This document shows, one piece after another, positions 1 through 64,000 of a DNA stretch of 64,000 bases. Source of the DNA: Sphingobacteriaceae bacterium DW12. GTDB lineage: Bacteria; Bacteroidota; Bacteroidia; Sphingobacteriales; Sphingobacteriaceae. A program made the position numbers and the translations under genes. The DNA lies in the NCBI GenBank assembly GCA_000783305.1, contig JROE01000004.1, forward strand, positions 1 to 64,000, read 5' to 3'. The notes below the pieces were generated by a model. It saw only the letters and a program-made list of their open reading frames with translations, was not told where the DNA came from and did not search any database. Every line of letters starts with the position of its first letter. Position 1 is the first letter of the stretch.

Positions 1-21
1 GTTCGAGTCCCGTCCAGACCG
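1..21 (+). tRNA. tRNA-Asp, 3' end only (cut by window start)
   Basis: The first 21 bases are identical to the T-arm and acceptor end of the complete tRNA-Asp that begins at 74: T-loop remainder, T-stem and the acceptor strand ccagacc plus discriminator G. It is therefore the tail of an upstream tandem copy. CCA is not encoded. Confidence 0.85.
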
Positions 22-73
22 CTCTTGAAAGTATCTTACTTTCAAAACATCATTACAACAATTAAAATATTTT

Positions 74-147
74 GGTCTGGTAGTTCAGCTGGTTAGAATA
101 CATGCCTGTCACGCATGGGGTCGCGGGTTCGAGTCCCGTCCAGACCG
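74..147 (+). tRNA. tRNA-Asp (GTC anticodon)
   Basis: A full cloverleaf can be folded. The acceptor strands ggtctgg (74-80) and ccagacc (140-146) pair perfectly, the anticodon loop ctgtcac carries GTC, and the T-loop is ttcgagt. The discriminator is G147, as expected for tRNA-Asp, and no CCA is encoded. It is the second of two tandem copies separated by about 52 bp and is followed directly by a terminator, so the pair is probably one transcript. Confidence 0.96.
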
Positions 148-150
148 CTT

Positions 151-178
151 AAAGCATCCTAAAAGGATGCTTTTTTTG
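151..178 (+). terminator. Rho-independent terminator after tRNA-Asp
   Basis: Ten-bp perfect stem (aaagcatcct / aggatgcttt) with a 3-nt loop, ending in a run of seven T. It closes the tandem tRNA-Asp transcript. Confidence 0.9.
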
Positions 179-279
179 TTTGTGGCCTTTTCATTTCGCG
201 GCCTACTATCTTAAGAATTTATCCCCTTCTATCCTGCATGCTTCTCATGGAAGAATACAGGATAGAAGAAAGCTTGTAG

Positions 280-1233
280 TTATTTCAACGGAAATTTGAC
301 ACCATTTTTAGTCATCTTGACAGGCAGGATAAAACCTTGCTCATCGAAATTCAACTCATCAATGCAAGTCTCTCGCTCATTGGCCCCTGTCTTCCCGATG
401 GGTCTACGGTGATAAACGATAAAGTACTTATCTTTATTGGGCACTTTAATGACTGAATGGTGACCAGCTCCTGTCGCTATTGTAGAATCTTGCTCCAGTA
501 TTGTAGCAACCCGCTTGAATGGACCAAAAGGAGAATCAGCAATGGCATAAGCTACTTTGTAGTCGGGACCACCCCATCCTCCTTCGGACCACATAAAATA
601 ATACTTACCATTCCGAATAAACATAAAGGGCCCTTCAACATAATTTTGTGGAGTGACTTCTTTATAAATCTCGCCATCATCAAATGGCACTAGTCCAGTA
701 AAATCATCCTTCAGTTTGACGATGTTACAATGCCGCCATCCTCCATAATACATATAATGCGTTCCGTCGCTGTCCTTAAAGACAAATTGGTCGATGGGTT
801 GAGCTCCATTAACGATTTTATTAATCAGGGGTTTGCCCAATAAATCCCTATATGGCCCTTCGGGTTTATCAGCAACCGATACCCCTATCCCACCGACCTC
901 GCCTTCATGAACGTCATTTGCACCAAAGAAAAGAAAATATTTTCCACCATTTTGAATGACACTAGGAGCCCATAAAGCTTTTTTTGCCCATTTTACCGCA
1001 GCCGTGTCCAAGATACGCTCATGTTTTGTCCAGTGAGCCAAATCATCAGAAGAGAATGCATCAAAAAAGATCTGCTTTTCGTAGGCAGCGGAAAAGGTGG
1101 GGAAAACCCAATATCGGTTATTGTAGACAATACCTTCCGGATCAGCGTACCAACCTTTCACAATAGGATTTTGCTGACCAAGACAGTAAGTAAGGGAAGC
1201 TAAGCTCAAAAGCGTAGTAATCGTTTTTTTCAT
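280..1233 (-). CDS. Glycoside hydrolase family 43 (beta-xylosidase/arabinosidase type), secreted
   Basis: A 317-residue five-bladed beta-propeller glycosidase of the GH43 type, which acts on arabinose- or xylose-containing plant glycans. An N-terminal signal peptide (residues 1-19, ending around CLGQ) indicates export. The three GH43 acidic residues can be placed: Asp31 in WYADPEG (general base), Asp148 in PIDQF (pKa modulator) and Glu200 in YVEGPF (general acid). Length fits a single-domain GH43 with no added carbohydrate-binding module. It stands alone, with no SusC/SusD pair or LacI/AraC regulator beside it, but a perfect 18-bp palindrome lies 70 bp upstream of its start. The exact substrate cannot be read from sequence. 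Confidence 0.9.
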   Translation of the reverse strand: MKKTITTLLSLASLTYCLGQQNPIVKGWYADPEGIVYNNRYWVFPTFSAAYEKQIFFDAFSSDDLAHWTKHERILDTAAVKWAKKALWAPSVIQNGGKYFLFFGANDVHEGEVGGIGVSVADKPEGPYRDLLGKPLINKIVNGAQPIDQFVFKDSDGTHYMYYGGWRHCNIVKLKDDFTGLVPFDDGEIYKEVTPQNYVEGPFMFIRNGKYYFMWSEGGWGGPDYKVAYAIADSPFGPFKRVATILEQDSTIATGAGHHSVIKVPNKDKYFIVYHRRPIGKTGANERETCIDELNFDEQGFILPVKMTKNGVKFPLK

Positions 1234-1302
1234 AAGATATGAATCATATTAAGAAATAAGGTAAAATAGGTTTGTTATCAAGTTGAAGGTACGAAAATCA
1301 TA

Positions 1303-1320
1303 TGATAAAACGTTTTATCA
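1303..1320. promoter_or_regulatory. 18-bp perfect palindrome, possible LacI-type operator of the GH43 gene
   Basis: TGATAAAACGTTTTATCA reads identically on both strands and is centred on CG, like many LacI-family operators. It lies in the divergent region between the GH43 gene (start 70 bp away) and the sigma factor gene (273 bp away). No LacI-family gene is present in the window, so the regulator would act in trans. Operator function is inferred from symmetry and position only. Confidence 0.45.
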
Positions 1321-1500
1321 ATTTAAATTAACAACTGCAAAAAAGGAAAATCAACCTTACTATCGGGTGCTTGATATCTTTGAAGGAGACAAATCACCTA
1401 GAAAAAAATAAATGTTTGAAAGACAACATAGCAGCTATTTCGAACGTTTTTATTCAAAAAAAAGGCCCAACTAATTTTACCCATTTTAAAAAAAATAGCG

Positions 1501-1508
1501 TACGTTTG
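1501..1508 (+). promoter_or_regulatory. Bacteroidota -7 box before the ECF sigma gene
   Basis: TACGTTTG matches the Bacteroidota housekeeping -7 consensus TAnnTTTG and lies 85 bp upstream of the GTG start of the sigma factor. No clear -33 TTG at 17-19 bp is seen. Confidence 0.4.
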
Positions 1509-1592
1509 GAATGGGTAATCGCATACTTTTAACAAAAATTGAAAAATCATCAAAGTAGTTGGGTTACTATTAGTTATAAAAGGTATTAATAG

Positions 1593-2174
1593 GTGAGTAA
1601 GTTCAGCAAGTCTTTCACTTCAGAAAATGATCAGGAGATTGTCGATGGGATTCTCGCTGGTGATAACTTAGCATTAGATGCAATCTATAAGCTTTATTAT
1701 CCCAGCATCAGTCACATGATTCTCCAAAACAACGGCAGTGAAGAAGAAGCAAAGGATATTTTTCAGGAGGCAGTCATCGTCTTATACGATAAAGTTACTT
1801 TCGGAAATTTTGAGTTGAAGAGTAAACTGAAAACCTATCTTTATTCGATTTGCAGACGACTTTGGCTTAAGCAGCTCAATCGTAGTGGCGCATCTTATGC
1901 GACGAATGACATCAATGATTATCAAGACACCCTCCAATATGAGGATGATATAGCCAAGCACGAAGAACAGGACCTCAAGTTTTCCCAAATGGAGGCAGCA
2001 ATGAACAAGTTGGGTGAGCCGTGCAAGACTATTCTTCAGGATTTTTATATCAACAATCATTCGATGCAGGAAATCTGCGAAAAGTTCGGTTACACGAATA
2101 CTGACAATGCCAAGACTCAAAAGTACAAATGCCTACAAAGGCTGAAGAAATTATTTTTTCTGAACGACAATTGA
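1593..2174 (+). CDS. ECF-type RNA polymerase sigma-70 family factor
   Basis: A 193-residue sigma factor with region 2 (about residues 28-95, including the DIFQEAVIVLYDK stretch) and region 4 (about 130-190, helix-turn-helix around MQEICEKFGYTN). It would direct RNA polymerase to a small regulon. The start is GTG at 1593, since no in-frame ATG gives the complete N-terminus. It is followed after 32 bp by a membrane-anchored trypsin-like protease gene, in the position where an anti-sigma factor is usually found. The two genes end at a shared terminator and look like one operon. The inducing signal is unknown. Confidence 0.92.
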   Translation: MSKFSKSFTSENDQEIVDGILAGDNLALDAIYKLYYPSISHMILQNNGSEEEAKDIFQEAVIVLYDKVTFGNFELKSKLKTYLYSICRRLWLKQLNRSGASYATNDINDYQDTLQYEDDIAKHEEQDLKFSQMEAAMNKLGEPCKTILQDFYINNHSMQEICEKFGYTNTDNAKTQKYKCLQRLKKLFFLNDN

Positions 2175-2206
2175 ATTATAACTAACAACAAAAAGGGGTC
2201 AGCGAA

Positions 2207-3322
2207 ATGACAATGATGAGTCAACAAGAGTTTTACGATTTAGCAGATCGATACATACAAGACAAAATGTCGGTTGGAGAACGTAAGTCCTTTGAAATTT
2301 TCTGTGCCGAAAATCCGAGCTTCAGTATTCAATTGAAACAACATAAAGCATTCATTACCGATATGAATTTAAATGCTTCCCGTCAAGCATTCAAATCGCA
2401 ATTGGGCCATAGTGCAAAGATGTACCATCAAATGACTGAAAAAGCATCTCCAAAAGAAAATAAGGATACCCCCATTGTCCCGATTTGGGAACGCTTCAAG
2501 CTTAATATAGCAGTAGCTGCTGCTGTAGCTATCATATCTGTATTCTCGACATTGTGGATGAGCGGATACTATAAAAACCTTCAAAAAACATCTACAGATT
2601 ATAGTGCTTTAAAACGGGATATGAATAATGTGAAGCGGAATGTTAATGAACATAATGCGGCACTACGAAATATCAATACCGAAAAAAAGAATGCAAATAA
2701 AGCAGATAGTCATTTTGGAGCTACCGGATTTATGGTGACCAAAGACGGCTATGTCGTAACCAATTATCACGTGATTACTGGAGCTGACTCCATCCACCTT
2801 CAAAATAATAAAGGGGAGTCTTTCAAAGCAAATGTAGTCTATGCTGATGCTGCTAGGGACCTCGCTGTATTGCATATCAATGATGAGGCTTTCAAAAAAT
2901 TAAAAAATATCCCTTATACATTCAAATCTCGAGCGTCGGACTTAGGTGAAGACATCTATACAATAGGATTTCCTAGGGATGAGGCTGTATATGGCCAAGG
3001 TTACTTAAGTTCTGCCACTGGCTATGCTGGTGATACTATCGCGTATCAAATATCCATTCCAGTCAATCCTGGCAACAGCGGGGGACCTGTATTGGATAGT
3101 AGAGGTAATGTAATCGGTATTATCAGTGGTAAACAGACGGGAATTGACGGAGCTGGATTTGCAATCAAAACGAAAGTGTTGCTACAAGCACTAAATGAAA
3201 TCCCGGCAGATTCACTTGAAGGCGATATCATTCTCAATAAGAAAAATACGTTGTACAATCTTTCGCGGACAGATCAAATTAAACAGATGCAAGATTATAT
3301 ATACATGGTAAAAGTCTTTTAG
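2207..3322 (+). CDS. Membrane-anchored trypsin-like (S1C/HtrA-type) serine protease
   Basis: 371 residues in four parts. The cytoplasmic N-terminal domain (1-95) has the length and charge of an anti-sigma N-domain (FYDLADRYIQDKMS...). One membrane helix spans about 99-121. A coiled-coil linker covers about 125-165. The periplasmic trypsin-like domain covers about 170-340, with His188 (NYHV), Asp218 (ARDLAVL) and Ser291 (GNSGGP). No PDZ domain follows, unlike DegP/DegS. Its place directly behind an ECF sigma gene and its topology suggest that it senses envelope conditions and controls that sigma factor. This is inference; the protease assignment itself is secure. Confidence 0.9.
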   Translation: MTMMSQQEFYDLADRYIQDKMSVGERKSFEIFCAENPSFSIQLKQHKAFITDMNLNASRQAFKSQLGHSAKMYHQMTEKASPKENKDTPIVPIWERFKLNIAVAAAVAIISVFSTLWMSGYYKNLQKTSTDYSALKRDMNNVKRNVNEHNAALRNINTEKKNANKADSHFGATGFMVTKDGYVVTNYHVITGADSIHLQNNKGESFKANVVYADAARDLAVLHINDEAFKKLKNIPYTFKSRASDLGEDIYTIGFPRDEAVYGQGYLSSATGYAGDTIAYQISIPVNPGNSGGPVLDSRGNVIGIISGKQTGIDGAGFAIKTKVLLQALNEIPADSLEGDIILNKKNTLYNLSRTDQIKQMQDYIYMVKVF

Positions 3323-3335
3323 ACGTTATACTTAC

Positions 3336-3373
3336 AAAAAAGGCCCTTTTCAAATGGAAAGGGCCTTTTTTGT
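3336..3373 (+). terminator. Rho-independent terminator of the sigma/protease operon
   Basis: aaaaaaggccctttt is followed by a short loop and then its complement ending in T6. It sits 14 bp after the protease stop codon. Confidence 0.85.
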
Positions 3374-3473
3374 AAATGGACATTTTTGTAGTCCATATGA
3401 CAAGTCATGAACAATTAATTTCGGACGAAATCTTTCATAATTTTTTTATATTCGGAATATCAACATAAGATAT

Positions 3474-4958
3474 ATGCGTACTTTCTCGTTTCAAAGGATA
3501 ATAATATTCATCATCTTTCTATTAGGAACGTGCTCTACATTTGCACAGTATTCAATAGAGCAAGTACCCAATCCCAAAGAAAAGGGACAAGACTACTTCA
3601 TTAGCAATCCAGATGCGATATTGAGAAGTGATACCGAACAATTGCTTAATGAGATGGCGGTAGAAATAGAAGTCCGGACAAAAGCCGAAGTAGCAATTGT
3701 CGTTGTCGGTGATTTTGAAGGGGATGATGATTTTCAGTTTGCACATCAACTATTTAACACTTGGGGAATAGGGAAAGCAGAAGCCAATAATGGCCTACTA
3801 CTTTTCATCGGGACGAATCGACACTATTATCGATTTATAACGGGATATGGGATGGAAGCTATACTACCCGATGCCTATCTTAAGAGAATCGGTGAAGAAT
3901 TCCTAGTCCCACATTTCAAAAACTCCGATTATGACGCTGGTGTGTTGGCGGCAATGAGAGTAATCAAACAGGCATTATTAACGCCCGATGCGACAAAAGA
4001 GCTTGATCGCATTTTTAAACAGAACAATTCTTTTTGGTTCAAGCATGGCGAATTACTTCAACGATCTGGATTTGTAGTATTTTTATTTTTAATAGCCTAC
4101 CTGATAACAGGTGTAATCACCAAAACGCTAGTAGGGCCCGTAAAGATTAAAAAAGGACTACATCCCTTAGCGAGTGGCTGTGGGTGCTTTCTAGTGCTCA
4201 TGTTTATTAGCATTTTTGTATTTGCATTTGGCTTCAACAATATCGAAGAAGTATTCCGTCTGCGCAATCTCCCCATATTTTTGGCCATACTAGGTAGCCT
4301 TGTTGTAGCGATGAAGTACAATGACGGTCGCAATAGCATCAGCAACTCCTATAAGGACGAAGAAAGTAAACTACAGGCACTTTCCAAATTTTCCTTGCGG
4401 ACTTTTATACCTATGTTGCTAGCACCGTTAGCTCTTTTTGATTTCTTTAGTATCATGCGGTCTAATAATAAAACTAAAGTTCGCTTTGTACCTCCAGACA
4501 ACACGGGCGACTGGGAACGTCTTAATAAGGATACGAACGCCACCAAAGAACTCAATAAAAATCTTGATAAAGGACAGCTTACCGAACAAAGGATAGGATC
4601 TAGGGTCTTTGAGCATTGGAGGAATAAAAAAAACTACCAAATAAAGATCATTGGCTTCAATGGAGCCCAAGCTGATGACTACGAAATCTGTCCGAAATGC
4701 CAATACCTCACTTATAGCAAGCCCTATGTGGACACGATTAAACAAGCAACCTACTCCTCTTCAGGACTAGGCATGGAGAAACAAGATTGTAAAAATTGTC
4801 ATCATAAATTGGAGCTAGGAGAAGTTATCATCCCTATCAAGGTACGCAGCACGTCATCGGGCTCTTCAAGCTCATCAGGAGGAAGCGGCTCTAGTTCCAG
4901 CAGGGGGAGTTTTGGAGGTGGTTCAAGTGGTGGTGGTGGTGCTGGCGGACGCTGGTAA
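3474..4958 (+). CDS. TPM-domain membrane protein with zinc-ribbon and Gly/Ser-rich tail
   Basis: 494 residues. A signal peptide (about 1-24, ending TFA) is followed by a TPM domain (about 30-170), the fold of Psb32/YgcG-type proteins linked to membrane-protein repair in other organisms. Three or four membrane helices follow between about 200 and 330, then a C-terminal region with two CxxC pairs (CPKC near 407, CKNC near 437) that look like a zinc ribbon. The last 35 residues are almost only Gly and Ser and end in GGRW, a tail common in YgcG/TPM_phosphatase proteins. Monocistronic. The biochemical function is not established for this family in bacteria. Confidence 0.82.
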   Translation: MRTFSFQRIIIFIIFLLGTCSTFAQYSIEQVPNPKEKGQDYFISNPDAILRSDTEQLLNEMAVEIEVRTKAEVAIVVVGDFEGDDDFQFAHQLFNTWGIGKAEANNGLLLFIGTNRHYYRFITGYGMEAILPDAYLKRIGEEFLVPHFKNSDYDAGVLAAMRVIKQALLTPDATKELDRIFKQNNSFWFKHGELLQRSGFVVFLFLIAYLITGVITKTLVGPVKIKKGLHPLASGCGCFLVLMFISIFVFAFGFNNIEEVFRLRNLPIFLAILGSLVVAMKYNDGRNSISNSYKDEESKLQALSKFSLRTFIPMLLAPLALFDFFSIMRSNNKTKVRFVPPDNTGDWERLNKDTNATKELNKNLDKGQLTEQRIGSRVFEHWRNKKNYQIKIIGFNGAQADDYEICPKCQYLTYSKPYVDTIKQATYSSSGLGMEKQDCKNCHHKLELGEVIIPIKVRSTSSGSSSSSGGSGSSSSRGSFGGGSSGGGGAGGRW

Positions 4959-4961
4959 ACG

Positions 4962-4990
4962 AAAAAGAGCTGGAAATAATCCCAGCTCTC
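4962..4990. terminator. Terminator between convergent TPM and peroxiredoxin genes
   Basis: Perfect 8-bp stem agagctgg/ccagctct with an 8-nt loop. A run of five A on the left serves as a T-run for the minus-strand peroxiredoxin transcript. The right side (ctctctattta) is a poorer tail for the plus strand. Confidence 0.65.
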
Positions 4991-5009
4991 TCTATTTATT
5001 CCTCTTGTC

Positions 5010-5645
5010 CTAAAGGTTCGGTTGTGGTGTTGTACGCAAATATGGTTTTATCTCTTTAAATCCTTTTGGGAACTTGGCTGGAATATCTTCCGTCTTGATT
5101 GCTGGAACCACAATCACATCTTCACCATGTTTCCAATCTGCAGGAGTAGCTACAGAATAATCGGCAGTCAGTTGCAATGAATCAATAACGCGCAAGATTT
5201 CGTCAAAATTACGCCCAGTAGAGGCTGGATAGGTTAAAGTCAACTTGACTTTCTTATCCGGGCCAATAATAAATACAGAACGAACAGTGGCAGTAGCAGA
5301 AGCGTTAGGATGAATCATATCGTATAGCTCAGAGATATGACGGTCCTCATCAGCGACTATCGGAAAATTGACCGTAGTACCTTGGGTCTCATTGATATCT
5401 TTCACCCAGCCATGATGGTCTTCCAAATTGTCAACACTAAGTGCAAGAGCCTTTACTCCTCTTTTGTCAAATTCTGATTTCAGCTTAGCCGTCCTTCCTA
5501 ATTCAGTCGTACAGACTGGCGTATAGTCAGAGGGGTGTGAAAAGAATACGACCCAACTATCTTTAATATAATCGTGAAAATCGATTTCTCCTATTGTTGT
5601 CTGCGCTTTGAAGTTTGGCGCTTCATCTCCTAGTCTTAAACTCAT
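5010..5645 (-). CDS. 1-Cys peroxiredoxin (Prx6 subfamily)
   Basis: 211 residues. The peroxidatic site is HPSDYTPVC with Cys45, and no other cysteine exists in the protein, so it is a true 1-Cys enzyme needing an external reductant. The C-terminal extension (about 150-211) is typical of the Prx6 subfamily. It reduces hydrogen peroxide and alkyl hydroperoxides in the cytoplasm. The start ATG is 38 bp downstream of a near-consensus promoter. Monocistronic, and convergent with the TPM gene. Confidence 0.95.
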   Translation of the reverse strand: MSLRLGDEAPNFKAQTTIGEIDFHDYIKDSWVVFFSHPSDYTPVCTTELGRTAKLKSEFDKRGVKALALSVDNLEDHHGWVKDINETQGTTVNFPIVADEDRHISELYDMIHPNASATATVRSVFIIGPDKKVKLTLTYPASTGRNFDEILRVIDSLQLTADYSVATPADWKHGEDVIVVPAIKTEDIPAKFPKGFKEIKPYLRTTPQPNL

Positions 5646-5682
5646 AATTTATCAAGATTTAATGTACAAATTATTTACTCTA

Positions 5683-5712
5683 CAAATATAGTAGATTTTA
5701 TATTGCCACCAA
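5683..5712 (-). promoter_or_regulatory. Promoter of the peroxiredoxin gene
   Basis: On the minus strand TATATTTG (5690-5683) is preceded after 19 nt by TTG (5712-5710), which fits the Bacteroidota consensus TTG-N17-19-TAnnTTTG. It is 38 bp from the start codon. Confidence 0.6.
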
Positions 5713-5787
5713 CTACCTCAGCTAAAAAGTGACACACCAAAGACTATTATTTTAAGTTTTTATTATGCGTGCATAATAAAATTTTGA

Positions 5788-5795
5788 TATATTTG
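5788..5795 (+). promoter_or_regulatory. -7 box of the acyl-CoA dehydrogenase gene
   Basis: TATATTTG matches the Bacteroidota -7 consensus and lies 28 bp before the ATG at 5823. It rules out the longer reading frame that opens at 5769, because transcription would start downstream of that codon. Confidence 0.55.
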
Positions 5796-5822
5796 GTTAT
5801 AAACCTTCAAAATGAATATGTT

Positions 5823-6962
5823 ATGATATTTGAAATCAGCGAAGAACATAAAATGATACGGGATGCTGCGCGAGACTTTGCACAGCAGGACCTCAAACCT
5901 GGAGTGATAGAACGGGATGAGTCAGCAAAATTTCCTTTCGAACATGTAAAGCAAATGGGACAATTGGGTTTTATGGGAATGATGGTCGATCCTCAATATA
6001 ATGGGGCGGGTATGGATACACTAGCCTACACCCTCGTGTTAGAAGAGATATCAAAGATTGATGCGTCGGCAGCTGTAATCATGTCGGCAAATAACTCGCT
6101 GGTGTGTTACGGATTGAACGAATTCGGGACAGCCAATCAAAAAGAGAAGTATCTAAAACCGTTAGCATCTGGGGAAAAACTGGGTGCATTTGCCCTGTCA
6201 GAGCCCGAAGCAGGATCCGACGCTACCTCACAACACACCATTGCAGAAGATATGGGAGATTACTATCTTTTGAACGGCACGAAGAATTGGATTACAAACG
6301 GCGGCAATGCAGATATCTATCTTGTAATTGCACAAACTCATATCGATAAAGGTCATCGCGGTATTAATGTATTGATTGTGGATAAAAACACAGCCGGATT
6401 TAGCATTGGTCCAAAGGAAAACAAATTGGGAATTCGTAGTTCAGATACGCACGCCTTGATGTTCACTGATGTCAAGATTCCAAAAGAAAACCGAATTGGA
6501 GAAGATGGGTTTGGATTTAAATTTGCGATGAAGACACTGGATGGTGGACGAATCGGTATAGCAGCACAAGCTCTAGGGATTGCGGCGGGAGCATATGAAC
6601 TCTCTTTGGCATACGCTAAGGAGCGCAAAACATTTGGCAAACCTATCTGTGAGCATCAAGCCATACAGTTCAAACTCGCCGATATGGAAGTAGAAATAGA
6701 AGCAGCACGATTACTGATTCACAAAGCGGCCTGGCTAAAAGATACTGGACAACCTTATGGGAAAGCAGCGGCTATCGCCAAGTTATACGCATCCGAAGTC
6801 GCTATGCGAACCACTATTGAGGCCGTACAGATCCATGGTGGTTACGGCTATGTAAAGGAATATCACGTAGAACGCCTCATGCGGGATGCCAAGATTACCC
6901 AGATATATGAGGGCACATCTGAAATACAGCGGTTAGTCATCGCACGAGAAATCTTAAAATAA
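5823..6962 (+). CDS. Acyl-CoA dehydrogenase
   Basis: 379 residues from the ATG at 5823 (MIFEISEEHK), chosen because the -7 box lies between this codon and the upstream in-frame start. It has the full three-part acyl-CoA dehydrogenase fold: N-terminal helical domain, beta-domain with FALSEPEAGSD and WITNGG, and C-terminal helical domain with RKTFGKPI and QIHGGYGY. The C-terminal QIYEGTSEIQR carries the catalytic Glu of short/medium-chain enzymes. It oxidises a fatty or branched-chain acyl-CoA with FAD and passes electrons to ETF. Substrate length cannot be decided. It stands alone, with a terminator just downstream. Confidence 0.95.
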   Translation: MIFEISEEHKMIRDAARDFAQQDLKPGVIERDESAKFPFEHVKQMGQLGFMGMMVDPQYNGAGMDTLAYTLVLEEISKIDASAAVIMSANNSLVCYGLNEFGTANQKEKYLKPLASGEKLGAFALSEPEAGSDATSQHTIAEDMGDYYLLNGTKNWITNGGNADIYLVIAQTHIDKGHRGINVLIVDKNTAGFSIGPKENKLGIRSSDTHALMFTDVKIPKENRIGEDGFGFKFAMKTLDGGRIGIAAQALGIAAGAYELSLAYAKERKTFGKPICEHQAIQFKLADMEVEIEAARLLIHKAAWLKDTGQPYGKAAAIAKLYASEVAMRTTIEAVQIHGGYGYVKEYHVERLMRDAKITQIYEGTSEIQRLVIAREILK

Positions 6963-6987
6963 GGATTGGGGATTACAAATCGATTTT

Positions 6988-7020
6988 AAAGGATTTGGGA
7001 ATATTGTTTCCCAATCTTTT
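6988..7020. terminator. Terminator between convergent acyl-CoA dehydrogenase and unknown gene
   Basis: aaaggatttgggaa pairs with ttcccaatcttt, with bulges in the left arm, around a short loop and ends in T4. Placed 25 bp after the dehydrogenase stop. Confidence 0.6.
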
Positions 7021-7032
7021 AAGACCTATAGA

Positions 7033-8022
7033 TTATGATCGTGGCAAATCCAATTGACTATTCGGAATAAATTGACCATCCTCATCTTGAATGAAGCTCA
7101 TCGGCTGCTCAGGATTTTTGATAATCTCGAAAAGTATAAAGCCCCATGGTTTCCAAAAATTTTCTAATACTTGACCGTACGTCTTAATCTGCCAGTGGTC
7201 AAAGATAGGTTTCATAGACATATCTGCTAGCGGCATGGGCTCTATATACACTTTATGGGGAGTCTGTAAATAGGTATATTCCGGTAAGCGGTTAAATAAA
7301 TATGACGAATAAAAGTAACGTGCGGCCAATTCTTCAAATTGAATCGGATGCAATGTCTGTCCTTTTACTAAAGCTAGACTATCCTCGTGATAAATATTAT
7401 TGGTTGCATTATCTTGTAGACAGGAAATCAGACCGAAATCATTCATGCGTAGAGAGAAAATGAGTGTATTGATTTCATCCCTATAAATAAAGGTCTGCTC
7501 GGGGTTATCAACAGGTACAACTACCAGTGAAAATGGCAGTGTATTTTCGAACTCCATTGGTATCAATAAGGACTGCAACATGGCATGTAGATTCTTGAAC
7601 TTCTGGACCAATACCTGGGAAAAATTCATTTCTTCACCCGAGAGAACCTGCTGGCGAATCCCGGATTGAATTTCATTAAAAACAACTCCATAGACAATTT
7701 TTGCCATCCATTGAAAGAGAACAACGGGTGAAAGCTCTTTCACGGCAGCATACCCTTCAGCAAATGCACGCTCCACTTCGCTTTCCATCTTTTCAATCGC
7801 TAATGCGGCGTCTACGGAACATGGCAACTTCAACGATTTATAGGTGACGATGCTTTCATCCAGCATCTTAAAAGGTTTATCTTCCAAGTCAAATGCACGC
7901 ATCATCCATATCGGAAAGACTTGTATCTGTTCATCTGTAGAGACTAAAGCTTGCCCCGTCAAAAAACAGGTTGCATTATCGAACTTAAATGCTTTAAAGG
8001 GATTGTATAATGTTGTTGACAT
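7033..8022 (-). CDS. Conserved-looking protein of unknown function, 329 residues
   Basis: I do not recognise this family. The protein is soluble, with no signal peptide or membrane helix. It begins with FDNATCFLTGQ, which resembles the first half of an HNH or zinc-knuckle motif, but no second CxxC or HxxxC pair is visible. Hydrophobic and aromatic residues are frequent (FQWMAKIVYGVVF, FWKPWGFILFEII), giving the look of a helical folded domain. Codon use matches the neighbours, and the frame is long and uninterrupted, so it is a real gene. It is monocistronic between a terminator and a divergent membrane-protein gene. No function can be inferred from context. Confidence 0.75.
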   Translation of the reverse strand: MSTTLYNPFKAFKFDNATCFLTGQALVSTDEQIQVFPIWMMRAFDLEDKPFKMLDESIVTYKSLKLPCSVDAALAIEKMESEVERAFAEGYAAVKELSPVVLFQWMAKIVYGVVFNEIQSGIRQQVLSGEEMNFSQVLVQKFKNLHAMLQSLLIPMEFENTLPFSLVVVPVDNPEQTFIYRDEINTLIFSLRMNDFGLISCLQDNATNNIYHEDSLALVKGQTLHPIQFEELAARYFYSSYLFNRLPEYTYLQTPHKVYIEPMPLADMSMKPIFDHWQIKTYGQVLENFWKPWGFILFEIIKNPEQPMSFIQDEDGQFIPNSQLDLPRS

Positions 8023-8175
8023 AAGACTACAAAACTAGCTTTTTTGGTATATATAACCGTTTATTTACTGTCATGAATCTAATTAAAATTTGATTATGGA
8101 ATATATGAACAGTTTTCATCTCATTAGTAGCTTTAATTACGTGAATAATATATAACCATCTTAAATCATTAACCT

Positions 8176-8784
8176 ATGAAGTTTCAAATTCACAACGAAA
8201 AGATACATGATCTAATTATCCTTTCTATCCGCTGCTTGTTAGCTCTTATCTTCTTGTCATACGGAATAGGAAAATTGTCCAATGGTCAATTTGGAAATCT
8301 AACGACGAAAGAACTCTCAACGCCCATTCAAGAGCTTTCACTTTTTAAGGTGGGTTGGTATTTATTCGACCATCAACCGTTTAAATATTTTATTGGAATT
8401 TCACAAATAATAGCTTCATTGCTTCTATTGCACCGCAAGACCGTAATAATAGGTGCGTTGATGCTGATTCCCATCATCGTGAACATCTTGGTGATTGACC
8501 TGACGATTATGCCTAAAGGTCTCAAAATAGCCTTTACATTTAGGCTATCGTTCTATCTGCTTTTTATCTCAGCGCTGTTGTATTACTATCGTGAAGATCT
8601 ATTACCACTACTGAAAAGGCTCGTGAATATAAGGGCAATTAAGCTTGTGCATACCAAACTGTCTTATATGCTTGTACCGGTATTTATGATTCTTTTGGAA
8701 TGTTCTAGCTCTGTTTTCAAATTAATATACATAGCAGCGACTCACCCACATCATATTTGGGAAATGATAAAAAGTATATTTTAA
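8176..8784 (+). CDS. DoxX-like integral membrane protein
   Basis: 202 residues with about five hydrophobic segments (roughly 13-32, 68-85, 90-110, 123-140, 172-190). The first segment carries RCLLALIFLSYGIGKL, which resembles the start of DoxX/MauE-type four-helix membrane proteins (R..L...F...G..KL). Such proteins are linked to respiratory or redox functions, but this member has no defined role. It is monocistronic, ending at a strong hairpin shared with topB. Confidence 0.6.
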   Translation: MKFQIHNEKIHDLIILSIRCLLALIFLSYGIGKLSNGQFGNLTTKELSTPIQELSLFKVGWYLFDHQPFKYFIGISQIIASLLLLHRKTVIIGALMLIPIIVNILVIDLTIMPKGLKIAFTFRLSFYLLFISALLYYYREDLLPLLKRLVNIRAIKLVHTKLSYMLVPVFMILLECSSSVFKLIYIAATHPHHIWEMIKSIF

Positions 8785-8806
8785 AAAACAAGGTCCCCAA
8801 AAACGA

Positions 8807-8851
8807 TAGAGTCTGTTTTACACGTACAGCGTGTACACTAAACAGGCTCTA
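8807..8851. terminator. Bidirectional terminator between DoxX-like gene and topB
   Basis: A long stem pairs 8807-8818 with 8840-8851 (one G·T) and continues as tacacg/cgtgta inside (8819-8824 with 8830-8835), loop tacag. The right arm overlaps the topB stop codon. On the minus strand a short T-run follows. Confidence 0.7.
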
Positions 8852-10963
8852 CACGATATTGACTTTGAAATTTTCAAGAACAAGAGATCCGTCAACTTTC
8901 TTTCCATCTCTACTTTGAAGATTTTTCAAAGGACTTGTTTTCCCTTTCTCTAAAAGATTTTTCATTTCCTTTTCCTCGAGCAGCACACCTGAAAGGGTAC
9001 GCCACAACTTAAAATCACACCCTCTTGCATAGTGATCACATTGTGCTACTTTTTCATACAGGACCATTTTCCCTGCGCTGCATTTAGGACATTTTATCTG
9101 AAGGGTCTGCTTAGGGAGCTCGGGTTCTTGTGTCAATGAAATACGCAACTGTAATAACTCCTTTGTAATACGTATAGTGAAATCTTTAATATGCTTCATA
9201 AACACATCATAGGACACCTTATTAGCCCTCATTTCTTCTAGCTTTTGCTCCCATTTCCCTGTCAGCTCGACCTTGGCAATCGCCCGGTCCTTGACCAAAT
9301 TATAGACGGTCAAGCCCTTATCCGTAGGAATGAGTTTCTTCTTATCGCGCTTGATGTAATCTCGTTGAAATAAAGTTTCTATTGTGGCCGCTCTCGTAGC
9401 TGGAGTCCCTAAACCACAATCTTTCATAGCTTGACGCATCTCATCATCATCTATCTCTTTACCTGAAGTTTCCATTGCTTTTAGCAACGATGCTTCAGTA
9501 TGGATCGGTTTAGCTTTGGTAAATTTCTCCATCAACTCAAGGGCCAAAATCTCCAATTGCTCTTCTGCAATCAATTTAGGAAGTTGTGCATTTTCACTAT
9601 CCGCATCATCAGCATCCTTTTTATCATCATCAGGTTGTTCCAATTGATCTGCTGAAAGACGCCAGCCATATTGTTTGATAACGGTTCCCTTAGCAATAAG
9701 CTCTACCCCTTGCGCATCCAAGATGACTGTCGTAATATCTTTTAAGCATACTTCGGAAAAGCTTTCCACCATCCTCTTGGCAATCATATTATAAATATTA
9801 GCCTGCTCTTTCAACATAGCTGATGGCTTCTCATCCGTGACGAGTAGCGCATGGTGATCGGTGACTTTCTTATCGTCTACTGAACGCTTATTTAGCTTGG
9901 CTCCAATCAAATTGCGACTTATACTCGCTATATCCTCTTCTGCAGTATCAGCGAGATGCTGAAAGAGCTCTTGAATATTTTCGAAAACATCTTCACCAAT
10001 GTACCGACTGCCCGTACGTGGATAAGTGATTACTTTCTTTTCATAAAGTGTCTGAGCTAGGTTTAATGTCTGATCCGCTGAATATCCGTATTTTTTATTG
10101 GCATCTTGCTGTAATGTGGTCAAATCATAAAGCAACGGTGGAGGTTCTTTAACCTCTTTTCCTTCTACTTTGGTGACTAACGCATCTGCACCCACCGTCA
10201 CTTTAGCAAGTGTCTCTTCAGCCAAATCCTTCTTATCGATTCGATTGGAAGTTGCTTTGAATCGAATATTATCTTTTTCAAATTGTGCCTGAACCTTATA
10301 AAAGGCCGTGGGTTTGAAATTTTTATTTTCAACATAACGCGAACAAATCATGGCCAATGTGGGCGTTTGCACGCGTCCCAATGACAGCAACCCTCTGTTA
10401 CCCGCGGCCAACGTAATGGCCTGAGTTGAATTTATACCAATCAACCAATCAGATTCGGAACGAGAACGCGCAGACATGTATAGACTATCGTACTCTGTAC
10501 CGTCTTTCAGATTGGCAAAACCCTCTTTAATAGCTTTATCAGTCTGACTAGATATCCATAAGCGTCTAAAAGGTAACTTTGCCCCCAAAAAGTAATATAT
10601 ATTTCGAAAGATTAGTTCCCCTTCACGCCCAGCATCGGTCGCGACTATGACTTCTTCCGCTTTCTCTAAAAGAGATTTGATGGTATTCAATTGTTTCAGT
10701 GCCCCAGCATCATCTATTTGCTTTCCATCTTTTCTGACCTTTTTTGCTTCTAATTTGAAAGCTGGAGGTATAATAGGCAGATTGGAAATACTCCAAGAAT
10801 GATAACCATAGGCCTGGGGGGTACACAACTGGACCAGATGTCCAAAAGCATATGTAAAGGCGTATCCATTACCTGAAATATATCCATCATTCACTTCTTT
10901 GGCTCCCATTACACGCGCCAAATCCCTCGCCACAGATGGCTTTTCCGCTATAACAACTTTCAT
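8849..10963 (-). CDS. topB: DNA topoisomerase III (type IA)
   Basis: 704 residues. The TOPRIM domain (1-135) contains AEKPSVARDLA and the acidic motif DAGREGELIF (110-119). The catalytic tyrosine is Tyr314 in KKVITYPRTGSRY. A C-terminal cysteine module (CPKC ... C ... C, about 625-655) is a zinc-ribbon of the type that aids DNA binding. The enzyme relaxes and decatenates single-stranded DNA crossings during replication and recombination. Length and motifs agree with chromosomal TopB-like enzymes of Bacteroidota. Nothing nearby suggests an integrative element, where such genes also occur. Confidence 0.93.
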   Translation of the reverse strand: MKVVIAEKPSVARDLARVMGAKEVNDGYISGNGYAFTYAFGHLVQLCTPQAYGYHSWSISNLPIIPPAFKLEAKKVRKDGKQIDDAGALKQLNTIKSLLEKAEEVIVATDAGREGELIFRNIYYFLGAKLPFRRLWISSQTDKAIKEGFANLKDGTEYDSLYMSARSRSESDWLIGINSTQAITLAAGNRGLLSLGRVQTPTLAMICSRYVENKNFKPTAFYKVQAQFEKDNIRFKATSNRIDKKDLAEETLAKVTVGADALVTKVEGKEVKEPPPLLYDLTTLQQDANKKYGYSADQTLNLAQTLYEKKVITYPRTGSRYIGEDVFENIQELFQHLADTAEEDIASISRNLIGAKLNKRSVDDKKVTDHHALLVTDEKPSAMLKEQANIYNMIAKRMVESFSEVCLKDITTVILDAQGVELIAKGTVIKQYGWRLSADQLEQPDDDKKDADDADSENAQLPKLIAEEQLEILALELMEKFTKAKPIHTEASLLKAMETSGKEIDDDEMRQAMKDCGLGTPATRAATIETLFQRDYIKRDKKKLIPTDKGLTVYNLVKDRAIAKVELTGKWEQKLEEMRANKVSYDVFMKHIKDFTIRITKELLQLRISLTQEPELPKQTLQIKCPKCSAGKMVLYEKVAQCDHYARGCDFKLWRTLSGVLLEEKEMKNLLEKGKTSPLKNLQSRDGKKVDGSLVLENFKVNIV

Positions 10964-11056
10964 CTATTTCAATTTTTCTTCTCCACTGCTAATCAAGGTG
11001 AGCTCACCCTAATGTCCGCTAGTTATTCTCCTTAAACTCGGCCTTAACCAAATTTT

Positions 11057-12421
11057 CTAATCGATGGACGGAATAGTAATTCCTTTAATTTTGCGATACA
11101 AATCTATTGCATATACATCTGTCATACCCGATACAAAATCGAGTACAGAACGAATTTTCGCATATGCATCATCTCGATCGGTATAAAACTGATGCGGGAG
11201 TAACGCTACCAGTTTTTGATCGTACGCGTTTTTATTCTTCTTGAGATAGGCCGGTACAAATTCAGCCAATAATGCATTCATGACTTTGTAGCCTGCAATT
11301 TCAATCTGAACAACGGTAGGAGCATTATAAATCTGGGCTATTGATATTTTGGATATCTTTTTCATCTGCAAAACCACCTGCTCGGGCAGTGCATCCATCA
11401 ATGCCATTGGAAACGCTCCGTTGAGAAATTTCTGCTGCTCTTTGAAAAATACATCTACACATCCGTGAATAAGTGTATTGATAGCTTTTGCACGTAATAG
11501 AGCTACGCGACTTGCCTTGTCATATAGGCTATCCAATCTGTGACGGAGGTTCTCTCCTCCACAAAGGGGTAGCAATAAACTCTCGACCTCTTCATAAGAC
11601 AAAATTTTGAGATGATGGGCATCCTCCAAATCAATGATATTATAACAAATGTCATCGGCAGCCTCTACTAAATACACGAGCGGATGTCGAAGGTACCCCT
11701 TTGGATTAGTAGGGTCTTTTAATAATCCTAGTTCATCTGCTATTTTATCAAAGGTCTGCTTTTCGGCAGTAAAGAAACCATATTTCTTGCGGTGGTGATT
11801 TTTCTTGATATGCCCATCTATAGCTGCACATGGATATTTGACAATAGCAGCTAAAGAAGTGTAAGTCAAGGCGAATCCTTTATCATCCTTTCCATTGAAA
11901 GGGTGGGTCAAGATGCGTAAAGCGTTGGCATTTCCTTCAAAATGTGTCAAATCAGCCCATTCTTCAGCAGTAACTTGTTCTTGGAATTTACGTCCCTCTC
12001 CCTCCGTGAAGTAGGTCGAGATAGCCGCCTCACCAGAATGACCAAAGGCAGGGTTGCCTAAGTCGTGGGAGAGGCATGCTGCGGAAACAATATTTCCAAC
12101 TTCTTGGAGATAAGGATAATAATCGTCAATTGCAGGATCAGTATCCTTCATCCTTGCATAGAATAGGCGTCCTAACGACCGACCAACGCTGGCGACTTCC
12201 AGGCTATGTGTCAATCGGTTATGCACGAATACCGCACCAGGTAGAGGAAATACTTGTGTTTTATTCTGCAATCTCCTAAAAGGAGAAGAAAAAATCAACC
12301 GATCATAATCCCGCTGAAATTCAGAGCGAGCTTCTAGATGATCGTCATTCTTACGATTTTCATAGCCCCAGCGCTTTGCGGAAAGCAACTGCTTCCAATT
12401 CATTTGCATGTTATCAGACAT
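11057..12421 (-). CDS. dgt: Deoxyguanosinetriphosphate triphosphohydrolase (dGTPase)
   Basis: 454 residues of the HD superfamily. Metal-binding residues are seen as HNRLTHSLEVA and CLSHDLGNPAFGHSGE, the signature of dGTPases; the enzyme cuts dGTP to deoxyguanosine and triphosphate. Further HD-domain pieces include HFEGNANALRIL and VEAADDICYNI. The start is uncertain: a TATATTTG -7 box ends only 5 bp before the ATG at 12421, so the transcript may be leaderless or translation may begin at Met5 or Met7 (12409 or 12403). Monocistronic. Confidence 0.93.
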   Translation of the reverse strand: MSDNMQMNWKQLLSAKRWGYENRKNDDHLEARSEFQRDYDRLIFSSPFRRLQNKTQVFPLPGAVFVHNRLTHSLEVASVGRSLGRLFYARMKDTDPAIDDYYPYLQEVGNIVSAACLSHDLGNPAFGHSGEAAISTYFTEGEGRKFQEQVTAEEWADLTHFEGNANALRILTHPFNGKDDKGFALTYTSLAAIVKYPCAAIDGHIKKNHHRKKYGFFTAEKQTFDKIADELGLLKDPTNPKGYLRHPLVYLVEAADDICYNIIDLEDAHHLKILSYEEVESLLLPLCGGENLRHRLDSLYDKASRVALLRAKAINTLIHGCVDVFFKEQQKFLNGAFPMALMDALPEQVVLQMKKISKISIAQIYNAPTVVQIEIAGYKVMNALLAEFVPAYLKKNKNAYDQKLVALLPHQFYTDRDDAYAKIRSVLDFVSGMTDVYAIDLYRKIKGITIPSID

Positions 12422-12425
12422 AGCG

Positions 12426-12433
12426 CAAATATA
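12426..12433 (-). promoter_or_regulatory. -7 box directly before dgt
   Basis: On the minus strand TATATTTG matches the Bacteroidota -7 consensus and ends 5 bp upstream of the annotated ATG, so the message would have essentially no leader. Confidence 0.45.
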
Positions 12434-12473
12434 CTGTTTCTAGCTCAAAATGACCGATGAGAAATCCCTCTAT

Positions 12474-13709
12474 TCAGACATTTGACACCAGCTGTCTCAA
12501 TGCAATTTCATAAGCCTTGGAGGAGATATGTGTTTTGTGGGCGCTTTCATTTCTGATTCTTTGAAGCGCTGCAAAAATGATGGCAGATACATCGGAAAAA
12601 ATAGCATCGTCGCTCATTTCGATATTCGACTGCATCAAATAAGCAAATACCCGAGCCATCCCACAATTGGCTATAAAGTCAGGAATAACAGCTACTTCGC
12701 GGTCCGCATATTCCATTACCGGCCCATAGAAGATTTCTCGATCGGCAAAGGGTACGTTTGCACCCGAAGCAATGAGCTCTAGTCCATTACTGACCATTGT
12801 TGCGATTTGATCTTTAGACACCAAGCGAGAGGCGGCAGCGGGAATAAAAACATCAGCACCTACCTTCCAAATTTCCTCATTGATACGCTCGAAAGGGAGA
12901 AGATTAGAGGAGCTCAACTCATTTCGATTTCTATTCAAAAAGAGCGCCGTAATCTCCTCCTCAGTAAATCCCTCCTGACGGATTAACCCACCTACCCTAT
13001 CAATGATTCCAACTACTTTTACGCCTAGCTTGGAAAGGTAAAAAGCCGCGGAAGCAGCCACATTCCCCCAACCTTGGATAATGACCCGTTTACCTTGACA
13101 TCCATTGAGGTATAAAGTGTAGAAATGTCGAACTGCTTCAGCAACACCATAACCTGTTATCATATCGGCGACCTTATACTTTCGTTTGAGATCTGGACTA
13201 TACGCCGAGTCCTCCAATACTTTTGAGACACCATAGCGCAGTTGACCGATTTGATGGATGCGTTCGTTTTCCCTCACATTGAAATGTCCAGTGAGCACCC
13301 CTTCCTGTGGGTGCCATAGGCCATATTGTTCAGTCAGCGGAATGACGTCATGAATCTCATCTACGTTGAGATCGCCCCCTGTGCCGTAGTAGTTTTTAAG
13401 GAGTGGCGTAACAACTTTAAACCATCTATCCAATACCTCTTGCCTTCGAGGATCCGCTGGATCGAAGTTGATTCCAGATTTTGCCCCACCAATAGCAGGA
13501 CCAGATACCGTAAATTTCACTTCCATTGTTTTGGCCAATGATTCTACTTCATTACGGTCCAAACCGGCACGCATCCGGGTACCTCCACCCGCTGCACCAC
13601 CTCTTAAGGAATTGATTACAACCCAACCCTCTGCCTCGGTCTGATTATCTTTCCATTCAAATACAATTTCAGGACGCCTCTGTTCAAATGCTTGTAATAA
13701 ATCTTTCAT
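12474..13709 (-). CDS. Glu/Leu/Phe/Val dehydrogenase family protein
   Basis: 411 residues. The N-terminal dimerisation/catalytic domain carries GGAAGGGTRMRAGL and GPAIGGAKSGINFDP, where the Lys is the expected catalytic residue. The C-terminal Rossmann domain contains VIIQGWGNVAASAA for NAD(P) binding. It oxidatively deaminates an amino acid (glutamate or a branched or aromatic one) to its 2-oxo acid. It lies 177 bp downstream of hppD on the same strand, next to the whole tyrosine breakdown cluster, so a role in removing or recycling amino groups from Phe/Tyr is plausible. Substrate cannot be read from the motifs alone. Confidence 0.88.
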   Translation of the reverse strand: MKDLLQAFEQRRPEIVFEWKDNQTEAEGWVVINSLRGGAAGGGTRMRAGLDRNEVESLAKTMEVKFTVSGPAIGGAKSGINFDPADPRRQEVLDRWFKVVTPLLKNYYGTGGDLNVDEIHDVIPLTEQYGLWHPQEGVLTGHFNVRENERIHQIGQLRYGVSKVLEDSAYSPDLKRKYKVADMITGYGVAEAVRHFYTLYLNGCQGKRVIIQGWGNVAASAAFYLSKLGVKVVGIIDRVGGLIRQEGFTEEEITALFLNRNRNELSSSNLLPFERINEEIWKVGADVFIPAAASRLVSKDQIATMVSNGLELIASGANVPFADREIFYGPVMEYADREVAVIPDFIANCGMARVFAYLMQSNIEMSDDAIFSDVSAIIFAALQRIRNESAHKTHISSKAYEIALRQLVSNV

Positions 13710-13854
13710 GTATATCTAATTAGATGGTGTGGGGGTCCAAAAAGACCACAAACTTCCCGACCTTGATTGTCTACGACTCACTCGCACTCAAGGTTTAAAG
13801 AATCTTCATTGACCTATAGGGGCTTTCTAATCCCTAGCAGGTAGGCAGTGAACT

Positions 13855-13878
13855 TTTTAGAATCCCCTAATTCTAAAA
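13855..13878 (-). terminator. Weak terminator-like hairpin after hppD
   Basis: ttttagaat and attctaaaa form a 9-bp A/T-rich stem around a 6-nt loop, just past the hppD stop codon. On the minus strand the stem itself supplies the U-rich stretch. Confidence 0.4.
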
Positions 13879-13886
13879 CAACTGTA

Positions 13887-15014
13887 TTATAGATTACCTC
13901 GTTTCTCTTGCTCACGCTCTATTGCCTCGAACAATGCCTTAAAATTACCGGCGCCAAAGCTTTGTGCCCCTTTACGTTGAATAATCTCGTAAAATAATGT
14001 CGGCCTATCTTCAACTGGCTTTGTAAAAATCTGTAAAAGATACCCTTCATCATCTCTATCAACCAAGATACCCAACTCTTGGATAATCTTAATTTCTTCA
14101 TCAATCTGACCTACACGCTCAGGTAACATATCATAATATGCTTCTGGTGGAGCACCTAAAAACTCTACGCCTCTAGCTTTTAAAGCTTTTACCGTATTGA
14201 CGATATCTTGGGTTGCCAGAGCAGCATGTTGTACACCCTCGCCTTCATAATATTCTAAGTATTCTTCAATCTGGGATTTTTTCTTTCCCTCGGCCGGTTC
14301 ATTAATAGGAAATTTGACGAAACCATTTCCATTACTCATTACTTTGCTCATAAGGGCAGAATATTCGGTATTGATCTGTTTGTCATCAAAAGAAAGTACA
14401 TTGACAAAACCCATCACATTTTGATACCATTCAACAGTTTCGTTCATTTGATTCCACCCAACATTACCTACACAATGATCGATATATAACAAACCTGTTT
14501 CCTCCGGTTGATAGTCGCTCTCCCAAGGTTCATATCCAGGCATAAAAGCGCCTCGATAGTTCCCCCGTTCAACAAATAGATGAACAGTCTCGCCATAAGT
14601 ATAAATACCCGACGTACAAACCTCGCCATATTCATCCAGCATGATTTTAGGCTCCTGATATGACCTTGCTCCTCGCTTAACAGTTTCTTCATAAGCCTTT
14701 TTAGCATCATCCACCCATAGAGCCAATATTTTTACTCCATCACCGTGTTTTTTGACATGATGGGCTATTGGATGATCGGAATGGAGTGCAGTGGTCAATA
14801 CTAGTCTAATTTTATTCTGCCGAAGGACATATGAAGCCCGATCACGCACTCCGGTCTCCGGTCCGGCATAGGCCTCAGACTGAAATCCAAAAGCCGTCTT
14901 GTAATAATGTGCCGCTTGCTTAGCATTGCCGACATAGAATTCAATGTGATCCGTCCCATTAATGGGGAGAAAATCTTGGGCAAGTGCTATTTTCTCTGCA
15001 AAGGTTTTTGTCAT
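13887..15014 (-). CDS. hppD: 4-Hydroxyphenylpyruvate dioxygenase
   Basis: 375 residues, two vicinal-oxygen-chelate domains. The Fe(II) ligands are visible as His180 (YIDHCVGN), His263 (VQHAAL) and Glu343 (FYEII). It converts 4-hydroxyphenylpyruvate to homogentisate, the second step of tyrosine breakdown. The C-terminal segment with QRKGAQSFGAGNFKALFEA is the lid helix typical of HPPD. It starts 25 bp after the stop of hmgA, so hmgA-hppD is an operon in which product-forming and product-using enzymes are co-expressed. Confidence 0.97.
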   Translation of the reverse strand: MTKTFAEKIALAQDFLPINGTDHIEFYVGNAKQAAHYYKTAFGFQSEAYAGPETGVRDRASYVLRQNKIRLVLTTALHSDHPIAHHVKKHGDGVKILALWVDDAKKAYEETVKRGARSYQEPKIMLDEYGEVCTSGIYTYGETVHLFVERGNYRGAFMPGYEPWESDYQPEETGLLYIDHCVGNVGWNQMNETVEWYQNVMGFVNVLSFDDKQINTEYSALMSKVMSNGNGFVKFPINEPAEGKKKSQIEEYLEYYEGEGVQHAALATQDIVNTVKALKARGVEFLGAPPEAYYDMLPERVGQIDEEIKIIQELGILVDRDDEGYLLQIFTKPVEDRPTLFYEIIQRKGAQSFGAGNFKALFEAIEREQEKRGNL

Positions 15015-15039
15015 AACGTATATATTTTTTTTTCATTAT

Positions 15040-16197
15040 CTAACTCAACCAAGATTTATAGTAATCCTGATCTTCGATTTCCAACGCCTTTTGTGTTAAC
15101 ATCAAGGGTCTAAAAGGATCAATCATGACCGCAAGCTCTTCCGTCTTGGTCTGCCCAATACTTTTTTCGACAGTACCGGGATGTGGTCCATGAGGTATCC
15201 CCCCCGGGTGTAATGTAATCTGCCCACGCTCAACAGATTTTCGACTCATGAAATCTCCATCTACATAATATAACACCTCATCTGAATCCACATTACTATG
15301 ATTATAAGGAGCTGGGATGGATTGGGGGTGATAATCATATAGCCTTGGGCAGAAACTGCACAACACGAACGAATCGGTTTCAAATGTCTGATGCACAGGA
15401 GGAGGTTGATGAAGCTTGCCCGTAATCGGCATAAAATCATGTATGGAGAATGCCCATGGATAATGATAGCCATCCCATCCTATAAAATCGAAGGGATGAC
15501 TGCCATACACGTATGGGTATATCAACCCTTGCTTCTTTATCCTAATCTCAAATTCCCCGAATTGGTCTATTGTCTCCAAATCAAGAGGTCGTTTGATATC
15601 CCTCTCGCAAAAGGGAGCGTGCTCCATAAGCTGTCCAAACTCATTACGATATCGCTTGGGAGTCCTTACAGGTGCAAACGACTCTACGATAAAAAGTCTA
15701 TTCTCTGCATTTTCGAAATCTAATTGATAGATAATCCCTCGTGGAATCACGAGATAATCACCATATTCAAAGGAAATATGACCATACCCCGTTTTCAAGA
15801 CACCCCTCCCTTCGTGCACAAAGATGATTTCATCCGCCTGACTATTTTTGTAAAAGTAGGTACGCATGGATTCTTGAGGTGCCGCCAGTGAGATATGCAA
15901 ATCTTGATTAACCAAAATTGGGGTCCGGCTCTCTAGGTAGTCGGCCTTTGGTTGAATCTTAAATCCTTTTAAACTGGTATGTTTAAGATGTTTTTCACGG
16001 GCGACCGTTGGAGAGACATCATAGGGCTCTCTAATCTGTTTGACCAACGTTGGAGGATGACAGTGATAAACCAAGGAGTACGTACTGGAGAAACCATGTG
16101 TAGATACTAGTTCCTCAGCATACAACTCTCCGTTGGATTTTCTGAAAACTGTGTGTCTTTTTTTTGGGATTTTACCCAGTTGATGATAAATTGACAT
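15040..16197 (-). CDS. hmgA: Homogentisate 1,2-dioxygenase
   Basis: 385 residues of the HmgA cupin family. It opens the ring of homogentisate to give 4-maleylacetoacetate. Characteristic stretches are HEGRGVLKTGYGHISFEYGD (first cupin), PAPYNHSNVDSDEVLYYVDG and HPGGIPHGPHPG (second cupin, metal site). It is the first gene of the hmgA-hppD operon. Its leader is about 195 nt, measured from a TATATTTG box at 16402-16395. Length is slightly below that of proteobacterial HmgA (about 430). Confidence 0.95.
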   Translation of the reverse strand: MSIYHQLGKIPKKRHTVFRKSNGELYAEELVSTHGFSSTYSLVYHCHPPTLVKQIREPYDVSPTVAREKHLKHTSLKGFKIQPKADYLESRTPILVNQDLHISLAAPQESMRTYFYKNSQADEIIFVHEGRGVLKTGYGHISFEYGDYLVIPRGIIYQLDFENAENRLFIVESFAPVRTPKRYRNEFGQLMEHAPFCERDIKRPLDLETIDQFGEFEIRIKKQGLIYPYVYGSHPFDFIGWDGYHYPWAFSIHDFMPITGKLHQPPPVHQTFETDSFVLCSFCPRLYDYHPQSIPAPYNHSNVDSDEVLYYVDGDFMSRKSVERGQITLHPGGIPHGPHPGTVEKSIGQTKTEELAVMIDPFRPLMLTQKALEIEDQDYYKSWLS

Positions 16198-16276
16198 AAT
16201 AGTGTCTGATTTAAAACCGTTAAAAAATTAATAAATTGAGATAGCCAAAAGAATAAATGGCAAAGGGAAGAGGAAC

Positions 16277-16372
16277 TTAATATTGGGCAAACACCACATC
16301 AGCAATCATTGCTCTAGTAAAAGCAATCATGCCTGTGGATACTTTCAGATAATGTAACCCGCTGATGTTCAT
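16277..16372 (-). other. 31-codon upstream open frame in the hmgA leader
   Basis: Within the hmgA leader, an ATG at 16372 opens a 31-codon frame (begins MNISGLHYLK, ends DVVFAQY) that stops at 16277, 80 bp before hmgA. No clear ribosome-binding site is seen. A frame this short can occur by chance; it is listed because it fills the only part of a long leader between a good -7 box and the operon. Confidence 0.25.
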
Positions 16373-16394
16373 AAATTGGTATATAGTTGCTACT

Positions 16395-16402
16395 CAAATA
16401 TA
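16395..16402 (-). promoter_or_regulatory. -7 box of the hmgA-hppD operon
   Basis: Minus-strand TATATTTG in the divergent region between hmgA and the fumarylacetoacetase gene. It leaves a 5' leader of about 195 nt. No -33 TTG at the standard distance. Confidence 0.45.
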
Positions 16403-16498
16403 ACGCATATTTTCAATAACTTTTATAGATTTTGCATATTTAAATCAGAACATGTTTATATTTACCCCAATACCTGTTTATGATGATACTCCAGTAAT

Positions 16499-17473
16499 AT
16501 GAAAATTGCAACATACCTATATGAAGGATTAGAAGGCTTAGGATTTGTTGTCGGAAAATGGATCTACCCAATTTCCAAAACCAACCCAGCGTACCCCGCT
16601 ACTATGGCTCAGTTTTTGGATGGTGGTGCTGAAAGCATGCAAATCCTGCAAGAATCTTATGACCGCATCATCGCTTCCAAACAAAATCATGAAGGAACTC
16701 TCGCTATTGAAGAAGTATCCTTTATGCCCCCGGTACCTCACCCAACATCACTACGTGATGCGTATGCTTTTAGGCAGCATGTGGCCACTTCCAGACGGAA
16801 TCGTGGACTGGACATGATTCCAGAATTTGATAAGTTTCCCGTATTTTATTTTTCCAATCATCAAGCTATAGTTGGCCCAGGTAATGTATACTGCATGCCC
16901 CAGCACTTTGAAAAACTGGACTTCGAACTAGAAGTCGCTATCGTCATTAACAAACGCGGCAAAAATATTGCCGCCAAAGACGCAGATCAATATATAGCAG
17001 GGTATATGATAATGAACGACTTTAGTGCGCGAGCGCTACAAATGGAAGAAATGAAACTGAACTTGGGGCCAGCTAAGGGAAAAGACTTTGCGACGGCCAT
17101 CGGTCCATGGCTAGTAACAAAAGACGAACTCCTCCCATTCAAGATACCTGCTCCAACAGGACATATTGGCGATGCTTACAACCTTCAAATGACCTGCTCT
17201 ATCAATGGTATTCAAGTGTCTAAAGGTAGTTTTGCAGATATGCACTGGACATTTGCAGAAATCATCGAAAGAATATCCTATGGTGTGGAGATATATCCAG
17301 GGGATGTCATCGGCTCAGGAACTGTAGGAACAGGGTGCTTCCTGGAACTGAACGGTACGGGCAAACTCCACTCGCCCAATTACATAGAACAATGGCTATC
17401 CGAAGGCGACGAGATAACTTTAGAAGTAACAGGGCTGGGACAGCTGCACAATACTATTGTTCTACAATCTTAA
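16499..17473 (+). CDS. fahA: Fumarylacetoacetate hydrolase family protein, probable fumarylacetoacetase
   Basis: 324 residues with the FAH fold. Metal-binding acidic residues lie in LDFELEVAIVIN and the catalytic region includes GYMIMNDFSARALQMEE. GSGTVGTGCFLEL and GDEITLEVTGLG mark the C-terminal half. In the tyrosine pathway it splits fumarylacetoacetate into fumarate and acetoacetate. It is divergent from hmgA and shares the control region with it, which strongly supports that role over other FAH-family reactions. The next gene starts 39 bp downstream, so the two form an operon. Confidence 0.92.
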   Translation: MKIATYLYEGLEGLGFVVGKWIYPISKTNPAYPATMAQFLDGGAESMQILQESYDRIIASKQNHEGTLAIEEVSFMPPVPHPTSLRDAYAFRQHVATSRRNRGLDMIPEFDKFPVFYFSNHQAIVGPGNVYCMPQHFEKLDFELEVAIVINKRGKNIAAKDADQYIAGYMIMNDFSARALQMEEMKLNLGPAKGKDFATAIGPWLVTKDELLPFKIPAPTGHIGDAYNLQMTCSINGIQVSKGSFADMHWTFAEIIERISYGVEIYPGDVIGSGTVGTGCFLELNGTGKLHSPNYIEQWLSEGDEITLEVTGLGQLHNTIVLQS

Positions 17474-17512
17474 TTAAGAAATCTACATTCTAATTTTCCA
17501 ACTATACGCTAC

Positions 17513-18415
17513 ATGTCACAGCATATAAACACCAAAACTTTTGACCCCATACAACAACAAACGATATTTGATAATTTAATCAAATACGCGGTAGCCCCCC
17601 GTCCTATTTGTTTTGCCAGCACAGTTGATGCTAACGGCAATATTAATCTTAGCCCTTTTAGCTACTTCAACCTGATGTCACACCAACCGCCGATTTGCGT
17701 CTTCTCTCCTTTGCGTCGAATGCGAGATGGATCGGCCAAGCATACACTGGAAAACATGAAAGAAGTTGGCGAGGTAGTCATCAATATTGTGAACTACAGC
17801 ATGGTGCAGCAACAATCTCTGGCTAGCACTGAGTATGCCAAAGGAGTAAATGAATTTGAAAAGGCGGGTTTTACAGCGATTGCATCTGATCATGTGACCC
17901 CCCCACGCGTAGCAGAATCTCCCGTACAATTAGAATGTCGAGTGACGAATATTATACCACTCAGTGATGCCCCCGGAGCAGGTAACCTCGTATTAGCCGA
18001 AATACTGAGTATGCATGTGCACGAACACCTTATTGATGAACAAAACGAGATTGCTCAAGATGAATTGGACCTCATTGCGCGATTGGGTGGGGACTGGTAT
18101 TGTAGGGTAACGAGAGACAATCTCTTTAAAATTCCCAAACCACTGCGTAGTCTAGGAATAGGAATTGACAGATTACCGACACATATCCGACTCTCTAGAG
18201 TATTAACAGGTAATCATCTTGGCCTATTGGCCAATGTTGAGGAGCTGCCTCTACTAAAACAAAGCGCGGCCACCAATCTCCTCGTCCAACAACTACTGAA
18301 TACTTGGCAAAATGACACGCAGCAACTCCAGTTGCACCTACATCAGTATGCAGCACAGCTATTGGATGATGGAGAGATAGAGCAAGCTTGGCAGATTTTA
18401 CTATTAAATCAATAG
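17513..18415 (+). CDS. Flavin reductase-like (DIM6/NTAB family) flavoprotein with C-terminal extension
   Basis: 300 residues. The first 205 or so form a flavin-reductase-like split-barrel FMN-binding domain: APRPICFASTVDANGNINLSPFSYFNLMS and PPICVFSP are the typical FMN-contacting strands (shown in part). The remaining 90 residues are helical and Gln/Leu-rich (LLVQQLLNTWQND...), which ordinary flavin reductases of about 200 residues lack. It is co-transcribed with fahA inside the tyrosine catabolic cluster. The reaction is unknown. No maleylacetoacetate isomerase gene is visible in the cluster, so an involvement in that step is one possibility, unproven. Its last 12 bp overlap the convergent hydroxylase gene. 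Confidence 0.85.
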   Translation: MSQHINTKTFDPIQQQTIFDNLIKYAVAPRPICFASTVDANGNINLSPFSYFNLMSHQPPICVFSPLRRMRDGSAKHTLENMKEVGEVVINIVNYSMVQQQSLASTEYAKGVNEFEKAGFTAIASDHVTPPRVAESPVQLECRVTNIIPLSDAPGAGNLVLAEILSMHVHEHLIDEQNEIAQDELDLIARLGGDWYCRVTRDNLFKIPKPLRSLGIGIDRLPTHIRLSRVLTGNHLGLLANVEELPLLKQSAATNLLVQQLLNTWQNDTQQLQLHLHQYAAQLLDDGEIEQAWQILLLNQ

Positions 18416-20167
18416 GATTCCAATATCACGGTCATTCACCAACCTTACCCCATCGGCAATCAATTTATTGAGCTGCGGATGTTGTGCTTGAATGGCCTTC
18501 AATTTACGCTCAACTACTAAGGACAATTCATTATCAGACTGTTCAGTGACAACTTCGAGTATCTCCAACAATGCCAACCAAGCTGTTGGGTATTGATCGA
18601 CCAACTGTTCAAATAAGTCTTGAACAGTCCTTTCAGCACGATGCCCTTCACGGATACTTCTGATATCGGCATACAGACCCTGTAGGAAAAGGGTGTCTTC
18701 ATCGTATTGTTGTTGGGACGATTTGACATTGGAAACTGCTACTTGGGTTTCAAAAGCACTTTTATCAGCAGCTCCAGAGAACACCGATGTTATATATTCT
18801 CCAACAGCCATGTCGTATGTCCCCCAATCAGGTTCAAATAATACCATACAATTTCGAACATCTGTCACTTGACAAGGCGAAAATGACAGCAATAAAAGCT
18901 TGTCTTCTCGAAAAATCATGGATTGGACGAGTCCCCGCACTTCTATCCCAGATTCAAAAGTAAGTTGGGTCTCTTTGCCAATTTGTATACTTGCACTAGC
19001 CAGATCGTCCACCGTATAGTACTCTAGGGATTTACCGGCAGCCGCTAATCTGCATACCGGACTACTGAATCCCTCAGCGTGATACGATTTGTCGTGACCA
19101 TCCAGTTGTTTCCCTTGAAAAGACAGCGCAGAAGGTCCTTTTGTCCGAATGTATATCAGTTCATCAGACTGAGCAGTCGTTTGAAATACACCCGAAACCT
19201 GTAATCCCGAGCTATACGTTACAGTACAAATATTATGACAAGCAATCGCTTTGTCGACGCTCACCTTGCCCCCGACACGAAAAGCCATCGAGTCAGCATA
19301 CTTATCCAGCACCTCCCTCAGTCTACCAAAATCAGGAGTCACAAATAATTGTGGCTGTGGCTTGGTAATATCATAGGGATACTCAATGGCATCTAGGGTG
19401 TAGGGAAGTTTGAGCACTTCAGGACGCATACAAGATGCACTCTCACCAATAGACGATAGTAACCCCGCGCCATATATCTTGGGCTCATCCAAAGGGCCAA
19501 TCAACCCGTATTCAACTGTCCACCAATGCAACCTACTCAACAGCGCCATTTCAGATGGCTCTCCCATATTTTGTTGTATATTATTCAGAATCGACTCTGC
19601 TTCTTCAACCTCGTCAATTGTCGCATCGCCCTTTTCCTTGATGATGGACAATCGTCTAATCGCTTCATAAAGTTCAAAATCTTTCGCAGAAAACATCGCT
19701 TTGGCACCGATCTCACCAAAATATTGCAAGTACTCGGCATATTCTAGTTCCCCAATTATTGGCGCATGGCCCGAAGACTCATGTATAATATCTGGTGCAG
19801 GGGTATATTCGATGTGTTCCATCTGCCGGATATCAGCTGCTACAACAAGCACACGATATGCTTGAAATTCCATAAACGCGGATGGTGGAATGAAACCGTC
19901 CACCGTAGCAGCCCCCCAACCAATGTGCTGCAAACTATCGTTCATACTTTGTAAGCTGGGAATACGCTCAATAGTCAAACCTGCTTTACGAAGTCCAGGA
20001 ATATACGGATAGTAAGCTACATCTTTGAGATAGGCATAATTTTGTCGCATCACATAACGCCATATTGCTTGATCAATAGCGGTATATCGTTCATATTGCT
20101 GCGGTACCACATACTTTTTGAGATGTGATGGCAGACGTGCCAATACTGGATTATTGTAAGTCTCCAT
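18404..20167 (-). CDS. phhA: Aromatic amino acid hydroxylase (phenylalanine 4-monooxygenase type) with long C-terminal extension
   Basis: 587 residues. The catalytic domain lies in the first 300: the iron ligands His129 and His134 sit in PDIIHESSGHAP and the Glu ligand in WWTVEYGLIG. It hydroxylates phenylalanine to tyrosine using tetrahydropterin and O2, feeding the adjacent hppD/hmgA/fahA pathway. There is no N-terminal ACT domain as in animals. Bacterial enzymes are usually about 260-300 residues, so the C-terminal 280 residues are extra; they look like beta-rich segments followed by helices and have no motif I recognise. A TAAGTTTG box lies 18 bp upstream. Tail-to-tail overlap of 12 bp with the flavoprotein gene. 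Confidence 0.9.
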   Translation of the reverse strand: METYNNPVLARLPSHLKKYVVPQQYERYTAIDQAIWRYVMRQNYAYLKDVAYYPYIPGLRKAGLTIERIPSLQSMNDSLQHIGWGAATVDGFIPPSAFMEFQAYRVLVVAADIRQMEHIEYTPAPDIIHESSGHAPIIGELEYAEYLQYFGEIGAKAMFSAKDFELYEAIRRLSIIKEKGDATIDEVEEAESILNNIQQNMGEPSEMALLSRLHWWTVEYGLIGPLDEPKIYGAGLLSSIGESASCMRPEVLKLPYTLDAIEYPYDITKPQPQLFVTPDFGRLREVLDKYADSMAFRVGGKVSVDKAIACHNICTVTYSSGLQVSGVFQTTAQSDELIYIRTKGPSALSFQGKQLDGHDKSYHAEGFSSPVCRLAAAGKSLEYYTVDDLASASIQIGKETQLTFESGIEVRGLVQSMIFREDKLLLLSFSPCQVTDVRNCMVLFEPDWGTYDMAVGEYITSVFSGAADKSAFETQVAVSNVKSSQQQYDEDTLFLQGLYADIRSIREGHRAERTVQDLFEQLVDQYPTAWLALLEILEVVTEQSDNELSLVVERKLKAIQAQHPQLNKLIADGVRLVNDRDIGILLI

Positions 20168-20184
20168 TTATAACTGGTTTGCAA

Positions 20185-20192
20185 CAAACTTA
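20185..20192 (-). promoter_or_regulatory. -7 box of the aromatic amino acid hydroxylase gene
   Basis: Minus-strand TAAGTTTG fits TAnnTTTG, 18 bp before the ATG, with a TTG 20 bp further upstream (20215-20213). Confidence 0.5.
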
Positions 20193-20396
20193 AAGATTTT
20201 GAAATTGAAGTACAATACTTATGTGCGGGTATGCTGACCACAATGAATGACTGCTATTTATTTTATCTACATGCAACCTTTTCTATATATTTATCGTCAT
20301 AACGTATGAGGTACCACCAACCCGAGATGTAAATAATTTCGACTCAAAAGGTAACTATTATGCAGTCAAATCCTAATCAGTAAAAATATTAATGAG

Positions 20397-21719
20397 ATGA
20401 AGCCAATTATATATCTACTAGCTTTCTTATCTCCGCTTTCACTTTGGGCCCAAGATGCCAAAAATCGCATCGATAAATTAATAGACTATATAGAGGTCCA
20501 TAATCAATCTATTGGTGTCATTTCAGTTTATAAAGATAGTGCAGAAGTCTATCAACGCCAATTTGGATCAACAGCAGTACCCAATAGTCTTGTCAATAAA
20601 AGTAATCTTTATAGAATTGGGTCCGTTACAAAAGCATATACTTCTACATTGATTTTAGGGTGCGTAGAAAATGGAAAATTGATGTTGACCACTCGGCTTT
20701 CAACATACTTTCCACAAGTACCAGGAGCAGAAAAGATAACAATAGAAAATATCCTTGAACACAGTGCAGGACTTGGAGACTACGTTGTGGATAAGAAAAA
20801 CTACTATTGGGAAGCCAAGCCGGCCCCCCAAAAGGTCATTCTTGAACGCATATTTAAAGAGCCACTAGCGTTTGAACCTGGCACAGCCGTGAAATACTCC
20901 AACTCTGGATACTACCTACTCGCTCGTATACTGGAAAAAATATATAAAAAAGAATATCATGAGATATTGAAGCAAGAAATTTGCATTCCATATGAGCTAC
21001 ACCAAACATACTCAGCAAAGGACATCAAGGGTCATGTCATAAATCCTAGTTTAGAATTTAATGGAAAATGGCAGACCAAGTTGGACTTTTCACCGAAAAA
21101 TAATATAGGTGTAGGCGATATCGTGGCCTCTCCACAGGATGTAAATCGCTTCTTTCGATTATTGATGAGCAATAGAATCTTAAAGCCAGAAACCGTAGCA
21201 CTTATGACAAAGGGTAGCAAGTTTGACAATTACTTTGGTATGGGCACGCTCAATTTCCCTATCCACAACAGATCAATACCCGAACTTGGGGGCGATACGT
21301 GGGGCACGCACACAAGAGCATATTTCGACCCTCAATACAATATCTACTATTGCATAATAGTAAACGGAGAACGATTCCCTACTTCGTCTTTGAAAAACTA
21401 TGTAATTAAGGATTTACTCAATATACCTTATGAACTACCAATCTTTAGGACAGGTATAGTCATCGGCCCATCTGTCGACAGACTTGTTGGTACTTACTAT
21501 AATGAAGTAAAAGATTTTAAAATAATTTTTTCGAAGGATGGTGACTATTTACGGGCAACACAACCCAATAGACTGACCTATCTACTCGATTATAAAGATA
21601 AGCTAATATTTGAAGTCCCCAATGAGGAGGCTCATATAGAATTTGTTCCAGATGAAGATAAGATGATTTTGCACCAAAACAATGAGCAGGTCGTTTTTCG
21701 AAAAATCTTACGAAGATAA
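20397..21719 (+). CDS. Serine hydrolase of the class C beta-lactamase/PBP4* family, exported
   Basis: 440 residues. A signal peptide (about 1-18, LSLWAQ) precedes a beta-lactamase-fold domain. The nucleophile motif SxxK is Ser76-Val-Thr-Lys79 in RIGSVTKA, and the YxN motif is Tyr167-Ser-Asn169. A GGDTWGTHT stretch near 297 takes the place of the KTG/HxG box. The C-terminal 90 residues form a separate beta domain. Such proteins act as peptidases or esterases in the envelope; true beta-lactamase activity is not implied. It is monocistronic, divergent from the hydroxylase and 78 bp from galM. Confidence 0.88.
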   Translation: MKPIIYLLAFLSPLSLWAQDAKNRIDKLIDYIEVHNQSIGVISVYKDSAEVYQRQFGSTAVPNSLVNKSNLYRIGSVTKAYTSTLILGCVENGKLMLTTRLSTYFPQVPGAEKITIENILEHSAGLGDYVVDKKNYYWEAKPAPQKVILERIFKEPLAFEPGTAVKYSNSGYYLLARILEKIYKKEYHEILKQEICIPYELHQTYSAKDIKGHVINPSLEFNGKWQTKLDFSPKNNIGVGDIVASPQDVNRFFRLLMSNRILKPETVALMTKGSKFDNYFGMGTLNFPIHNRSIPELGGDTWGTHTRAYFDPQYNIYYCIIVNGERFPTSSLKNYVIKDLLNIPYELPIFRTGIVIGPSVDRLVGTYYNEVKDFKIIFSKDGDYLRATQPNRLTYLLDYKDKLIFEVPNEEAHIEFVPDEDKMILHQNNEQVVFRKILRR

Positions 21720-21797
21720 TGTTTTCGAAAATTTAGATGTCTTTCATCATTCTGTCCAAAAATGGCTAAATTAGTCTATTATTTATAGACAAGCATC

Positions 21798-22853
21798 ATG
21801 ACATACTCACTTCCTCCATCCAAAAACTTTGAAAGTACACTTAGTAACAAGAATACCCATCTTGTTGTGCTAAAAAACGACAGAGGTATGCAAGTGGCAC
21901 TAAGTGATTATGGTGCCCGAATAGTCAGTATACTGGTACCGGATAAGAAAGGCAACTTGATAGACGTTGCTTTGGGATTTGATAGCATCCAAAAATATTA
22001 CGAGGCTGACGAACAATATCATGGCGTGACTGCAGGTCGATTTGCAAATAGAATAGCCAATGGGAAATTTGAACTAAATGGTAAAACCTACACATTAGCC
22101 CAAAATAATGGCATAAATAGCTTACATGGCGGCCCCGAAGGATTTCATCGCAAAGTATGGGACCGACGTATCAGCTATGAGGCACACGCCGAATTCTATT
22201 ATATATCGAAGGATGGAGAGGAGGGCTTTCCTGGAAATCTCAGCGTAGTCGTCTCTTACACCCTTACCTCCGAAAACAAAATCATTATCAAATATAGGGC
22301 GCAAACAGATGAAGATACGGTCATCAATCTCACTAATCATACTTACTTTAATTTAAATGGCGAGGGGAATGGTGATATCCTCAACCATCATCTGAAAATC
22401 AACTCTACCGAATACATTGCCGTTGATGAGCATCAAATCCCAAGTGCAATACTCCCTATAGCAGGTACAGCATTTGATTTTAGCGAATTCAAAACAATTG
22501 CCCAAGATATCAGGAACGAAGACCCTCAATTAGTCGCTGCCAAAGGATACGACCACTGTTTTGCCGTCGATACACCCATATCTCAACCATGTGCATCTAT
22601 TTTTTCACCAAATTCAGGTGTTCGTATGGATGTGCTTACAACCGAGCCCGGCGTGCAGCTATATACCGCCAATTGGATGACTGGAAATGATATTGGCAAA
22701 TCTGGACATAGATATCTCGCCTACACAGGTTTTTGCCTAGAGACACAGCACTTTCCGGACAGTCCCAACCAACCAGAATTCCCAACAACGGTGCTTAAAA
22801 AGGAGGAAGTTTTTACTTCAGAAACACATTTCAGCTTTTCTATTGAGAAGTAA
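21798..22853 (+). CDS. galM: Aldose 1-epimerase (mutarotase)
   Basis: 351 residues. Catalytic residues are apparent in NSLHGGPEGFH (His), NLTNHTYFNLNGEG (His, general acid) and GFCLETQHFPDSPN (Glu, general base). It interconverts alpha and beta anomers of hexoses, aiding galactose and glucose use. There is no signal peptide, so it is cytoplasmic. It follows the serine hydrolase by 78 bp and may have its own promoter. Confidence 0.94.
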   Translation: MTYSLPPSKNFESTLSNKNTHLVVLKNDRGMQVALSDYGARIVSILVPDKKGNLIDVALGFDSIQKYYEADEQYHGVTAGRFANRIANGKFELNGKTYTLAQNNGINSLHGGPEGFHRKVWDRRISYEAHAEFYYISKDGEEGFPGNLSVVVSYTLTSENKIIIKYRAQTDEDTVINLTNHTYFNLNGEGNGDILNHHLKINSTEYIAVDEHQIPSAILPIAGTAFDFSEFKTIAQDIRNEDPQLVAAKGYDHCFAVDTPISQPCASIFSPNSGVRMDVLTTEPGVQLYTANWMTGNDIGKSGHRYLAYTGFCLETQHFPDSPNQPEFPTTVLKKEEVFTSETHFSFSIEK

Positions 22854-22960
22854 GTTATTTGTAAATTATTCATTATTAGAGGAAGGTGCACCTTAAAAAG
22901 GAACAGGGCTTCCCCAATATAATCTTTCCAACCCGATAGAGTCTCAAAATATCCGATATA

Positions 22961-22995
22961 AAAAATGGTCGTACACACATGTACGACCATTTTCA
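22961..22995. terminator. Bidirectional terminator between galM and argH
   Basis: aaaatggtcgtac and gtacgaccatttt form a 13-bp stem around a short loop, with A-run left and T-run right, between convergent genes. Confidence 0.85.
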
Positions 22996-23011
22996 ATTTC
23001 TGTATGAAGAG

Positions 23012-24343
23012 CTATTTGACCAACTCGTTCAATGCTTGATCAACTTTTTCAAACCCGAAAGAAGCCTTTATGCGTTCAAACATTGCTTCAATCTGATCGT
23101 TGCAAAGATTGCCTATACTACCCTCATGGGTATGATTGACCTCCTTGGATGGTTTAAATGTCCCTTCTTCTATCGCCATACCGATATTTTTATATGCTTC
23201 TCTAAACGGAACTCCTTGCAATACTTCGTTATTTACGACTTCCACCGAAAAAAGATAATCATACTTTGGATCTTCCAATACATTATCCTTAACAGTTATA
23301 TTATCTAACATATAAGCCGCAATCTCCAAGCATTCATTCAGGGACTTGAACGCTGGAAATAGATTCTCTTTCAATAGTTGCAAATCACGGTGGTAGCCTG
23401 ACGGTAAATTGGTTGTCATTAAAGCAATTTCGTTGGGCAATGCTTGAATCTTATTACAGCGAGATCTAATCAACTCAAACACATCTGGATTTTTCTTATG
23501 TGGCATAATACTGGAACCTGTAGTTAAGTGTGCGGGGAATGAAATAAACCCAAAATTTTGATTGATATAGAGTGTTACATCCATCGCAAACTTGGCAAGG
23601 GTCGCCGCAATAGAGCTCATTGCTTGTGCTAAGATTCGCTCCGTCTTACCTCGGCCCATCTGTGCATAGACCACATTATAATTAAGATCCTCAAAACCCA
23701 ACAAACGGGTTGTCATGGTACGATCTAGCGGAAAAGAAGAGCCATATCCAGCAGCTGAACCTAGTGGATTTTTATTACAGACATTCCAAGCAGCTTTCAA
23801 TAATTCTAAATCATCAACCAAACTTTCTGCATAAGCTCCAAACCATAGTCCAAAAGAAGAAGGCATGGCTATCTGCAGATGTGTATAGCCAGGAATTAAA
23901 ATGTGTTGGTAGCGGTTGCTTAATCCCGTAAGGGTATGAAACAATTCTTCTGTATTACGAAAGATGCTTTGTATTTCTGAACGAAAGTATAATTTCAAAT
24001 CGACCAACACCTGATCATTTCGTGAACGTCCAGAATGTATTTTCTTTCCTGCATCTCCGACGCGCTGGGTCAGCATCATCTCTACTTGAGAATGAACATC
24101 CTCCACGGAATCCTCAATCTGAAATTGACCGTTCATAACTTCCAAATAAATATTCTTCAATTCCATCTGAACAACCTCAAGATCTTCATCCGACAACAAA
24201 GAAATACTATTCAACATTTTGGTATGAGCCAATGAGCCTAATACATCAGCTGCCGCAAGCTGCAAATCCATCACACGGTCATTCCCTACCGTAAATGATT
24301 CGACAAATGAATCTACATCTATATTTTTTTGCCAGATTTTCAT
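23012..24343 (-). CDS. argH: Argininosuccinate lyase
   Basis: 443 residues of the fumarase/aspartase superfamily. The signature GSSIMPHKKNPD carries the flexible catalytic loop, and GYTHLQIAMP and SGRSRNDQV are also conserved. It cleaves argininosuccinate to arginine and fumarate, the last step of arginine synthesis. It stands alone here, about 14 kb from argC and argG. Confidence 0.96.
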   Translation of the reverse strand: MKIWQKNIDVDSFVESFTVGNDRVMDLQLAAADVLGSLAHTKMLNSISLLSDEDLEVVQMELKNIYLEVMNGQFQIEDSVEDVHSQVEMMLTQRVGDAGKKIHSGRSRNDQVLVDLKLYFRSEIQSIFRNTEELFHTLTGLSNRYQHILIPGYTHLQIAMPSSFGLWFGAYAESLVDDLELLKAAWNVCNKNPLGSAAGYGSSFPLDRTMTTRLLGFEDLNYNVVYAQMGRGKTERILAQAMSSIAATLAKFAMDVTLYINQNFGFISFPAHLTTGSSIMPHKKNPDVFELIRSRCNKIQALPNEIALMTTNLPSGYHRDLQLLKENLFPAFKSLNECLEIAAYMLDNITVKDNVLEDPKYDYLFSVEVVNNEVLQGVPFREAYKNIGMAIEEGTFKPSKEVNHTHEGSIGNLCNDQIEAMFERIKASFGFEKVDQALNELVK

Positions 24344-24611
24344 ATCTAATACTATGTTTTTAATGATATATCAGAGCTTTTCCTTTAGCGGGACTCTTTT
24401 CATACCTAATAATATGCCTTTTTATGGTGAATCGCTCGAAATGATATCAACCTTCCAACGCATAGCGCGAAAGCAAAAATACCATTTGCAACGGAAATAC
24501 TACAATCTAAGTCCAGCAATTTGTATCATTCTTGAAATGCGACACCCTTGTGCGTCAAAACTATTATTTTCGCACAAAATTACTGCATAAGCCTCATTTG
24601 TATTGACAAAC

Positions 24612-27524
24612 ATGAAGAAACTCAAATTAATCAGTTATATAGCCTTACTATGCACATATTGTAACATCATCCAAGGACAGGAAAAGTCTGCCCTGAAGTG
24701 GACGGACATCCCAAGTTGGAATTTCACCCGTACAAGTGGAAGTAGTTATTCTAATAACGGCCAATGGTTTGCTTCCGTGGCAGGCCCAACGGAAGGAGAT
24801 TTGATATTAACAATAAGAAAGGTAATAGACACTGCGCGCTTTAATTACCCTATAGGTGGACAATCGAGTCAGATTATATTCAGCCAGAATAGTCATTTCG
24901 TCGGTTTTATGGAGTCTCCTAAAACAAAAGAAATTAAAGCGCTTGAACAACAGAAAAAGACCCCTACTAAGAAATTGAGGGTTGTCTCGCTACAAGACAC
25001 ATCCAGCGTCGTATTTGAAAACGTAAAAAGTTTCACCTTTTCAGCTGATGACGGATCTTGGCTAGCGGTTAGTTTTTCACCGACAGGACAAGCTTCCAAC
25101 ACATTCAAAGGAGCCGATCTACTATTGTACAACCTGCTCACGAAAAAAAGTTATAATATTGGAAATGTCTCCGACTACAGCTTTAATAAAGCCGGGTCTT
25201 ATTTGGCATTCACAGTAGACGCTGCCGGAGAAAATGGAAACGGGGTATTCATCCGTGATATGAAATCAGGATTGATTACGGCATTGGCCAACGATAAGGC
25301 GTCTTTTTCAAAGATTAATTGGAACGAAGAAGGTACGGCATTCACATTAATAAAAAGCAAAAAGGAAAAAGGATACCAAGATTTGCTATATACTGCAATT
25401 GCTGTCAAAGATCTCAATGGAGATTTGACCAAAATTATCCAATATAATGGTCTAGCCAACAAAGACATTACAGAAGGATTCGGAATTAGCTCGAACAGCA
25501 CACCATATTGGTCCAAAGATTTAAAATCTATCTTCTTTGGGATTGCAAAAATAGAGCGAGATGAGAAAAAAAAGATTGAAAAGACGGTATCAGTTGGCAA
25601 AAAGGATACCCTAAGTACACAGGACCTTATTGCAAAACAAACTACTGACAGTGCAAATACTACTGCAGATTCTACGAAGATTACTACAAATACGAAAGAC
25701 AAAAAGCCAGTGTTAGATAAAAAATCCATCAAAAAGCCAGATATGATTATCTGGAACTGGCAAGATAAGCGCCTTCAATCGGCCCAGAAAAACCAACTCA
25801 TGCGTGACAAAAACTTCAATGCACTGGGGGTATATCATATCGATGAAAACCGATTTGTACAACTTGGAGATAGCATATTCAAATCCGTACAATTGGCTCC
25901 TAGTCAACAACTCGCCCTATCATATGATATCAGCGAATATGAATTGGAAAGCAACCTCAATGGTCAGTCTTATGCAGACATCTACCTCGTTGATGTCCAT
26001 AGTGGACAAAAGCAGCTGCTCATCAAAAAGTTCTATATGAACGCATCTAGAGGTGGGTTCCAATTCGCACCTAACAGCGAATGGATATCCTATTACCAAG
26101 ATGGAGCTTACTATGTAATGAATCTGAAGAATTTGAAATCTCAAAACATTACCGCCAAAATCCAAAGCTCATTTATAGATAGTAAATCAGACCACAATGT
26201 TGACCGTCCGGCGACGCCAAGTTATGGATGGACAGCAGATAGTAAATATCTGCTCATTCGCGATAACAATGACCTGTGGAAAATCAGTCAGGACGGTCAA
26301 TCCGTTGTACAATTGACAGCCAACTTTAAAAAAAGCGGCTTAGTGGCACAAGGAGTATACCGTATCTATGAGAACGACAAAAACATTGATCTAAAAAAAG
26401 ATCAATATTTTGGAATTTTTGACGACAAAACAAAAAACTCAGGGATTGGGATATTAGCTGCTGGCACGCAGAAGATAAAAATCTTGTTTCTCGACGCACA
26501 TAGATATGGACTTAATGGAAAGGCTGAAGAAGGGAGCACATTTTTCTTTAATAAGCAGAGTAGTACCAAATCACCTGAAGTCTTTGCATCTCAACAAAAG
26601 ACATTGGACGCAGTTGTACAACTCACAAACAACACTCCTGATCAAAACAAATTTGCTGCCTCATCGGGGGTCAAATTGATTTCTTATATAAATGATTTCG
26701 GCGATACTTTACAAGCCTCTCTTTACTTACCAGCCAACTACGTAGAAGGGAAAACATATCCAACAATAACCTACATATATGAACGCCTGACAGACGAATT
26801 GAATGCCTATTCCATGCCTGCTTTTCCTGGAGGTGGATTCAATAGAGCCATGTACACCAGCAACGGATATGCTGTATTGATGCCAGACATCACTTATCAA
26901 TTGAATCAACCCGGGATGTCGGCGGTAGCTTGCGTGGTTCCAGCAGTGAAAGCCGCCATAGCGACAGGTATTGTTGACGAAAAGAATGTAGGTATTCACG
27001 GTCACTCATGGGGAGGGTACCAAACGTCATTCTTAATAACACAGACAAATATATTCAAAGCGGCAGTAGCGGGCGCGGCTTTGACGAACATGATATCCAT
27101 GTACAGCCTAATTTACTGGAACTCGGGAAGCTCCAATCAAGCGATATTTGAATCAAGCCAGGGAAGACTCACCACGGGATACTGGGACAATTGGGAAGCT
27201 TATGCCCAAAACTCCCCAATCTTCCATATCAAAAAAGTAAATACACCACTCCTATTATTGCACAATGACAAAGATGGTGCCGTGGATTATACACAAGGTA
27301 TCGAGTACTATAATGGACTCCGTAGACTGAACAAACCTGTTGTGATGCTCACTTACAATGGCGAAAATCACGGATTGGTAAAAGAAGAAAACAAAAAAGA
27401 CTATGCCGTCCGAATGATGGAGTATTTTGATTACTTTTTGAAAAATGAAAAATCTCCCGACTGGTGGGAAAAAGGAGTTGATCTGATTGACATGGAGAAG
27501 CATCTCGAGGAGCGCGCATTCTAA
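24612..27524 (+). CDS. S9 family prolyl-oligopeptidase-like peptidase, exported
   Basis: 970 residues from the ATG at 24612; an in-frame TTG lies three codons earlier. A signal peptide (about 1-23) is followed by a beta-propeller region (about 40-690) and an alpha/beta-hydrolase domain with Ser in GIHGHSWGGYQ, Asp in HNDKDGAVDY and His in NGENHGL. It would cut short peptides in the periplasm. A lysine-, serine- and threonine-rich stretch near residues 325-380 interrupts the propeller (TTDSANTTADSTKIT...), an insertion between blades. Monocistronic. Confidence 0.92.
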   Translation: MKKLKLISYIALLCTYCNIIQGQEKSALKWTDIPSWNFTRTSGSSYSNNGQWFASVAGPTEGDLILTIRKVIDTARFNYPIGGQSSQIIFSQNSHFVGFMESPKTKEIKALEQQKKTPTKKLRVVSLQDTSSVVFENVKSFTFSADDGSWLAVSFSPTGQASNTFKGADLLLYNLLTKKSYNIGNVSDYSFNKAGSYLAFTVDAAGENGNGVFIRDMKSGLITALANDKASFSKINWNEEGTAFTLIKSKKEKGYQDLLYTAIAVKDLNGDLTKIIQYNGLANKDITEGFGISSNSTPYWSKDLKSIFFGIAKIERDEKKKIEKTVSVGKKDTLSTQDLIAKQTTDSANTTADSTKITTNTKDKKPVLDKKSIKKPDMIIWNWQDKRLQSAQKNQLMRDKNFNALGVYHIDENRFVQLGDSIFKSVQLAPSQQLALSYDISEYELESNLNGQSYADIYLVDVHSGQKQLLIKKFYMNASRGGFQFAPNSEWISYYQDGAYYVMNLKNLKSQNITAKIQSSFIDSKSDHNVDRPATPSYGWTADSKYLLIRDNNDLWKISQDGQSVVQLTANFKKSGLVAQGVYRIYENDKNIDLKKDQYFGIFDDKTKNSGIGILAAGTQKIKILFLDAHRYGLNGKAEEGSTFFFNKQSSTKSPEVFASQQKTLDAVVQLTNNTPDQNKFAASSGVKLISYINDFGDTLQASLYLPANYVEGKTYPTITYIYERLTDELNAYSMPAFPGGGFNRAMYTSNGYAVLMPDITYQLNQPGMSAVACVVPAVKAAIATGIVDEKNVGIHGHSWGGYQTSFLITQTNIFKAAVAGAALTNMISMYSLIYWNSGSSNQAIFESSQGRLTTGYWDNWEAYAQNSPIFHIKKVNTPLLLLHNDKDGAVDYTQGIEYYNGLRRLNKPVVMLTYNGENHGLVKEENKKDYAVRMMEYFDYFLKNEKSPDWWEKGVDLIDMEKHLEERAF

Positions 27525-27532
27525 AACGGAAA

Positions 27533-27571
27533 GTTAACACAGTATTAATATTGACCTAACACTGTGTTAAC
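27533..27571. repeat. Inverted repeat after the S9 peptidase gene
   Basis: Perfect 11-bp arms gttaacacagt / actgtgttaac separated by 17 bp. It is followed on the plus strand by A9, not T, so it is not a standard terminator. It could stabilise the mRNA 3' end or bind a protein. Confidence 0.5.
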
Positions 27572-27656
27572 AAAAAAAAATTAAGATGTTCAAACAGCTT
27601 AAAAGCTTGTGTCTTGATATTTGTAGGCCTTTTTTTACAATTTATCGAAACACAAC

Positions 27657-27682
27657 AAGTAAGTGATCGGTTACTTTTTTTT
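27657..27682 (+). terminator. Probable terminator of the S9 peptidase transcript
   Basis: Short stem aagtaa/ttactt with an 8-nt loop and a T8 tail. The stem is weak (6 bp) but the T-run is long. Confidence 0.45.
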
Positions 27683-27874
27683 GAGATAACACTTTGTGCA
27701 AAGGATTTATATCCATATGTTTGTGACAACAAAGGGAGAATGGAAAGAAGGAAAAAGGACGGATGAGCTAATACTCACCTTTTTCAAAAGCAAAATAAAC
27801 CAACTATGATAGACCCTAAAGTCTTAAAACTTGAAAAATATTACAACCTAACCAATTATAAACTAATTTTGAGC

Positions 27875-27910
27875 AAAAGGCCCGTCAACACCCACGACAG
27901 GCCTTTTTTA
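27875..27910 (+). terminator. Orphan Rho-independent terminator
   Basis: aaaggcc and ggccttt arms with further cg pairing inside, followed by T6. It lies 350 bp past the S9 gene and beyond a first terminator, with no known gene directly upstream. It implies a transcript, perhaps a small RNA, between about 27690 and 27910. Confidence 0.65.
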
Positions 27911-28429
27911 TTTATTAATGGGTTCTTTAAATAAAGACAGATGCTAAGGTGTATACCACAGGTAATTTCGTTGAATCATGTAGAAATGAGAACTATGAAA
28001 AAATCATTTTGCTGTTGCTAAGTTAAATTTAACTGTGTAAAATCAGATTTTCGAATAGCAAATTTGGAATTGCACAAGGTACATTTACTTTTTACCATTG
28101 GGATTTTCCAATGGTAAATTTGAAATAAACATCGAGTTGACCTTAAACAACATAACGATACAGCGGCCCCAAACAACAAACAAAGTGCTAATAATTAACA
28201 AATACACCACAGAAAAGATAAACACAAAAGTGGGCCGCAAACATTTTGCTCTTTTGCAAAAAATAGCCCGATTTCTTTCGTTGTTATACATTGCGCTACT
28301 TTATGACATCTCCTTAAACAACTATCGAGCATCCTGTAGGTGAACAACTATCGTATTTTCAAATACGGTAGTCTGCTCAGCTCCCCCTTGAAGTACCTCT
28401 ACGTGAAGAATTATTAAAAAAATAAACCG

Positions 28430-28437
28430 TACATTTG
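28430..28437 (+). promoter_or_regulatory. -7 box of the rbfA operon
   Basis: TACATTTG matches TAnnTTTG and lies 38 bp upstream of the rbfA ATG. No clear -33 TTG. Confidence 0.5.
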
Positions 28438-28474
28438 TCATCAATTCACTATTCAAATATCAAGTCACCCAACT

Positions 28475-28846
28475 ATGGCAACAGAAAGCAAAAGACAGCA
28501 ACGATTTGCGGGGGTCATTCAGCAGGATTTAGCAGAGCTATTTCAACGAGAAGGAAACCATTGGGCGCCCGGAGCATTTATCACAGTCACGCGGGTGCGC
28601 GTCACACCTGATTTAGCAATAGCAAGGGTTTACCTCAGTTTCCTAAATACAGCTACAGCGCAAGAGGACATAAAAGCTGTAAGGACTAAGACTACCGAAA
28701 TTAGATATAAGCTTGGTTCGAGAATTAAAAACCAAGCGCGGATCGTCCCTCAATTAGAGTTTTTCCTCGATGACACCAATGAGTATGTCGAACATATGGA
28801 CAAAATATTTGACGAAATCAGTAAAGAGCCAAGACAACCAGATTAG
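28475..28846 (+). CDS. rbfA: Ribosome-binding factor A
   Basis: 123 residues with the KH-like RbfA fold: KRQQRFAGVIQQDLAELF at the start, TVTRVRVTPDLAIARVYLS in the core, and RIVPQLEFFLDDTNEYVEHMDKIFDEI at the end (given in parts). It binds the 30S subunit during 16S rRNA 5'-end maturation. First gene of a tight operon; aat starts 20 bp after its stop. Confidence 0.95.
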   Translation: MATESKRQQRFAGVIQQDLAELFQREGNHWAPGAFITVTRVRVTPDLAIARVYLSFLNTATAQEDIKAVRTKTTEIRYKLGSRIKNQARIVPQLEFFLDDTNEYVEHMDKIFDEISKEPRQPD

Positions 28847-28866
28847 CAATCTGGTTTTTTAATGTC

Positions 28867-29502
28867 ATGATTTTTCAACTAGACAAAAACGAACTTACAT
28901 TTCCTCATCCCAGCTATGCTGATAACGATGGGCTACTAGCGATCGGAGGAGATCTTTCAACAGAAAGATTGATACTCGCATACGAAAATGGCATATTTCC
29001 ATGGTTTAGTGATGATTCCCCTATATTATGGTACGCTCCCCATAAGCGTTTTGTCATCTTTCCAGAGCGTCTACGAGTCAGCAAGAGTATGCGACAAACC
29101 ATTAGGAAAGGCATCTATACAACCACTTGTAACCAGTCATTTGCCGCAGTCATTCAACGATGTGCCCAAATCAGCAGAAAAGACCAAGAGGGCACGTGGA
29201 TTACACATGACATGATCCAAGCTTACATCACGCTATATAATTGTGGATATGCACATTCTATAGAGGTATGGGAAGAAAAAAAACTTGTAGGTGGATTATA
29301 TGGCGTGATGGCAACCACCGGAATATTTTGTGGCGAGAGCATGTTTTCAGAAACCTCAAATGCTTCGAAAATAGCATTGATAGATTTATTCCATTTTTTT
29401 AATCTCAAATTTGTAGATTGTCAATTCCATACGGATCACCTTGCCTCTATGGGTGGCGAGATGATTTCACAGGAAGATTATTTAGAGATGCTTAATATTT
29501 AA
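28867..29502 (+). CDS. aat: Leucyl/phenylalanyl-tRNA--protein transferase
   Basis: 211 residues. Typical Aat motifs are FPHPSYADNDGLLAIGGDL, GIFPWFSDDSPILWYAPHKR (in part) and GGLYGVMATTGIFCGESMFS. It attaches Leu or Phe from tRNA to proteins with N-terminal Arg or Lys, making them N-end-rule substrates for ClpAP. Located 20 bp after rbfA and 3 bp before the aminotransferase gene, so translation is probably coupled. Confidence 0.95.
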   Translation: MIFQLDKNELTFPHPSYADNDGLLAIGGDLSTERLILAYENGIFPWFSDDSPILWYAPHKRFVIFPERLRVSKSMRQTIRKGIYTTTCNQSFAAVIQRCAQISRKDQEGTWITHDMIQAYITLYNCGYAHSIEVWEEKKLVGGLYGVMATTGIFCGESMFSETSNASKIALIDLFHFFNLKFVDCQFHTDHLASMGGEMISQEDYLEMLNI

Positions 29503-29505
29503 CGC

Positions 29506-30594
29506 ATGCAATCATCTTATAAAACTTACTTTGATATCCCTGAAGATATCACTTATCTTTCTACGCCAGGCTCTGGATTGATTCCTTCAGAAATAAAACA
29601 GTGGCGAGCAGAACGAGATATCGCATTTTTCGAAACTGCTACCGACTTGCGAGAACAACAGGGCGCATTTATAAAGCAAGTAAAGCAATCTATTGCACGT
29701 TTTTTTGGAACTACTTCCCATAATATCTTTTGTACACCTAACTTTTCAAATGGATTTAATGTCTTATTGAATGGTCTTCCAAAAGATGCTCGTATACTGC
29801 TATTAGAAGATGACTATCCGTCAGTAAATTTCCCAGTAATAAGCCGAGATTTCGACCATACGTTTGTTGAAGTCAATGAAAATTTGGAAAAAAACGTAAT
29901 AGAAGCCATCGGACATTACAAACCAGATGTATTTATCCTAAGTATCGTCCAATATATTTCGGGCATAAAAATAGATCTGCCGTTTGTCCAAGAACTAAAG
30001 CACCGCTACCCCGATATGATGATTATTGGAGATGGCACGCAATTTTTAGGTACCGAAGCTTTCCATTTTGACACTTCGGGTTTCGATGCCATAGGATGCA
30101 GTGGATACAAGTGGTTGATGTCGGGTTTTGGAAATGGCTTCTTCATCCTCAATGAAAAAACCAGGAACTATTTATATAGGGAAGCTCAACAGCAAACACC
30201 AACTTTTGAAAAAATGTGGGAGGGGAAAACCATACTTCAATTGTACTTTGAACCAGGTCATGTAGACACTTTAGCACAGGGAACGCTCCAGCAATCCTTA
30301 CATTTTCTAGAGAAGCTTACTATAGAACGCACATCTGCTTATACACAAGAATTGACAGACGCAGCAAAAGCAGAATTTGAAGCCCGAGGTATCTTATCCA
30401 CCATAATCAGCAAAAGGCAAGTATCCAGCAATATCTTCAATCTACAAATTGAACCGCGTCATTTCTCAACGTTAATGGACAATGGTATTAAGTGCTTTCC
30501 TCGAGGTAATGGCATCCGAATAGGATTCCACCTGTACAACGACCTAAGGGATTTGGAAATGTTATTACATGTAATTGACTTTCAACTGAAGTAG
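29506..30594 (+). CDS. Class V aminotransferase-fold PLP enzyme
   Basis: 362 residues. The PLP-binding lysine is Lys202 in GCSGYKWLMSGFG, and the phosphate/ring-contacting Asp and Gln are in IIGDGTQFLG. It resembles cysteine-desulfurase/isopenicillin-epimerase-like members of the class V family; the substrate is not predictable. No desulfurase-type catalytic Cys loop is apparent. Third gene of rbfA-aat-aminotransferase, 3 bp after aat. Confidence 0.85.
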   Translation: MQSSYKTYFDIPEDITYLSTPGSGLIPSEIKQWRAERDIAFFETATDLREQQGAFIKQVKQSIARFFGTTSHNIFCTPNFSNGFNVLLNGLPKDARILLLEDDYPSVNFPVISRDFDHTFVEVNENLEKNVIEAIGHYKPDVFILSIVQYISGIKIDLPFVQELKHRYPDMMIIGDGTQFLGTEAFHFDTSGFDAIGCSGYKWLMSGFGNGFFILNEKTRNYLYREAQQQTPTFEKMWEGKTILQLYFEPGHVDTLAQGTLQQSLHFLEKLTIERTSAYTQELTDAAKAEFEARGILSTIISKRQVSSNIFNLQIEPRHFSTLMDNGIKCFPRGNGIRIGFHLYNDLRDLEMLLHVIDFQLK

Positions 30595-30788
30595 GAGGAA
30601 AACTATCGTTGGCAAATGGAACAGAGGCCAAAGTACTTTAAAGTATATATAGATGAAACTGAGAAATAATTGATTTTTTGTATCAAAATCATTTATCATC
30701 CCATCCAACTCTCATCAGTATTTAAAAAACGTCAAAGGCTGTGGGGATATCTTTGGAAACAGATAATAATGAATTAAAAAATAACGAG

Positions 30789-31436
30789 ATGAAATTTAAA
30801 ATAGGAGACCTGGTCAGATTCGTTGACGAACCAATCGAAGGCCACATCACATCTTTTCAACACAATGATATCATTGGTGTGACAGATGATACAGGATTTG
30901 AGATCCCCGTACTCAGTAATAAAGTCACCTTAGTACATGGCAACATGCAACGCGAAGATGATGAACAAGAAGAAGTGAAAATGATTGTGGAGCCGACACA
31001 ATTTATAGAAAACGGCATATTATTAGGAATCTCGGGCGACCAAAAAGAAGGCTTAGCAAAGCTACATATCATCAACATGACTTCTTACGAACTACTGGTC
31101 AGTATCTTCGAAGTCCATAACAACAAAGTAAAGGGAATCTTCGCAGAAAAAGTAGACAAGCACAGTGCTTCCGCTTTCTTTTCCGCCAATTTCAGTAATG
31201 TGGGAAACTGGCCCATCTTTCACTTTCAAATCCTTAGACATCGATCATCACTCCATAAGGTAAATGAACTATTGGATAGAGAGCAGCGTGTTCGTCCTAT
31301 AGACTTGACAGAGACCAAACATCTCAATACCACTTTGGGTGAAAAAATATGGTATTATGAATTGGACAATCAAGAGGAAATTGGTCTTGACAAATTGAAA
31401 TCACACTTTATTTCGAATAGACCGAATAGAAAATAG
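30789..31436 (+). CDS. DUF2027-like protein without Smr domain
   Basis: 215 residues from ATG 30789 (MKFKIGDLVRF); an in-frame GTG at 30741 would add 16 poorly conserved-looking residues. The N-terminal 50 residues (KIGDLVRFVDEP..GHITSF ... TGFEIPVLSNKVTLV) form a small beta-barrel like that of DUF2027 proteins, which in Bacteroidota usually continue with a middle domain and a C-terminal Smr nuclease domain. Here residues 75-215 cover the middle domain only, and no Smr motif (DLHG/GxGxG) is present. Function unknown. Confidence 0.7.
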   Translation: MKFKIGDLVRFVDEPIEGHITSFQHNDIIGVTDDTGFEIPVLSNKVTLVHGNMQREDDEQEEVKMIVEPTQFIENGILLGISGDQKEGLAKLHIINMTSYELLVSIFEVHNNKVKGIFAEKVDKHSASAFFSANFSNVGNWPIFHFQILRHRSSLHKVNELLDREQRVRPIDLTETKHLNTTLGEKIWYYELDNQEEIGLDKLKSHFISNRPNRK

Positions 31437-31464
31437 GCTGGTAAATCCGCCCTATTTTCTATTC
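31424..31464. terminator. Bidirectional terminator between DUF2027-like gene and small membrane protein gene
   Basis: gaatagaaaatagg and cctattttctattc pair over 14 bp around a loop of about 12 nt. Both stop codons lie in or beside the hairpin. Confidence 0.65.
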
Positions 31465-31869
31465 TTCAGCACCTTCTCTCACCTTACGAGGTTGCCAAGT
31501 ACTAAGGAGCAAACACAAAACTCCTAGAAGGTATACGATCCACCCCCATCGCATATGTATAGATTTAGAAAGTATACCGTCCGCAAACTTCCATCCAAAA
31601 TAGTTGTTAATCTTAAAAAAAACTGCGGAAACACTAATTAAATACCACACGGCAGTAACTCTTGCCATTAATCTATAAAACCCTAGTTGCCTAACAAAGA
31701 ATAATAGGCCGGTAATACCAACAATGATATAGGTGATAAAGAATAAAGCCTCATCCGTTTGATATAGATTCCAATTGCCCTTTATAGGAACCTTTAACAT
31801 CGGTAATATTCCGGAAATCAAACATAGGAATAATCCCACCAAGACAAACTTTTTACGAACAATCAACAT
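31459..31869 (-). CDS. Small membrane protein of unknown function
   Basis: 136 residues with four predicted membrane helices (about 8-25, 40-60, 70-90, 107-125) and a basic C-terminal tail (QPRKVREGAEE). No family is recognised. Codon use is like its neighbours and no overlapping gene competes. Upstream lies an A/T-rich region of 360 bp shared with divergent hemA. Confidence 0.65.
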   Translation of the reverse strand: MLIVRKKFVLVGLFLCLISGILPMLKVPIKGNWNLYQTDEALFFITYIIVGITGLLFFVRQLGFYRLMARVTAVWYLISVSAVFFKINNYFGWKFADGILSKSIHMRWGWIVYLLGVLCLLLSTWQPRKVREGAEE

Positions 31870-32229
31870 ACTCTCAAATTATTTATAAATCCATCAAAAG
31901 TAACTATAGTTGCCTATATCTTCATGTAAAAAAAATGAAAAGTAGGTTCATAGGTGACCCCATATAACAACTTTACAAACTACCCCACAACCACTGTAGT
32001 CTTTATCATTTTATACAATATCTAAAGTCTTTTAAGATTGACAAAAAATGATAATGGTCACTATTTTTTGCAAACAACAAATGTAATTTTCTAAAAAACA
32101 GATAATTAACAATAATTTAACATTATTTATAATCGTTCTAAATTCTTGTGTATGACAGATTTTTGACAGAACACATGCCGCTTTAACCTACATTTGCACA
32201 ACTAATATAGTGAGCAACAAGATTTAGCT
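31870..32229. other. Divergent intergenic region before hemA
   Basis: 360 bp, very A/T-rich. The only recognisable element is the TACATTTG -7 box at 32189-32196 for hemA. I see no small gene, repeat or RNA structure. Confidence 0.5.
32189..32196 (+). promoter_or_regulatory. -7 box of hemA
   Basis: TACATTTG, 33 bp before the hemA start codon, fits the Bacteroidota consensus. The nearest upstream TTG is at 23 bp instead of 17-19. Confidence 0.5.
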
Positions 32230-33471
32230 TTGAAGAATTTAAAAGTTATAGCATTTACACATAAGCATGTCGAGCTTAAAGACCTTGGCAATCTAGTCAT
32301 TTGTAATGAAGAGCTAGAGAGCAGATTGGTCAACTTAAAACATAGTCTTGATATTCCTGAGATCTTCTATATCGGCACATGTAATCGTGTCGAGTTTGTC
32401 TTTTATGGAGCCTATGAATTAAGTGACGACTTTGTGGCAAAGTTTATGGAGAAACTAAACTTTTGTGTTCCTCAAGAACGTCTTCAATGCTACCTTGGAC
32501 AGGTCAATCGTTACGAAGGTCTAGATGCTCTCAACCATCTTTTACGTATGTCCTGCTCACTAGAGAGCTTAGTAGTTGGCGAAAAAGAAATACTTGCGCA
32601 AGTACGACGTGCATACGAAAAGTGCAAAGAAGCTGGTTTTACAGGAGACTTTCTACGATTGATGATGGATCGCCTGATTAAGACCGCTAAAGAGGTCTAC
32701 ACCTATACTAAAATATCTAGAAACCCTATTTCGGTAGTATCACTTGCTTATCGCAAACTCAGAGAGTTAAAATTAAGCAAAAACCCAAGAATTTTGGTCA
32801 TAGGCTCAGGAGAGACCAATCAGAATCTTGCGAAATACCTACAAAAGCATAAATTTACAAACTTTGTTATCTTCAACCGTACAGTTGAAAACGCAAAAGT
32901 ACTTGCCGCTGAACTTAATGCACCTATCTATCCATTGAGTGCTTTGAAAGATTACAAAAATGGGTTTGACATATTGATTACTTGTACTGGTGCTCCTGAT
33001 TCGATTGTCAATGAAGAGATGTATCAGTCTTTGTTAAACGGGGAGACAGACAAGAAAATAATTGTCGACCTAGCCATTCCGAATGACATAGACGCAGCGG
33101 TCATTGCCAAATATCCAATACATTATATCGAGGTCAGTAGCCTACAGGCAATTGCTGAGAAGAATATACAAGAGCGTTATGATGAACTTTCCAGTGCAGA
33201 ACTCATCATCAAACAAAACATAGAAGAGTTCCTTCCCCTTGTAAAACAGCGACGCGTAGAAATAGCAATGCGTCAAGTTCCTGAAAAAATCAAGGAAATT
33301 AAATCCTTCGCAATGAATGAGGTATTTGCACAAGACCTGAATAAGCTTGACCCACAAGCAAGAGAGGTTTTGGAGAAGGTCATCAGTTACATGGAGAAAA
33401 AATACATAAAAGTCCCCATGGTCATGGCCAAAGAAATCTTGGTAAAATCTACAGATATCGACAACAACTAG
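32230..33471 (+). CDS. hemA: Glutamyl-tRNA reductase
   Basis: 413 residues from a TTG start at 32230 (MKNLKVIAFTHK). The catalytic cysteine is Cys51 in GTCNRVEF; SCSLESLVVGEKEILAQVR and the NADPH-binding VIGSGETNQNLAKYL follow, with a C-terminal dimerisation helix. It reduces glutamyl-tRNA(Glu) to glutamate-1-semialdehyde, committing carbon to haem by the C5 route. First of four haem genes in pathway-related order (hemA, hemCD, hemB, hemL). Confidence 0.95.
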   Translation: MKNLKVIAFTHKHVELKDLGNLVICNEELESRLVNLKHSLDIPEIFYIGTCNRVEFVFYGAYELSDDFVAKFMEKLNFCVPQERLQCYLGQVNRYEGLDALNHLLRMSCSLESLVVGEKEILAQVRRAYEKCKEAGFTGDFLRLMMDRLIKTAKEVYTYTKISRNPISVVSLAYRKLRELKLSKNPRILVIGSGETNQNLAKYLQKHKFTNFVIFNRTVENAKVLAAELNAPIYPLSALKDYKNGFDILITCTGAPDSIVNEEMYQSLLNGETDKKIIVDLAIPNDIDAAVIAKYPIHYIEVSSLQAIAEKNIQERYDELSSAELIIKQNIEEFLPLVKQRRVEIAMRQVPEKIKEIKSFAMNEVFAQDLNKLDPQAREVLEKVISYMEKKYIKVPMVMAKEILVKSTDIDNN

Positions 33472-33544
33472 ATTTACATATTCCTTTTTCTTAAAAATCG
33501 ATATATTCTGACAGTGCTATGTCGGCATTGTACATCTATTTGGC

Positions 33545-33552
33545 TAAATTTG
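33545..33552 (+). promoter_or_regulatory. -7 box of hemCD
   Basis: TAAATTTG, 37 bp before the GTG start; suggests that hemCD can be transcribed separately from hemA. Confidence 0.4.
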
Positions 33553-33588
33553 CGCTATCATATTCTAATCTATTTAATATAGTATAAC

Positions 33589-35175
33589 GTGAACAGAAAA
33601 TTAATCATTGGAACCCGCGGAAGCGCTCTTGCAATGTGGCAAGCTAACCATATCAAAGATAGACTTGCCGGCGTAGGCATCGAAGCCGACTTAAAAGTAA
33701 TCAAAACCCAAGGTGATATCATACAACACCTGAGACTTGACAAATTAGAAGGAAAGGGGTTCTTCACAAAAGAGTTAGAGGAAGAATTGCTTTCCGGAAC
33801 CATTGACCTCGCTGTTCATTCACATAAAGACCTCCCTACTGTAAATCCTCCAGGGTTAATTATTGCAGCAGTCTCCGAACGCGAAAATCCTGCTGAACTA
33901 TTAATTGTACTAAAAGACTGTGTTGATATCAAAAAACGTCTGTCCTTAAAACATAACGCAACGGTAGGCACTTCCTCCAACCGAAGAAAAGCTCAATTGC
34001 TCTCTCTACGGCCAGATTTAGAATTTGACGACTTGAGAGGCAATCTTCAAACACGTATTCAAAAGTTGAGAGATGAGAACTATGATGCGATTGTGTTAGC
34101 AAAAGCGGGCATAGAGCGCATTGAAATGGATCTTTCAGAATTTCATGTAGAAGAGATTCCTCCAGTAGAAATCATTCCAGCACCAGCTCAAGGAGTATTG
34201 GCAATTCAAATTCGAGAAAGCGACCAAGAACTTTTCCAAACATTGCAAGCAATCCATGATGATGCTGTAGCAGAGGTTATAGCAGTTGAAAGAAAAGTAC
34301 TTAATCTATTTGATGCTGGCTGTCACGCCCCTCTAGGCTGCTATTGCCGCAAAGTTGACAACAAGTATGAAGCTTGGACATCAGTAGCCGACACCAGCGA
34401 TGAATTTCCTGACCGTCTGTATATCCAAAGGGATACAACTGATGGAATGGCCGAAGAGATTTTTGCGAAATTTGCTAAAGACCGAAAACTTCCAGGATCA
34501 GTATTCATTTCTAGGGATATTGATGAAAACACCTATTTTGCCCGTGCATTGGCCAAACATAATATCGTCATCGACGCTCGTTCATTAATACGAATATATC
34601 CTGTTATCAACAAATTAGACCCATTTATCCTTAAACATGTAGACTGGGTATTCTTTGCTAGCAAGAATGGAATTGATCATTTCTTTGCTTTGGAGCCCCA
34701 ACTCCGCAAACACACTAAAATAGGTGTCGTAGGCAGGGGATCTGAAGAAGCTTTACGCAAGTATGATCGTATAGCAGATTTTTCAGGTGATGACTTCGGT
34801 ATACATACCGATGAAATCGGCCACGAATTTGCAAAGATTGCCGACGGACAGACCGTATTGTTCCCTAGAGCTAAAGGTTCGTTAGAAACCATTCAAAAAG
34901 CGATGACGGCAGATACGAAAATAATCGACATGCCTGTTTACGAGACAGTACTGGAAGAAGACGTAGCAGCCTCTGCTGCCGATGTCCTGATCTTTACTAG
35001 TCCAAGCAATGTAGAGGCTTATTTCAATGATAACCTCATCGAACCTGGGCAACAAATCATATCAATAGGAAAGTCAACCGGTGCCAAGATTGAGGAAATG
35101 GGGTTACCATACGTCACTCCTTATTCTCCAGATGAAATAGGCCTTGCAGAGGCTGTGTTCGGATTGAAGTATTAA
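33589..35175 (+). CDS. hemCD: Fused hydroxymethylbilane synthase / uroporphyrinogen-III synthase
   Basis: 528 residues from a GTG start. Residues 1-305 are hydroxymethylbilane synthase (IGTRGSALAMWQA, GKGFFTKELEEELL, HSHKDLPT), with the dipyrromethane-cofactor cysteine Cys245 in FDAGCHAPLGCY. Residues about 315-528 are a uroporphyrinogen-III synthase module (FISRDIDEN at the start, VFFASKNGIDHF, IFTSPSNVEAYF near the end). The fusion joins two consecutive steps, so the unstable linear tetrapyrrole could pass directly to the cyclising domain. Such fusions are known in a few groups; here the frame is intact, with no sign of an internal start. Confidence 0.93.
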   Translation: MNRKLIIGTRGSALAMWQANHIKDRLAGVGIEADLKVIKTQGDIIQHLRLDKLEGKGFFTKELEEELLSGTIDLAVHSHKDLPTVNPPGLIIAAVSERENPAELLIVLKDCVDIKKRLSLKHNATVGTSSNRRKAQLLSLRPDLEFDDLRGNLQTRIQKLRDENYDAIVLAKAGIERIEMDLSEFHVEEIPPVEIIPAPAQGVLAIQIRESDQELFQTLQAIHDDAVAEVIAVERKVLNLFDAGCHAPLGCYCRKVDNKYEAWTSVADTSDEFPDRLYIQRDTTDGMAEEIFAKFAKDRKLPGSVFISRDIDENTYFARALAKHNIVIDARSLIRIYPVINKLDPFILKHVDWVFFASKNGIDHFFALEPQLRKHTKIGVVGRGSEEALRKYDRIADFSGDDFGIHTDEIGHEFAKIADGQTVLFPRAKGSLETIQKAMTADTKIIDMPVYETVLEEDVAASAADVLIFTSPSNVEAYFNDNLIEPGQQIISIGKSTGAKIEEMGLPYVTPYSPDEIGLAEAVFGLKY

Positions 35176-35195
35176 CATTCAAAAAAGCAATTAAA

Positions 35196-35238
35196 AGATA
35201 GCGTAAAAGGGATTGCTCCCATTTATGCGCCCTTATCT
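35196..35238 (+). other. Long imperfect hairpin between hemCD and hemB
   Basis: gcgtaaa..ggga..tccc..tttatgcgc folds into a nested stem with agata/tatct outside. There is no T-run, so it is not a standard terminator. It could be an mRNA processing or attenuation element. Confidence 0.45.
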
Positions 35239-35252
35239 AATATCAAAACAAC

Positions 35253-36227
35253 ATGTTACAACGTCCTAGAAGAAATCGTAAATCTGCCGTGATTCGCGAC
35301 ATGATTCAAGAGACACGTTTAGACGCGTCTAATTTAATCTTTCCTTTATTTATAGTAGAGGGGAAAAACCAGAAAACCGAAGTCTCTTCGATGCCTGGCA
35401 TCTATCGATATTCGATTGATAATCTCTTACGTGAAGTCGAAAGTTGCTTAGCTCTAGGCTTAAAATCTTTTGATCTCTTCCCTAATATAGAAGAAGCCTT
35501 AAAGGATAAGTATGCAACCGAAAGTTACCGCAGCGGAAATCTATACACGCGTGCCATCAAAGAAGTAAAGGAAAATTTTCCAGAGGCGTGTTTGGTGACA
35601 GATGTCGCGATGGATCCCTACAGTAGTGATGGACACGACGGAATCGTTGAAAACGGCAGGATATTGAACGATGAAACCCTTGATGTATTAGGTAAAATGG
35701 CGTTAGCTCATGCGCAGGCGGGTGCAGATATTATCGCACCATCAGATATGATGGATGGTCGAATTGGATACATTCGCAATATACTTGATAAAAATGGTTT
35801 TACCGAGGTCTCTCTAATGTCCTATACCGCCAAATATGCTTCCGCATTCTATGGTCCATTCCGAGATGCTTTAGGGTCGGCACCAAAGCATGGTGATAAA
35901 AAAACCTACCAGATGAATCCTGCCAATTCAAGAGAAGCTCTGATTGAAGCACAACTAGATGCCCAAGAAGGCGCAGATTTTTTGATGGTCAAGCCCGGTC
36001 TCCCTTATTTGGATATCATCAAGTTATTGGCAGACAACTTTGATCTACCTATTGCCGCATATAATGTCAGCGGTGAGTATGCGATGCTGAAGGCCGCTGC
36101 TCAAAACGGTTGGTTAGATGAAGAACGCTCCATAATGGAAACATTGCTAAGTTTTAGAAGAGCGGGGGCAACTGCAATCCTAACCTATCATTCCAAAGAA
36201 GTGCTGGAAAAAGGTTGGTTAAAATAA
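35253..36227 (+). CDS. hemB: Porphobilinogen synthase (delta-aminolevulinate dehydratase)
   Basis: 324 residues. The two Schiff-base lysines are in MSYTAKYASAFYGPF and FLMVKPGLPYLD. The metal-binding region has VATDVAMDPYSSDGHDG-like sequence (VTDVAMDPYSSDGHDG) without the three-cysteine zinc site of animal enzymes, pointing to a magnesium-dependent type. It condenses two 5-aminolevulinates to porphobilinogen. A strong terminator follows. Confidence 0.95.
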   Translation: MLQRPRRNRKSAVIRDMIQETRLDASNLIFPLFIVEGKNQKTEVSSMPGIYRYSIDNLLREVESCLALGLKSFDLFPNIEEALKDKYATESYRSGNLYTRAIKEVKENFPEACLVTDVAMDPYSSDGHDGIVENGRILNDETLDVLGKMALAHAQAGADIIAPSDMMDGRIGYIRNILDKNGFTEVSLMSYTAKYASAFYGPFRDALGSAPKHGDKKTYQMNPANSREALIEAQLDAQEGADFLMVKPGLPYLDIIKLLADNFDLPIAAYNVSGEYAMLKAAAQNGWLDEERSIMETLLSFRRAGATAILTYHSKEVLEKGWLK

Positions 36228-36232
36228 TCCAT

Positions 36233-36264
36233 ATGCCCGAACACATGTTTCGGGCATTTTTATT
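36233..36264 (+). terminator. Rho-independent terminator after hemB
   Basis: Perfect 9-bp stem atgcccgaa/ttcgggcat, 7-nt loop, tail tttttatttt. Confidence 0.88.
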
Positions 36265-36340
36265 TTATGTCCAATCAACCTCTTATTGTCAATCTAACCT
36301 CATAGTTCTAATCAAAAGTGGTTATTCGCAAATAAATAGA

Positions 36341-36348
36341 TAATTTTG
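36341..36348 (+). promoter_or_regulatory. -7 box of hemL
   Basis: TAATTTTG, 21 bp before the hemL ATG and after the hemB terminator, indicating independent transcription of hemL. Confidence 0.5.
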
Positions 36349-36368
36349 GGGCGATAACAACGACAACT

Positions 36369-37688
36369 ATGAGCAACACATCCTATCCTGATATTTCAAG
36401 GGAAAAATCTAAAGAACTATTTGAAAAAGCAAAACAATATTTTCCTGGCGGGGTCAACTCTCCAGTAAGAGCTTTCAAATCCGTATATGGATCTCCTCTA
36501 TTCATCGAGCGTGGCGATAAAGCCCATTTATGGGATGCTGACGGGAATGAATTCATTGATTTTTGTTGTTCCTGGGGGCCCCTTATTTTAGGACATAACA
36601 ATGCTGAGGTACGTAACGCCGTCGCTAGTCAATTGGAGAAAGGATTGAGTTTTGGAGCCCCAACAGCACTGGAAAATGAACTTGCCGACCTCATTCTGTC
36701 CAATAACAATTACATGGAGAAAATTCGTTTTGTAAGTTCAGGTACAGAAGCTGTCATGTCGGCCATTCGATTGGCTCGCGGCTACACCAAAAGAGATAAG
36801 ATTATCAAATTCGAGGGGTGCTATCATGGTCACTCCGATTCACTATTAGTAAAAGCTGGCTCAGGTCTGGTAACCTTTGGCGAAACATCATCAGCAGGTG
36901 TACCCAAATCTTTTGCAGAAGAAACTATCGTCATTGCATTGAATGACCCAGAGGCACTGCAAACCGTGTTCAGTCAATTTAGAGATCAAATTGCAGCCGT
37001 TATAATTGAGGGTATACCCGCTAACAATGGTCTACTCATCCAGTCTAAAGAATACATCGATTTCCTTCGTCAGATTACAAAAGAAAATGGAACACTTTTA
37101 ATCTTTGACGAGGTCATTACCGGTTTCCGACTTGGATTTGAAGGTGCAGCAGCTCATTACAATATTCAACCTGATATTATTACTTATGGAAAAATCATCG
37201 GTGGTGGAATGCCTGTAGGTGCATATGGAAGTTCTAAAGAGCTCATGGCCTGTATATCTCCGGACGGGAATGTATACCAAGCAGGCACATTGTCGGGCAA
37301 TCCGGTAGCGATGTCAGCAGGGATTGCAGCATTGGGCATATTGGCGCAACCCGATTTTTACAAGAATCTCGCCCAGGTTACAGAAAAATTCATCTCTGAA
37401 ATCCGTGAGTATGTACTATCTAAAAACTATGAACTGCAGATACAACTTGTGGGATCGATCTTTTGGTTTGCATTTAGTCCAAACACGAATATCACTCGTG
37501 CAGATCAAATCGACCATAAGTCGATGGAAAAATATAAAATCATGCATCGTGAATTGTTAAATAGAGGTGTTTATTTTGGTCCATCGGGGTATGAAGTTGG
37601 CTTTATCTCTGCCGCGCACACTGCACAAGACCTTGAAAAAGCAAAGAAGGCAATTTTCGAAAGCTTAGATGTAGTTTTTAGCCAATAG
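36369..37688 (+). CDS. hemL: Glutamate-1-semialdehyde 2,1-aminomutase
   Basis: 439 residues of class III aminotransferase fold. Typical motifs: YFPGGVNSPVRAFKSV, SSGTEAVMSAIRLAR, FEGCYHGHSDSLLVKAGSG, DEVITGFR, and the PLP lysine in TYGKIIGGGMP. It turns glutamate-1-semialdehyde into 5-aminolevulinate, directly after HemA in the pathway. Separate transcription unit with its own promoter. Confidence 0.96.
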   Translation: MSNTSYPDISREKSKELFEKAKQYFPGGVNSPVRAFKSVYGSPLFIERGDKAHLWDADGNEFIDFCCSWGPLILGHNNAEVRNAVASQLEKGLSFGAPTALENELADLILSNNNYMEKIRFVSSGTEAVMSAIRLARGYTKRDKIIKFEGCYHGHSDSLLVKAGSGLVTFGETSSAGVPKSFAEETIVIALNDPEALQTVFSQFRDQIAAVIIEGIPANNGLLIQSKEYIDFLRQITKENGTLLIFDEVITGFRLGFEGAAAHYNIQPDIITYGKIIGGGMPVGAYGSSKELMACISPDGNVYQAGTLSGNPVAMSAGIAALGILAQPDFYKNLAQVTEKFISEIREYVLSKNYELQIQLVGSIFWFAFSPNTNITRADQIDHKSMEKYKIMHRELLNRGVYFGPSGYEVGFISAAHTAQDLEKAKKAIFESLDVVFSQ

Positions 37689-37826
37689 GGCCTTCATAAT
37701 TGGATACTAAAAAGTATATAAAAATAGATAAAATCGAAACAATTCTATACATTTAGCGTTATAAAACAATAGGATTTCGGTCTTACATATAAATTCAATC
37801 AAATCTTTAATTATAAATACACTAAA

Positions 37827-38657
37827 ATGAAAAAACAATCATGGAAAGCAGCATTAGCTATTTTGGCCGTTGGCGCAACCATAGCTTCATGTAATAATCC
37901 AGCCAAAACAACAGGGGACGAGAGCGGAGATTCAACAGCAATTTCAGACTCTTCCACTACTTCCTCAATAACAGTCACTCCTATCGCTCACTCCAAAGAT
38001 TTTCCGGGAGCTGAATTAAAAATAGCCTCACTTACATCTGAGAAAGTAGGAACAGATTCCGCGAAAGTAACGGTGAAGTACACCGTCAATAATTTCAAAC
38101 TGACAGAGCAAACGGCGCATGAGCACGCTGATCATCTCGCCAACTCCCATGATGGCCAGCACATTCATTTCATCTTGGATAATAAGCCATATGCAGCATT
38201 GTATAAGCCTGAGAATTCAGTGACGGTTGCGTTGAACTCTGAGCACTACTTACTTTCATTCCTATCACGTTCGTACCACGAATCTATTAAAGCTGCTGAT
38301 GCTTATAAGCTCGTTAAATTCAAAGTGGATGGAACGGGCAAATTGACTGAACTTCCAACACCCACTGAAGCGAGCTTATTTTACAGCCGTCCAAAAGGTG
38401 AATACAAAGGAGAAGATACTAAAAATTTATTGCTAGACTTCTATTTGGTAAATACAGCTATTGCAGCTGACGGGAACAAAGTTGTGGCAACAGTAAACGG
38501 CCAAGAATTTAAATTGGACCAATGGACTCCATATGAGATTAAAGGACTACCTCTTGGAGATGCGAAGATTAAATTGACACTTGTTGACAAAGATGGCAAT
38601 GCCGTTACTGGAGACAACGTATCAGTAGAAAGAGATATCAAATTATTAGAAAAATAG
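37827..38657 (+). CDS. Lipoprotein of unknown function with His-rich segment
   Basis: 276 residues. A lipoprotein signal (about 1-22, lipobox IASC) is followed by a Ser/Thr-rich linker. Near residues 92-113 is a histidine-dense stretch with EHADHLANSHDGQHIHFILDN (partial), which could bind metal or belong to a beta-sandwich core. The rest looks like two beta-sandwich halves. I do not recognise a characterised family. Monocistronic, ending at a strong hairpin shared with argC. Confidence 0.75.
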   Translation: MKKQSWKAALAILAVGATIASCNNPAKTTGDESGDSTAISDSSTTSSITVTPIAHSKDFPGAELKIASLTSEKVGTDSAKVTVKYTVNNFKLTEQTAHEHADHLANSHDGQHIHFILDNKPYAALYKPENSVTVALNSEHYLLSFLSRSYHESIKAADAYKLVKFKVDGTGKLTELPTPTEASLFYSRPKGEYKGEDTKNLLLDFYLVNTAIAADGNKVVATVNGQEFKLDQWTPYEIKGLPLGDAKIKLTLVDKDGNAVTGDNVSVERDIKLLEK

Positions 38658-38680
38658 TCCGATATACTAAAAAAATAGAG

Positions 38681-38712
38681 AAGGGACTTAAAATTAGTTT
38701 TAAGTCCCTTCT
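38681..38712. terminator. Bidirectional terminator between lipoprotein gene and argC
   Basis: Perfect 14-bp stem gaagggacttaaaa/ttttaagtcccttc with a 4-nt loop, between convergent genes. Confidence 0.85.
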
Positions 38713-38722
38713 TTGCTATAGA

Positions 38723-39742
38723 TTAAAACCCTACAGACTTCAATCTCAACCCCTCACGTTCATCTAAACCGAAGAGTAGATTCATATTTTGTACGGCTTG
38801 ACCAGATGCACCTTTCAATAGATTGTCAGTAGCATTCAAAATCAGCAATTTATCTCCATGCTTCTCTAAGTGAATAATGCTTTTATTAGTATTCACTACC
38901 TGTTTCAGATCAATATTTTTATGACTAACTACTGTAAAAGGATGGGTGGCATAATACGATTCATACAACTGATAAGCGTCCGCTTCATCCCCCTGAAAAT
39001 CAACATAAATAGCTGAAAATATACCTCGTGTAAAATCTCCTCTTTGCGGGATAAAATTTATTCTCTGGGCGGCCCTCTCTAAAAGAGTACCAGGAATCTC
39101 TGGCAAAAATCCATCTTGCAATTGATCCAATGACTCCGAGATCTCTTGTAGGTGTTGATGTTCAAAGGATTTATAGGCAGATAGATTATTATTTCTCCAC
39201 GAAAAGTGGGTAGTCGGCCCTGGTTTTTGGCCAGCACCTGTAGAGCCTGTCGTGGCATGCACGTGGATTTGTTCTGAAAGCTTTCCATCCGCAGCCAAAG
39301 GTAATAGTGCTAATTGGATGTTAGTAGCGAAACAACCTGGATTCGCAATATAGTGTGCAGCTTTGATGGCTTCACGATTCAGCTCTGGAAGTCCGTAAAC
39401 AAAATTACGGCTCTGATACTCGGTATAGGCTTTTAATCGGTAATCTTGAGACAAGTCGATAATTTTCACATGTTCAGCAATAATATTTGTCTCTAGGAAT
39501 TTCCGAGCATCACCATGTCCCACACACAAAAATAAGACATCAATGTCATCACAAATATCTGAAGAAAAAATGAGCTCTGTATCGCCAAATAGATCATTAT
39601 GCACGTCATAGACTTTATTACCTGCATTGGACGCACTCTGAGCAAAAACAATCTCGACTTTAGGATGGTAAATCAACACACGAAGTAGCTCACCTCCTGT
39701 ATAACCGGCTGATCCCACTATACCAACTTTAATTTCTTTCAT
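38723..39742 (-). CDS. argC: N-acetyl-gamma-glutamyl-phosphate reductase
   Basis: 339 residues. NADP-binding GIVGSAGYTGGELLRVL at the N-terminus and the catalytic Cys in NPGCFATNIQLALLPL. It reduces N-acyl-glutamyl-phosphate to the semialdehyde in arginine synthesis. In Bacteroidota the acyl group may be acetyl or succinyl; the sequence alone does not decide. It lies 143 bp after argG on the same strand and is the last gene of the local arginine cluster. Confidence 0.95.
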   Translation of the reverse strand: MKEIKVGIVGSAGYTGGELLRVLIYHPKVEIVFAQSASNAGNKVYDVHNDLFGDTELIFSSDICDDIDVLFLCVGHGDARKFLETNIIAEHVKIIDLSQDYRLKAYTEYQSRNFVYGLPELNREAIKAAHYIANPGCFATNIQLALLPLAADGKLSEQIHVHATTGSTGAGQKPGPTTHFSWRNNNLSAYKSFEHQHLQEISESLDQLQDGFLPEIPGTLLERAAQRINFIPQRGDFTRGIFSAIYVDFQGDEADAYQLYESYYATHPFTVVSHKNIDLKQVVNTNKSIIHLEKHGDKLLILNATDNLLKGASGQAVQNMNLLFGLDEREGLRLKSVGF

Positions 39743-39885
39743 CTATAAATATTTTTAACATTAAAATTCAAAGTCATCTCTATGATAAAAAATGAAATTT
39801 TAAACAGATACAGACCAATATATTACTTACTATTATGTGTACTTTTTACGGTCTTCATTCGAAAAATTCAACCTTAATCAAATAA

Positions 39886-41073
39886 CTAGTCTTTAGTATT
39901 TACTTTATGCCAAATAAGAGTCTGATTTCCAAAGATTTTAGAAAACCCCTTAACATCATCACCAGTCCAACCATTATTCATCTCACCATAGGTGCCAAAT
40001 TTATTCGACATCAAATCATTATCTGAATCTATTCCCAGTATAGTAAAACGATAAGGGTTAAGCTCTACATATACACGTCCATTCACAGTACCTTGAGTAC
40101 TCGCTAAAAAAGCTTCGATATCTCTCATGACAGGATCATGCATCTGCCCTTCATGCATATAGTTACCATAGAAACCAGCAATTTGATCTTTCCAAGCCAA
40201 TTGCCACTTAGTCAATGTATGTTTTTCCAAGGTATGATGTGCCTTAATCAAAATCACAGGTGCAGCAGCTTCGAACCCCACACGTCCCTTTATACCAATG
40301 ATGGTATCTCCAACATGGATGTCCCTACCTATGCCATAAGGTTGCGCAATAGCTTGCAGTTCCTGAATAACCCTCACAGCACCAATTTTATTTCCATCCA
40401 ATGCTACAGGCTCTCCATTTTCGAAATCAATCGTAATTTTCCGGGTATTTGTAGAAGTTACCGCTGTAGGCCAAGCTGATTCTGGTAAATACTGATTGGA
40501 AGTCAACGTCTCTGCTCCCCCAACAGACGTACCCCAAATGCCCTTATTAATTGAGTACTTAGCCTTTTCTGCAGAATATTCCACTCCATGTTGACTTAAG
40601 TATTCAATTTCAGCTTCTCTGCTAAGCTTTAAATCTCGGATTGGGGTAATGATTTCCACTCCAGGAATCAAGGTATTAAAAATCATATCAAACCGTACCT
40701 GATCATTACCTGCTCCAGTCGATCCATGTGCAACACATTCAGCCCCAATTTTCTTTGCGTAGTTGGCAATTGCAGTAGCTTGGCATACACGTTCCGCAGA
40801 TACTGACAAGGGGTAGGTAGCATTTTTAAGTACATTCCCAAAGATCAAATATTTAATGCTATCACGATAGTAGTTCTCTGTTTCGTCAACAACAACATGA
40901 GATTTAACACCTAATTCATAAGCGCGTTTTTCAATTTGATCCAATTCATCTTTCGAAAAACCACCTGTATTTACAATCACAGAGTGAACTTCTAAACCTA
41001 AATCTTGAGTAAGATAAATACAACAAAATGAAGTATCCAATCCTCCACTAAATGCTAAAACTACTTTTTTCAT
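39886..41073 (-). CDS. argG: Argininosuccinate synthase
   Basis: 395 residues. The ATP-pyrophosphatase loop is AFSGGLDTSFC; GSTGAGNDQVRFD and the citrulline/aspartate-binding region (ENYYRDSI..) follow. It joins citrulline and aspartate. It lies between the GNAT-family gene (156 bp upstream) and argC (143 bp downstream), all on the minus strand. Confidence 0.96.
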   Translation of the reverse strand: MKKVVLAFSGGLDTSFCCIYLTQDLGLEVHSVIVNTGGFSKDELDQIEKRAYELGVKSHVVVDETENYYRDSIKYLIFGNVLKNATYPLSVSAERVCQATAIANYAKKIGAECVAHGSTGAGNDQVRFDMIFNTLIPGVEIITPIRDLKLSREAEIEYLSQHGVEYSAEKAKYSINKGIWGTSVGGAETLTSNQYLPESAWPTAVTSTNTRKITIDFENGEPVALDGNKIGAVRVIQELQAIAQPYGIGRDIHVGDTIIGIKGRVGFEAAAPVILIKAHHTLEKHTLTKWQLAWKDQIAGFYGNYMHEGQMHDPVMRDIEAFLASTQGTVNGRVYVELNPYRFTILGIDSDNDLMSNKFGTYGEMNNGWTGDDVKGFSKIFGNQTLIWHKVNTKD

Positions 41074-41229
41074 TGGAATATATTTATTTATGAGTATAAG
41101 CCCAAATTGTATAAATGAGCCCGTTACACTCGGTTTGTTTATTCATTATGGTTTGTTTCCAAAGGCTCGTAAATTGCCTTCGGTGATTTTAAAGGTAGTC
41201 AATCCCACCGAGGGTTGGCAACAAATAGG

Positions 41230-41946
41230 CTAAAATCCCTTTGCCGCCTTACGAGGTTGAGGAAAAAAGGTCAGTACTATCTTTTTTGTCGATTTCCACA
41301 ACTTGGCTTCAATACGTTTCAATAGTGATTGTTTCTTCGCAATCCGCTCTAACCGTTCCTTAGCTTCAAGCTTTCGTTGAATCTTTTCCTTTAGTTCCTT
41401 TTCCTTTTCAACTGGATCCCATAGCATGGCAGTACACATACAATTCTTGCGCTCTTTGCTAATCAATATATCATAATTAACACAGCTCTGACATCCCTTC
41501 CAAAATTCATCATCAGTTGTTAACTCCGAATAGGTTACAGGCTCGTAGCCCAAGTCAGAATTAATCTTCATGACTGCTAGTCCCGTAGTAAGTCCAAATA
41601 TCTTGGCGTGAGGGTATTTTTCTCTAGACAATTCAAAGACTCTTTTCTTAATAGCTTTGGCCAGTCCTACTTTTCTAAAGTCAGGGTTCACAATCAATCC
41701 CGAGTTGGCCACATAGTTTTCGTGCCCCCATGTCTCAATATAACAAAATCCTGCCCATCTACCATCTTTATGTAAGGCAATGACAGCTTTTCCCTCTATC
41801 ATTTTCTTCGCCACATATTCCGGTTTACGACGCGCTATACCTGTACCGCGTGCTTTTGCAGATTCAAACATCTCATCGCAGATAGTCTCTGCGTACTGTG
41901 TATGTTCGGGCTTTGCCGGAATAATCAAAAAATCTGAAATAGTCAT
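41230..41946 (-). CDS. GNAT-family acyltransferase, candidate N-acylglutamate synthase
   Basis: 238 residues. Residues 1-155 show the GNAT fold, with the acyl-CoA loop region NPDFRKVGLAKAIKKRVFELS and an N-terminal EHTQYAETICDEMFESAKARG helix. The C-terminal part has a cysteine cluster (CQSCVNYDIL...NCMCTAM) and a long basic coiled segment (about 175-225). It is the first gene before argG and argC, in the place expected for the enzyme that acylates glutamate at the start of the pathway. No classical argA or argJ is visible. I recall that GNAT proteins in this position in other Bacteroidota were reported as N-acylglutamate synthases; for this protein the role is inferred from context. Confidence 0.78.
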   Translation of the reverse strand: MTISDFLIIPAKPEHTQYAETICDEMFESAKARGTGIARRKPEYVAKKMIEGKAVIALHKDGRWAGFCYIETWGHENYVANSGLIVNPDFRKVGLAKAIKKRVFELSREKYPHAKIFGLTTGLAVMKINSDLGYEPVTYSELTTDDEFWKGCQSCVNYDILISKERKNCMCTAMLWDPVEKEKELKEKIQRKLEAKERLERIAKKQSLLKRIEAKLWKSTKKIVLTFFPQPRKAAKGF

Positions 41947-42261
41947 TTATTTATACGACCCCAAATAATAAAACAACAAATGAATGTTAGTTTTGTTAAA
42001 AAATATATAAACTAAAGGATTGAAAAATCGGATCTCCGAGCAGGAAAATCTTCTTATTTTTTGGAAGTGGCCTGCCTCTTTATCAAGCTCGAGGCAGTAT
42101 GGGTCGTCGGAAGCGGATAAACGGACGTTCCATCTGCAACGAAGAATAAGCACACTTCCCCACAAACCTCTCAAAAGGTTGCGAAAAAGAAATATGTCCT
42201 ATTTGATGTATCTTCATTTTTTTTGCTATAGACGTCCATGTGTATCGACTGCGCAAATGTA
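41947..42261 (-). promoter_or_regulatory. Promoter and structured leader of the GNAT-argG-argC cluster
   Basis: The minus-strand -7 box TACATTTG (42261-42254) leaves a leader of about 300 nt before the GNAT start. Within it a 7-bp stem (42153-42159 with 42063-42069) encloses a hairpin ctgcctc/gaggcag (42072-42078 with 42091-42097). Nearer the gene, a short tcgg/ccga hairpin (42028-42039) is followed by a T5 run on the minus strand, which resembles a small terminator. No arginine-rich leader peptide is seen. Regulation by this leader is a hypothesis based on its length and fold. Confidence 0.4.
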
Positions 42262-42517
42262 TAAAATTATTTTTTTCTTTTATGCAAGAAACTCCTCGTT
42301 TTTTTGAAAAAAACACAAATTCTTACGCATTCATGATAACTTAAGAATTTATTGATTTTCAGACAACTACCTACCACCACTCTTGGGCTCCAGTTTTTAC
42401 GAAATTGCTATTTTTTTGTCTAATATTTGTCACCTTTCTATTACTAAAATATTAAATCAAAAAAGCATCCACAGGTCAATTTGATGTCATCATAAGACCG
42501 TAAAAGATTTATGGATT
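42262..42517. other. Intergenic region upstream of the arginine leader, no gene
   Basis: About 250 bp of very A/T-rich sequence between the divergent arginine promoter and the promoter of the small membrane protein. I see no gene or repeat. Confidence 0.5.
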
Positions 42518-42546
42518 TTGTAAGTGGTTAATTTTAGGTATTTTTG
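42518..42546 (+). promoter_or_regulatory. Promoter of the small membrane protein gene
   Basis: TTG (42518-42520), 18-nt spacer, TATTTTTG (42539-42546): full match to TTG-N17-19-TAnnTTTG. It overlaps the first in-frame GTG (42524), so translation must begin later, at ATG 42572. Confidence 0.65.
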
Positions 42547-42571
42547 GAGCGAACTTATAGAACATAGCGAA

Positions 42572-42820
42572 ATGGATACGCCCAGTATAATCTTTTACTT
42601 ATTTTTTGCAGTGCCTTATATTTTTGTCATGTACTGGCTCGTCAAGCAAGACAAAAAAAAATACGTGTGGGGGATTACCATTGTGACAATAATAGCCATC
42701 ATCGGAATCATAGTCTCACAAAAGGCCAGTAAGGTTGCAATGGACAACTATCGTCAACATCAGATAGACTCTCGAGAAATTGAACGGGAAGAGAAGCTGG
42801 ATAGTCTTCACAATAAATAA
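42572..42820 (+). CDS. Small membrane protein, 82 residues
   Basis: Start set at ATG 42572 (MDTPSIIFYL) because a consensus promoter overlaps the earlier GTG. Two membrane helices (about 5-22 and 32-52) are followed by a charged, probably helical tail of 30 residues (QHQIDSREIEREEKLDSL). Family unknown. It has its own promoter and a terminator, so it is a real single-gene unit. Confidence 0.7.
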   Translation: MDTPSIIFYLFFAVPYIFVMYWLVKQDKKKYVWGITIVTIIAIIGIIVSQKASKVAMDNYRQHQIDSREIEREEKLDSLHNK

Positions 42821-42845
42821 AAAATGGGACAAATAGTCCCATTTT
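42821..42845. terminator. Bidirectional terminator between small membrane protein gene and oligopeptidase gene
   Basis: aaaatgggac/gtcccatttt, perfect 10-bp stem with 5-nt loop, A-run left and T-run right. Confidence 0.88.
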
Positions 42846-45001
42846 TATTTCTCAATATGTTCTAATTTAAATAGAAAAGCATATTCCAAAGCAATCTCCT
42901 TTAGGTAATCAAATCTTCCTGACGCACCACCATGGCCGTAGTCCATATCCGTTTTGAGTAGTAGTACATTCTTGTCGGTCTTCGTCACACGTAATTTTGC
43001 TACCCATTTCGCTGGCTCGAAGTATTGCACTTGGCTATCATGCAGACCAGTCGTGACAAGCATATTGGGGTAGTCCTTTGCTTCTACATTTTCGTAAGGA
43101 GAATAACTCTTCATATACTGATATGCCTCTTTACCATTCGGATTGCCCCATTCATCATATTCATTTGTAGTTAATGGGATTGTTTCATCAAGCATAGTAT
43201 TGACCACATCTACAAATGGAACATTTGCGATTACACCATTCCACATGTCGGGAGCCATGTTGACTACAGCTCCCATCAATAGCCCACCAGCACTCCCTCC
43301 TTTTGCATATAGGCGACCTTTAGCTGTATATTGTTGGTCAATAAGGTATTGTCCACAGTCAATGAAATCGGTAAATGTGTTTTTCTTTTTCATCATTTTT
43401 CCATCCTCATACCATTGTCTTCCCATTTCCTCTCCACCCCGAATATGAGCAATTGCATAAACAAAACCACGATCCAAAAGGCTTAATCTTGTAGACGAAA
43501 AAGATGGGTCCATAGATGCTCCATAAGAGCCATAGGCATACAGCAATAAAGGAGACCTACCGTCACGCTCTATCCCTTTTTTATAAACAATCGAAATAGG
43601 AATAGAAGTCCCATCTTGCGCTTTTGCAAATACTCGCTCCGTTGCATAATCTTTAATCTCATACCCACCTAAGACAGGCTGCTGTTTAAGAAGCTTCTTA
43701 TCGTGCGTATCCATATTATACTCATATGTCGATGAGGGTGTCACCAAAGAGGTATAACCATATCGAACCACATCCAAATTATATTCTACATTCGTACTTG
43801 GATACACCGTATACGCGGCCTCTCCAAAATCTAGGTAATGCTGGTTTCCATCTTTCAAACTACGAACAGCCAGCTGAGTAAGTCCATTCTTTCGCTCCGA
43901 AATAACAATAAAATCCCTAAACTCGTCGATATCGCTGACCAACACATCTGCACGATGGGGGATGAACTCTTTCCAGTTTTCCTTTCCTGTACGGTCAAGA
44001 GGACATTCCATCACTTTAAAGTTCTTCGCGCCATCATTTGTAACAATCAAAAATTTATTTTCCAATGCCACCACCGAGTAAAGCACATCTTTTACACGAG
44101 GTTGAAAAACCTTGAATGTTCCATTAGGATCATTAGCATTTAAAATGTAAACTTCAGAAGAAAGCGTCCCTCCTGAATAAATCAGGATGAACTGTCCATT
44201 TTTCGACTTACTTACTCCAATATAATTTGTATTATCCTTCTCGTCATATACGGTTACATCTGCTTGTTCATCGGTCCCAATACGATGTCTTTTAATTTTT
44301 TCACTCAACAAAGTGATTGGATTCTTGGATGTATAAAACAGCGTTTCATTGTCATTCGCCCAAGTAGTACCACCTGAGGTCCTGCTAATACGATCACTAA
44401 GGATCTTGCCAGTTTCTAAGTCCTTAATGTGTACTATATATTCTCTACGAGAAATGGTATCAACCCCATAGGCCAGTCGCTTATTGTCTGGACTTATAGA
44501 CAGACCACTGATGGCATAATAAGCGTGTCCCTCAGCCATAGCATCAACATCTAGTAAGACCTCCTCTACCCCATCAAGACTTCCCTTCTTACGACAATAT
44601 TTATAATACTGCTTTCCTTCCTCTGTCCGTGTATAATAGTAATATCCATTTTTCAAGTATGGCACGGACTCATCAGCTTCCTTAATTCGTCCTTTCAACT
44701 CGTCAAAGAGTCGCTTCTGAAAGGGTTCGGTATCTTTCATCATGCCTGAGGTGTAAGCATTCTCCGCTTCTAGATATTGGACGACGTTGGACGAATCTGG
44801 ACCCTTTTTGAAATAATCAATCATCCAATAATAATTATCGACTACGGTATCCCCATGGATAATCCGCTCGTGTGCCTTTACATCCGCAACTGGTGGAGCC
44901 AGGTCAGGCCATGTTACTGCTTTATTTTCCAACATTGTATTATTTGAAGAACAGGACGCCATAGTGAATACTCCAGCAGCCCACAAAATTAATTTACTCA
45001 T
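42845..45001 (-). CDS. Oligopeptidase B-like S9A peptidase, lipoprotein
   Basis: 718 residues. The signal sequence has a lipobox (TMASC, Cys17), so the enzyme is probably anchored to a membrane outside the cytoplasm. A seven-bladed beta-propeller (about 80-420) is followed by the catalytic domain with Ser in GGSAGGLLMG, Asp in LHDSQVQYFE and His in YGHGGASGR. The GGSAGG motif and overall length match protease II/oligopeptidase B, which cuts peptides after basic residues. It is divergent from the subtilase gene, and both would act on extracellular peptides. Confidence 0.93.
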   Translation of the reverse strand: MSKLILWAAGVFTMASCSSNNTMLENKAVTWPDLAPPVADVKAHERIIHGDTVVDNYYWMIDYFKKGPDSSNVVQYLEAENAYTSGMMKDTEPFQKRLFDELKGRIKEADESVPYLKNGYYYYTRTEEGKQYYKYCRKKGSLDGVEEVLLDVDAMAEGHAYYAISGLSISPDNKRLAYGVDTISRREYIVHIKDLETGKILSDRISRTSGGTTWANDNETLFYTSKNPITLLSEKIKRHRIGTDEQADVTVYDEKDNTNYIGVSKSKNGQFILIYSGGTLSSEVYILNANDPNGTFKVFQPRVKDVLYSVVALENKFLIVTNDGAKNFKVMECPLDRTGKENWKEFIPHRADVLVSDIDEFRDFIVISERKNGLTQLAVRSLKDGNQHYLDFGEAAYTVYPSTNVEYNLDVVRYGYTSLVTPSSTYEYNMDTHDKKLLKQQPVLGGYEIKDYATERVFAKAQDGTSIPISIVYKKGIERDGRSPLLLYAYGSYGASMDPSFSSTRLSLLDRGFVYAIAHIRGGEEMGRQWYEDGKMMKKKNTFTDFIDCGQYLIDQQYTAKGRLYAKGGSAGGLLMGAVVNMAPDMWNGVIANVPFVDVVNTMLDETIPLTTNEYDEWGNPNGKEAYQYMKSYSPYENVEAKDYPNMLVTTGLHDSQVQYFEPAKWVAKLRVTKTDKNVLLLKTDMDYGHGGASGRFDYLKEIALEYAFLFKLEHIEK

Positions 45002-45112
45002 AATTTAGCGTCAAGATTAGCAATTCCACAATAAAAAAGCATTTACTCCCTTTCTCAATGAAAATTCATTAAAGATAGGCGAAAATTTTAGCGATTTAGA
45101 ATAAATTAACAG

Positions 45113-45140
45113 TTTGCTTTAGATTATTGCCCTATATTTG
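45113..45140 (+). promoter_or_regulatory. Promoter of the subtilase gene
   Basis: TTG (45113-45115), 17-nt spacer, TATATTTG (45133-45140): full Bacteroidota consensus, 40 bp before the ATG. Confidence 0.7.
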
Positions 45141-45179
45141 CTTATACATCAATTTTAAATAAAACATTAAGCAGCAAGA

Positions 45180-46811
45180 ATGAGATTAAGTAAATTAGCA
45201 TTTATATTAGCATTAGGACTTTTACCTTCGCTATCATTTGCCCAAAAAGATAAAAAAGCTCCGCAAAACTGGTTTAATCTTGATTTTCAACAAGACGGAG
45301 TGATGGGGATTAGCACAGAAAAAGCATACAATACTTTACTAAAAGGACGAAAAGCAACTCCTATAATAGTAGCAGTCATTGACGGAGGAGTAGATGTCCA
45401 ACATGAGGACTTAAAAGATGTACTCTGGACAAATACGAAAGACAATAACGATAATGGCAAGGATAACGACAAAAATGGGTATGTCAATGACAAGCACGGT
45501 TGGAATTTCATTGGGAATGCCAATGGAGAGAATGTCAACCAAGACAACCTCGAACTGACCCGCCAAATTAGGAAATTCGAACCTAAATATATCTCCGTCC
45601 TTCCCAGCACGCCTTTAAGTGCCGCCGAAAGAAGAGAGTTCGTTGCTTACCAAGGTATGGTAAGCGAGTATGCCCGTAAACTTGAAGAAGCGCAATTCGG
45701 CCAACTCAACTATGGTAAACTTAAGGAACAGTTGGACAATATCTTCATAAAGATTGGAAAAGACACCTCGGCATTAACCCTTGCCGACATCGAAAACTAT
45801 CAGACGACTACTGACCAGGAGAAAATGGCCATCCGGATTGCAAAAAAAGGCATCCAAGAAGAAAAATCAGTTGGGAAGTTCTATAGCCAAATTGCAGATG
45901 CAAACATCTATTTCGGGGATCAAATAAACTATCATTTAAACAAGGAATTCGACCCAAGATATATTATTGGAGACAACTATGAAGACGCAAACGAGCGCTA
46001 TTACGGAAATCCAGACGTGACAGGCCCAGATGCACTTCACGGAACGCATGTGGCAGGAATAATAGGCGCAAAACGTAATAATGGAATCGGCATCAATGGG
46101 GTAGCAGATCATGTGCAAATTATGGCACTACGAACTGTCCCTAATGGGGATGAGAGAGATAAGGATGTAGCCAATTCCATCCGATATGCAGCAGAGAATG
46201 GGGCAAAGGTCATCAACATGAGTTTCGGAAAAAGCTATGCCTACAACAAGAAAGCTGTAGATGAAGCAATTAAGTTTGCCCTATCCAAAGATGTATTGTT
46301 AGTACACGCTGCTGGTAACGATGGCCAAGACGTCGACATACACAAGAACTACCCGACGAAATACTTTACTGACAGTTTAGATGCTATTCAAGGTGAAGCC
46401 GATGCGTGGATTACGGTAGGTGCTAGTGGTCTTTATCAAGATGATGATCTTGTAGCTGACTTTTCCAACTACGGTTACAAGACTGTAGATGTGTTTGCTC
46501 CAGGAGTACAGATTTATTCCACCGTACCCGATTCCAAATACAAAGAAGAGCAAGGCACCAGCATGGCATCTCCTGTGGTCGCCGGGTTGGCAGCTTTAAT
46601 ACGTTCATATTATCCACAGTTGACAGCAAAAGAAACCAAGGACATCATTCTAAAATCTGTGATCAAAGTGGACAAAAAGATAAAAGTAAAAGGAGAAGAC
46701 GGCAGTAATAGAAAAGTATACCTGGACGAGATCAGTGTTACAGGAGGAATAGTGAATGCTTACCAAGCCGTTGTAGAAGCCGATAAATATATATCAAAAA
46801 CAAAAAAATAA
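45180..46811 (+). CDS. Subtilisin-like (S8) serine peptidase, exported
   Basis: 543 residues with a signal peptide (about 1-21, SLSFAQ). The catalytic triad can be placed at Asp68 (AVIDGGVD), His287 (HGTHVAG) and Ser461 (GTSMASP). Asp and His are separated by about 220 residues instead of the usual 30-60. The insert includes an Asp/Asn-rich, calcium-site-like NDNGKDNDKNGYVNDKHGWNF stretch (partial) and a helical segment about 120-275. No C-terminal sorting (Por) domain is seen, so secretion beyond the outer membrane is not indicated. Monocistronic. Confidence 0.93.
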   Translation: MRLSKLAFILALGLLPSLSFAQKDKKAPQNWFNLDFQQDGVMGISTEKAYNTLLKGRKATPIIVAVIDGGVDVQHEDLKDVLWTNTKDNNDNGKDNDKNGYVNDKHGWNFIGNANGENVNQDNLELTRQIRKFEPKYISVLPSTPLSAAERREFVAYQGMVSEYARKLEEAQFGQLNYGKLKEQLDNIFIKIGKDTSALTLADIENYQTTTDQEKMAIRIAKKGIQEEKSVGKFYSQIADANIYFGDQINYHLNKEFDPRYIIGDNYEDANERYYGNPDVTGPDALHGTHVAGIIGAKRNNGIGINGVADHVQIMALRTVPNGDERDKDVANSIRYAAENGAKVINMSFGKSYAYNKKAVDEAIKFALSKDVLLVHAAGNDGQDVDIHKNYPTKYFTDSLDAIQGEADAWITVGASGLYQDDDLVADFSNYGYKTVDVFAPGVQIYSTVPDSKYKEEQGTSMASPVVAGLAALIRSYYPQLTAKETKDIILKSVIKVDKKIKVKGEDGSNRKVYLDEISVTGGIVNAYQAVVEADKYISKTKK

Positions 46812-46845
46812 TTTTTTGCGATAAAATACTATAAGCTACCTATCT

Positions 46846-46853
46846 TACGTTTG
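46846..46853 (+). promoter_or_regulatory. -7 box of the 61-residue protein gene
   Basis: TACGTTTG fits TAnnTTTG and lies 36 bp before the ATG at 46890. Confidence 0.4.
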
Positions 46854-46889
46854 ATAAGAAGTTGATAACAAACAAAATTAGATTAGCTT

Positions 46890-47075
46890 ATGGTCGAAAA
46901 CTTTACAAAAACTAAAGTAGATGCTTACGTACTCAAAAATCAAGACCAGGCCAAAAGCCACGACGAGATATTTGAGATTAAGTTAAAATCAAGTCTACAA
47001 AATTTGTCGAAAAATCCCAACAAAACGACAATTGACAGTATTTTGGCTTATTCAAAATCATTGAAAAGCAAATAA
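46890..47075 (+). CDS. Small acidic/basic helical protein, 61 residues, unknown
   Basis: A 61-residue protein, charged and probably all-helical (ESLQNL-type heptads in IFEIKLKSSLQNLSK), with no signal peptide, cysteine or membrane helix. It has its own -7 box and is followed by a strong terminator, which supports it as a separate gene. Family not recognised. Confidence 0.6.
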   Translation: MVENFTKTKVDAYVLKNQDQAKSHDEIFEIKLKSSLQNLSKNPNKTTIDSILAYSKSLKSK

Positions 47076-47090
47076 GTACTCTACAACAAC

Positions 47091-47128
47091 AAGGCTCGAT
47101 GATATCATCGAGCCTTAGTTTTTTCTCC
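47091..47128 (+). terminator. Terminator: 26-bp perfect palindrome plus T-run
   Basis: 47091-47116 is a perfect palindrome (aaggctcgatgat and its complement) followed by agtttttt. It ends the 61-residue protein transcript just before nth. Confidence 0.85.
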
Positions 47129-47155
47129 TTCAACTTTGGTTTCGTATCTTTGACT

Positions 47156-47839
47156 ATGCTAAAGAAAGATCGATACCGTGCATTTGTAGAGTATTTTTCC
47201 ACTCATAATCCTGATGCCCAGACCGAATTAAATTATAGTAATCCCTTTGAGCTATTAGTAGCCGTAATCCTATCCGCCCAATGCACGGATAAAAGAATTA
47301 ATCAAATCACGCCAGCGCTATTTGAGCGTTTTCCAGTTGTTGAAGCACTAGCGGAAGCGTCCATAGATGAAGTCTTCGCTTACATACGCTCGGTCAGTTA
47401 TCCAAATAACAAAGCCAAACATTTAGTTGGCATGGCAAAAATGTTGGTCGAAAATTTCAATGGGCAGGTTCCTGAAACAATTGAAGACTTAGTAAAGCTC
47501 CCAGGAGTTGGTCGAAAAACTGCAAATGTCATCTCATCAGTGGTATACAACAGACCTGCCATGGCCGTAGATACACACGTATTTAGAGTGAGCAACCGAT
47601 TAGGTTTAACTAGTAGAGCTACTACCCCCTTGGCTGTAGAAAAACAATTGGTCAAATACTTGCCCGAAGAAACCATTGCCGTAGCTCATCATTGGTTGAT
47701 ACTACATGGTCGATACATTTGCTTAGCACGTACCCCAAAATGCGAAATTTGTCCAATTACATACATGTGTAAATATTACGAGACTAACTTTTTGAAGCAG
47801 AAAATAACTCGTCCTAAGCTTAAAACAGAGCGCAAATAA
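47156..47839 (+). CDS. nth: Endonuclease III (DNA glycosylase/AP lyase)
   Basis: 227 residues from ATG 47156 (MLKKDRYRAF); the upstream ATG at 47099 lies inside the preceding terminator and is rejected. Helix-hairpin-helix LPGVGRKTANVI, catalytic Lys in SAQCTDKRIN and catalytic Asp in AVDTHVFRVSNRLGL. The 4Fe-4S cluster cysteines are C-X6-C-X2-C-X5-C in CLARTPKCEICPITYMC. It removes oxidised pyrimidines in base excision repair. A TATCTTTG -7 box lies 3 bp before the ATG, so the message may be nearly leaderless. recA follows 80 bp on. Confidence 0.94.
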   Translation: MLKKDRYRAFVEYFSTHNPDAQTELNYSNPFELLVAVILSAQCTDKRINQITPALFERFPVVEALAEASIDEVFAYIRSVSYPNNKAKHLVGMAKMLVENFNGQVPETIEDLVKLPGVGRKTANVISSVVYNRPAMAVDTHVFRVSNRLGLTSRATTPLAVEKQLVKYLPEETIAVAHHWLILHGRYICLARTPKCEICPITYMCKYYETNFLKQKITRPKLKTERK

Positions 47840-47869
47840 ACAACAACTAATAAAATTAGCAAAATAAAT

Positions 47870-47899
47870 TTGCAGATTTCATTTTAATCTGTATTTTTG
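47870..47899 (+). promoter_or_regulatory. Promoter of recA
   Basis: TTG (47870-47872), 19-nt spacer, TATTTTTG (47892-47899): consensus match 20 bp before the ATG. No LexA-type palindrome is recognised. Confidence 0.6.
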
Positions 47900-47918
47900 A
47901 ACTATAATTACTAAAAAT

Positions 47919-48935
47919 ATGAGCAATTCAGATAAACTAAAAGCCCTACAGCTTACTTTAGATAAATTAGAAAAATCATATGGTAAAGGAGCCATCATGA
48001 AATTGGGAGATTCAGCTGTTGAACCAATAGAATCTATCTCAACAGGCTCATTGGGCTTAGATATTGCATTAGGCATTGGAGGTGTTCCAAAAGGACGTAT
48101 CATCGAGATATACGGACCCGAATCTTCTGGTAAAACGACCTTAGCTACCCATATTGTTGCTGAAGCTCAAAAAAAAGGTGGAATTGCAGCTATTATAGAT
48201 GCGGAACATGCTTTTGACAAATACTACGCGCAAAAACTCGGAGTTGATGTAGAGAATCTTTTGATATCCCAACCAGATAACGGCGAGCAAGGACTAGAAA
48301 TTGCGGACAATTTAATTCGTTCAGGTGCTATTGATGTAATTGTAATTGACTCTGTAGCTGCATTGGTACCTAAAGGCGAAATTGAAGGCGAAATGGGAGA
48401 TTCTAAAATGGGACTTCAGGCCCGCTTAATGTCCCAAGCATTGCGGAAACTGACGGGAACAATCTCTAAAACAAACTGCTGCTGTATATTCATTAACCAA
48501 TTACGGGAAAAAATCGGTGTCATGTTTGGTAATCCCGAAACCACTACTGGTGGTAATGCCTTAAAATTTTACGCATCTGTACGCCTGGATATACGTCGTA
48601 CCTCTCAGATTAAAGATTCAGACGAGGTATCTGGTAACCGTGTAAAAGTCAAGATTGTCAAAAACAAAGTAGCTCCACCCTTTCGTATTGCCGAGTTTGA
48701 TATTATGTTTGGAGAAGGTATTTCTAAAGTCGGAGAAATCATTGATTTAGGCGTTGAGTACAACATCATCAAAAAAGCAGGTTCTTGGTTTAGTTACGGA
48801 GATACCAAACTTGGTCAAGGACGTGATGCGGTCAAAACCCTATTATTAGATAATCCAGATTTAATGGATGAGCTCGAAGCTAAAATTCGCGCAGAGGTTA
48901 CAGGAGTAGAAACCGTACTTCCTATCGGAGAATAA
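47919..48935 (+). CDS. recA: Recombinase A
   Basis: 338 residues. Walker [10 protein letters not shown], Walker [14 protein letters not shown]-binding loop L1 region [22 protein letters not shown] (partial) and loop L2 region [20 protein letters not shown] (partial). It carries out homologous strand exchange and triggers LexA self-cleavage where LexA exists. Separate transcription unit with its own promoter and terminator. A Cys cluster NCCCIF near 190 is unusual but in the core strand region. Confidence 0.98.
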
Positions 48936-48963
48936 TTGTCACTACAATTTTATAATGTATGTT

Positions 48964-48997
48964 TATAGCCATTCCAAAGGAATGGCTATATTTATTT
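48964..48997 (+). terminator. Terminator of recA
   Basis: Perfect 12-bp stem tatagccattcc/ggaatggctata with a 3-nt loop and tail tttattta. Confidence 0.8.
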
Positions 48998-49122
48998 ATG
49001 GATAATTGACAAGTCTGATTACAAGCAAATGAAACAATGTGTATCGAACGTACGCAAACTATTACAACCTTAGATTCTAATAACCACTTCGTAAGTCCAC
49101 GAAGTACAAAGCAACTATTTCA

Positions 49123-49893
49123 ATGAAAAAACAACTGATTCTATTTCTATTTTTACTACTTATGGCCTTTGATTCACAAGGGCAATCCACACTAAAAATT
49201 CTATCTTACAACATCCATCACGCCAATCCACCTAGTAAGGCAAACGTTATTGATCTGAATGCAATAGCAGCCGTCATCAAAAACTCGAATGCTGATATAG
49301 TAGGGCTCCAGGAAGTCGATATAAACGTAAGCCGATCAGAACATACCGATCAAGCCAAAAAGCTTGCCGAACTTACCGGGATGAAATACTACTTCTTTTC
49401 AAAAGGAATCGACCTGGAAAAGGGTGAATATGGAACAGCTATACTATCTAAATATCCCATTGAAAATACAGAGCACCACTATCTCCCTATGCCCGTAAAG
49501 AGTGAGATGCGGAGCCTCGGAATTGCTAAGATAAAATTACCTTCCAAAAAAATCATTTATTTTGCGAACACGCACCTTGATCTCAAAAACGAAAATCGAA
49601 TCGCACAAACTCAGTTTATCGTTGATCATTTCAAAAACACAAAAAATCTAGTAATCCTTGTCGGTGACCTCAATGCGCAACCCGACTCACAGCCAATCAA
49701 AACATTGGAGGGTCTCTTTAAAAGAAGTAGCATCCCTAATGGGTTTACGATTCCAGAGGTCAACCCCAATCGAGAAATTGATTTCATAATGGTCAATAAG
49801 AGAAGCAATGTACAGTTTGGCAACCATACGGTCATCGATGAACCCTATGCATCCGACCATCGCCCCCTATATGTAGAGATATCTCTTAAATAA
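49123..49893 (+). CDS. Endonuclease/exonuclease/phosphatase-fold hydrolase, exported
   Basis: 256 residues. Signal peptide (about 1-20, FDSQG). Metal-binding and catalytic residues appear as SYNIHH (start), LQEVD (Glu), NTHLDL, GDLNAQPDS (Asp/Asn) and SDHRPLYVE (Asp-His) at the end. EEP-fold proteins of this exported kind are phosphodiesterases or phosphatases, often on sugar- or lipid-linked phosphates; substrate unknown. Monocistronic. Confidence 0.9.
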   Translation: MKKQLILFLFLLLMAFDSQGQSTLKILSYNIHHANPPSKANVIDLNAIAAVIKNSNADIVGLQEVDINVSRSEHTDQAKKLAELTGMKYYFFSKGIDLEKGEYGTAILSKYPIENTEHHYLPMPVKSEMRSLGIAKIKLPSKKIIYFANTHLDLKNENRIAQTQFIVDHFKNTKNLVILVGDLNAQPDSQPIKTLEGLFKRSSIPNGFTIPEVNPNREIDFIMVNKRSNVQFGNHTVIDEPYASDHRPLYVEISLK

Positions 49894-49930
49894 TATCCAT
49901 ATCATAAGGCTTAAAGGCCGATACCTCTCA

Positions 49931-49973
49931 TTTATAATAAAAAAGGGACAAATTGTCCCTTTTTTATTATAAA
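49931..49973. terminator. Bidirectional terminator between EEP hydrolase gene and pruA
   Basis: 19-bp perfect arms (49931-49949 and 49955-49973) around aaatt, with A-run left and T-run right of the GC core. Confidence 0.92.
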
Positions 49974-49982
49974 TACCTAGCT

Positions 49983-51620
49983 CTATTCTCCCTTTTCTAA
50001 AAAAGGATATCTATAATCCGTATCTGGATGGAACGTCTCCTTAATAGTACGAGGAGAAACCCAACGCAACAAATTAATCATCGATCCGGCTTTATCATTC
50101 GTGCCCGAGCCTCTAGCCCCCCCAAATGGTTGTTGGCCAACTACCGCTCCAGTACACTTATCATTTACGTAAAAATTACCCGCAGCATTACGCAACGTAT
50201 GAGTCGCTTGCGTAATCGCATAGCGATCTTGAGCAATCACAGCACCTGTCAAAGCATAAATAGATGTCTTATCGACTATCTCAAGCGTTTCTTCCCATTT
50301 TGCATCTTCATAAACATAAACAGTTAATACTGGGCCAAACAATTCCTCAGACATCGTCTCATAATCCGGCTTGGATGCCACTATTACCGTTGGATGGATG
50401 AAATATCCTTTCGACTTATCATAAGTACCACCCACAATAATCTCAGCTTCGTTTGACGCTTTCGCACGGTCTATATACTTCGCCAATTTGTCAAATGATT
50501 TCTCGTCAATTACAGCATTGATGAAATTAGAAAAATCCTCTGTGCCACCAATCGTGAATGATTGAACATCCTTAACTATAGACGATTTAAGCGTCGGCCA
50601 CAAAGACTGTGGAATATAAACGCGCGATGCTGCTGAACACTTTTGACCTTGATATTCAAAGGACCCTCTCACGATAGCTGTATTGGCCACCTTGACATCA
50701 GCAGACGGGTGCACCAAGATAAAATCCTTACCTCCGGTTTCACCAACAATTCTCGGATAAGTTTTATACAAATGAATATTCTCACCAATTGTCTTCCAAA
50801 TATTTTGAAACACACCAGTCGATCCTGTAAAGTGAATACCTGCAAAATCAGGATGTTTAAAAATTACATCCCCCGCATCAGGCCCAGAAACAAACACCAA
50901 ATTAATAACCCCATCTGGTAAACCAGCCTCTCTAAAAATCTCCATCAATACATTTGCAGAATAAATCTGTGTATTAGACGGTTTCCATACCACTACGTTA
51001 CCCATCATCGCGACACAGGAAGGCAGATTGCCCGCAATAGCCGTAAAATTAAATGGCGTCAAAGCAAACACGAATCCCTCCAATGGTCGTTGCTCCAAGC
51101 GATTCCAAACACCTTTTCCGGACACCGGTGGTTGCTGTGCGTAGATTTCACTCATATATTGTACATTGAAGCGAAGGAAGTCGACGATTTCACAAGCCGA
51201 ATCAATCTCTGCTTGATAAGGATTCTTAGACTGCCCCAACATGGTAGCAGCATTCAGTTTGTAACGATATTTACCAGCAATCAAATCCGCCGCTTTCAGG
51301 AATATCGCTGCCCTATCTTCCCATGCCAAGTTCTCCCAATAGGCTTTCGCAGATAGGGCTGCATGAATTGCATCCGTAACGTGTTGCTTGGTCCCTTCGC
51401 TATAAGTTCCCAAAACATGTTGATGATCATGAGGAGGTGTTAGTGTCACCTTCTTGTCTGTCCGAATCTCCTTTCCACCGATAAACATGGGAACTTCAAT
51501 CTGTTGAGCACGAGCCTCGTCAATGGCCGCCCTTAAGAGTTTGCGCTCTTTGGTACCAACTGCGTATGTATAAACGGGTTCATTGACTGGAACCGGAACA
51601 TTAAAAAAACCTTTTAACAT
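49983..51620 (-). CDS. pruA: L-glutamate gamma-semialdehyde dehydrogenase (1-pyrroline-5-carboxylate dehydrogenase)
   Basis: 545 residues of the aldehyde-dehydrogenase superfamily. Catalytic Glu in VGETGGKDF and Cys in YQGQKCSAASRVY; the N-terminus matches the mammalian-like P5CDH form. It oxidises glutamate semialdehyde to glutamate with NAD, the second step of proline breakdown. The proline dehydrogenase gene is not next to it. Monocistronic. Confidence 0.95.
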   Translation of the reverse strand: MLKGFFNVPVPVNEPVYTYAVGTKERKLLRAAIDEARAQQIEVPMFIGGKEIRTDKKVTLTPPHDHQHVLGTYSEGTKQHVTDAIHAALSAKAYWENLAWEDRAAIFLKAADLIAGKYRYKLNAATMLGQSKNPYQAEIDSACEIVDFLRFNVQYMSEIYAQQPPVSGKGVWNRLEQRPLEGFVFALTPFNFTAIAGNLPSCVAMMGNVVVWKPSNTQIYSANVLMEIFREAGLPDGVINLVFVSGPDAGDVIFKHPDFAGIHFTGSTGVFQNIWKTIGENIHLYKTYPRIVGETGGKDFILVHPSADVKVANTAIVRGSFEYQGQKCSAASRVYIPQSLWPTLKSSIVKDVQSFTIGGTEDFSNFINAVIDEKSFDKLAKYIDRAKASNEAEIIVGGTYDKSKGYFIHPTVIVASKPDYETMSEELFGPVLTVYVYEDAKWEETLEIVDKTSIYALTGAVIAQDRYAITQATHTLRNAAGNFYVNDKCTGAVVGQQPFGGARGSGTNDKAGSMINLLRWVSPRTIKETFHPDTDYRYPFLEKGE

Positions 51621-51793
51621 AGTAACAATTTTTAATCAGACAATCTGATATTTAACCTTCTATTTTTTATAAAATTAAGCAAAAAGCACTGATCAATAAG
51701 CCTTAACAAGTCGACCTCAACAGATTGGAGAAAATCCGTTTAAACTTTTCCAATATCGGTTAGATCATCAAATAAAATTAAGAATGATTTACA

Positions 51794-51827
51794 CAAAAAA
51801 AGCGATGGACGTCATCGTCCATCGCTT
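51794..51827 (-). terminator. Terminator of sodA
   Basis: aagcgatggacg/cgtccatcgctt, 12-bp perfect stem with 4-nt loop; the A-run at 51794-51799 is a T-run on the minus strand. Confidence 0.88.
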
Positions 51828-51854
51828 CTATTTAGCTATCGCACTATAGCGAAA

Positions 51855-52466
51855 TTATTTTTTTGCAGCAGCATAACGTTCCGCAACAGCGTCCCAGTTA
51901 ATAACATTGAAAATAGCTTCCAAGTATGCTGGACGCTTATTTTGATACTTCAAATAATATGCGTGCTCCCAAACATCTATTCCCAAGATAGGAGTACCTT
52001 TAACTTCCGCCACATCCATAAGCGGATTATCTTGATTTGGAGTCGAAGTTACAGCCAATTTGCCATCAGCGCCTACAATCAGCCATGACCATCCCGAACC
52101 AAAGCGTCCAGCGCCTGCTTCTTGAAGCTTTTTCTTCAATTCGTCAAATGAACCGAAAGTAGCATCGATAGCCTCCGCCAATTCACCCGTAGGTTGACCA
52201 CCGGTATTAGCTCCCAATATGCTCCAAAACAAGTCGTGGTTAAAGTGTCCACCGCCATTGTTACGCACTGCTGGGCTATATTTAGAAACATTTTTCACAA
52301 TGTCCTCCAATGACAAGTTTTCAGCATCGGTACCCGCTATTGCTTTATTGAGATTATCAACGTATGCTTGATGATGTCTATCATGGTGAATTTCCATGGT
52401 ATCTTTATCAATATGTGGTTCTAATGCGTCTGATGCGTATGGTAACGCTTCTAATTGAAATGCCAT
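51855..52466 (-). CDS. sodA: Superoxide dismutase (Fe/Mn family)
   Basis: 203 residues. Metal ligands are in [16 protein letters not shown] (His), GHFNHDLFW (His), and [11 protein letters not shown] (Asp and His). It dismutates superoxide in the cytoplasm. Choice between Fe and Mn cannot be made from sequence. A TATATTTG box lies 45 bp upstream (52518-52511). Confidence 0.96.
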
Positions 52467-52510
52467 AATATATTAAAATTTAATGTTAACTACTTTATTC
52501 GATTTATATA

Positions 52511-52518
52511 CAAATATA
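52511..52518 (-). promoter_or_regulatory. -7 box of sodA
   Basis: Minus-strand TATATTTG, 45 bp before the ATG of sodA. Confidence 0.45.
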
Positions 52519-52568
52519 ACGTTTAGATCGAGGATATGTTTTTAATCTCTTCTAAGAAATAGGCAGAC

Positions 52569-53036
52569 CTATCTTTTCTGACGAAAAAATGATGTAATCA
52601 ACTGGGCGCACTCGTCCCCCAGAACACCTGACACCACTTCAGTCTTAGGATGATAGAGATGCCCATATTTCGATGAGCCTCGCTTTTCGTCCACTGTACC
52701 ATACACAACTCTCGATACCTGTGTCCAATACGATGCACCTGTGCACATCACACAAGGTTCTACAGTCACATACAGTGTACAATCTTTAAGATACTTCCCG
52801 CCCAAAAAATTAGATGCCGCGGTGAAAGCTTGCATCTCCGCGTGTGCAGTGACATCATTTAAGCGCTCGGTCAGATTATATCCTTTACCAATTATCTTGC
52901 CTTGACTTACTACTATTGCACCTATCGGTACCTCATCTTCTTCATATGCACGCTTTGCTAGATCTAAGGCAGCTCGCATAAAAATCTCATCCGGATTAGA
53001 CTGGCCTCTCCCCTCTTCAAAATTGAAATATCTCAT
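52569..53036 (-). CDS. tadA: tRNA-adenosine deaminase TadA-type nucleoside deaminase
   Basis: 155 residues of the cytidine/deoxycytidylate deaminase fold. Zinc and catalytic residues: HAEMQAF (His, Glu) and EPCVMCTGA (two Cys). DEVPIGAIVV is typical of TadA. It deaminates A34 of tRNA-Arg(ACG) to inosine. Third gene of a compact minus-strand group, 9 bp after the tRNA-binding protein gene. The Bacteroidota form is close to guanine-deaminase-like relatives, but the context and motifs favour TadA. Confidence 0.9.
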   Translation of the reverse strand: MRYFNFEEGRGQSNPDEIFMRAALDLAKRAYEEDEVPIGAIVVSQGKIIGKGYNLTERLNDVTAHAEMQAFTAASNFLGGKYLKDCTLYVTVEPCVMCTGASYWTQVSRVVYGTVDEKRGSSKYGHLYHPKTEVVSGVLGDECAQLITSFFRQKR

Positions 53037-53045
53037 TGCCCAAAA

Positions 53046-53384
53046 TTAACAAAGTCTAGCACCATTCGGCAATTTTCTATTTACAGAAGTCAAAATAATA
53101 TCGCCATTCTCATCCGCAAACCCGGTTACCAAACATTCAGACATAAAGTTCGCAATCTGCTTTCGGGGAAAATTCACCACAGCCACCACTTGCATCCCTA
53201 TTAACTCCTCCTTTGAATAATGTACAGTAATCTGTGCACTCGACTTCCGAACACCAATGTCGATTCCAAAATCTACCGTCAATTGATAAGCAGGTTTTCT
53301 AGCTTTTGGAAAATCCTCAGCAGATAATATTGTGCCAACCCTTAGGTCGACCTTTTCAAAATCTGACCAATTTATTTCCTCCAT
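53046..53384 (-). CDS. csaA: CsaA-like tRNA-binding-domain protein
   Basis: 112 residues, almost entirely an OB-fold tRNA-binding domain (FEKVDLRVGTILSAEDFPKARKPAY, given in part; SECLVTGFADENGDIIL at the end). CsaA proteins are dimeric and were described as export-related chaperones and tRNA-elbow binders. Its start codon overlaps the stop of the small csbD-like gene upstream, and tadA follows after 9 bp, so all three are co-translated. Confidence 0.92.
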   Translation of the reverse strand: MEEINWSDFEKVDLRVGTILSAEDFPKARKPAYQLTVDFGIDIGVRKSSAQITVHYSKEELIGMQVVAVVNFPRKQIANFMSECLVTGFADENGDIILTSVNRKLPNGARLC

Positions 53385-53599
53385 TATAATCTATTACTAG
53401 CCAAGTCAGTCAACTCCTTACCCAGTGTAAATACAACGTAATCCACATTTCGTCTAAGTCGCTTGGCGAGTCGCTCTATAAGCTCTGCTTCCATCCCAGC
53501 TTTGTACATCAGGTCTTCATCACTCAAACTATTGTATTTTCTTCTTAACTTTACCTTCAGGATTTCCCATTCGGAATCGCTTATTTTAATGTTTGCCAT
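53384..53599 (-). CDS. Small CsbD-like stress protein
   Basis: 71 residues. The middle (EWEILKVKLRRKYNSLSDEDL) resembles the W..LK.K....W..LTDDDL pattern of CsbD/YjbJ proteins, which are abundant general-stress proteins of unknown action. The C-terminal half (AELIERLAKRLRRNVDYVV) is basic and helical. First gene of csbD-like/csaA/tadA; overlaps csaA by one base. Confidence 0.65.
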   Translation of the reverse strand: MANIKISDSEWEILKVKLRRKYNSLSDEDLMYKAGMEAELIERLAKRLRRNVDYVVFTLGKELTDLASNRL

Positions 53600-53671
53600 T
53601 TTTTGGTTTAAATTTTGTACACAACTGGAAAAGTAATAAAAATTAAAATTATAACAAAAAATACATTATTT

Positions 53672-54268
53672 ATGAAAAAGTTTCTACTCAGCTTAGCCGC
53701 ATCTCTAATGCTAATCGCTTCGGCACATGCACAGTTAATCCCTAGCCTTAAATTTGGGGTAAAAGGCGCTTTGAATTTTACCAACCTAAAATCAGATGGA
53801 AAATGGTTAAATTCCGATACTAAAACAGGATATCAAGCAGGTTTATGGGCTAGAATTGGTGCAGCAGGATTCCATGTACAACCGGAAGCATATTTTACAG
53901 GAAAAAAAATAAAAGGAAGTTATGAAAAAGCAGATGGAGGTGTGGAAAACGGGACTTTTGATTTCACAACAATAGACGTTCCAATCTTATTAGGAACAAG
54001 AGTAGGTGTAGGTCCGATAGGTGTGCGTTTCCAGGCAGGTCCAGTATTTGCGTTCAAAGTTAGCGAAGGAGGCTCCTTGAGCAAATACACAGATTTCGAG
54101 AACTACAAAAAAGCATCTACAGGTATCATTGGAGGTGTAGGTGCAGATATTAGTAAATTCACGGTAGACCTTCGTTATGAACATGGTCTTTCTAACTTGA
54201 GCGACAATAAAGACCGCTCTCAAAAAGTCAAAATGTGGTCAATTGGAGTTGGCTATAATTTTTTATAG
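53672..54268 (+). CDS. Outer-membrane beta-barrel protein (porin-like)
   Basis: 198 residues from ATG 53672 (MKKFLLSLAA); the 19 codons before it are not signal-like. Signal peptide ends at ASAHA-Q. The mature part alternates polar and hydrophobic residues in eight or so strands and ends with an aromatic-rich strand (MWSIGVGYNFL) with terminal Leu after Phe, typical of outer-membrane barrels. Small OmpW/PorT-like barrel; ligand unknown. Divergent from the csbD-like gene. Confidence 0.88.
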   Translation: MKKFLLSLAASLMLIASAHAQLIPSLKFGVKGALNFTNLKSDGKWLNSDTKTGYQAGLWARIGAAGFHVQPEAYFTGKKIKGSYEKADGGVENGTFDFTTIDVPILLGTRVGVGPIGVRFQAGPVFAFKVSEGGSLSKYTDFENYKKASTGIIGGVGADISKFTVDLRYEHGLSNLSDNKDRSQKVKMWSIGVGYNFL

Positions 54269-54299
54269 TCTAACGACAATTTCGGTATAAAAAACACCA

Positions 54300-54327
54300 G
54301 CAAAAGCCCAGTTAACTGGGCTTTTGC
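54300..54327 (+). terminator. Palindromic terminator-like hairpin after the outer-membrane protein gene
   Basis: 28-bp perfect palindrome gcaaaagcccagtt and its complement; no long T-run after it, so termination is probable but not certain. Confidence 0.65.
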
Positions 54328-54400
54328 CGTTTACAACCTTAGAACAATTCTAAATTAGTACTTTTTACACTCTTACTTACATTTTTATGACGCAAATGGA

Positions 54401-54408
54401 TAGTTTTG
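54401..54408 (+). promoter_or_regulatory. -7 box of the sdhCAB operon
   Basis: TAGTTTTG fits TAnnTTTG and lies 27 bp before the sdhC ATG. Confidence 0.5.
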
Positions 54409-54434
54409 CGTATTAATAATAAAATACAAGGATA

Positions 54435-55208
54435 ATGAGCAATTCAAAGCCAGTTTTAAGTTCTTCGTTGGGGAAGAAACTAATCATGAGCTTAACAGGA
54501 CTTTTCTTATGTACTTTTTTGATCGTTCACTTGGTCGGAAACTTACAACTGTTTAAGAATGATGAAGGTCTAGCGTTTAACCAATACGCGTACACCATGA
54601 CCCATTTTGCACCTATTAAAGTAGTTTCCTACTTACTTTACGCTTCTATTATTGTCCACGCTATTTATGCACTTATTTTGACATTAAAAAATAGAGCTGC
54701 ACGCCCTATCGCTTATGCCAAATATGACGGAGCAGCAAACAGCGCGTGGAATTCCAGAAACATGGGTATATTAGGTACTGTATTGTTAGTCTTCATTGCT
54801 ACGCACATGGCTAACTTTTGGTGGAAATACCACAATGATCAAACCCCTTACATCGAGTACAAAACAGATTTGGCAACTAATGTAACAACTACTAGAGTAC
54901 TAGAGCAAGCTGAGTTCAGTGATTTTAGAGTAGAAGTAAAAGACGGCATCCAGACCATCCAAGCGCGTGACTTGTATAAGCAAGTCGACTATGCATTTCA
55001 AAATGTCTGGTTGGTATTATTATATGTCGTAGCTATGGCAGCGTTGTCATTCCATTTAATTCATGGATTTCAATCTGCATTTCAGACAGTCGGTTTCAAT
55101 CACAGAAGATACATTTCTACTGTTCGTTTCCTAGGAGTCTGGATATTTGGGGTACTTATCCCTATTGGCTTTGCAGCGATGCCTTTATACTTTTACTTTG
55201 CTAAATAA
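54435..55208 (+). CDS. sdhC: Succinate dehydrogenase/fumarate reductase cytochrome b subunit
   Basis: 257 residues with five membrane helices, the single-subunit diheme type B anchor found in Bacteroidota and epsilonproteobacteria. Candidate haem-ligand histidines lie in the helices (FLIVHLVGNL, IIVHAIYA, FIATHMANFWW, SFHLIHGFQSAF). It passes electrons from succinate to menaquinone. First gene of sdhCAB. Confidence 0.94.
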   Translation: MSNSKPVLSSSLGKKLIMSLTGLFLCTFLIVHLVGNLQLFKNDEGLAFNQYAYTMTHFAPIKVVSYLLYASIIVHAIYALILTLKNRAARPIAYAKYDGAANSAWNSRNMGILGTVLLVFIATHMANFWWKYHNDQTPYIEYKTDLATNVTTTRVLEQAEFSDFRVEVKDGIQTIQARDLYKQVDYAFQNVWLVLLYVVAMAALSFHLIHGFQSAFQTVGFNHRRYISTVRFLGVWIFGVLIPIGFAAMPLYFYFAK

Positions 55209-55261
55209 ACTATTTTAAGATACGAGCGAAAGCAATATCTATCAAAATAAAATAAAGAGAT

Positions 55262-57193
55262 ATGTTAGATTCAAAAGTACCAGCGGGTCCATTAGCCCAA
55301 AAGTGGTCAAATCATAAATTCAATCTTAAGTTAGTCAACCCTGCTAACAAGCGTAAATTTACCATTATCATTGTCGGTACTGGCTTGGCGGGTGCGTCGG
55401 CAGCCGCTTCATTAGCCGAATTGGGATACAATGTAAAAGCATTCTGCTATCAAGATTCACCTCGTCGCGCACACTCTATTGCCGCGCAAGGAGGTATCAA
55501 TGCAGCCAAAAATTATCAAAATGACGGTGACTCTGTATACCGTTTATTCTACGATACCATCAAAGGTGGTGACTACCGTGCCCGTGAAGCCAATGTATAT
55601 CGCCTCGCTGAAGTATCTGTAAATATCATCGACCAATGTGTTGCTCAAGGAGTACCTTTTGCGCGCGAATACGGAGGTTTATTGGACAACCGCTCATTCG
55701 GTGGAGCCCAGGTATCCCGTACCTTCTATGCACGTGGACAGACTGGACAACAACTTCTATTAGGAGCTTATTCTGCACTTAACCGTCAAATCAAAAAAGG
55801 TAAAGTAGAGATGTTCAATCGTCACGAAATGCTTGACGTTGTCAAAATAGATGGTCATGCAAAAGGGATTATCACACGTGACTTGGTAACAGGAGCAATT
55901 GAATCCCATGCAGGACATGCAGTCTTATTATGTACTGGTGGATACGGGAACGTATTTTTCCTATCAACAAATGCAATGGGATGTAATGTAACCGCGGCAT
56001 GGAGAGCACACAAGCGTGGCGCATTCTTTGCAAATCCTTGCTACACACAGATCCACCCTACCTGTATCCCTGTCACAGGTGACCATCAGTCAAAACTGAC
56101 TTTGATGTCCGAGTCTCTTCGTAATGATGGCAGAGTATGGGTACCTAAAACACAAGAGCTTTCTGCTAGATTACGTAAAGGCGAACTAAAAGCATCTGAT
56201 ATCAAAGAAGAAGACAGAGATTACTTCTTGGAAAGAAAATATCCTTCATTTGGTAATTTAGTACCACGTGACGTAGCTTCCCGAAATGCCAAAGAAGCGG
56301 TCGATGACGGCCGTGGAGTAGGTAAATCAGGAGTTGCCGTATATTTGGATTTTGCTGATGCAATCAACCGTCTTGGAGAAGATACTGTACGTGCTAAATA
56401 CGGAAACTTATTTGACATGTATTATCAAATTACAGATGAAAATCCATACAAGCAGCCTATGCGTATCTACCCTGCTGTACACTATACTATGGGAGGTGTA
56501 TGGGTAGACTACAACCTAATGACGACTATTCCAGGCCTATACGCACTAGGAGAATGTAATTTCTCTGACCACGGGGCTAATCGCCTTGGAGCATCAGCAT
56601 TGATGCAGGGTCTGGCTGATGGATACTTTGTAATCCCTTATACCGTTGGAGATTATTTGTCTACTTTAGGATTTGCTCCTGTAGACAACACCAACCCAGA
56701 GTTCGAGAAGGCTCGTCTAGAAGTTGAACAAAAAACAAACCAACTTCTTTCTCTTAAAGGAACCAAAACGGTAGATGATATCCACAAAGAATTAGGTAAA
56801 ATTATGTGGGAATATTGTGGTATGGCCCGTACGGCAGAAGGGTTGACCAAAGCAAAAGGACTTATCCAAGAATTGAAGAAAGAATTCTGGTCAAATGTAA
56901 CTGTACTGGGTGAAAACGAGGAATTAAACCTTTCTTTAGAAAAAGCTGGACGTGTAGCTGACTTTTTAGAATTGGGAGAATTGATGGTAGATGATGCTTT
57001 CAACAGGGCTGAATCATGTGGAGGCCACTTCCGTTTAGAAAGTCAGACAGAAGAAGGTGAAGCTAAACGTAATGATGAAGAATTCACCTACGTATCTGCT
57101 TGGGAATTCAACGGTGAGAACCAACCAGAAGTTCTTCATAAGGAGGAGTTAATTTTCGAAAACGTTAAATTAACACAAAGAAGTTATAAATAG
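55262..57193 (+). CDS. sdhA: Succinate dehydrogenase/fumarate reductase flavoprotein subunit
   Basis: 643 residues. FAD-binding [17 protein letters not shown], the covalent FAD His in [12 protein letters not shown], and the capping domain with substrate residues ([29 protein letters not shown]). It oxidises succinate to fumarate in the TCA cycle. The fumarate released by the tyrosine pathway and argH enters here or at fumarase. 53 bp after sdhC. Confidence 0.96.
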
Positions 57194-57229
57194 TATTGCG
57201 TATAGCGCATTGAGATATACGAAATGTCT

Positions 57230-57257
57230 CAATACTCGATACTCAGTACTCAATACT
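57230..57257 (+). repeat. Four imperfect 7-bp tandem repeats before sdhB
   Basis: aatactc, gatactc, agtactc, aatacta in direct succession between sdhA and sdhB. They lie 5' of the chosen sdhB start and inside the alternative longer frame. Confidence 0.6.
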
Positions 57258-57265
57258 ATACAGAT

Positions 57266-58039
57266 ATGAGTGCACATATGAACTTAACGCTGAAAGTTTG
57301 GCGTCAAAAAAATGATAAACAAAGAGGTCAATTCGTAACTTATCAAGCGAATAATATCGCTGATGATATGTCCTTCTTGGAGATGCTTGACATTGTTAAT
57401 GAAGAATTGACTCGTAAAGGAGAAGATCCTATTTACTTTGATCACGATTGTCGCGAAGGTATCTGCGGTATGTGTTCATTGGTGATCAATGGTCGTCCAC
57501 ATGGCCCTAAACAAGGCACTACCACATGTCAGTTGCACATGCGTAGCTTCCACGATGGCCAGACTATCGTTATTGAACCTTGGAGAGCAGCTGCATTTCC
57601 AGTGTTGAAGGATTTGGCAGTAGATCGTACAGCTTTCGACCGCATTCAACAAGCTGGCGGGTATGTCAATGTAAATACAGGTGGAGTACCTGATGCCAAT
57701 ACAATCCCAATTCCAAAAAGAATCGCTGACGAAGCATTCGAATCTGCTACATGTATAGGATGTGGTGCCTGTGTCGCAGCTTGTAAAAATGCTTCTGCAA
57801 TGCTATTCGTATCCGCAAAAGTATCTCAATTTGCGCTCTTACCTCAAGGGCAGACAGAACGTTATGAACGTGCCCAAGCAATGGTAGATCAAATGGATGC
57901 TGAAGGATTTGGTAATTGTACCAACACTGGCGCTTGCGAAGCAGAATGTCCAGTAGGTATTAAATTGACAAACATCGCTCGATTGAATCGTGAATATTTA
58001 AACGCCAAAATCTTCAGACAAGAGGAAGTCCACAATTAG
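57266..58039 (+). CDS. sdhB: Succinate dehydrogenase/fumarate reductase iron-sulfur subunit
   Basis: 257 residues from ATG 57266 ([10 protein letters not shown]); the upstream ATG at 57224 would add 14 residues coded by tandem 7-bp repeats and is less likely. Cluster ligands: [2Fe-2S] in [15 protein letters not shown] (plus a later Cys), [4Fe-4S] in [11 protein letters not shown] and the [3Fe-4S] region in [15 protein letters not shown]. It links SdhA to the haem subunit. Last gene of sdhCAB, closed by a terminator. Confidence 0.95.
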
Positions 58040-58063
58040 ACATCCTTTGTTGTCAAAAATACC

Positions 58064-58098
58064 AAAGTCCCCATATCCTTGTATATGGGGACTTTTTT
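58064..58098 (+). terminator. Terminator of sdhCAB
   Basis: aaagtccccata/tatggggacttt, 12-bp perfect stem with a short loop, and T7. Confidence 0.9.
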
Positions 58099-58134
58099 AT
58101 TATATTTACTTATATAACAATATAACAAAGCACT

Positions 58135-61100
58135 GTGCAACTCACCACCAAAATCCGTATCCTACTTCTTATCCTCACGTTTTCATTTATGGGCACTGCC
58201 CTTACAATTCACTTAACCATTACGGATAAAGACATGTTAAGATTGGACAAAGAGGAGCTCATGTCCAATATACACAAGAAGGAAAGCATGATCGAAGATC
58301 TATTTGCAGATTCGACGATTATGAAGACTTTTAAAAACATTGAGCAATTTCCCATTCAGTCGTCGGAAATACTGGAAAAATTTTCGGATGAGCAGCGCAT
58401 ACTTTTATACCTCTTCAAAGACGGGAAGCCCATACTGTGGAGCACAGATGTATATGTACCCGTTACAGATGCAGGCTTAAAACCCACTACAACATATATC
58501 CTTGAAAGCAATAGATCTTTTATCGCCCGACAAAAAAAAGTAGGAGACATCAATGTTCTAGCGCTTATCCTTGTCAAAAGATTTTTTAATAGCAACAACG
58601 AATATCTTAAAAACACGTTTGCTAAAGACCTTATCGGCAACAATAATCTGGAAATAGCAGACTATACAGATACTAGGAATATTCAAAATGTATACAGTAA
58701 AGACGGCACCTATCTTTTCTCTGTCAAATTAAAAGAAGGAAAACACGATAATATCTATATTTTTCTACAATTCATCTGTTGGGTCGCTGCCATGTTCTGC
58801 TTTATCATACTAGCACACAATATTTGTTTGAGCCTTGCAAAAAAAGGCTTTGCATGGACTTCAATAGCAATATTCGGCCTTGTACTCATCAGTATAAGAG
58901 TTATAGACCTTGAGACCAATTGGCTGGCATCTCATTCCAGCTTAGGGATATTTGACCCCAAATATTACGCTTACAATGCCATCTTTCCTCATTTATGGGC
59001 TTTGACGTTGACCAATTTGAGCTGTTTATGGTATCTGCTATTTATTACCTCGATACTGACCACCCTGACATTACCTGAACACACTAAAAAAGGAGTAATC
59101 CCCTACGTCATTGCGAGCACATTACTCTTCGGTATATACTTTTTTTCGAACCTCTTATTTAAGCACCTCGGCAGTTTGATAACTCACACTTCTATCGTAA
59201 GCTATGATTTTTCTAAAATTGCAGACCTAAGCCAATATAGTTGGTTGAATCTACTCAACTTGTGCTTAGCAATTTTGTCCCTCTTTCTCTATATCAACTT
59301 CGTCCTCAAATTGATGGACAAACTATTCGATGCTATTGGTGTAAAGTTGAACCTCCAACTTGCAGTTCTCATCATATCGATGATTGTATATGCCTTATTA
59401 GGTGACAATAGTATCAACAATGTTTTGTTAGGCATACTTATTCTACTCATTTTCCTCCATAAGTACGCCTTAGATCAATACAAGTTTTCGCTATATATAG
59501 TCATACTAGTTATCGCTGCTATATTTTCCTCTATAAATCACGACAAATATATGCGTTTGAAAAAGTTGGAGAATATGAAATTGGTATTGGCAAATCTTGA
59601 GGCAGAAGACGATACCAATGCCATCTCCCTATTCATGGATATTGAAAAATCAATGAAAAATGATGAGCAACTCCAACATCGCCTTCGCATTGCCACCAAT
59701 CAAAATGACCCTACCGAAATCACCGAGTTCTTAAAGAAAACGTATTTCAGTGGGTATCTTTCAAAGTTTGACTTCAACGGCTATTACTATGCAAATAACC
59801 AACCATTAGAACATTACAACAATAACAAATTTGAAGAATACAGAGAAAAAGTTATTACAAACTCCATTAAAGTAACCGACAATTTCTATCGTTTAAAAAG
59901 TGAACTAGGTACACATGAGTATTTTGCTACAATCAATATCCCAATTGACAATGAAACAACTGCCAGCTTGTTCCTCAATCTTAGAAATAGATCTTTCAGC
60001 TATATTCTGCCCTATCCCGAGATATTGTCAGACAGTCGCACCACCTCTCTTCAACAAGAAGCCTTTCTCAACAATTCATTTGCGCTATATAAAGATCGAC
60101 AACTAATCACACAATATGGTCAATACACCTACCCCAGCACAGATTCCAAATTCCCTAAAAGCGTAGGCACATTTTTAGAAATCGACGACCCAAGCGAATT
60201 CTTTCATCTGATGTACCGTCCAGATGAGCACACCACCCTTATTATCAGCCGTGCAAATCAAAATATCTACGAATATGTGGCTATCACCTGCTTCTTTTTT
60301 GTGCTCTTATTTGTATTCTTTAGCATTATCTATATTCTATTTTATTTAGGACAAACGGTAACCCAACGATCATTTAGAATTAAAAGCATCAAATATCACT
60401 TTCTTATTCTAAAAAATTCCATTCAATATAGTACCCGTATCCAGACTATATTTATTATATCCATAATCTTCGCCATATTGATGTCGGGCGTCCTTGCCTT
60501 CTATAATATAAATTCTAGGCTCAGCAAAGAACGTGAAAATGCGAGAATAAAATACATAGCCGAAATCTCGAGAAAGCTAGAAAACATCTTAAACACAGCC
60601 GAAGCGACTTCTGACTTCTTGCAAGCCGAAGCCTATCTCAACTTGCTATCGCAAGCGATGACGACAGATTTTTCACTATTCGGTAGAAATGGTCGGCTAA
60701 TTTATTCATCACAGCCCAAAATATACGACCTAAAGCTGTTCTCCACGTTTATCAATCCCGTTGCGTATAAAAAGCTATCACTTATCAAGAAAACTGAAAC
60801 CATTGAATCCGAAAACGTTGGCGAGTATGAATTTTCATCTAGTTACGCTAGTATCCGAAATAGAGATTATCAATTAGCCTATTATCTAAATGTCCCTTAC
60901 TTCTCATCCAGAAAAGAAGAAAGTGCCAGCATCAACCTGCTTCTGAATACCCTGATCAATATATATACGATTATCATTATTGCATTTGGTTTCTTCGCGG
61001 TCTATATTTCCAATAAGATTACTGCTCCTTTGGTCATGATTGGCAAAAAGCTATCACAAACAAATGTAGGGAAACAAAATGAACCTCTTTTTTGGCAACG

Positions 61101-61887
61101 GAACGATGAAGTTGGAACCTTGATAAAAGAATACAACTTTATGCTAATCAAGCTAGAAGAAAATTCAAAAAAACTAATGGGTGTAGAACGAGAAGCTGCA
61201 TGGAGAGAAATGGCTAAACAGATAGCCCACGAAATCAAAAATCCGCTAACCCCCATGAAGTTAGGCATTCAGCAATTAGGAAGATCATTTAGAGAAGGTG
61301 ACCCTCGATTCGAAGAACGATTTAATAGAATATCTATCTCATTTATTGAACAGATAGATAGTTTATCTCATATTGCCAGTGAATTCTCTGCCTTCGCTAA
61401 ATTGCCAGACACCCATTTGGAAAAGGTCAACATCGTTGAAGAGATTAATAAATCAACTGCGGTATATACCAACAATCCCCAAGCCAGTATCATAATTACA
61501 AATCACACTGACCTACAACCGATATATGTACTCGGAGATAAGGATCAATTGTTAAGAACGTTCAACAATCTTATAAAAAATGCAATAGAAGCAGCAATTG
61601 GTCGCAAAAAGGTTAAAATCCATTTTGAAATCTCCCGTATACATCCCGACATTATAAAAATAGCGATAAATGACAACGGAAGAGGAATCTCCGATGAATC
61701 TCTCTCCAAAATTTTCGAACCTAACTTCACCACCAAGAGTTCAGGTACAGGTTTAGGCTTAGCTTTTGCCAAGCAGACAATTGAAGGTATGAGAGGATCT
61801 ATTACCTTTAAAACAGAAGCTGGAAAAGGCACCACATTTACTATCCTAATTCCGATGTACGATAGCGCACTAAAAGAAATAGAATAA
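58135..61887 (+). CDS. Large membrane sensor histidine kinase (NtrY-like)
   Basis: 1250 residues from a GTG start. One N-terminal membrane helix (7-27), an extracytoplasmic region to about 210, then a block of about eight helices (210-465), a second extracytoplasmic region (about 470-710), further helices near 720, 775 and 940, HAMP (about 957-1010), HisKA with His in IAHEIKNPLTPMKLG (near 1032), and HATPase with N-box NLIKNAIEA, G1 DNGRGIS and G2 GTGLGLAFAKQ. The NPLTP form of the H-box is that of NtrY-type kinases. No response regulator is next to it. Its size and double sensor regions are far above the usual 400-700 residues. The signal is unknown. Confidence 0.9.
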   Translation: MQLTTKIRILLLILTFSFMGTALTIHLTITDKDMLRLDKEELMSNIHKKESMIEDLFADSTIMKTFKNIEQFPIQSSEILEKFSDEQRILLYLFKDGKPILWSTDVYVPVTDAGLKPTTTYILESNRSFIARQKKVGDINVLALILVKRFFNSNNEYLKNTFAKDLIGNNNLEIADYTDTRNIQNVYSKDGTYLFSVKLKEGKHDNIYIFLQFICWVAAMFCFIILAHNICLSLAKKGFAWTSIAIFGLVLISIRVIDLETNWLASHSSLGIFDPKYYAYNAIFPHLWALTLTNLSCLWYLLFITSILTTLTLPEHTKKGVIPYVIASTLLFGIYFFSNLLFKHLGSLITHTSIVSYDFSKIADLSQYSWLNLLNLCLAILSLFLYINFVLKLMDKLFDAIGVKLNLQLAVLIISMIVYALLGDNSINNVLLGILILLIFLHKYALDQYKFSLYIVILVIAAIFSSINHDKYMRLKKLENMKLVLANLEAEDDTNAISLFMDIEKSMKNDEQLQHRLRIATNQNDPTEITEFLKKTYFSGYLSKFDFNGYYYANNQPLEHYNNNKFEEYREKVITNSIKVTDNFYRLKSELGTHEYFATINIPIDNETTASLFLNLRNRSFSYILPYPEILSDSRTTSLQQEAFLNNSFALYKDRQLITQYGQYTYPSTDSKFPKSVGTFLEIDDPSEFFHLMYRPDEHTTLIISRANQNIYEYVAITCFFFVLLFVFFSIIYILFYLGQTVTQRSFRIKSIKYHFLILKNSIQYSTRIQTIFIISIIFAILMSGVLAFYNINSRLSKERENARIKYIAEISRKLENILNTAEATSDFLQAEAYLNLLSQAMTTDFSLFGRNGRLIYSSQPKIYDLKLFSTFINPVAYKKLSLIKKTETIESENVGEYEFSSSYASIRNRDYQLAYYLNVPYFSSRKEESASINLLLNTLINIYTIIIIAFGFFAVYISNKITAPLVMIGKKLSQTNVGKQNEPLFWQRNDEVGTLIKEYNFMLIKLEENSKKLMGVEREAAWREMAKQIAHEIKNPLTPMKLGIQQLGRSFREGDPRFEERFNRISISFIEQIDSLSHIASEFSAFAKLPDTHLEKVNIVEEINKSTAVYTNNPQASIIITNHTDLQPIYVLGDKDQLLRTFNNLIKNAIEAAIGRKKVKIHFEISRIHPDIIKIAINDNGRGISDESLSKIFEPNFTTKSSGTGLGLAFAKQTIEGMRGSITFKTEAGKGTTFTILIPMYDSALKEIE

Positions 61888-61927
61888 CAAAAGAAGGTCT
61901 GGAAAAAATTCCAGACCTTCTTTTGTT
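61886..61927. terminator. Bidirectional terminator between sensor kinase and coiled-coil protein genes
   Basis: 17-bp perfect arms aacaaaagaaggtctgg/ccagaccttcttttgtt around 8 nt. Confidence 0.9.
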
Positions 61928-61946
61928 ATACTTATGAGCGAAAAAA

Positions 61947-62870
61947 CTATTTTAAGATAATACTCGATCTACCCATGATAGCATTGTCCGCATACAAAAG
62001 CACGGTATAGGCACCTTTGCCAAAATTATTTGGCTCTTGCCAGAAAAATTTATATTCCTCTCCATTATTCGTAAAGTTGATACTTTCCTTAAATGTATAT
62101 TGAAGTTTCTCTCCGTGTACAAAAAATATATCCGTAGATTCAGCAATCAAATCTCCATCAGGATTGATAATTCGGACGAAGATATCTTTTGCACCAAGCT
62201 TAGCTAAAGGATTATCTGCAATAGTAAAGTTAATTTCTAGCTTATCCACCCGCTTAGCCCTAGTTTCAACCTCCAAACGTCCCTTTCTCTTTTCTTGAAG
62301 ACCATTGATGATAATATTCGAAACTTTTATAGCAGATGCTGTAGCTACTTTATCTTTAAGGAGTGCATTATTGTCTGTCAATCCCTCAATCTTACTTTCC
62401 CGCTCATCTACTTTGCTATTTAACAATTCATTCTCTTTGCGAAGCATCTCATTCTTAACCCTTAAATCTCCGAGATCAGTCTTCAGACCGGATACGTCCA
62501 CCTTCAATGATGCTACAATCTTTCGAGCTTGATTGATTTGTTCGGTAGTCAATGTGCTCATTTCTAATTCCTTTCGAAGATCCTCGATTATCTTCCGAGC
62601 TTGAACTTCCGATTTCATCATGCTCTCACTCAGCTTTAGGTTCTCTTCGTTCAAATTATCAAGTTCAGCTTCTATCCGATCAATCTCAATCTGCAAATTT
62701 TCCTTTTGGACAGTCAACGTATATATCTTTTCGCCCGAAGAGTTGAATTTGATATAAAAATATATATTGGTTGCTAACAATGCAGCTATAGCAATTACAA
62801 AAAAATAAATCTTTGAACTATCTCTTTTCTTAAATCTCTCTTGCTCTATTTCTCTAACTTCATCTACCAT
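61947..62870 (-). CDS. Membrane-anchored coiled-coil protein, unknown
   Basis: 307 residues. A short cytoplasmic N-terminus, one membrane helix (about 23-41), a long coiled coil (about 50-175, heptads such as LDNLNEENLKLSESMMKSE), and a C-terminal beta-rich domain (about 190-307, KVSNIIINGLQEKRKGRLEVE, given in part). The topology suggests a rod reaching into the periplasm and carrying a beta-sandwich head. No family with known function is recognised. Monocistronic. Confidence 0.8.
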   Translation of the reverse strand: MVDEVREIEQERFKKRDSSKIYFFVIAIAALLATNIYFYIKFNSSGEKIYTLTVQKENLQIEIDRIEAELDNLNEENLKLSESMMKSEVQARKIIEDLRKELEMSTLTTEQINQARKIVASLKVDVSGLKTDLGDLRVKNEMLRKENELLNSKVDERESKIEGLTDNNALLKDKVATASAIKVSNIIINGLQEKRKGRLEVETRAKRVDKLEINFTIADNPLAKLGAKDIFVRIINPDGDLIAESTDIFFVHGEKLQYTFKESINFTNNGEEYKFFWQEPNNFGKGAYTVLLYADNAIMGRSSIILK

Positions 62871-63033
62871 TTCAATGTTGATTACTTTCCAATTTACCGC
62901 TATTTCCCATAGGTATGTCTTTATCGAGGATGTTACAGCAAAAAATGTTCCAATATTCGAATCATCTATTTAAAGCTTACCCAACAATTTTTCCAACGAA
63001 TCAGAAATAAAAAACACAACAGCCACAAACATC

Positions 63034-63061
63034 AAAAAAGCCGTAAGATATAACTTACGGC
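63034..63061 (-). terminator. Terminator of the minus-strand lipoprotein gene
   Basis: gccgtaag/cttacggc, 8-bp stem with a 6-nt loop; the A-run at 63034-63039 is a T-run on the minus strand. Confidence 0.8.
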
Positions 63062-63086
63062 AATATATGATTAAAACTCGCTATAC

Positions 63087-63653
63087 CTAACGTACAGATT
63101 TCGTAAAGTTAAAAACCAAATAACCTGTACCACTTTCCACATCGATTGGCATACGCATGACTAATTTATTACCATCTGAGAAAGAGAGGTCCAATCTGTA
63201 ACCACTTGTAACATTCCGAGCTTTGTCTCCTGAATAAATCTTCTTAAATTGAAATTGAGGCTGGCCACCAGTTTTGCCCGGATTGAAGATAGACCACACA
63301 ATGTTTCGTACTGCACCTTTTGCGCACAATGTGCCATCAGCTGTAAACTCGATTGTTCCTTTTCCATTTGACGGCAATGTCCACACACTTCCTTCAAAAC
63401 ATTCGGCCGGTGCTTCTTCAAAAACAGTCTTAATAGTATATGCAGCCGGAATATTTTCTCGATCGATACTATTCAAAATCCAGCTACCTTTGACTCCACT
63501 TTTCCACTGAGAGGCACTCGGCCCGTCATTTACTTCGGTATTGGACGAATTCGAGCTGCCCACCGAAGATGTAGTCTTCTTTTGAGCGCCACAAGATGAA
63601 AATAGGATAACGGCTGATAAAATAGCCACGGAGGTTAGAATATGTTTGCGCAT
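63087..63653 (-). CDS. Lipocalin-like lipoprotein
   Basis: 188 residues. Lipoprotein signal with lipobox FSSC (Cys21), a Ser/Asn-rich linker, then a beta-rich domain starting at GSWILNSIDREN and containing GKGTIEFTADG. The pattern is that of lipocalin-like domains of Bacteroidota. Likely anchored in the outer membrane; ligand unknown. Its promoter abuts that of the divergent membrane protein gene. Confidence 0.8.
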   Translation of the reverse strand: MRKHILTSVAILSAVILFSSCGAQKKTTSSVGSSNSSNTEVNDGPSASQWKSGVKGSWILNSIDRENIPAAYTIKTVFEEAPAECFEGSVWTLPSNGKGTIEFTADGTLCAKGAVRNIVWSIFNPGKTGGQPQFQFKKIYSGDKARNVTSGYRLDLSFSDGNKLVMRMPIDVESGTGYLVFNFTKSVR

Positions 63654-63682
63654 TGTTTAAGAATTATGTTAATCAATCTTTG

Positions 63683-63698
63683 TATTTTTGCAAATATA
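63683..63698. promoter_or_regulatory. Back-to-back -7 boxes of two divergent genes
   Basis: TATTTTTG (63683-63690, plus) is directly followed by CAAATATA (63691-63698), which is TATATTTG on the minus strand. They serve the membrane protein gene (ATG 63712) and the lipoprotein gene (ATG 63653). Two polymerases could not occupy both at once. Confidence 0.6.
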
Positions 63699-63711
63699 CA
63701 AATACAAAATC

Positions 63712-64000
63712 ATGAACGAACAATCCAAAAATCATACCATAAGCAAAGTAATTGCAAAAATACTCTTACGATTGTTCGTAATTATCTTGGCCTTAGCATT
63801 TATCCCATTATTATCAGACAATAAGACGCAGTTCCAAAATACGTATTTATATTTTGAAAACAAGTGGGTACTGATTTTTCCACTGTTTCTTTTCGTCATA
63901 TTTGTCACTTTACTATTCACTATGCTGAAAAACAAGTACACAAAGACTGAGGTGAATTGGTTATTTTCACTTTCCACCATCATGCTCAGCATTTATCTTT
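63712..64000 (+). CDS. Membrane protein, 5' part only (cut by window end)
   Basis: An ATG at 63712 opens a frame that runs off the window: 96 complete codons are visible. It starts MNEQSKNHTISKVIAKI and contains three hydrophobic segments (about 18-34, 53-71, 84-96). It has its own TATTTTTG box 22 bp upstream. Family not recognised from the visible part. Confidence 0.7.
   Translation, partial: MNEQSKNHTISKVIAKILLRLFVIILALAFIPLLSDNKTQFQNTYLYFENKWVLIFPLFLFVIFVTLLFTMLKNKYTKTEVNWLFSLSTIMLSIYL

Follow-up and report, generated by a model that had tools for sequence, protein, structure and literature searches.

A flavin-reductase-like protein and an unrelated unnamed family as candidate replacements for maleylacetoacetate isomerase in Bacteroidota

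Which protein, if any, serves the step between homogentisate 1,2-dioxygenase (HmgA) and fumarylacetoacetate hydrolase (FahA) in a bacterium whose homogentisate (HGA) genes are clustered without the maleylacetoacetate isomerase MaiA? This question is raised by a locus of Sphingobacteriaceae bacterium DW12, studied here in a window of 64,000 nucleotides (the whole stretch of DNA that was analysed). A preliminary description had recognised clustered PheH, HppD, HmgA and FahA genes in the window, and our Pfam and NCBIfam domain matches agree with these assignments. The features of the cluster are as follows.

12474-13709, (-) strand: Glu/Leu/Phe/Val-dehydrogenase family protein, 411 aa (PF00208, 105.3 bits; PF02812, 46.6 bits)
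13887-15014, (-) strand: HPPD, 4-hydroxyphenylpyruvate dioxygenase (TIGR01263, 461.5 bits; cut-off 277)
15040-16197, (-) strand: HmgA, homogentisate 1,2-dioxygenase, divergent type (HgmA_N PF20510, 44.5 bits; cut-off 20.2)
16499-17473, (+) strand: FahA, fumarylacetoacetate hydrolase (FAH) family, short type (PF01557, 185 bits)
17513-18415, (+) strand: FR, flavoprotein, 300 aa, candidate MaiA replacement (PF01613, 59.1 bits)
18404-20167, (-) strand: PheH, aromatic amino acid hydroxylase, 587 aa (NF010657, 746.5 bits; cut-off 346)

The dehydrogenase-family protein matched no NCBIfam equivalog above its cut-off. The window's HmgA passes the cut-off of PF20510 and falls below that of the canonical equivalog (TIGR01015, 59.2 of 510.75 bits); FahA likewise falls below the cut-off for canonical fumarylacetoacetase (TIGR01266, 78.5 of 375.3 bits). 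The fahA and FR genes lie on the same strand with a gap of 39 bp, from which we infer that they are probably co-transcribed; of the earlier claim of co-transcription, the gene arrangement stands as observed and the shared transcript is an extrapolation from spacing. The PheH gene, on the opposite strand, overlaps FR by 12 bp at the 3' end of FR. A repeat scan of the region returned short two-copy matches, and promoter and terminator counts were near those of shuffled sequences.

The genome that contains the window is 99.97% complete. It had been noted that no zeta-class glutathione transferase (GST) gene is visible at the cluster, and a genome-wide search for maiA had been proposed. This search bore the statement out: neither a GST_N domain nor a zeta-class GST was found in the window's genome, and MaiA (TIGR01262) was detected in 0 of 345 Bacteroidota genomes, the window's own included. 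HmgA was matched in 191 of the 345 (170 clear, 21 weak). The domain of the mycothiol-type isomerase, MDMPI_N, was not found in the window's genome either; of 42 genomes examined, 15 matched it at E<=0.001 (nine of them above the cut-off), and this candidate was rejected, as inspection by eye gave no clear link to HmgA. The accompanying argument that glutathione is often absent in Bacteroidota is insecure for this genome, which carries an ATP-grasp gene resembling glutathione synthetase (PF02955, E 3.8e-49), though the same model also matches control genomes (e.g., Bacillus subtilis, archaea).

FR consists of a flavin-reductase split barrel (approximately residues 1-214) and a C-terminal extension (approximately 215-300). 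Its only Pfam match is to PF01613 (Flavin_Reduct; residues 29-173, above the gathering cut-off of 27 bits); no NCBIfam match was obtained, and neither a GST N-terminal domain nor the maiA equivalog was recognised in it. Residues 22-214 align to 17-211 of the 216 residues of the 2-nitrobenzoate nitroreductase NbaA (PDB 4z85; E 9.9e-26), and residues 15-201 are homologous to component B of nitrilotriacetate monooxygenase (3bpk, 206 aa); both proteins lack the C-terminal extension of FR. Since homology to 4z85 stops at residue 214, ~86 C-terminal residues are extra (90 in the preliminary description). A structural model of FR from its single sequence was unusable (pLDDT 37). In a tree of 51 sequences (NbaA not included), the long FRs formed one clade separate from shorter paralogues, and almost every member of this clade came from an HmgA-positive genome. 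Short FRs without the extension reach E<1e-40 in five genomes (G001, G006, G011, G017, and G072). The extension is not essential, because the extensionless FR of G017 (L084) sits within an HGA operon. A scan of the viral_contigs set returned no FR relative, and FR matches on plasmids (307 records) were all below 60% identity, with none spanning 80% of the query.

The preliminary description had suggested that co-occurrence of FR with hmgA and fahA be examined in genomes lacking maiA. Within the window's class, HmgA (E<1e-20) and FR (E<1e-40) were both present in 81 genomes, both absent in 10, and discordant in none, figures that, like the other genome counts given here, are to be read in light of E-value bounds that were set after the lists were seen and of related genomes that are not independent. 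Six of the 10 HmgA-less genomes belong to four families (f1, f2, f4, and f5) whose remaining members are positive, and these six are without FR as well. Across the phylum, 135 genomes carry FR at E<1e-40, and HmgA is clear in 114 of these, weak in 20, and undetected in one; canonical TIGR01015 was found in all eight weak-HmgA genomes tested (seven with FR, plus G135). Short-type FAH (E<=1e-35) was detected in 68 of the 345 genomes, every one of which has an HmgA match, and FR accompanies it at E<1e-40 in 60 and at 1e-20 to 1e-40 in seven. Canonical FAH (TIGR01266) was present in all 71 HmgA-positive genomes tested, including 22 with FR at E<1e-40; both FAH types thus occur together with FR. 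Of 82 genomes, 36 have FR no more than 1.5 kb from FAH, and the other 46 have it away from FAH. Among ten further loci picked for holding FR, nine have FAH directly next to FR or separated from it by one small ORF, and the tenth shows no FAH. Other neighbours of FR included DUF3891 (L007), DUF4197 (L010), and DUF3822 (L024) proteins, and a protein without a Pfam match (L006).

A second, unnamed family, here F5, was found where FR is lacking. F5 is unrelated to FR and has no Pfam match, and thus no Pfam flavin domain. All 32 genomes in which HmgA is clear and FR is missing (E>1e-20) carry it, and in 39 of 40 genomes lacking FR at E<1e-40 its gene and FAH are at most 5 kb apart. In the seven genomes that hold both families, FR adjoins FAH in all seven and F5 in none, and otherwise invariant F5 residues are lost in six of them; F5 is intact alongside FR in G068. 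The family extends over Bacteroidota, Chloroflexota, Planctomycetota, Verrucomicrobiota, Bacillota, Actinomycetota, and one Poseidoniia archaeon (a MAG). It also occurs on plasmids (23 records, two of them inspected), and on a Priestia plasmid, where F5 is annotated as 'hypothetical protein', the gene order is hppD-F5-fahA-hisC-hmgA. An apparent F5-FAH fusion (L174) was an artefact of a wrong-frame ORF. Other recurrent hmgA neighbours in FR-negative genomes (NUDIX-like, acetoacetyl-CoA-synthetase-like, and others) were set aside on reading by eye.

The AlphaFold2 model of F5 (pLDDT 96.1) points to an aldolase-type TIM barrel as its predicted fold. In VIA-align, 47 rows of deoxyribose-5-phosphate aldolase (DERA) family chains and designs built on the DERA scaffold scored Z 17.3 to 15.0, and the next row scored 13.8. 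Foldseek gave a weak result, with a DERA as the single match at E<=0.001. In DERA, a Schiff-base lysine and a second catalytic lysine lie on neighbouring strands. F5 resembles DERA in its predicted fold. Two of its lysines, K194 and K226 (L112 numbering), show no variation among 45 sequences and sit on consecutive strands of its model, a placement that may correspond to that of the DERA pair; it also has an invariant cysteine. It differs in that its gene is mostly next to fahA. An hhalign comparison with one sequence, E. coli DeoC, gave no sign of homology (probability 0.3%).

Several genomes depart from this pattern. Of the 191 HmgA-positive genomes, 17 are without F5 and without FR at E<1e-40; in 16 of these the sole FR relative is weaker and shorter. 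The seventeenth, G135, has canonical HmgA and short-type FAH, yet neither FR nor F5; G329 has a long FR and no HmgA; G289 has canonical FAH without HmgA, FR, or F5; and six genomes carry F5 without HmgA as judged by two models.

Judging from sequence and gene context, we consider it reasonably probable that FR is an enzyme specific to the homogentisate pathway and stands in for the missing, glutathione-dependent MaiA. FR would take the product of HmgA and convert it into the form that FahA cleaves, the same place as that of MaiA; unlike MaiA, FR has no GST domain, a different family fold, and no sign of glutathione use. The earlier suggestion, by which FR might either take over from the isomerase or serve a different step, withstands these genomic comparisons, even as its glutathione argument is weak for the window's genome, and the replacement half is now better supported because the unrelated F5 lies at fahA where genomes with clear HmgA lack FR. 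Our best reading is that two non-homologous proteins, FR and F5, replace MaiA, and both of them, we infer, would act on maleylacetoacetate. The chemistry of FR would most likely involve bound FMN, probably reduced, that activates the cis enedione for conversion to the trans form. In F5, as its predicted fold suggests, the invariant lysine would form an iminium with a keto group of the substrate, with the invariant cysteine assisting. This fuller proposal, with FR as a split-barrel cis-trans isomerase and F5 as a glutathione-free isomerase using covalent iminium catalysis, is put forward tentatively, as a serious possibility. We know of no cis-trans isomerase activity in the flavin split-barrel superfamily.

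The genomic profile alone cannot name the reaction of FR, and the candidates are isomerisation of maleylacetoacetate and a reduction that goes past it. In the latter case FR would be an ene-reductase converting maleylacetoacetate to succinylacetoacetate, which FAH accepts, and FahA would release succinate and acetoacetate with isomerisation skipped. Such a by-pass suits the family of FR, whose members reduce flavins and nitro compounds, and the missing step and the fahA neighbourhood would account for the profile here too; we hold it to be unlikely, considering that F5, predicted to be aldolase-like and without a Pfam flavin domain, would less naturally have a reductive role in common with FR, and that our literature search found no such reductase. 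Flavin or quinone reductase chemistry would also fit a protective role outside the HmgA-FahA interval, for instance the regeneration of homogentisate by reduction of benzoquinone acetate, the compound to which it is oxidised. FR does track HmgA, but it adjoins fahA in many genomes, is exchanged there for F5, in which no Pfam flavin domain is recognised, and in a protective role would leave the missing isomerase unexplained, which makes this quite improbable.

It is also conceivable that no replacement for MaiA is needed, because thiols can isomerise maleylacetoacetate without an enzyme. A low-molecular-weight thiol would then carry out the step, consistent with the glutathione-synthetase-like gene in the window's genome, or FahA would hydrolyse maleylacetoacetate directly, and FR would be unrelated. 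We regard this as very improbable, given that it leaves unexplained the FR/HmgA profile, the exchange between FR and F5 at the fahA locus, and the residues that F5 has lost in genomes with FR. Service to phenylalanine hydroxylase (e.g., as a dihydropteridine reductase) is suggested by the neighbouring FR and PheH genes in the window and in L002. A tie of FR to this enzyme was rejected, since PF00351 (PheH) is missing in 20 of 40 FR-positive genomes tested; it is present in 17 of 32 F5-positive FR-negative genomes and in 0 of 8 HmgA-less genomes, and the chance of such a service is slight in the extreme. Equally remote is an isomerase of another kind, such as the 'isomerase/cyclase-like' protein near the HGA genes of a Bacteroidales bin. 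The motif H-x-G-[TS]-H-x-D-x-P, which we take to be that of the cyclase and which was searched without a positive control, had 0 matches in the window and 224 loci, and in the nine FAH-bearing loci described above at most one small ORF separates FAH from FR. The case for this protein comes from PMC8674449, whose relevant passages place its gene beside those of a flavin reductase, HmgA, HPPD, and fumarylacetoacetase.

The same metagenomic study (2021) describes, in these passages, HGA clusters of Bacteroidota/Bacteroidales without MaiA in which a gene resembling flavin reductase adjoins that of fumarylacetoacetase, and calls the function of the putative isomerase/cyclase-like neighbour unclear. 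Both the lack of the isomerase and the flavin reductase nearby had thus been noted in Bacteroidota before. Its phenylalanine/tyrosine section gives the flavin reductase no role and contains neither a phylum-wide profile nor F5. Within the portions of the literature covered by our search, FR and F5 were nowhere described as isomerases: the terms maleylacetoacetate and homogentisate have 0 occurrences in PMC9007349, and the passages of PMC12204192 on the split-barrel superfamily do not mention FR.

The breakdown of phenylalanine and tyrosine to fumarate and acetoacetate is an annotated central pathway with one step unfilled phylum-wide, and the F5 operons suggest that the same gap perhaps exists in other lineages. 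Two specific candidate genes for this step, FR and F5, can now be tested. If FR isomerises maleylacetoacetate, this would be a new reaction for the very large superfamily of flavoproteins to which it belongs. Should F5 do so, a family of 'hypothetical proteins' would gain a function, and the automatic annotation of tyrosine breakdown could be corrected in many bacteria and some archaea.

Six genes identified in the window by ORF calls and Pfam/NCBIfam searches form a phenylalanine/tyrosine cluster:

12474-13709, minus strand: Glu/Leu/Phe/Val-dehydrogenase family gene, beside HPPD
13887-15014, minus strand: 4-hydroxyphenylpyruvate dioxygenase (HPPD)
15040-16197, minus strand: homogentisate 1,2-dioxygenase (HmgA), divergent type; TIGR01015, 59.2 of 510.75 bits
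16499-17473, plus strand: fumarylacetoacetate hydrolase (FAH; gene fahA), short type; TIGR01266, 78.5 of 375.3 bits
17513-18415, plus strand: flavoprotein FR, 39 bp 3' of fahA
18404-20167, minus strand: aromatic amino acid hydroxylase (PheH), convergent with FR

The preliminary description had placed PheH, HPPD, HmgA and FahA in this cluster, lacking a zeta-class glutathione transferase gene, and had called for a genome search for maiA. All four enzymes were recovered, and the gap held: the organism's own genome (99.97% complete) contains neither a GST_N nor an MDMPI_N domain, and the isomerase MaiA (TIGR01262) was found in 0 of 345 evenly drawn Bacteroidota genomes (completeness >=95%), the same search on controls giving matches in 3 of 14 genomes, above cut-off in 1. 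The isomerase gap is therefore real and phylum-wide. The equivalog models TIGR01015 and TIGR01266 miss the window's HmgA and FahA because both score far under cut-off. Dehydrogenase-like genes also lie near HPPD or HmgA in loci L156, L162 and L221 (by clustering or by eye), and such genes may provide a way into the pathway by deamination.

With regard to glutathione, the own genome carries a glutathione-synthetase-like ATP-grasp gene (PF02955; contig C17:695868-696401, locus L198:5470-6465), beside which no gshA was recognised by eye. Judged by eye, its neighbours are a gene for a 612-aa protein and one resembling N-formylglutamate amidohydrolase. At E<=0.001, PF02955 matched 28 of 40 genomes but also 9 of 14 controls, so this model is unspecific.

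The absence of the isomerase and the flavin-reductase neighbour had been noticed before: a 2021 study (PMC8674449) reports that no maleylacetoacetate isomerase gene resembling known ones was detected in its sludge metagenomes, and that a Bacteroidales bin combined a flavin reductase gene with those for HmgA, HPPD and fumarylacetoacetase and with a putative isomerase/cyclase-like gene, whose exact function it calls unclear. A literature search covering few subscription papers or preprints returned nothing, in the texts available, that assigns an isomerase function to FR or to the F5 family described below, or that reports their complementary distribution.

PF01613 covers residues 29-173 of FR, and 2-nitrobenzoate nitroreductase (4z85) aligns to residues 22-214; since this homology stops at 214, ~86 C-terminal residues are extra, in agreement with the ~90 described previously. 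No NCBIfam model matches FR at E<=0.001. In a FastTree phylogeny of 51 sequences, FRs with the extension form a single clade; among the shorter relatives outside it, one stems from a genome without HmgA. The extension is not obligatory, as a short FR without it lies inside the hmgA-fahA operon of L084. Co-occurrence of FR with hmgA/fahA in genomes without maiA was a check proposed in the preliminary description. In the window's class, cross-tabulation of HmgA and FR (E<1e-40) gave 81 genomes with both, 10 with neither and none discordant. Six of these 10 (G336, G007, G268, G153, G289, G161) sit in families whose other sampled members carry both, and joint loss thus looks to have happened repeatedly. 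Across the phylum, 135 genomes have an FR match at E<1e-40; HmgA is clear in 114 of them, a weak match in 20 and absent in 1. The E-value bounds for FR and HmgA were picked after the lists were seen, and the counts ignore kinship among genomes. G329 has a long FR but no HmgA.

Where coordinates for both genes were available (82 genomes), FR is 1.5 kb or less from FAH in 36 and elsewhere in 46; hmgA-fahA-FR runs repeat across families (L216, L217, L219, L220, L222). Acetoacetyl-CoA-synthetase-like or CoA-transferase-like genes were seen by eye in or near this cluster (L218:2166-4142, L219 and L220, c4; L223 and L224, c5), fitting acetoacetate as end product. A role of FR as partner of PheH was rejected, as PF00351 is missing in 20 of 40 FR-positive genomes tested.

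The window's HmgA matched 191 of the 345 genomes (E<=0.001), 170 clearly (E<1e-20) and 21 weakly. Canonical TIGR01015 HmgA was present in 8/8 weak-match genomes tested and short-type FAH in 21/21. HmgA in Bacteroidota comes in two types: that of the window, divergent and scoring well below the TIGR01015 cut-off, and the canonical one. Of the 345 genomes, 68 carry short-type FAH, and every one of these has an HmgA match; FR reaches E<1e-40 in 60 of them, matches more weakly (E<1e-20) in 7 and is missing in G135. Canonical FAH was found in 71/71 HmgA-positive genomes tested, a subset of the 123 without the short type, and 22 of these have FR at E<1e-40. FR accompanies either type of HmgA and either type of FAH. 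G289 has canonical FAH, yet lacks HmgA, FR and F5.

Clear HmgA without FR (E>1e-20) characterises 32 genomes, two of which (G282, G328) match FR at 1e-6 to 1e-4. F5, an unnamed family (~330 aa) unrelated to FR, was near fahA in 17 of 20 fahA loci taken from genomes of this kind, directly upstream in 14. By profile search it occurs in 53 of 345 genomes, including all 32, and among 40 genomes where FR does not reach E<1e-40, 39 have F5 no more than 5 kb from FAH. Seven genomes carry the two families together; all seven have FR next to FAH, and none has F5 there. In L109 and L110, F5 keeps the gene order of F5-fahA loci with fahA gone (judged by neighbour order and length). Otherwise invariant F5 positions are altered in six of the seven, all from family f24, which may represent few events. 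R196 and the GLHH stretch (numbering per L112) are altered in all six and C314 in five, the sixth not being aligned there; K194 and K226 are retained. The F5 of G068, which also has FR, keeps all 27 checked positions. The strongest argument for FR and F5 having a common job is the exchange at fahA together with the residue loss in F5 of the six genomes. The shared task would be isomerisation, because only that step otherwise lacks a gene in both sets.

Exceptions exist on both sides. Seventeen of 191 HmgA-positive genomes lack F5 as well as FR at E<1e-40 (G060, G088, G158, G186, G261, G290, G013, G033, G130, G029, G124, G132, G136, G247, G251, G271, G135). Sixteen have only a shorter, weaker FR relative; G135, whose HmgA matches the window's weakly and is canonical by TIGR01015, has none. 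Perhaps a third replacement exists, or the shorter relatives serve; in the two f29 loci where it was observed (L103, L105), the short relative adjoins genes without evident pathway link. Conversely, six F5-bearing genomes lack HmgA (searched with the window protein and TIGR01015). Among the three fetched (L106, L107, L108), every checked F5 residue is kept in G313 and G146, F5 lying beside fahA in G313 and in a 16-kb stretch devoid of fahA in G146; the F5 of G316 is degraded.

Further afield, a scan of named genomes gave at least 582 F5 relatives. The best 79 loci, mostly MAGs, represent Balneolia, Rhodothermia, Ignavibacteria, Chloroflexi, Planctomycetota, Verrucomicrobia, Calditrichota, Acidobacteria, Krumholzibacteriia, Bacillales and one Poseidoniia archaeon. 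FAH directly follows F5 in 60 of the 75 with F5 called, and HPPD or HmgA is also present in 12 of the 79. Plasmid records matching F5 number 23; a Priestia aryabhattai plasmid has the row hppD, F5 (annotated 'hypothetical protein'), fahA, hisC, hmgA, and a Streptomyces plasmid has F5-fahA.

Of four F5 members scanned, none belonged to a Pfam family; one gave two matches below threshold, near E 0.02. Sequence comparison with solved structures yielded no convincing relative (best E 0.029, across 56 positions). Examples of the family are L051:3877-4869 (alignments A1, A2), L111-L189 and L201:7941-8957. Invariant across 45 sequences are E115, E155, K194, R196, K226, H232, H233, N251 and C314. The structure prediction is confident (pLDDT 96.1, pTM 0.93), and F5 is predicted to be an aldolase-type barrel. 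Foldseek by itself is weak, with a deoxyribose-phosphate aldolase (DERA) as its sole match at E<=0.001; with VIA-align the nearest candidates were DERAs and designs on their scaffold (Z 17.3 to 15.0; next 13.8). A sequence comparison of F5 with E. coli DeoC found no similarity. In the F5 model K194 and K226 lie on successive strands, a placement that may correspond to that in DERA, whose two catalytic lysines are on successive strands.

FR could act in two ways. As an isomerase, it would use reduced FMN to give the double bond of the cis enedione more single-bond character; as a reductase, it would pass hydride to the cis enedione, giving succinylacetoacetate for FahA. We prefer isomerisation, because F5, FR's substitute, shows no flavin domain. 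In F5, a lysine might form an iminium, and the thiol of the invariant cysteine would add and then leave. The part of glutathione in MaiA is thiol addition to the substrate and release, and the lysine and cysteine chemistry of F5 would imitate it.
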